From Gammaproteobacteria bacterium (GTDB lineage: Bacteria; Pseudomonadota; Gammaproteobacteria; UBA1113): a DNA stretch of 12,231 nt. Shown here piece by piece: positions 1-12,231 of this stretch (positions are counted from its first letter, which is position 1; each line of letters begins with the position of its first letter). The stretch is from positions 1 through 12,231 of the forward strand of contig JAIELR010000169.1 in assembly GCA_019752835.1 (NCBI GenBank), given 5' to 3'. A model generated the notes under the pieces. That model saw nothing but the letters and a program-made list of their open reading frames with translations, ran no database searches and had not been told where the DNA came from. The translations under genes were made by a program, and so were the position numbers.

Positions 1-136
1 CGATCCAAATGAAAAAAACCCACGTGCTCAGCATGTTTATGAGCAGGCAGGATTTTACAGAGTAGGTGAGTTTGATGTGCAAACTGGCGTGTTCGAGGGG
101 AATACTAGTTTTCTTATGGTTAAAAAATCACCATAA
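1..136 (+). CDS. GNAT acetyltransferase, C-terminal end only
   Basis: The 5' part lies outside the window. The open frame starts at base 2 and gives 44 residues before TAA at 134-136. They begin with DPNEKNPRAQHVYEQAGF, the usual motif A/B end of GCN5-related N-acetyltransferases: an N-x-R-A stretch, then Y-E-Q-A-G-F, which contacts acetyl-CoA. These enzymes transfer an acetyl group from acetyl-CoA to an amine; the substrate cannot be told from this piece. The short strand after it (residues 34-41) fits the closing beta-strand of the fold. The gene is 42 bp upstream of the AlbA_2 ATPase on the same strand, so co-transcription is possible. The family call rests on a short motif, but the motif is typical. 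Confidence 0.75.
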   Translation, partial: DPNEKNPRAQHVYEQAGFYRVGEFDVQTGVFEGNTSFLMVKKSP

Positions 137-178
137 TTGTCTTCAAGATAAAGATGCAAACAATCAGGAGCCATTTTA

Positions 179-2113
179 ATGGATTGGTCGGTACAAGAAA
201 TACTCGAAGAACTGATACAGTTGGGTGAAAACATTCAAATTGAAGCTAAACAAGCGAGCGAAATTGGCTCTTCGGTGATGCAAACTATTTGCGCCTTCAC
301 AAATGAACCAGGACTAGGCGGTGGATGGCTCTTGCTCGGTGTTTGTGAACCTGATGATGAACATGACTCCTTTTGGATTAAGGGCATTAGTAATCCGGAT
401 AAACTGTTAGGTGATTTACAAAATAATTGCCGTAACCAATTTGAACATCCGGTTACGATTAGTTGTAAACGTGAGGAAATCGAGGGTAAATTAATTATTG
501 CCGTTTTTGTTAATGAGTTAGAGCCTTCAGCTAAGCCTTGCCGCTTTATTGGAAAATTTGATAAACACAATAAAAAGAAGACTGGAGTTTGGCGGCGTGG
601 AGCTAATGGTGATTATGAGTGTATTGAGCGAGAGTTAGAGCCGATTCTTATTGCCAGAACGGGACTTAGCTATGAACAGACTGTTTTTCATGATACTCAT
701 TTTGATGATCTCGAGCAAAGTGCGATTGATTTGTATCGTAGATTACGAGCACAGATAAAACCAAGCGCTGAAGAGTTACAAGTTGATGATGTTAATATGC
801 TTTATTCACTGCATTTAATTAAAAAGGAAAAGAATAATTACTTGCCTAATTTAGCAGGTCTACTTTTACTTGGAAAGTCACTGTCCCTACGACGTTTATT
901 GCCTGCTGTTAGAGTTGATTATGTCCGTCTTCAAGGCACTGAATGGGTTGAAAATCCAGAGCAACGTTTTAGCACGACATTAGATTTACGCGAACCGCTG
1001 CTTCGATTAATTACCAAGCTAGAATCAGCAATTCTTGATGATATGCCTCATCATTTTCGATTAGAGGAAGGCCAAATTCAACGCTCTGATCAGCCTTTGT
1101 TGCCACAAAAGGTTATTCGAGAGGCTATTGTTAATTCAGTGATGCATCGGGATTATCATGTGAATCAACCTATTTTAGTGGCACGTTATAGCAACCGTCT
1201 TGAAATTAAAAATCCAGGGTATTCACTTAAGCCGGTAAGTGAAATGAATGATATGGGTTCAAAGTTACGAAATCCCATTATTGCGAATGTGCTTTACGAA
1301 CTGGGTTTTGCTGAGAACAAAGGCAGCGGCGTTCGGACCATGCAACGGTTATTGGAAAATGCAGGTTTAACTAAGCCAGTCTTTTTTTCGAATAGAGAAG
1401 GAAACGAATTTACCGCAACCTTTTTACTCCATCAATTATTAAATGAAGAGCAATTAAAATGGTTGCAACAATTTAAACAATTTAACTTAAGTGATGATGA
1501 GGCTAAGGCCCTTGTTTTAATTAAAGAAATCGGGGCAATTGATAACGCAGCACTTCGTGCGATTACAGGGTTGGATACATTAGCGGTAAGTCAGATATTA
1601 CGTCGTCTTTGGCAGCAATATCATCTGATTGACAAGGAAGGAAATGGGCGTGCAACTTACTATAGACCTTCGGAGCTATTAGAAAGCACACTAAGAAGGA
1701 GTATATTAAATAGAAGTGACTCCATCTCAAATGTGGGTGACCTCCCGTCCAATAGAAGTGACCTCCCGTCCAATAGAAGTGACCTCCCGTCCAATAGAAG
1801 TGACCTCTCGTCAAATAGAAGTGACCTCCCTCGCTTATTGCAACAATCTATCGATGCTTTATCTAGCAAACCACGAAAGTTTCAATTATGGCCTATTCTT
1901 CTCAATCTATGTTTACATTGCCCGCATTCTGCGGAAGAAATTGGAAAAATTTTAAATCGAGATGTTACTTCTCTAAAAACCCATCATCTGACTGAGCTTA
2001 GAAAACAAGGTCTAATTGATTACACTCACCCCGAAGTGATTAACCACCCCGAGCAGGGATATCAAATCACCAACAAAGGCAAACGTTGGTTAAAAGAGAA
2101 AAAAGAGATCTAA
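179..2113 (+). CDS. AlbA_2 (Schlafen-type) / GHKL-ATPase regulator, COG2865 family
   Basis: A 644-residue cytosolic protein, complete. ATG 179 is preceded by AGGAG at 166-170 with 8-nt spacing. Residues ~15-150 form an AlbA_2/Schlafen-like domain (start motif GENIQIEAK, then AFTNEPGLGGGWLLLGV). Residues ~290-420 form a degenerate GHKL-type ATPase: REAIVNSVMHRDY at ~312-324 is the N-box, RLEIKNPG the G1-like box and ENKGSGVRTM (~380) the G2-like box. Two winged-helix-like segments follow (~440-500 and ~565-640), separated by a heptapeptide repeat linker (511-552). Databases often label this family RecG-like, but no helicase motifs are present. Family members are called transcriptional regulators or appear in defence and toxin-antitoxin settings; the exact role is unknown. 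The stop is 5 bp before the metallopeptidase start, so the two are probably one transcript. Confidence 0.85.
   Translation: MDWSVQEILEELIQLGENIQIEAKQASEIGSSVMQTICAFTNEPGLGGGWLLLGVCEPDDEHDSFWIKGISNPDKLLGDLQNNCRNQFEHPVTISCKREEIEGKLIIAVFVNELEPSAKPCRFIGKFDKHNKKKTGVWRRGANGDYECIERELEPILIARTGLSYEQTVFHDTHFDDLEQSAIDLYRRLRAQIKPSAEELQVDDVNMLYSLHLIKKEKNNYLPNLAGLLLLGKSLSLRRLLPAVRVDYVRLQGTEWVENPEQRFSTTLDLREPLLRLITKLESAILDDMPHHFRLEEGQIQRSDQPLLPQKVIREAIVNSVMHRDYHVNQPILVARYSNRLEIKNPGYSLKPVSEMNDMGSKLRNPIIANVLYELGFAENKGSGVRTMQRLLENAGLTKPVFFSNREGNEFTATFLLHQLLNEEQLKWLQQFKQFNLSDDEAKALVLIKEIGAIDNAALRAITGLDTLAVSQILRRLWQQYHLIDKEGNGRATYYRPSELLESTLRRSILNRSDSISNVGDLPSNRSDLPSNRSDLPSNRSDLSSNRSDLPRLLQQSIDALSSKPRKFQLWPILLNLCLHCPHSAEEIGKILNRDVTSLKTHHLTELRKQGLIDYTHPEVINHPEQGYQITNKGKRWLKEKKEI
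1709..1834 (+). repeat. Six tandem 21-bp repeats inside the AlbA_2 ATPase gene
   Basis: Six head-to-tail 21-bp units start at 1709, 1730, 1751, 1772, 1793 and 1814. Units 3 and 4 are identical; units 1 and 2 are the most diverged. The core reads AATAGAAGTGACCTCCCGTC. The period is a multiple of three and in frame, so it encodes the heptapeptide NRSDLPS about six times (residues 511-552) as a polar linker between two winged-helix-like regions. The same periodicity keeps three other frames open, explaining spurious ORFs here on both strands. Unit number is likely to vary between strains by slippage without breaking the frame. Confidence 0.95.
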
Positions 2114-2118
2114 TAATA

Positions 2119-2853
2119 ATGAACCCTAACAACCTCATCCACTACGGCGCTCACCAAATCCCGTATGAAATTATAAAAACCAATAAAATCAGGAAGCGCT
2201 TAACCATAAAGGTGTCACGAAAACTTTGTGTTTCAGCGCATGCGCCTATCAAGATGAGCGACAAAGAGATCCATGCATTCGTTCACAGTAAATCGTCGTG
2301 GATTTTTAAAAAATTACAAGAATTCAAACAAACAGAACCTGCAAAATTAGCGATCGCTGAGAAGGCGTATGTGAGTGGCGAAAGCCATTATTATTTAGGA
2401 AAACCGTATTTACTCGATATTCACATAGAAAAGGGCACTATGCCGTCAGTGTCTCTTATTGAAAATAAATTAAGAGTGACTCTTTCTCAACCTAATCCTG
2501 GTTTAGTCAAAGCGTTATTACAACGATTTTATCAACAACAGGCCCATTTGATTTTTTCTGAGCGCTTGCACTATTTGGTAACAATAACGAGCTGGGTGAA
2601 AACAATCCCCGAGCTGAAAATGAGCGCAATGAAATCACGCTGGGGAACGTGTTCAAGCAAAGGAAAAATCACCATGAATTATCGCTTGATAAAAGCACCG
2701 GTTGAATGTATCGACTACGTGCTTTTACATGAGTTATGCCATTTGAAATTTATGAACCACAGCGATAAATTTTATCAATTATTGACGGGCGTTTTGCCCC
2801 ATTGGTCGACCATTGAGAAGCAATTGCGTGAGCTAACGGTGCTTTGCTCATAA
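2119..2853 (+). CDS. YgjP-type zinc metallopeptidase (DUF45/WLM, M48-like)
   Basis: A 244-residue protein starting at ATG 2119; an upstream in-frame TTG at 2086 would overlap the previous gene and is less likely. The zinc site is clear: HELCH at residues 204-208 with a third histidine at 214 (HExxHxxxxxH), followed by SDKFY. Upstream, SRWGTCSSKGKITMNYRL is the conserved block of the family, and the N-terminal KRLTIKVS strand with HYYLGKPY is also typical. The family is predicted to cleave peptide bonds; natural substrates are not known. YgjP-like genes often sit beside type I restriction genes and other defence genes. Here the start is 5 bp after the AlbA_2 ATPase stop, which implies translational coupling. 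A purine-rich AAAAAGAGA just upstream is a weak ribosome-binding site. Confidence 0.9.
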   Translation: MNPNNLIHYGAHQIPYEIIKTNKIRKRLTIKVSRKLCVSAHAPIKMSDKEIHAFVHSKSSWIFKKLQEFKQTEPAKLAIAEKAYVSGESHYYLGKPYLLDIHIEKGTMPSVSLIENKLRVTLSQPNPGLVKALLQRFYQQQAHLIFSERLHYLVTITSWVKTIPELKMSAMKSRWGTCSSKGKITMNYRLIKAPVECIDYVLLHELCHLKFMNHSDKFYQLLTGVLPHWSTIEKQLRELTVLCS

Positions 2854-2899
2854 AGTCATTAAATTTTTTTGCTCATTCACTTTTCAATTAACTATGAAC

Positions 2900-3568
2900 T
2901 TAAATGGGCTGCAATTTTTCTAAACGTGTTAGCCAAGCATCAAAATGAAGACACTCTCGCCTAATGACACTTAATCCGATTTCAATTGCAGCAAGTGAGC
3001 CATGTATTGGTTTTTCATAGGCAGGATAAATTTTACCAATGCGTTTGCTGGGTGCGGTATCAGGGCTATTATTAATTTCTTCAGGAGCATTAAATTGATC
3101 GCGTATTTCCTTGAATTTTGTCGCAAGTTTCAATTGATCAATTCCTCTAGCCAATTTCTCAGAGTCGCTGAATAAAAGGCCTTCAAACTCATACATTTGT
3201 ATGTAGGGAATAAAGCGACTCAAGGGCTCTTTGCCCAAATTTTTCTCAAGTTGTTGAATTAAAGAATCTAGAACACAACTTGCTTTATCGATTATGTTCG
3301 TTTTTGTTGTTGCTATTTTCTTCCCAGGAAAATTTTCGGGTAATCCATAAAAATCGAAGAAAGTAGTGCAGTAAGCTGTTTTATCATTTAAGCGATTTTG
3401 AATATCTATCAATAGTCGTTCAAATTTTACATTACCACCTTTATGTCCCGGTTTTCCGATTAACGCTGGCTGCAAATAAATTTCTTTAGAATCAAAAAAT
3501 GGGGATAATACCTCATTAATAAACATTTCCTCAGTCTGTCCTTCACAAATCACATGTATTCTAATCAT
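2900..3568 (-). CDS. DUF4276 TOPRIM-like protein, partner of the AAA ATPase
   Basis: A 222-residue protein. The open frame extends further upstream, but ATG at 3568-3566 is the sensible start: it forms an ATGA overlap with the ATPase stop (TGA 3567-3565) and places the family's N-terminal motif at the start (MIRIHVICEGQTEE). Conserved points are E9-G-Q-T-E13, D72 in TTFFDFYGLP, YEFEGLLFSD (126-135), NNSPDTAPSKRIGK (166-179) and the C-terminal CLHFDAWLTRLE. The E...D arrangement after a beta-strand fits a TOPRIM-like metal-binding nuclease fold, as in OLD family proteins. The nuclease role is inferred from that resemblance, not shown. DUF4276 genes are typically next to an AAA_21 ATPase, as here. 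It is last in a three-gene operon and converges with the metallopeptidase gene across 46 bp. Confidence 0.88.
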   Translation of the reverse strand: MIRIHVICEGQTEEMFINEVLSPFFDSKEIYLQPALIGKPGHKGGNVKFERLLIDIQNRLNDKTAYCTTFFDFYGLPENFPGKKIATTKTNIIDKASCVLDSLIQQLEKNLGKEPLSRFIPYIQMYEFEGLLFSDSEKLARGIDQLKLATKFKEIRDQFNAPEEINNSPDTAPSKRIGKIYPAYEKPIHGSLAAIEIGLSVIRRECLHFDAWLTRLEKLQPI

Positions 3569-4671
3569 TTTCGGGGTCGCCCCCCTAAAATATTTTTCTC
3601 CCATAACTCGCCTATCGTGTAATCTTCTAACCAAGTTGCTATCTCGTCTTTCTCACAACGATTAAAAGTAGTTGCTCCATCTTTACGCTCAACAAGGATT
3701 AAATCCTCAATTGAAAACTCATTGAGTAGTGGTACAGATTGAGTTGAAATGATAATTTGCATTCGAGTGGAAGCAGAGCGTAATAAAGAACCGAGTAATG
3801 TAATAGCGTAGGGATGTAGACCGAGTTCAGGCTCATCGATGATGAGAGTAGAGGGAGGATTTGGTTGCAAAAGTGCGGTAACCAAGCAAATAAAACGAAT
3901 TGAACCGTCAGATAATTGGCTTGGCCATAAGGCATAATCGCTGTTCTTCTGACGCCACAACAGACGAATTTGCTCCTCTTCGGTTTTTAGTTTTGTGGGT
4001 TTTAAAACAAAATCATCAAAGAACGGAAGGGCTAATCGGACAGTTTTGCATATCTGAGCAAACACGTCTGGTGATTCTTGTTGTAACCTATAAAGATAAG
4101 CAGCCAAATTGGATGCATCTGAGCGTAAGTATTCATTATCATGAAGAGAGCCTAAGCGTTTTACTCCGGCAGTATCGCTAGTATCGTGGAAATGATAAAT
4201 TTTCCAGCTAGCAATAGCTGAATAACAATAACCAAGAATCCGTGGATACGAGACTTCTGTTTTTTGAAATTCTGCTTTAAGCTTAGACTCTCTATGCCCT
4301 GCTCCAAAAGGGATCCTTTTTTCACTGTCGCCAATAAATATCGCTTGCTCCTTACTAAAAATAAATTCTCCATTCAATGTGGGTTCGAGTTCAAACTCAT
4401 ACCTATTGGCGCCAAATTTAATAAAAGAATACATTATCGACGTCTCTTTGATACCAAAACTCAGAATACGATCAGCTGATCCCTGATTCATTGTCCAACT
4501 CTGTAAGCGAGCTTCTACTAATTCACCTAGCATTTTAAAGTAAGATACAAAATTACTCTTTCCTGCGCCGTTTGATCCAATTAACACATTGAGGTCGCCA
4601 AGCTCAAAATCATCTAATTTTTTAATCGATTTAAACCCTCGTATTGTTAAGAACTTGATTGGATTTTTCAT
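3565..4671 (-). CDS. AAA_21 family ABC/SMC-like ATPase (OLD-like, DUF4276 partner)
   Basis: A 368-residue cytosolic ATPase. The N-terminus FLTIRGFKSIKKL and Walker A GSNGAGKSN (residues 32-40) are followed by a variable middle, the ABC signature LSDGS (253-257), Walker B LIIDEPELGLH (276-286) and a switch strand IISTQS (307-312), where many relatives have His instead of Gln. The ending DYTIGELWEKNILGGRP is characteristic of ATPases paired with DUF4276. No TOPRIM domain is fused; it is supplied by the next gene. Start ATG 4671-4669 overlaps the phosphorylase stop by 4 bp (ATGA), and its own stop overlaps the DUF4276 start the same way, so the three proteins should be made in linked amounts. 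Such ATPases are thought to sense or clamp DNA and gate a nuclease; that is family inference. Confidence 0.92.
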   Translation of the reverse strand: MKNPIKFLTIRGFKSIKKLDDFELGDLNVLIGSNGAGKSNFVSYFKMLGELVEARLQSWTMNQGSADRILSFGIKETSIMYSFIKFGANRYEFELEPTLNGEFIFSKEQAIFIGDSEKRIPFGAGHRESKLKAEFQKTEVSYPRILGYCYSAIASWKIYHFHDTSDTAGVKRLGSLHDNEYLRSDASNLAAYLYRLQQESPDVFAQICKTVRLALPFFDDFVLKPTKLKTEEEQIRLLWRQKNSDYALWPSQLSDGSIRFICLVTALLQPNPPSTLIIDEPELGLHPYAITLLGSLLRSASTRMQIIISTQSVPLLNEFSIEDLILVERKDGATTFNRCEKDEIATWLEDYTIGELWEKNILGGRPRK

Positions 4672-5543
4672 ACGCTCTCCCCCGTCAACACCGGCAACGC
4701 CATAAGTATCATTCGATTAATGGCGGCATATGGGTCTGTTGAAAATTTTTGGGTAATCCGATTAGCGACGATGGTGTTGAGTGAGCAACAATGATGACCT
4801 AAAAGCCGACTCATGCCGTAAATGCCTGAGGTTTCCATTTCAAAATTAGTAATACGATGACCATCTGCATGAAAAGAGTGCATTTTTTCGATAAAGTTTT
4901 TTTCTTTGGTGGGACCGCGTAATACCCGTCCCTGCGGGCCATAAAATCCGGCACAGGTTGCCGTAATACCAGCTTCACAATAAGGGGAAAATGCATCAAT
5001 CAGCGCGGTATCACCCGCAGTGATGTAAAATGGCGTAATCGGTGAAAAATGATCAATGGCTGCGTTAAGTAGCTTCGTTTCTTCGTCGGTAGGGGGCAAA
5101 TCGTAGAATGACATGAGACAGTCAAAACCTAGGCCGTGACTTGAAACAACAAAGCTATCGAGCGCGATGTCTTCTTGCAGGGCGCCAGCCGTACCCAGTC
5201 TAACTAGACGCAAACTTGATAAACGATCTTTAATTTGACGCGTTTTAAAATCAATATTAACTAAGGCATCCAACTCATTCAGAACAATATCGATATTGTC
5301 AGTACCAATTCCCGTCGAAATAACAGAAAGGCGCTGATTATTCAAATAACCTGTGTGCGTCACAAACTCACGTTTTTCTTTACGAATGTCTACCTGGTCA
5401 AAATACCGTGATACGCCAGGCACACGGCCAGGGTCACCGACAAGAATAACCGTTTCCGCAAGGTCTTCGGGAAGGATGTTTAAATGATAAACACTCCCAT
5501 CTTGATTAAGGATTAATTCTGATTCAGCAATGATATGGGGCAT
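4668..5543 (-). CDS. Nucleoside phosphorylase (uridine phosphorylase-like, PNP_UDP_1)
   Basis: A 291-residue member of the nucleoside phosphorylase superfamily, which splits a nucleoside with phosphate into base and (deoxy)ribose-1-phosphate. Visible motifs are GDPGRV (36-41, phosphate binding), SVISTGIGTDN (73-83), RLGTAGALQ (115-123, with Arg and Thr matching phosphate ligands in bacterial uridine phosphorylase) and NFEMETSGIYGM (233-244, the ribose-binding EME loop). The N-terminus SELILNQDGSVYHL resembles the longer (~290 aa) uridine phosphorylases I associate with Bacteroidetes; E. coli Udp is ~253 aa. Substrate is most likely uridine but not certain. AAGGA lies 10 nt before ATG 5543. 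It is first in the operon and its stop overlaps the ATPase start (ATGA). All motifs look intact, so activity is expected. Confidence 0.9.
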   Translation of the reverse strand: MPHIIAESELILNQDGSVYHLNILPEDLAETVILVGDPGRVPGVSRYFDQVDIRKEKREFVTHTGYLNNQRLSVISTGIGTDNIDIVLNELDALVNIDFKTRQIKDRLSSLRLVRLGTAGALQEDIALDSFVVSSHGLGFDCLMSFYDLPPTDEETKLLNAAIDHFSPITPFYITAGDTALIDAFSPYCEAGITATCAGFYGPQGRVLRGPTKEKNFIEKMHSFHADGHRITNFEMETSGIYGMSRLLGHHCCSLNTIVANRITQKFSTDPYAAINRMILMALPVLTGESV

Positions 5544-5571
5544 AATTTAGTATTCCTTTAAATGGAGAGGT

Positions 5572-5600
5572 ATAGTAATTCCATCTTGTGAAGGAATCAA
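5572..5600 (-). promoter_or_regulatory. Candidate promoter of the phosphorylase-ATPase-DUF4276 operon
   Basis: On the minus strand TTGATT (5600-5595) and TACTAT (5577-5572) are separated by 17 bp, each matching the sigma-70 consensus at about four of six bases. It sits about 30 bp upstream of the phosphorylase start. This is a by-eye match in an AT-rich stretch and so only moderate support. Confidence 0.35.
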
Positions 5601-5607
5601 TTCCCTC

Positions 5608-5666
5608 ATACCTCTTGAACGGTATTTTGCAAGTCAGAAAATTGCAAAATACCGTTCAAGAGGTAT
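5608..5666. repeat. Perfect 25-bp inverted repeat with 9-nt loop (operator or hairpin)
   Basis: The left arm 5608-5632 is the exact reverse complement of the right arm 5642-5666, with loop GTCAGAAAA between them. It lies in the gap between the divergent phosphorylase operon and barrel cluster. The outer half-site AGAGGTATA (5659-5667) recurs in the same orientation at 5566-5574, closer to the phosphorylase start. No T-run follows either arm, so it is not a normal intrinsic terminator. It could be a regulator-binding site for both divergent promoters, a 5'-UTR hairpin, or a small mobile palindrome. Confidence 0.9.
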
Positions 5667-5671
5667 ATACT
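5642..5671 (+). promoter_or_regulatory. Candidate promoter of the beta-barrel gene cluster
   Basis: TTGCAA (5642-5647) and TATACT (5666-5671) are separated by 18 bp, giving a plausible sigma-70 promoter about 57 bp before ATG 5728. Its -35 element and spacer coincide with the right arm of the 25-bp inverted repeat, so a protein bound to the palindrome would block polymerase. The match was made by eye. Confidence 0.45.
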
Positions 5672-5727
5672 GCGGGTACAGTAAAGACCCCCTATCCCCT
5701 TGTGAACGAACCTTAAGGATATACCCA

Positions 5728-6336
5728 ATGAATACAAACGTACTTTTCAAACGCACACTTTGCGCAGTTTTGTTAATGGAGTGTGCTTTAATTGCACAAG
5801 CCTCTCCTAATGGCGTGTATGTTGGTGGCACACTGGGACGTTCCACCATGGATTATACGCCAGATAATCAAGGATTTTCTCCCGTCAGCTCTTACAGCCA
5901 GGATGGTTTTGCTTGGAATGGATTTGTGGGTTACCAAATGAATGCAAACTTTGCTATCGAAGCAGGTTACAACCAGTATCACGATGCCGAGTTTAACGGG
6001 ATTATGGGCGTTGATGGCGCGAATACGACCTTGTCCCAGCAGTCGATTGATTTAATTGGCAAACTGATGTTGCCTTTCGGAAATGGCTTTAATGTGTTCG
6101 TTGATGGTGGTTTGGCTTATGTGGATTTAAAGCAAAATACGAACAGTACCGCAGATGCAATTGATACATCCAGCGGCAATGGTAGTTCAGTCAGACCTAC
6201 TTATGGTTTAGGCGGTAGTTATGATTTTTACCCTGGATGGTCTGCACTTGCCGAATGGAATCGGATTCCGTCAGGCGGTGATATTGAAGCAACCAATTAT
6301 TGGGGACTGGGTGCCGAATACCATTTTGGCCATTAA
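5728..6336 (+). CDS. Outer-membrane beta-barrel protein 1 (OmpA-like 8-strand barrel)
   Basis: A 202-residue exported protein. ATG 5728 has AAGGA (5715-5719) 8 nt upstream. The signal peptide has a basic n-region (FKR), a hydrophobic core and a likely cleavage after AQA (residue 25). The mature part shows alternating beta-strands with glycine and aromatic residues ([30 protein letters not shown]), the pattern of the OMP_b-brl/OmpA-type surface barrel family. The block [17 protein letters not shown] is shared in modified form with the next two genes. It ends in EYHFGH, so the usual C-terminal aromatic is two residues in from the end. Likely an outer-membrane structural or small-porin protein; no specific ligand can be assigned. 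It is the first of three tandem paralogues and sits behind the palindrome-linked promoter. Confidence 0.85.
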
Positions 6337-6338
6337 AC

Positions 6339-6372
6339 GTAGCCCGGATGTAGCGCAGCGTAATCCGGGAAA
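6339..6372. repeat. Interspersed palindromic repeat (CCCGGAT...GCGCAGCG...ATCCGGG type)
   Basis: CCCGGAT at 6343-6349 pairs with ATCCGGG at 6363-6369 around a loop containing GCGCAGCG. It starts three bases after the stop of barrel gene 1. I recognise this as a common short extragenic repeat of gammaproteobacteria; I do not know a secure family name. A weaker echo (AGTCCGGCAGG) lies at about 6395-6405. It may act as an mRNA-stabilising or attenuating hairpin between barrel genes 1 and 2. Confidence 0.7.
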
Positions 6373-6411
6373 TAATTACATAAAAGACCGCAGTAGTCCG
6401 GCAGGAAGTAA

Positions 6412-7107
6412 ATGATTCAAAAAGGCCAAGGTGCAATGAAAATAAAAAATTCACACTACAGGTTATTGCTCCAGTTTTTAACGCTGCTTCTTTTGCCTGA
6501 GCTCGCTTGGGCTAATTTGTTTTATACCGGTGTTCAACTGGGTGAGAGTAAAATAAACAGCTCAAATCTAAATGTTCAGAGCCTACCCTCGCAGAGCAAT
6601 CCAAATACCCTGGTAAGTGGGCCCGCTGACGTTGACATAGACAACGAAGGTTTTGCTGGGCGTGCCTACGTGGGAACTCAATTTACACCTTATATCGCAT
6701 TGGAGGGCGGATATACCCAATTTGCCGGGGTAAAAATTAAAAATATTTACGGCATTGCGGGCAAGGATGAGCAGTTAAATGAAGGGGCTATTGATACAGT
6801 ATTAAAACTAACCTTACCGCTTGGTAATGGCGTTAGCCTTTATGGAACAGGTGGCGAGGCTTTTGTTATGACCGATCAAATAAGCAGTGCCGAGTTTACG
6901 ACATCTTCTACGGTGAATCTTGATAGCAATACAGTTGATCGATTCCGTCCAACCTATGGTTTTGGTCTTGATTACGCCATTGCACGTTTTATGAGCGCTA
7001 ATTTTTCATTTTCGCGTATTATTGGGGGGAGTGATATACCCACTTCTGATTTACTCGCGTTGGGGATAAGTTTATACTTGCCAACCAATAGCCCCAAGCC
7101 TCAATAA
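6412..7107 (+). CDS. Outer-membrane beta-barrel protein 2
   Basis: A 231-residue exported barrel protein, paralogous to its two neighbours. Two starts are possible: ATG 6412 (AGGA at 6403-6406, 5-nt spacing) or ATG 6436, which gives a more ordinary signal peptide (MKIKNSHYRLLLQF onward, cleavage after AWA). The mature protein repeats the family pattern: FYTGVQLGESKINSS, GFAGRAYVGTQFTPYIALEGGYTQF, then KLTLPLGNGVSLYGTGGEAFV and RPTYGFGLDYAI. The region around residues 55-75 is longer than in the other two, suggesting a larger first surface loop. The C-terminus LYLPTNSPKPQ extends past the last predicted strand, unlike the canonical terminal Phe. It follows the palindromic repeat and is 14-17 bp from the next gene. 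Confidence 0.82.
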   Translation: MIQKGQGAMKIKNSHYRLLLQFLTLLLLPELAWANLFYTGVQLGESKINSSNLNVQSLPSQSNPNTLVSGPADVDIDNEGFAGRAYVGTQFTPYIALEGGYTQFAGVKIKNIYGIAGKDEQLNEGAIDTVLKLTLPLGNGVSLYGTGGEAFVMTDQISSAEFTTSSTVNLDSNTVDRFRPTYGFGLDYAIARFMSANFSFSRIIGGSDIPTSDLLALGISLYLPTNSPKPQ

Positions 7108-7124
7108 CATAACAAGGAGTCATG

Positions 7125-7751
7125 ATGATTAAAAAAGTTCTATTAGCGCTGGCAACAACAATGCTTGCTGCGTCAACATCGGTCTTTGCAACAGCAAAAA
7201 ATGGTTTGTACTTGGGCTTGCAAATGGGTGAATCCAAAGCCAATTATAGTGATAATAGCTCTGGCTTGAATAGTTTTTTTAGCCAACCTACACTGCCTAA
7301 TGCAAGCATAGATGAAAATTCATTTGCGGGCCGCCTCTATATGGGGTATCAATGGAATAAGTTTATTGCAGCTGAGCTAGGTTATAATTATTTAGGTAAT
7401 GTTCAATTCAATAATATTTTCGGTATATCGGGTGCTGATGCCGATCTACGCCAACAAGCTGCTGATTTATCGGCAAAGGTTATGTTGCCTATCACTAAAC
7501 AATTTAATGTATTTGCGTTGGGCGGCGGCGCTTATGTTTGGGCTAAAGCCTGGAATACAAGTACGACGGCTGACACTATGGGCGTGGAAGTAGGTAGCTC
7601 GCAAGGTACGTTTACGCCTGTGTATGGTTTAGGTGCTGACTATGATTTCAATGAGCATTGGGGTGTTGATGTTTCGTGGCGCCGTTTTATTGCCAATGGT
7701 GATCTCGAACAAACTGACTTGGCGATGGCGGGTGTTGCTGTCCATTTTTAA
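7125..7751 (+). CDS. Outer-membrane beta-barrel protein 3
   Basis: A 208-residue exported barrel protein. AAGGAG at 7114-7119 sits only 2 nt from ATG 7122 but 5 nt from ATG 7125, so 7125 is preferred. The signal peptide MIKKVLLALATTMLAAS ends near VFA/ATA. The mature part (NGLYLGLQMGESKANYS, FAGRLYMGYQWN, AAELGYNYLGNVQFNNIFG, KVMLPITKQFNVFALGG) aligns block by block with barrels 1 and 2, and it ends with a perfect outer-membrane insertion signature, AGVAVHF, with terminal Phe. It is probably co-transcribed with barrel 2. Its last 123 bp overlap antisense with the end of the unrecognised gene from the amt operon; the clean barrel C-terminus argues that this reading is real. Confidence 0.87.
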   Translation: MIKKVLLALATTMLAASTSVFATAKNGLYLGLQMGESKANYSDNSSGLNSFFSQPTLPNASIDENSFAGRLYMGYQWNKFIAAELGYNYLGNVQFNNIFGISGADADLRQQAADLSAKVMLPITKQFNVFALGGGAYVWAKAWNTSTTADTMGVEVGSSQGTFTPVYGLGADYDFNEHWGVDVSWRRFIANGDLEQTDLAMAGVAVHF

Positions 7752-8330
7752 ACCTGCTTCAATATGCTCGATAAACGATGTTGATGATCCGTTAAAGCAA
7801 CCTGGCAAATCTTCCTTGCTGCAGAAACGAGCGGCTATTTTTTTCTCTTCTAACAATGCAATTGTGGCAATGACAGGACCTTGCATATACGGTAAGTATA
7901 ACTGAGAGGGTTGCAGCTTGAATGGGCAAGCCCGTTCAATTTCAAAGAGGAATAAATTTATTCCTTTTTGCAATACAGGATCAAGAGCCGCCGCTAAACC
8001 TTGGCCCAAGGTGTTGGGATTACAAAGTAATATTCGTAATCCACCTGAGATCTTTTCTGCAAATTCTTGCAATGGCCACAAAATACGGTGTAATTTAGCT
8101 GCTTTTAATACATAACCTGTGACAATAGCTAGTGTTTCTTCTTGAAGATAAAATAAAAAATCAATTTTTTTTTCCTCAATTGAATGTCTCAAATAAGGAA
8201 GTTTTATGTTGGGTGTCAGCCATTGCAATGCATCGCCTGCTTGTATCATTTGCGATAATTCATCAGAGATAATGCGGATTAAACGATAATTTCCAGGTAA
8301 ATCGTTATGGGCAATAACTTTTAAATCCAT
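7629..8330 (-). CDS. Unrecognised protein, amt-linked, 3' end antisense to barrel 3
   Basis: A 233-residue protein that I do not recognise. The open frame continues upstream to 8378, but ATG 8330-8328 lies 4 bp after the amt stop and is the likely start; AGGAAA inside the amt end may serve as ribosome-binding site. There is no signal peptide and no clear membrane segment. The sequence is mixed alpha/beta, starting MDLKVIAHNDLPGNYRLIR, with a central GGLRILLCNPNTLGQGLAAAL and a later IATIALLEEKKIAARFC. It is not GlnK/P-II, the usual amt partner. Residues from ~193 on are encoded opposite the barrel 3 gene, and that tail (for example TRHRQVSLFEITIGNKTAP) may be read-through after loss of an earlier stop. 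Tight spacing to amt suggests co-transcription. Confidence 0.55.
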   Translation of the reverse strand: MDLKVIAHNDLPGNYRLIRIISDELSQMIQAGDALQWLTPNIKLPYLRHSIEEKKIDFLFYLQEETLAIVTGYVLKAAKLHRILWPLQEFAEKISGGLRILLCNPNTLGQGLAAALDPVLQKGINLFLFEIERACPFKLQPSQLYLPYMQGPVIATIALLEEKKIAARFCSKEDLPGCFNGSSTSFIEHIEAGLKMDSNTRHRQVSLFEITIGNKTAPRNINTPMLIEIIVST

Positions 8331-8334
8331 GGTT

Positions 8335-9591
8335 CTAGCTTTTTTCCTGACCCGGCGTAATAAATTCTGGATAGGCATTCATACCACAGGTAAGAATATC
8401 CATTCCTTTGAATTCATCATCAGGTTTGATTCTCAGACCAACGGTAAAGCGGATAATGGACCAAACAAGCAAACTCACCACGAAAACCCAGGCAATAATA
8501 CAAACAACGCCCAGTAATTGCAGCAAAAATTGGCCGTTATGGCCATAGAATAGACTTGTTTGATTTTGTACAGGCAAGTAAGCAAGACTAAAACTTACCG
8601 CCAGTATACCCCAAAGCCCACCTGCGCCGTGTACAGAAACGGCGCCGATGGGGTCATCGATTCTAAGTCGATTACAGGCCTTTAGGGAAAGCATCGTTAT
8701 GATGCCAGCTACAAAGCCAATTAATACAACAACGCTTGGTTGCATTAATAAAGGGTTTGCCGAAAGGGCAACAATGCCAGCCAACGCACCATTAAACAAA
8801 AGGGTGACATCTATGGTGCCATAAACAATTCGGGTAATAATTAAAGCGCCGATTAAGCCAGCGGAGCCAGCAATCATCGTATTAATGATCACCAGCGAGA
8901 CATGTGCCATCAGCAAACCTTGTGGCGCATTCAACAAAGCGGTTCCTACATTCAAGCCTATGCTTCCAAACCATATTTGCATTGCACCCAGCATGGCAAA
9001 GGGAATATTAGCGCCCGGTTGTGCGATGGTTTTTTTCTGCTCGTCATAATGCCCTTGGCGAACACCCAAGTAAATAAGCGCCGCCAGTGCCGCTACAGCA
9101 CCGCTGATATGTAAAACGGCTGCGCCGCCATAATCAATAAAACCGACGGTATGTAAAAAACCATTACCCCATGTCCAATAAGCAACGACAGGATAAATTA
9201 CACCAAGGTAAAATAAGCTAAACAATAAAAATGGCCAAAAACGCAAACGCTCAGCTGTCGCTCCGGTAATAATATAAAGTGGGATAAGTGCTATAAGCAT
9301 TTCAAATAAGGTGGTTGCTTGTTGAAAGAGTGACGTGCTTGAATTCTTGATTAGATCATGGCGAAAACTAGGGACATACGCGTTAATGCCATGACTAAAG
9401 ATGATGCTTTGCGTGACAGGAATAAAAAATAAAACAGTGATCGCAAAAAGCACCACATTTTTCGCAAGAATATCATTGGTGTTTCGTGCCCTCACTAAGC
9501 CTGCCGTAAAACAGGTCAGGCCCGTCGCTTTCCAGAAAATGAGCAGGGCACACATGAGTAACATAAATGTTTCAACGTTAATAGGCATCAT
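8335..9591 (-). CDS. amt: Ammonium transporter, Amt/MEP/Rh family
   Basis: A 418-residue polytopic inner-membrane protein that conducts ammonium/ammonia into the cell; the length is normal for the family. Conserved points: the early GLVRARN, TGATAERLRF (109-118), W141, D153 in IDYGGAAVLHISG, the twin pore histidines H161 and H321 (in DDPIGAVSVHGAGGLWG), FNGALAGIVA (266-275) and the cytosolic ending GLRIKPDDEFKGMDI. Two departures: DYGGA replaces the usual DFAGG, and the C-terminal D-x-x-x-HG-x-x-AY motif reads DILTCGMNAY, with Cys for His. GGAG (9597-9594) is 2 nt from ATG 9591 and 5 nt from ATG 9588, so the second Met may be the true start. No glnK lies next to it; an unrelated gene follows 4 bp after the TAG stop. 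Confidence 0.92.
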   Translation of the reverse strand: MMPINVETFMLLMCALLIFWKATGLTCFTAGLVRARNTNDILAKNVVLFAITVLFFIPVTQSIIFSHGINAYVPSFRHDLIKNSSTSLFQQATTLFEMLIALIPLYIITGATAERLRFWPFLLFSLFYLGVIYPVVAYWTWGNGFLHTVGFIDYGGAAVLHISGAVAALAALIYLGVRQGHYDEQKKTIAQPGANIPFAMLGAMQIWFGSIGLNVGTALLNAPQGLLMAHVSLVIINTMIAGSAGLIGALIITRIVYGTIDVTLLFNGALAGIVALSANPLLMQPSVVVLIGFVAGIITMLSLKACNRLRIDDPIGAVSVHGAGGLWGILAVSFSLAYLPVQNQTSLFYGHNGQFLLQLLGVVCIIAWVFVVSLLVWSIIRFTVGLRIKPDDEFKGMDILTCGMNAYPEFITPGQEKS

Positions 9592-10099
9592 TGCTCCAAA
9601 AATAGGATTTTCATGCTTAGTGTAAGGAATATTTAGATTTAAAGCAAAGGTCAGTTATCTCTCCAAGCTACTTTCTTCTATACCAATCGCATCTTGATCT
9701 TGCAAAATTTAGAATAAGCCCTATGTCCCTAGGCTGAAATGACCGTATCAAGCCTAACTCTAAGGCATGGTGGAGCATAATGTTCAAACTACCTCAAAAC
9801 ACAACACTCTACTTTTATCCATGCTTACTTTTTAATATTAAAATAAGTGAAAATTTAAAATTATTGCCGCCCTGTTTTTTTATTTACATCAAAGCTGGCA
9901 TTAACATTGTTCTGTGATTCATCTGCTGTCTTTGGGGCAAGCAGGTTTGTGTAACTGGGTGTAATGCCTTGCTTAAAAAACAAACTGTGATTTTGATTTG
10001 CAAGCCCTTCTTTTCTCCATGTTACGTGACAAATGAAAACCAATCATTTTGCATCAATTTACCAAAATAAGCATTGCCGATACACCTGATTTTACAGGC
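9592..10099. other. Intergenic region between amt and the helicase gene
   Basis: This 508-bp gap holds the candidate amt promoter near 9690. It also contains an imperfect inverted pair TAGGCT/AGCCTA at about 9729-9755 and a 4-bp CCTG/CAGG hairpin at 10086-10098 just past the helicase stop, neither with a T-run. A 60-codon open frame at 9861-10043 (minus) starts with TTG and lacks a ribosome-binding site; its end (KTADESQNNVNASFDVNKK) looks faintly protein-like and could be a gene remnant. I see no RNA gene, mobile element or clear terminator. Confidence 0.6.
9677..9705 (-). promoter_or_regulatory. Candidate promoter of amt
   Basis: On the minus strand TTGCAA (9705-9700) and TATAGA (9682-9677) are exactly 17 bp apart, about 86 bp upstream of the amt start. 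This is a sigma-70 pattern. I looked for a sigma-54 site (GG and GC elements 24/12 upstream), expected for NtrC-controlled amt genes, and did not see one, so nitrogen control through RpoN is not supported here. The -35 hexamer is the same as in the barrel-cluster promoter. Confidence 0.4.
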
Positions 10100-12231
10100 T
10101 TACGATGAAAAATTATTGTTTCTATTAATGGCTGCATTATTATTTTGTCTTGATGGTTGGTCTGGCATCGAATAAAAATTTATATTTTTGTTTTTTAATT
10201 GCCGTTGTTTTTTGCTCAATGGCTTTTTAGTCTCCGCAGAATGAGATAGCTCTGGTGTAGAAAGCGTATTGTTGGTTTTTAAAGTATTTGCATAACTAAA
10301 TTTCAAGTCATTCTTTTTCTTCGTAGGTGCAGTCAAGCTGGGAAAGTCATCTTCGGATGTATGATCAATAATTTTAGGCACGGTTATATTCACTTGAGGA
10401 ACATAGCTTTCTTCCAACTTATTTTGACGAGGTTGGTGGTACATACCATACTGAGAAATCATTTGAGAGTGCGCTGATATGTTAGGTGAACTCTTTGAGT
10501 ATTGTTTTTGAGCTGGATTTGAATAATGAGTGTTATACGTGTTCGGTCTAGAAAGCGCTAGCATCGGTTTAAAATCATCTTGATGATAAAAAACGTGCTT
10601 GTCCAACGCTCTTGCTTTTTCAATTAACGCGGCAAAATCGGTCAGTTGGTTTTCAAAGGTAGAAACATTAACTAATGTTATTAATGCATATTTCGGGCGC
10701 GTCAGTGCTACATTGATTCGTCTAAAGTCGTCAGTAAAACCTACCTTTTTTTTTCGGTTGGCGCGTACCGTTGATATAATGACAATGTCACATTCCTCGC
10801 CTTGAAATCCATCAACGGTGCCGACCGACAAGTCCATTTTATCGAAAAATGGAGTAAGCGTTTCTTTTAATGCTCTCACTTGTCCCATATAAAAAGAAAT
10901 GACACCAACGGTTGTTTTTGTGGTCACATAATCATGCTCTACTAAATAATTTAATATATTATAAACGCCATCACATTCTGCGGCGTTATAAAAACTTTTT
11001 CCTGATCTTTCCTCGTAACCGTCTACATTAACTAATTTAAAACCGGAAATATAAGGATCGTTTGCAAAAGCAGGAGCAGGACGAGTGGCAATATTCTCAC
11101 CATCAGTCAGTTTGTCGTCATAAAAACGCTCTGATGGAAACGCCCGAATTCGAGGGTCCATTCGATACTGCACATCCAATAAAATATGCGATTGTTGATT
11201 CACTACTTGTAAACGCTCTAATAATGACCAATCATAATGATATTTTTTGGCTTCTTCTGAAAAAACCGTAGCAGGCAATTGTTTCACATCGCCCACTAAT
11301 AAAACTTTTGGTCTTATTGTATTTAAATGTTGGAAAGCAATCAGTGTTTCTGCTTCTACCGCTTGCCCGGCCTCATCTACAATCACCGTATCTACCTTCT
11401 TCATTTGAAAGAGATAACTACGCCCACTGACACTGAGAGTGCAAATGACAATATGGGCATCGTTAAGCAATCTCAAATCTGTTTCAGCTGGAAAGTGTGC
11501 TTTTAATGTTGTCAACATATTTGATATTTTATTGAGTTGCGATTCGTAATCGCCCAGCACTGTTGGCTTTGCGATTAACTCTTCCACCTGAGTTTGAACA
11601 ACAACTTCAGGCATTTTGGGTGGTTTTTTATTAAATCGACTATTTTTTCTATTGTTTTCGTTCAACTCTGGGAAATTACGCGCTATTTCCTGCTTTTTTT
11701 GGGCCAAATAATATTTTTGTATTTCATCTTGAGAAACTGCGTTATTTAATAACAAAGATACTTCTTCTATTTTTTCGATTTCAGCTTCAATCTCTTCAAA
11801 GTAAAAACGGTTGAGCAAACTTGGTGCTGCATGCTGAGTAAGTTTAATAAATTCTTGAAATTCTTTTTTAATCTGGATCAATCTCACACTTAAAACATAA
11901 TAAAGATCGCTGTAACCTATTTTTTCACAATAAGCAGCGTTTAAATACATTTCTTTAATAGATGCTATAATTTCATTCAGATCTGTCTTTCTATCCCTTG
12001 CCCAGGTATGAACAAAAATAGATCTCAAGCCTGGGTTAAGCTTCTTCTCAACACCCGCCAAGGCAACTCGTATTTTAGGCAGTTTTTTGAGTAATCTTTC
12101 TGCAATCACTTGCGCCGCTTTATTTGAAGGGGCACAAATTAAAATCCGCTCTTTTTTTTCGACTAAAGTATGTGCAATGGCAACGATGGTTGTGGTTTTG
12201 CCAGTTCCGGGTGGGCCTTGTAACAACTGAA
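10100..12231 (-). CDS. UPF1/SMG2-like superfamily 1B helicase, N-terminus missing
   Basis: At least 710 residues; the frame runs off the window edge just before Walker A, so the N-terminal domain lies outside. Counting from the Leu at 12226, the SF1 motifs are I GPPGTGKTT (4-12), Ia LICAPSNKAAQ (29-39), II VDEAGQ (283-288), III VGDVKQLP (311-318), IV DVQYRMDPRI (351-360), V VGTVDGFQGEE (468-478) and VI RRINVALTR (502-510). They follow the DNA2/NAM7/UPF1 pattern, so a 5'-3' RNA or DNA helicase is expected. About 240 residues, charged and partly coiled-coil, separate Ia and II, as in IGHMBP2/Sen1-like proteins. After residue ~555 comes ~150 residues of Ser/Asn/Gln/Lys-rich tail with EDDFPSL (625-631) and an Asn-rich end. 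The tail composition is unlike typical bacterial relatives and looks eukaryotic. No promoter is visible in the window. Confidence 0.9.
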   Translation of the reverse strand, partial: QLLQGPPGTGKTTTIVAIAHTLVEKKERILICAPSNKAAQVIAERLLKKLPKIRVALAGVEKKLNPGLRSIFVHTWARDRKTDLNEIIASIKEMYLNAAYCEKIGYSDLYYVLSVRLIQIKKEFQEFIKLTQHAAPSLLNRFYFEEIEAEIEKIEEVSLLLNNAVSQDEIQKYYLAQKKQEIARNFPELNENNRKNSRFNKKPPKMPEVVVQTQVEELIAKPTVLGDYESQLNKISNMLTTLKAHFPAETDLRLLNDAHIVICTLSVSGRSYLFQMKKVDTVIVDEAGQAVEAETLIAFQHLNTIRPKVLLVGDVKQLPATVFSEEAKKYHYDWSLLERLQVVNQQSHILLDVQYRMDPRIRAFPSERFYDDKLTDGENIATRPAPAFANDPYISGFKLVNVDGYEERSGKSFYNAAECDGVYNILNYLVEHDYVTTKTTVGVISFYMGQVRALKETLTPFFDKMDLSVGTVDGFQGEECDIVIISTVRANRKKKVGFTDDFRRINVALTRPKYALITLVNVSTFENQLTDFAALIEKARALDKHVFYHQDDFKPMLALSRPNTYNTHYSNPAQKQYSKSSPNISAHSQMISQYGMYHQPRQNKLEESYVPQVNITVPKIIDHTSEDDFPSLTAPTKKKNDLKFSYANTLKTNNTLSTPELSHSAETKKPLSKKQRQLKNKNINFYSMPDQPSRQNNNAAINRNNNFSS

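What the first reader, a model, noticed from the sequence alone, without database searches (positions are those of the whole stretch)
2900..5543. Nucleoside phosphorylase locked into an OLD-like ATPase / DUF4276 operon by two ATGA overlaps
Seen: three complete genes on one strand, both junctions being 4-bp ATGA stop/start overlaps. Known: AAA_21 ATPases ending in GELWEKN.LGGRP pair with DUF4276, a TOPRIM-like protein, resembling split OLD or PARIS-type defence modules. Inference: the phosphorylase is not a passing housekeeping gene but a third component, either depleting or converting nucleosides as an effector or salvaging products of nuclease action. I know of no named system with this gene order, but could not search.
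Basis: partly seen in the sequence, partly recalled or inferred. Interest (0 to 1): 0.72.

Follow-up and report, generated by a model that had tools for sequence, protein, structure and literature searches.

The report
Defence pair behind uridine-salvage gene
A two-gene anti-virus candidate (an ATPase and a nuclease-like protein) sits directly behind an ordinary nucleoside-recycling gene, and the comparisons made here suggest that the neighbour is accidental and not a third part of the system.

Summary
The three genes and both 4-nt ATGA overlaps are real. The ATPase and DUF4276 protein match, almost full length, the profiles of the candidate defence system that PADLOC calls HEC-01 (E 7.8e-144, 9.6e-81). 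The phosphorylase is not a third component on this evidence. It is a uridine-phosphorylase-type enzyme with an intact active site, present in 9 of 10 genomes of a related order with no pair beside it, and alone in 31 Bacteroidota loci. Conversely, 0 of 116 other regions with a DUF4276 or ATPase relative (101 recognised pairs) carry this phosphorylase. Upstream genes differ widely: FtsK, FtsH, ArgRS, TrpC, NuoC, or restriction genes. The ATPase tree separates the window's pair from those of the related order, so the pair was probably acquired separately. The overlap may let the pair share the salvage gene's transcript (inferred). One gap remains: the nearest pair with known neighbours is 63% identical, and the 65-76% relatives were not reached. 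An ordinary finding, with a small point of interest in where such pairs land.

The parts
4668..5543 (-). PNP_UDP_1 gene, 291 aa, uridine-phosphorylase type; read here as a housekeeping neighbour, not part of the defence pair
   Evidence: Pfam 6.7e-20; best solved relative 3bje, T. brucei uridine phosphorylase; active-site residues of E. coli Udp kept
3565..4671 (-). HEC-01A, AAA_21/OLD-type ABC ATPase, 368 aa
   Evidence: PADLOC PDLC04175 E 7.8e-144; AF2 model pLDDT 81 matches PtuA/SMC/RecN heads
2900..3568 (-). HEC-01B, DUF4276, 222 aa, TOPRIM-like
4668..4671 (-). ATGA overlap phosphorylase stop / ATPase start, preceded by GGGGGAG
3565..3568 (-). ATGA overlap ATPase stop / DUF4276 start
   Evidence: a possible 4-nt overlap here in 37 of 80 pairs

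Best explanation
Two unrelated things are joined. (1) A core uridine-phosphorylase-type gene (uridine + phosphate to uracil + ribose-1-phosphate) of a bacterium probably related to Legionellales. (2) A horizontally acquired HEC-01 pair that came to lie exactly behind its stop codon. HEC-01A is an OLD-type ABC ATPase that probably dimerises and senses an infection signal. HEC-01B is a TOPRIM-like protein, probably a nuclease, that it holds or activates, as I recall for PARIS and Gabija. The ATGA junction with its Shine-Dalgarno-like stretch would let ribosomes ending on the phosphorylase reinitiate on the ATPase, so that the pair is expressed from the salvage gene's transcript. Shown: genes, overlaps, family membership by HMM, folds of models, lack of linkage in the samples taken, discordant history. 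Inferred: nuclease activity, sensing, shared transcript, substrate.
For: HEC-01A/B HMM hits. Phosphorylase in 9 of 10 genomes of the related order, none of the 9 loci with the pair; DUF4276 in 2 of those 10, on contigs other than the phosphorylase's, behind ftsK. Window ATPase and DUF4276: no tblastn hit in 32 phosphorylase loci; DUF4276 HMM 0 of 41 phosphorylase loci, 40 of them distinct. Phosphorylase HMM: 0 of 116 other regions (86); the same HMM finds the distant E. coli Udp at 100.6 bits. 30 of 48 upstream proteins scanned singly against Pfam gave no PF01048 and many different families. ATPase tree of 30 rows: the window groups with 11 database relatives (100/98), not with G007/G008 of the related order. 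Methylase-ATPase-DUF4276-helicase order in two Aeromonas plasmids.
Against: The closest pair relatives (65-76% identical) were not checked for neighbours; the nearest pairs with context are 63, 60, 59 and 58% identical and 57%. A 4-nt overlap with a non-restriction gene was seen only in the window (1 of 80, none of 22), so this junction is unusual for the pair, and overlapping genes often encode subunits of one complex (title of PMC10666635, search listing). PF01048 is a known immune effector domain in other systems. My phosphorylase HMM is of this subfamily; other PF01048 families might be missed in the regions.
Confidence: 0.87

Rival explanations
1. Three-component defence system: the ATPase senses infection, DUF4276 cuts nucleic acid, and the phosphorylase breaks down nucleosides as an effector or recycles the products.
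For: Two ATGA overlaps. PF01048 proteins (Cap17) are listed as effectors in CBASS, Detocs, pAgo, DRT8 and NLR-like systems (PMC10952713, passage).
Against: 0 of 116 other regions carry the gene. The gene stands without the pair in its own order and in Bacteroidota. One Pfam domain only, no SLOG match, no PADLOC hit, phosphorolytic active-site residues kept.
Confidence: 0.04
2. Local co-option: only in this lineage the phosphorylase has become useful to the pair, for example through coupled expression or salvage of released nucleosides.
For: Tight junction; only one genome with this order seen, so lineage-specific use cannot be excluded.
Against: No second example; the phosphorylase shows no departure from its family at the eleven residues checked.
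Confidence: 0.07
3. The pair is not defence but a selfish toxin-antitoxin-like or housekeeping module.
For: It also lies behind housekeeping genes, and beside vapBC on a plasmid.
Against: It is also found in methylase/helicase clusters and has OLD/PARIS/Gabija- and Septu-like folds.
Confidence: 0.1

Closest known systems
HEC-01 (Hma-embedded candidate 1; PADLOC-DB 2.0.0; Payne et al. 2024 bioRxiv 10.1101/2024.01.29.577857, seen only as a reference; HEC-01 is named among systems of Desulfovibrio piger in PMC12724379, passage)
   Same: Both proteins hit its HMMs almost full length; ATPase first, DUF4276 second.
   Different: Not embedded in a helicase-methylase-ATPase cluster here; sits behind a phosphorylase gene.
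PARIS (AriA/AriB) and OLD
   Different: Two chains, unlike single-chain OLD; DUF4276 and not the PARIS TOPRIM family (recalled as DUF4435).
WonAB (PMC12137116, passages)
   Same: Two-gene OLD-ABC ATPase plus nuclease, both needed for protection.
   Different: WonB is described as a PD-(D/E)xK-fold nuclease; DUF4276 models as TOPRIM-like.
Cap17 / Detocs PNP effectors (PMC10952713, passage)
   Same: PF01048 domain beside defence genes.
   Different: No SLOG match, no CBASS or Detocs partner found in the window genes scanned, uridine-phosphorylase active-site residues kept, core-gene distribution.
Uridine phosphorylase 3bje of T. brucei (named so in PMC7271239, passages; Larson 2010 seen as a title in its reference list)
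   Same: Best solved relative, E 3e-31, query residues 7-283.
   Different: Window protein is shorter (291 against 349 residues); its activity is untested.

Membership tests
HEC-01 | ATPase matches HEC-01A profile | tested here: met
   PDLC04175, 477 bits, residues 2-366
HEC-01 | DUF4276 protein matches HEC-01B profile | tested here: met
   PDLC04188, 269 bits, residues 1-220
HEC-01 | the two genes adjacent, same strand, ATPase first (that this defines the system is recalled) | tested here: met
   the same order was recognised in 99 of 116 other regions, by a search that looked for this order only
HEC-01 | anti-phage activity | not testable with these tools
   no experiment
Three-gene system with PNP | recurrent linkage of PNP_UDP_1 to the pair | tested here: not met
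   0 of 116 other regions; DUF4276 in 0 of 41 phosphorylase loci, 40 distinct
Uridine phosphorylase | phosphate, ribose and base residues of E. coli Udp | tested here: met
   H20 G36 R40 R58 R115 T118 F200 Q204 E235 M236 E237 match and are invariant in 42 rows (41 distinct); R168 falls on a gap in the alignment, and R206 fits it only by eye; residue roles recalled
Uridine phosphorylase TIGR01718 (NCBIfam equivalog) | score over 280.3 bits | tested here: not met
   87.7 bits; so it may work like, but is not a member of, that equivalog
Cap17 PNP effector | SLOG or other partner domain, or CBASS/Detocs genes nearby | tested here: not met
   only PF01048 in 291 aa; none in the window proteins scanned (10, 7)
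PARIS | AriA plus AriB | tested here: inconclusive
   AriA 90 bits, far below HEC-01A 477; the 5 PADLOC families hit by DUF4276 are all HEC-01B; fold similar

The most novel reading that the evidence does not exclude
HEC-01 pairs spread without a promoter of their own, by landing directly behind stop codons of well-expressed housekeeping genes and being translated by reinitiation; in this lineage the host gene, a uridine phosphorylase, has in addition become a co-expressed metabolic helper or effector of the pair.
Probability: 0.06. Interest if true: 0.5.

Novelty: new member of a known kind. Interest (0 to 1): 0.17.

Why it matters
It shows that two perfect ATGA overlaps do not by themselves make a functional operon: the inner one is frequent in the family, the outer one was seen with this neighbour once. 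It adds a HEC-01 copy from a bacterium that is probably near Legionellales. It also draws attention to the variety of genes behind which such pairs lie, which may bear on how they are expressed after transfer.

Tried and rejected

Results that need telling. In the 41 phosphorylase loci my ATPase HMM hit 8 ORFs at E 1e-13 to 4e-20, far below true pairs; none has a DUF4276 beside it. By sequence five look like ABC transporter genes, and three (in L003, L012, L019) were not identified.

Sampling limits. In one search, 43 rows were over the cut-off; 40 regions covering 41 rows were fetched (not G102 and G052:C35). In one search, 88 rows were over the cut-off and 40 were fetched, nearly all from the top of the list. 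In one search all 30 rows were fetched. A pair was recognised by my HMMs in 32 of 40, 2 of 2, 4 of 4, 39 of 40 and 22 of 30 regions; two regions held two pairs, so 101 pairs in 99 of 116 regions, some with a short or broken member. Many regions are cut by contig ends: 22 of 80 pairs show no same-strand upstream ORF of 80 aa within 500 bp, 7 of 22. 30 of 48 upstream proteins were scanned singly (20 of 29, 10 of 19); two had no Pfam match; the 15 were not scanned. Plasmid context was read for 8 of 16 records with the ATPase. My ORF calls take the longest frame, so distances are those of the nearest start codon in frame.

Full report
What is there. Three minus-strand genes run phosphorylase (4668-5543), ATPase (3565-4671), DUF4276 (2900-3568), each overlapping the next by the four bases ATGA. 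A run GGGGGAG stands just before the ATPase start, inside the end of the phosphorylase gene. The phosphorylase does not look truncated: its length of 291 aa equals that of its nearest relative with known context, 74% identical, in a Legionellales MAG. The flanks are an AlbA_2/HATPase_c_4 protein, a YgjP metallopeptidase, OmpA-like barrels, an ammonium transporter and an SF1 helicase. None of them clearly marks a defence island; the AlbA_2 protein does match part of a pAgo model at 69 bits.

What the phosphorylase is. Its best solved relative is 3bje, a T. brucei uridine phosphorylase (passages and a reference title in PMC7271239). Eleven active-site positions of E. coli Udp are kept and are invariant in the 42 rows aligned, 41 of them distinct (roles of residues recalled). 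It misses the cut-off of the NCBIfam equivalog (87.7 against 280.3 bits), so uridine is the likely, not the proven, substrate. All 8000 candidates scored in the protein database are relatives; several of the 120 listed are named uridine or nucleoside phosphorylase by their sources.

Are the three linked? From the phosphorylase side: 32 genome loci, 31 of them Bacteroidota, show no tblastn hit to the pair. In a related order the gene is in 9 of 10 genomes and DUF4276 in 2 of 10, on other contigs. There the phosphorylase lies among what I read, by sequence and from memory, as cytidine deaminase, thymidine kinase and phosphopentomutase genes, or next to a polyamine-type ABC transporter, while the two pairs lie behind ftsK (FtsK domains). 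From the pair side: DUF4276 is over the cut-off in 31 of 369 gammaproteobacterial genomes and in 50 of 296 genomes of the phylum of a Bacteroidota genome; an ATPase relative at E 1e-60 or better is in 27 of 398 genomes of the phylum of the Legionellales MAG. In 40 + 40 + 30 fetched regions, two regions of the related order and four plasmids, 116 in all, a phosphorylase HMM that finds E. coli Udp at 100.6 bits found nothing; it found only the window's gene. The four closest ATPases with context, 63, 60, 59 and 58% identical, are among them. Four more plasmid tables list no phosphorylase (that annotation is incomplete).

What stands upstream instead. Of the 30 upstream proteins scanned one by one, out of 48, none is PF01048. 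They include FtsH, ArgRS, a GlnRS/GluRS-type synthetase, UvrD, a UvrA-like protein, TrpC, NuoC, inorganic pyrophosphatase, aminopeptidase P, PEP carboxylase and an aminotransferase; and restriction genes such as N6_N4 methylases, HsdS, Eco57I and GmrSD. So the pair follows either restriction genes or one of many housekeeping genes. In the window that gene is the phosphorylase.

History. In a maximum-likelihood tree of 30 ATPases the window groups with 11 database relatives, the named ones from other proteobacteria and a myxobacterium (100/98), while the pairs of the related order group elsewhere (100/99) at 44-45% identity. The two parts seem to have different histories.

Weak points. Pairs 65-76% identical to the window's exist in the protein database but were not reached with their neighbours. 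Only one genome with the three-gene order is known to me, so a local role cannot be excluded. The HMM used for the neighbours is of this phosphorylase subfamily and could miss remote PF01048 families. Expression, nuclease activity and protection are untested. The window has no named host; its placing near Legionellales rests on the phosphorylase alone.

Noticed in passing
window 5608-5666: Perfect 25-nt inverted repeat with a 9-nt loop between the phosphorylase and the first OmpA-like gene; RNA fold of the leader z -7.8; 22 nt of one arm not found exactly in the 172 loci then held; no T run after it.
   Followed up: partly
window 1737-1830: 21-bp unit repeated 4.5 times inside the AlbA_2 protein gene, giving SNRSDLP repeats.
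   Followed up: no
window 7629-7751: The third OmpA-like ORF and the convergent 249-aa ORF without Pfam match overlap by about 120 bp; the latter also overlaps the ammonium transporter gene by 44 bp.
   Followed up: no
L055 2590-4346: A HEC-01-type pair in G007 whose DUF4276 is broken into two ORFs, directly behind ftsK, 1 nt after its stop; an intact relative lies behind ftsK in G008.
   Followed up: partly
L091-L172: HEC-01-type pairs lie behind many different housekeeping genes as well as in restriction clusters, which hints at a landing habit behind gene ends.
   Followed up: partly
L056 2371-7090: A pair 57% identical in its ATPase, on Acinetobacter plasmid pTR11_2, sits between vapBC and tet(39).
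   Followed up: no
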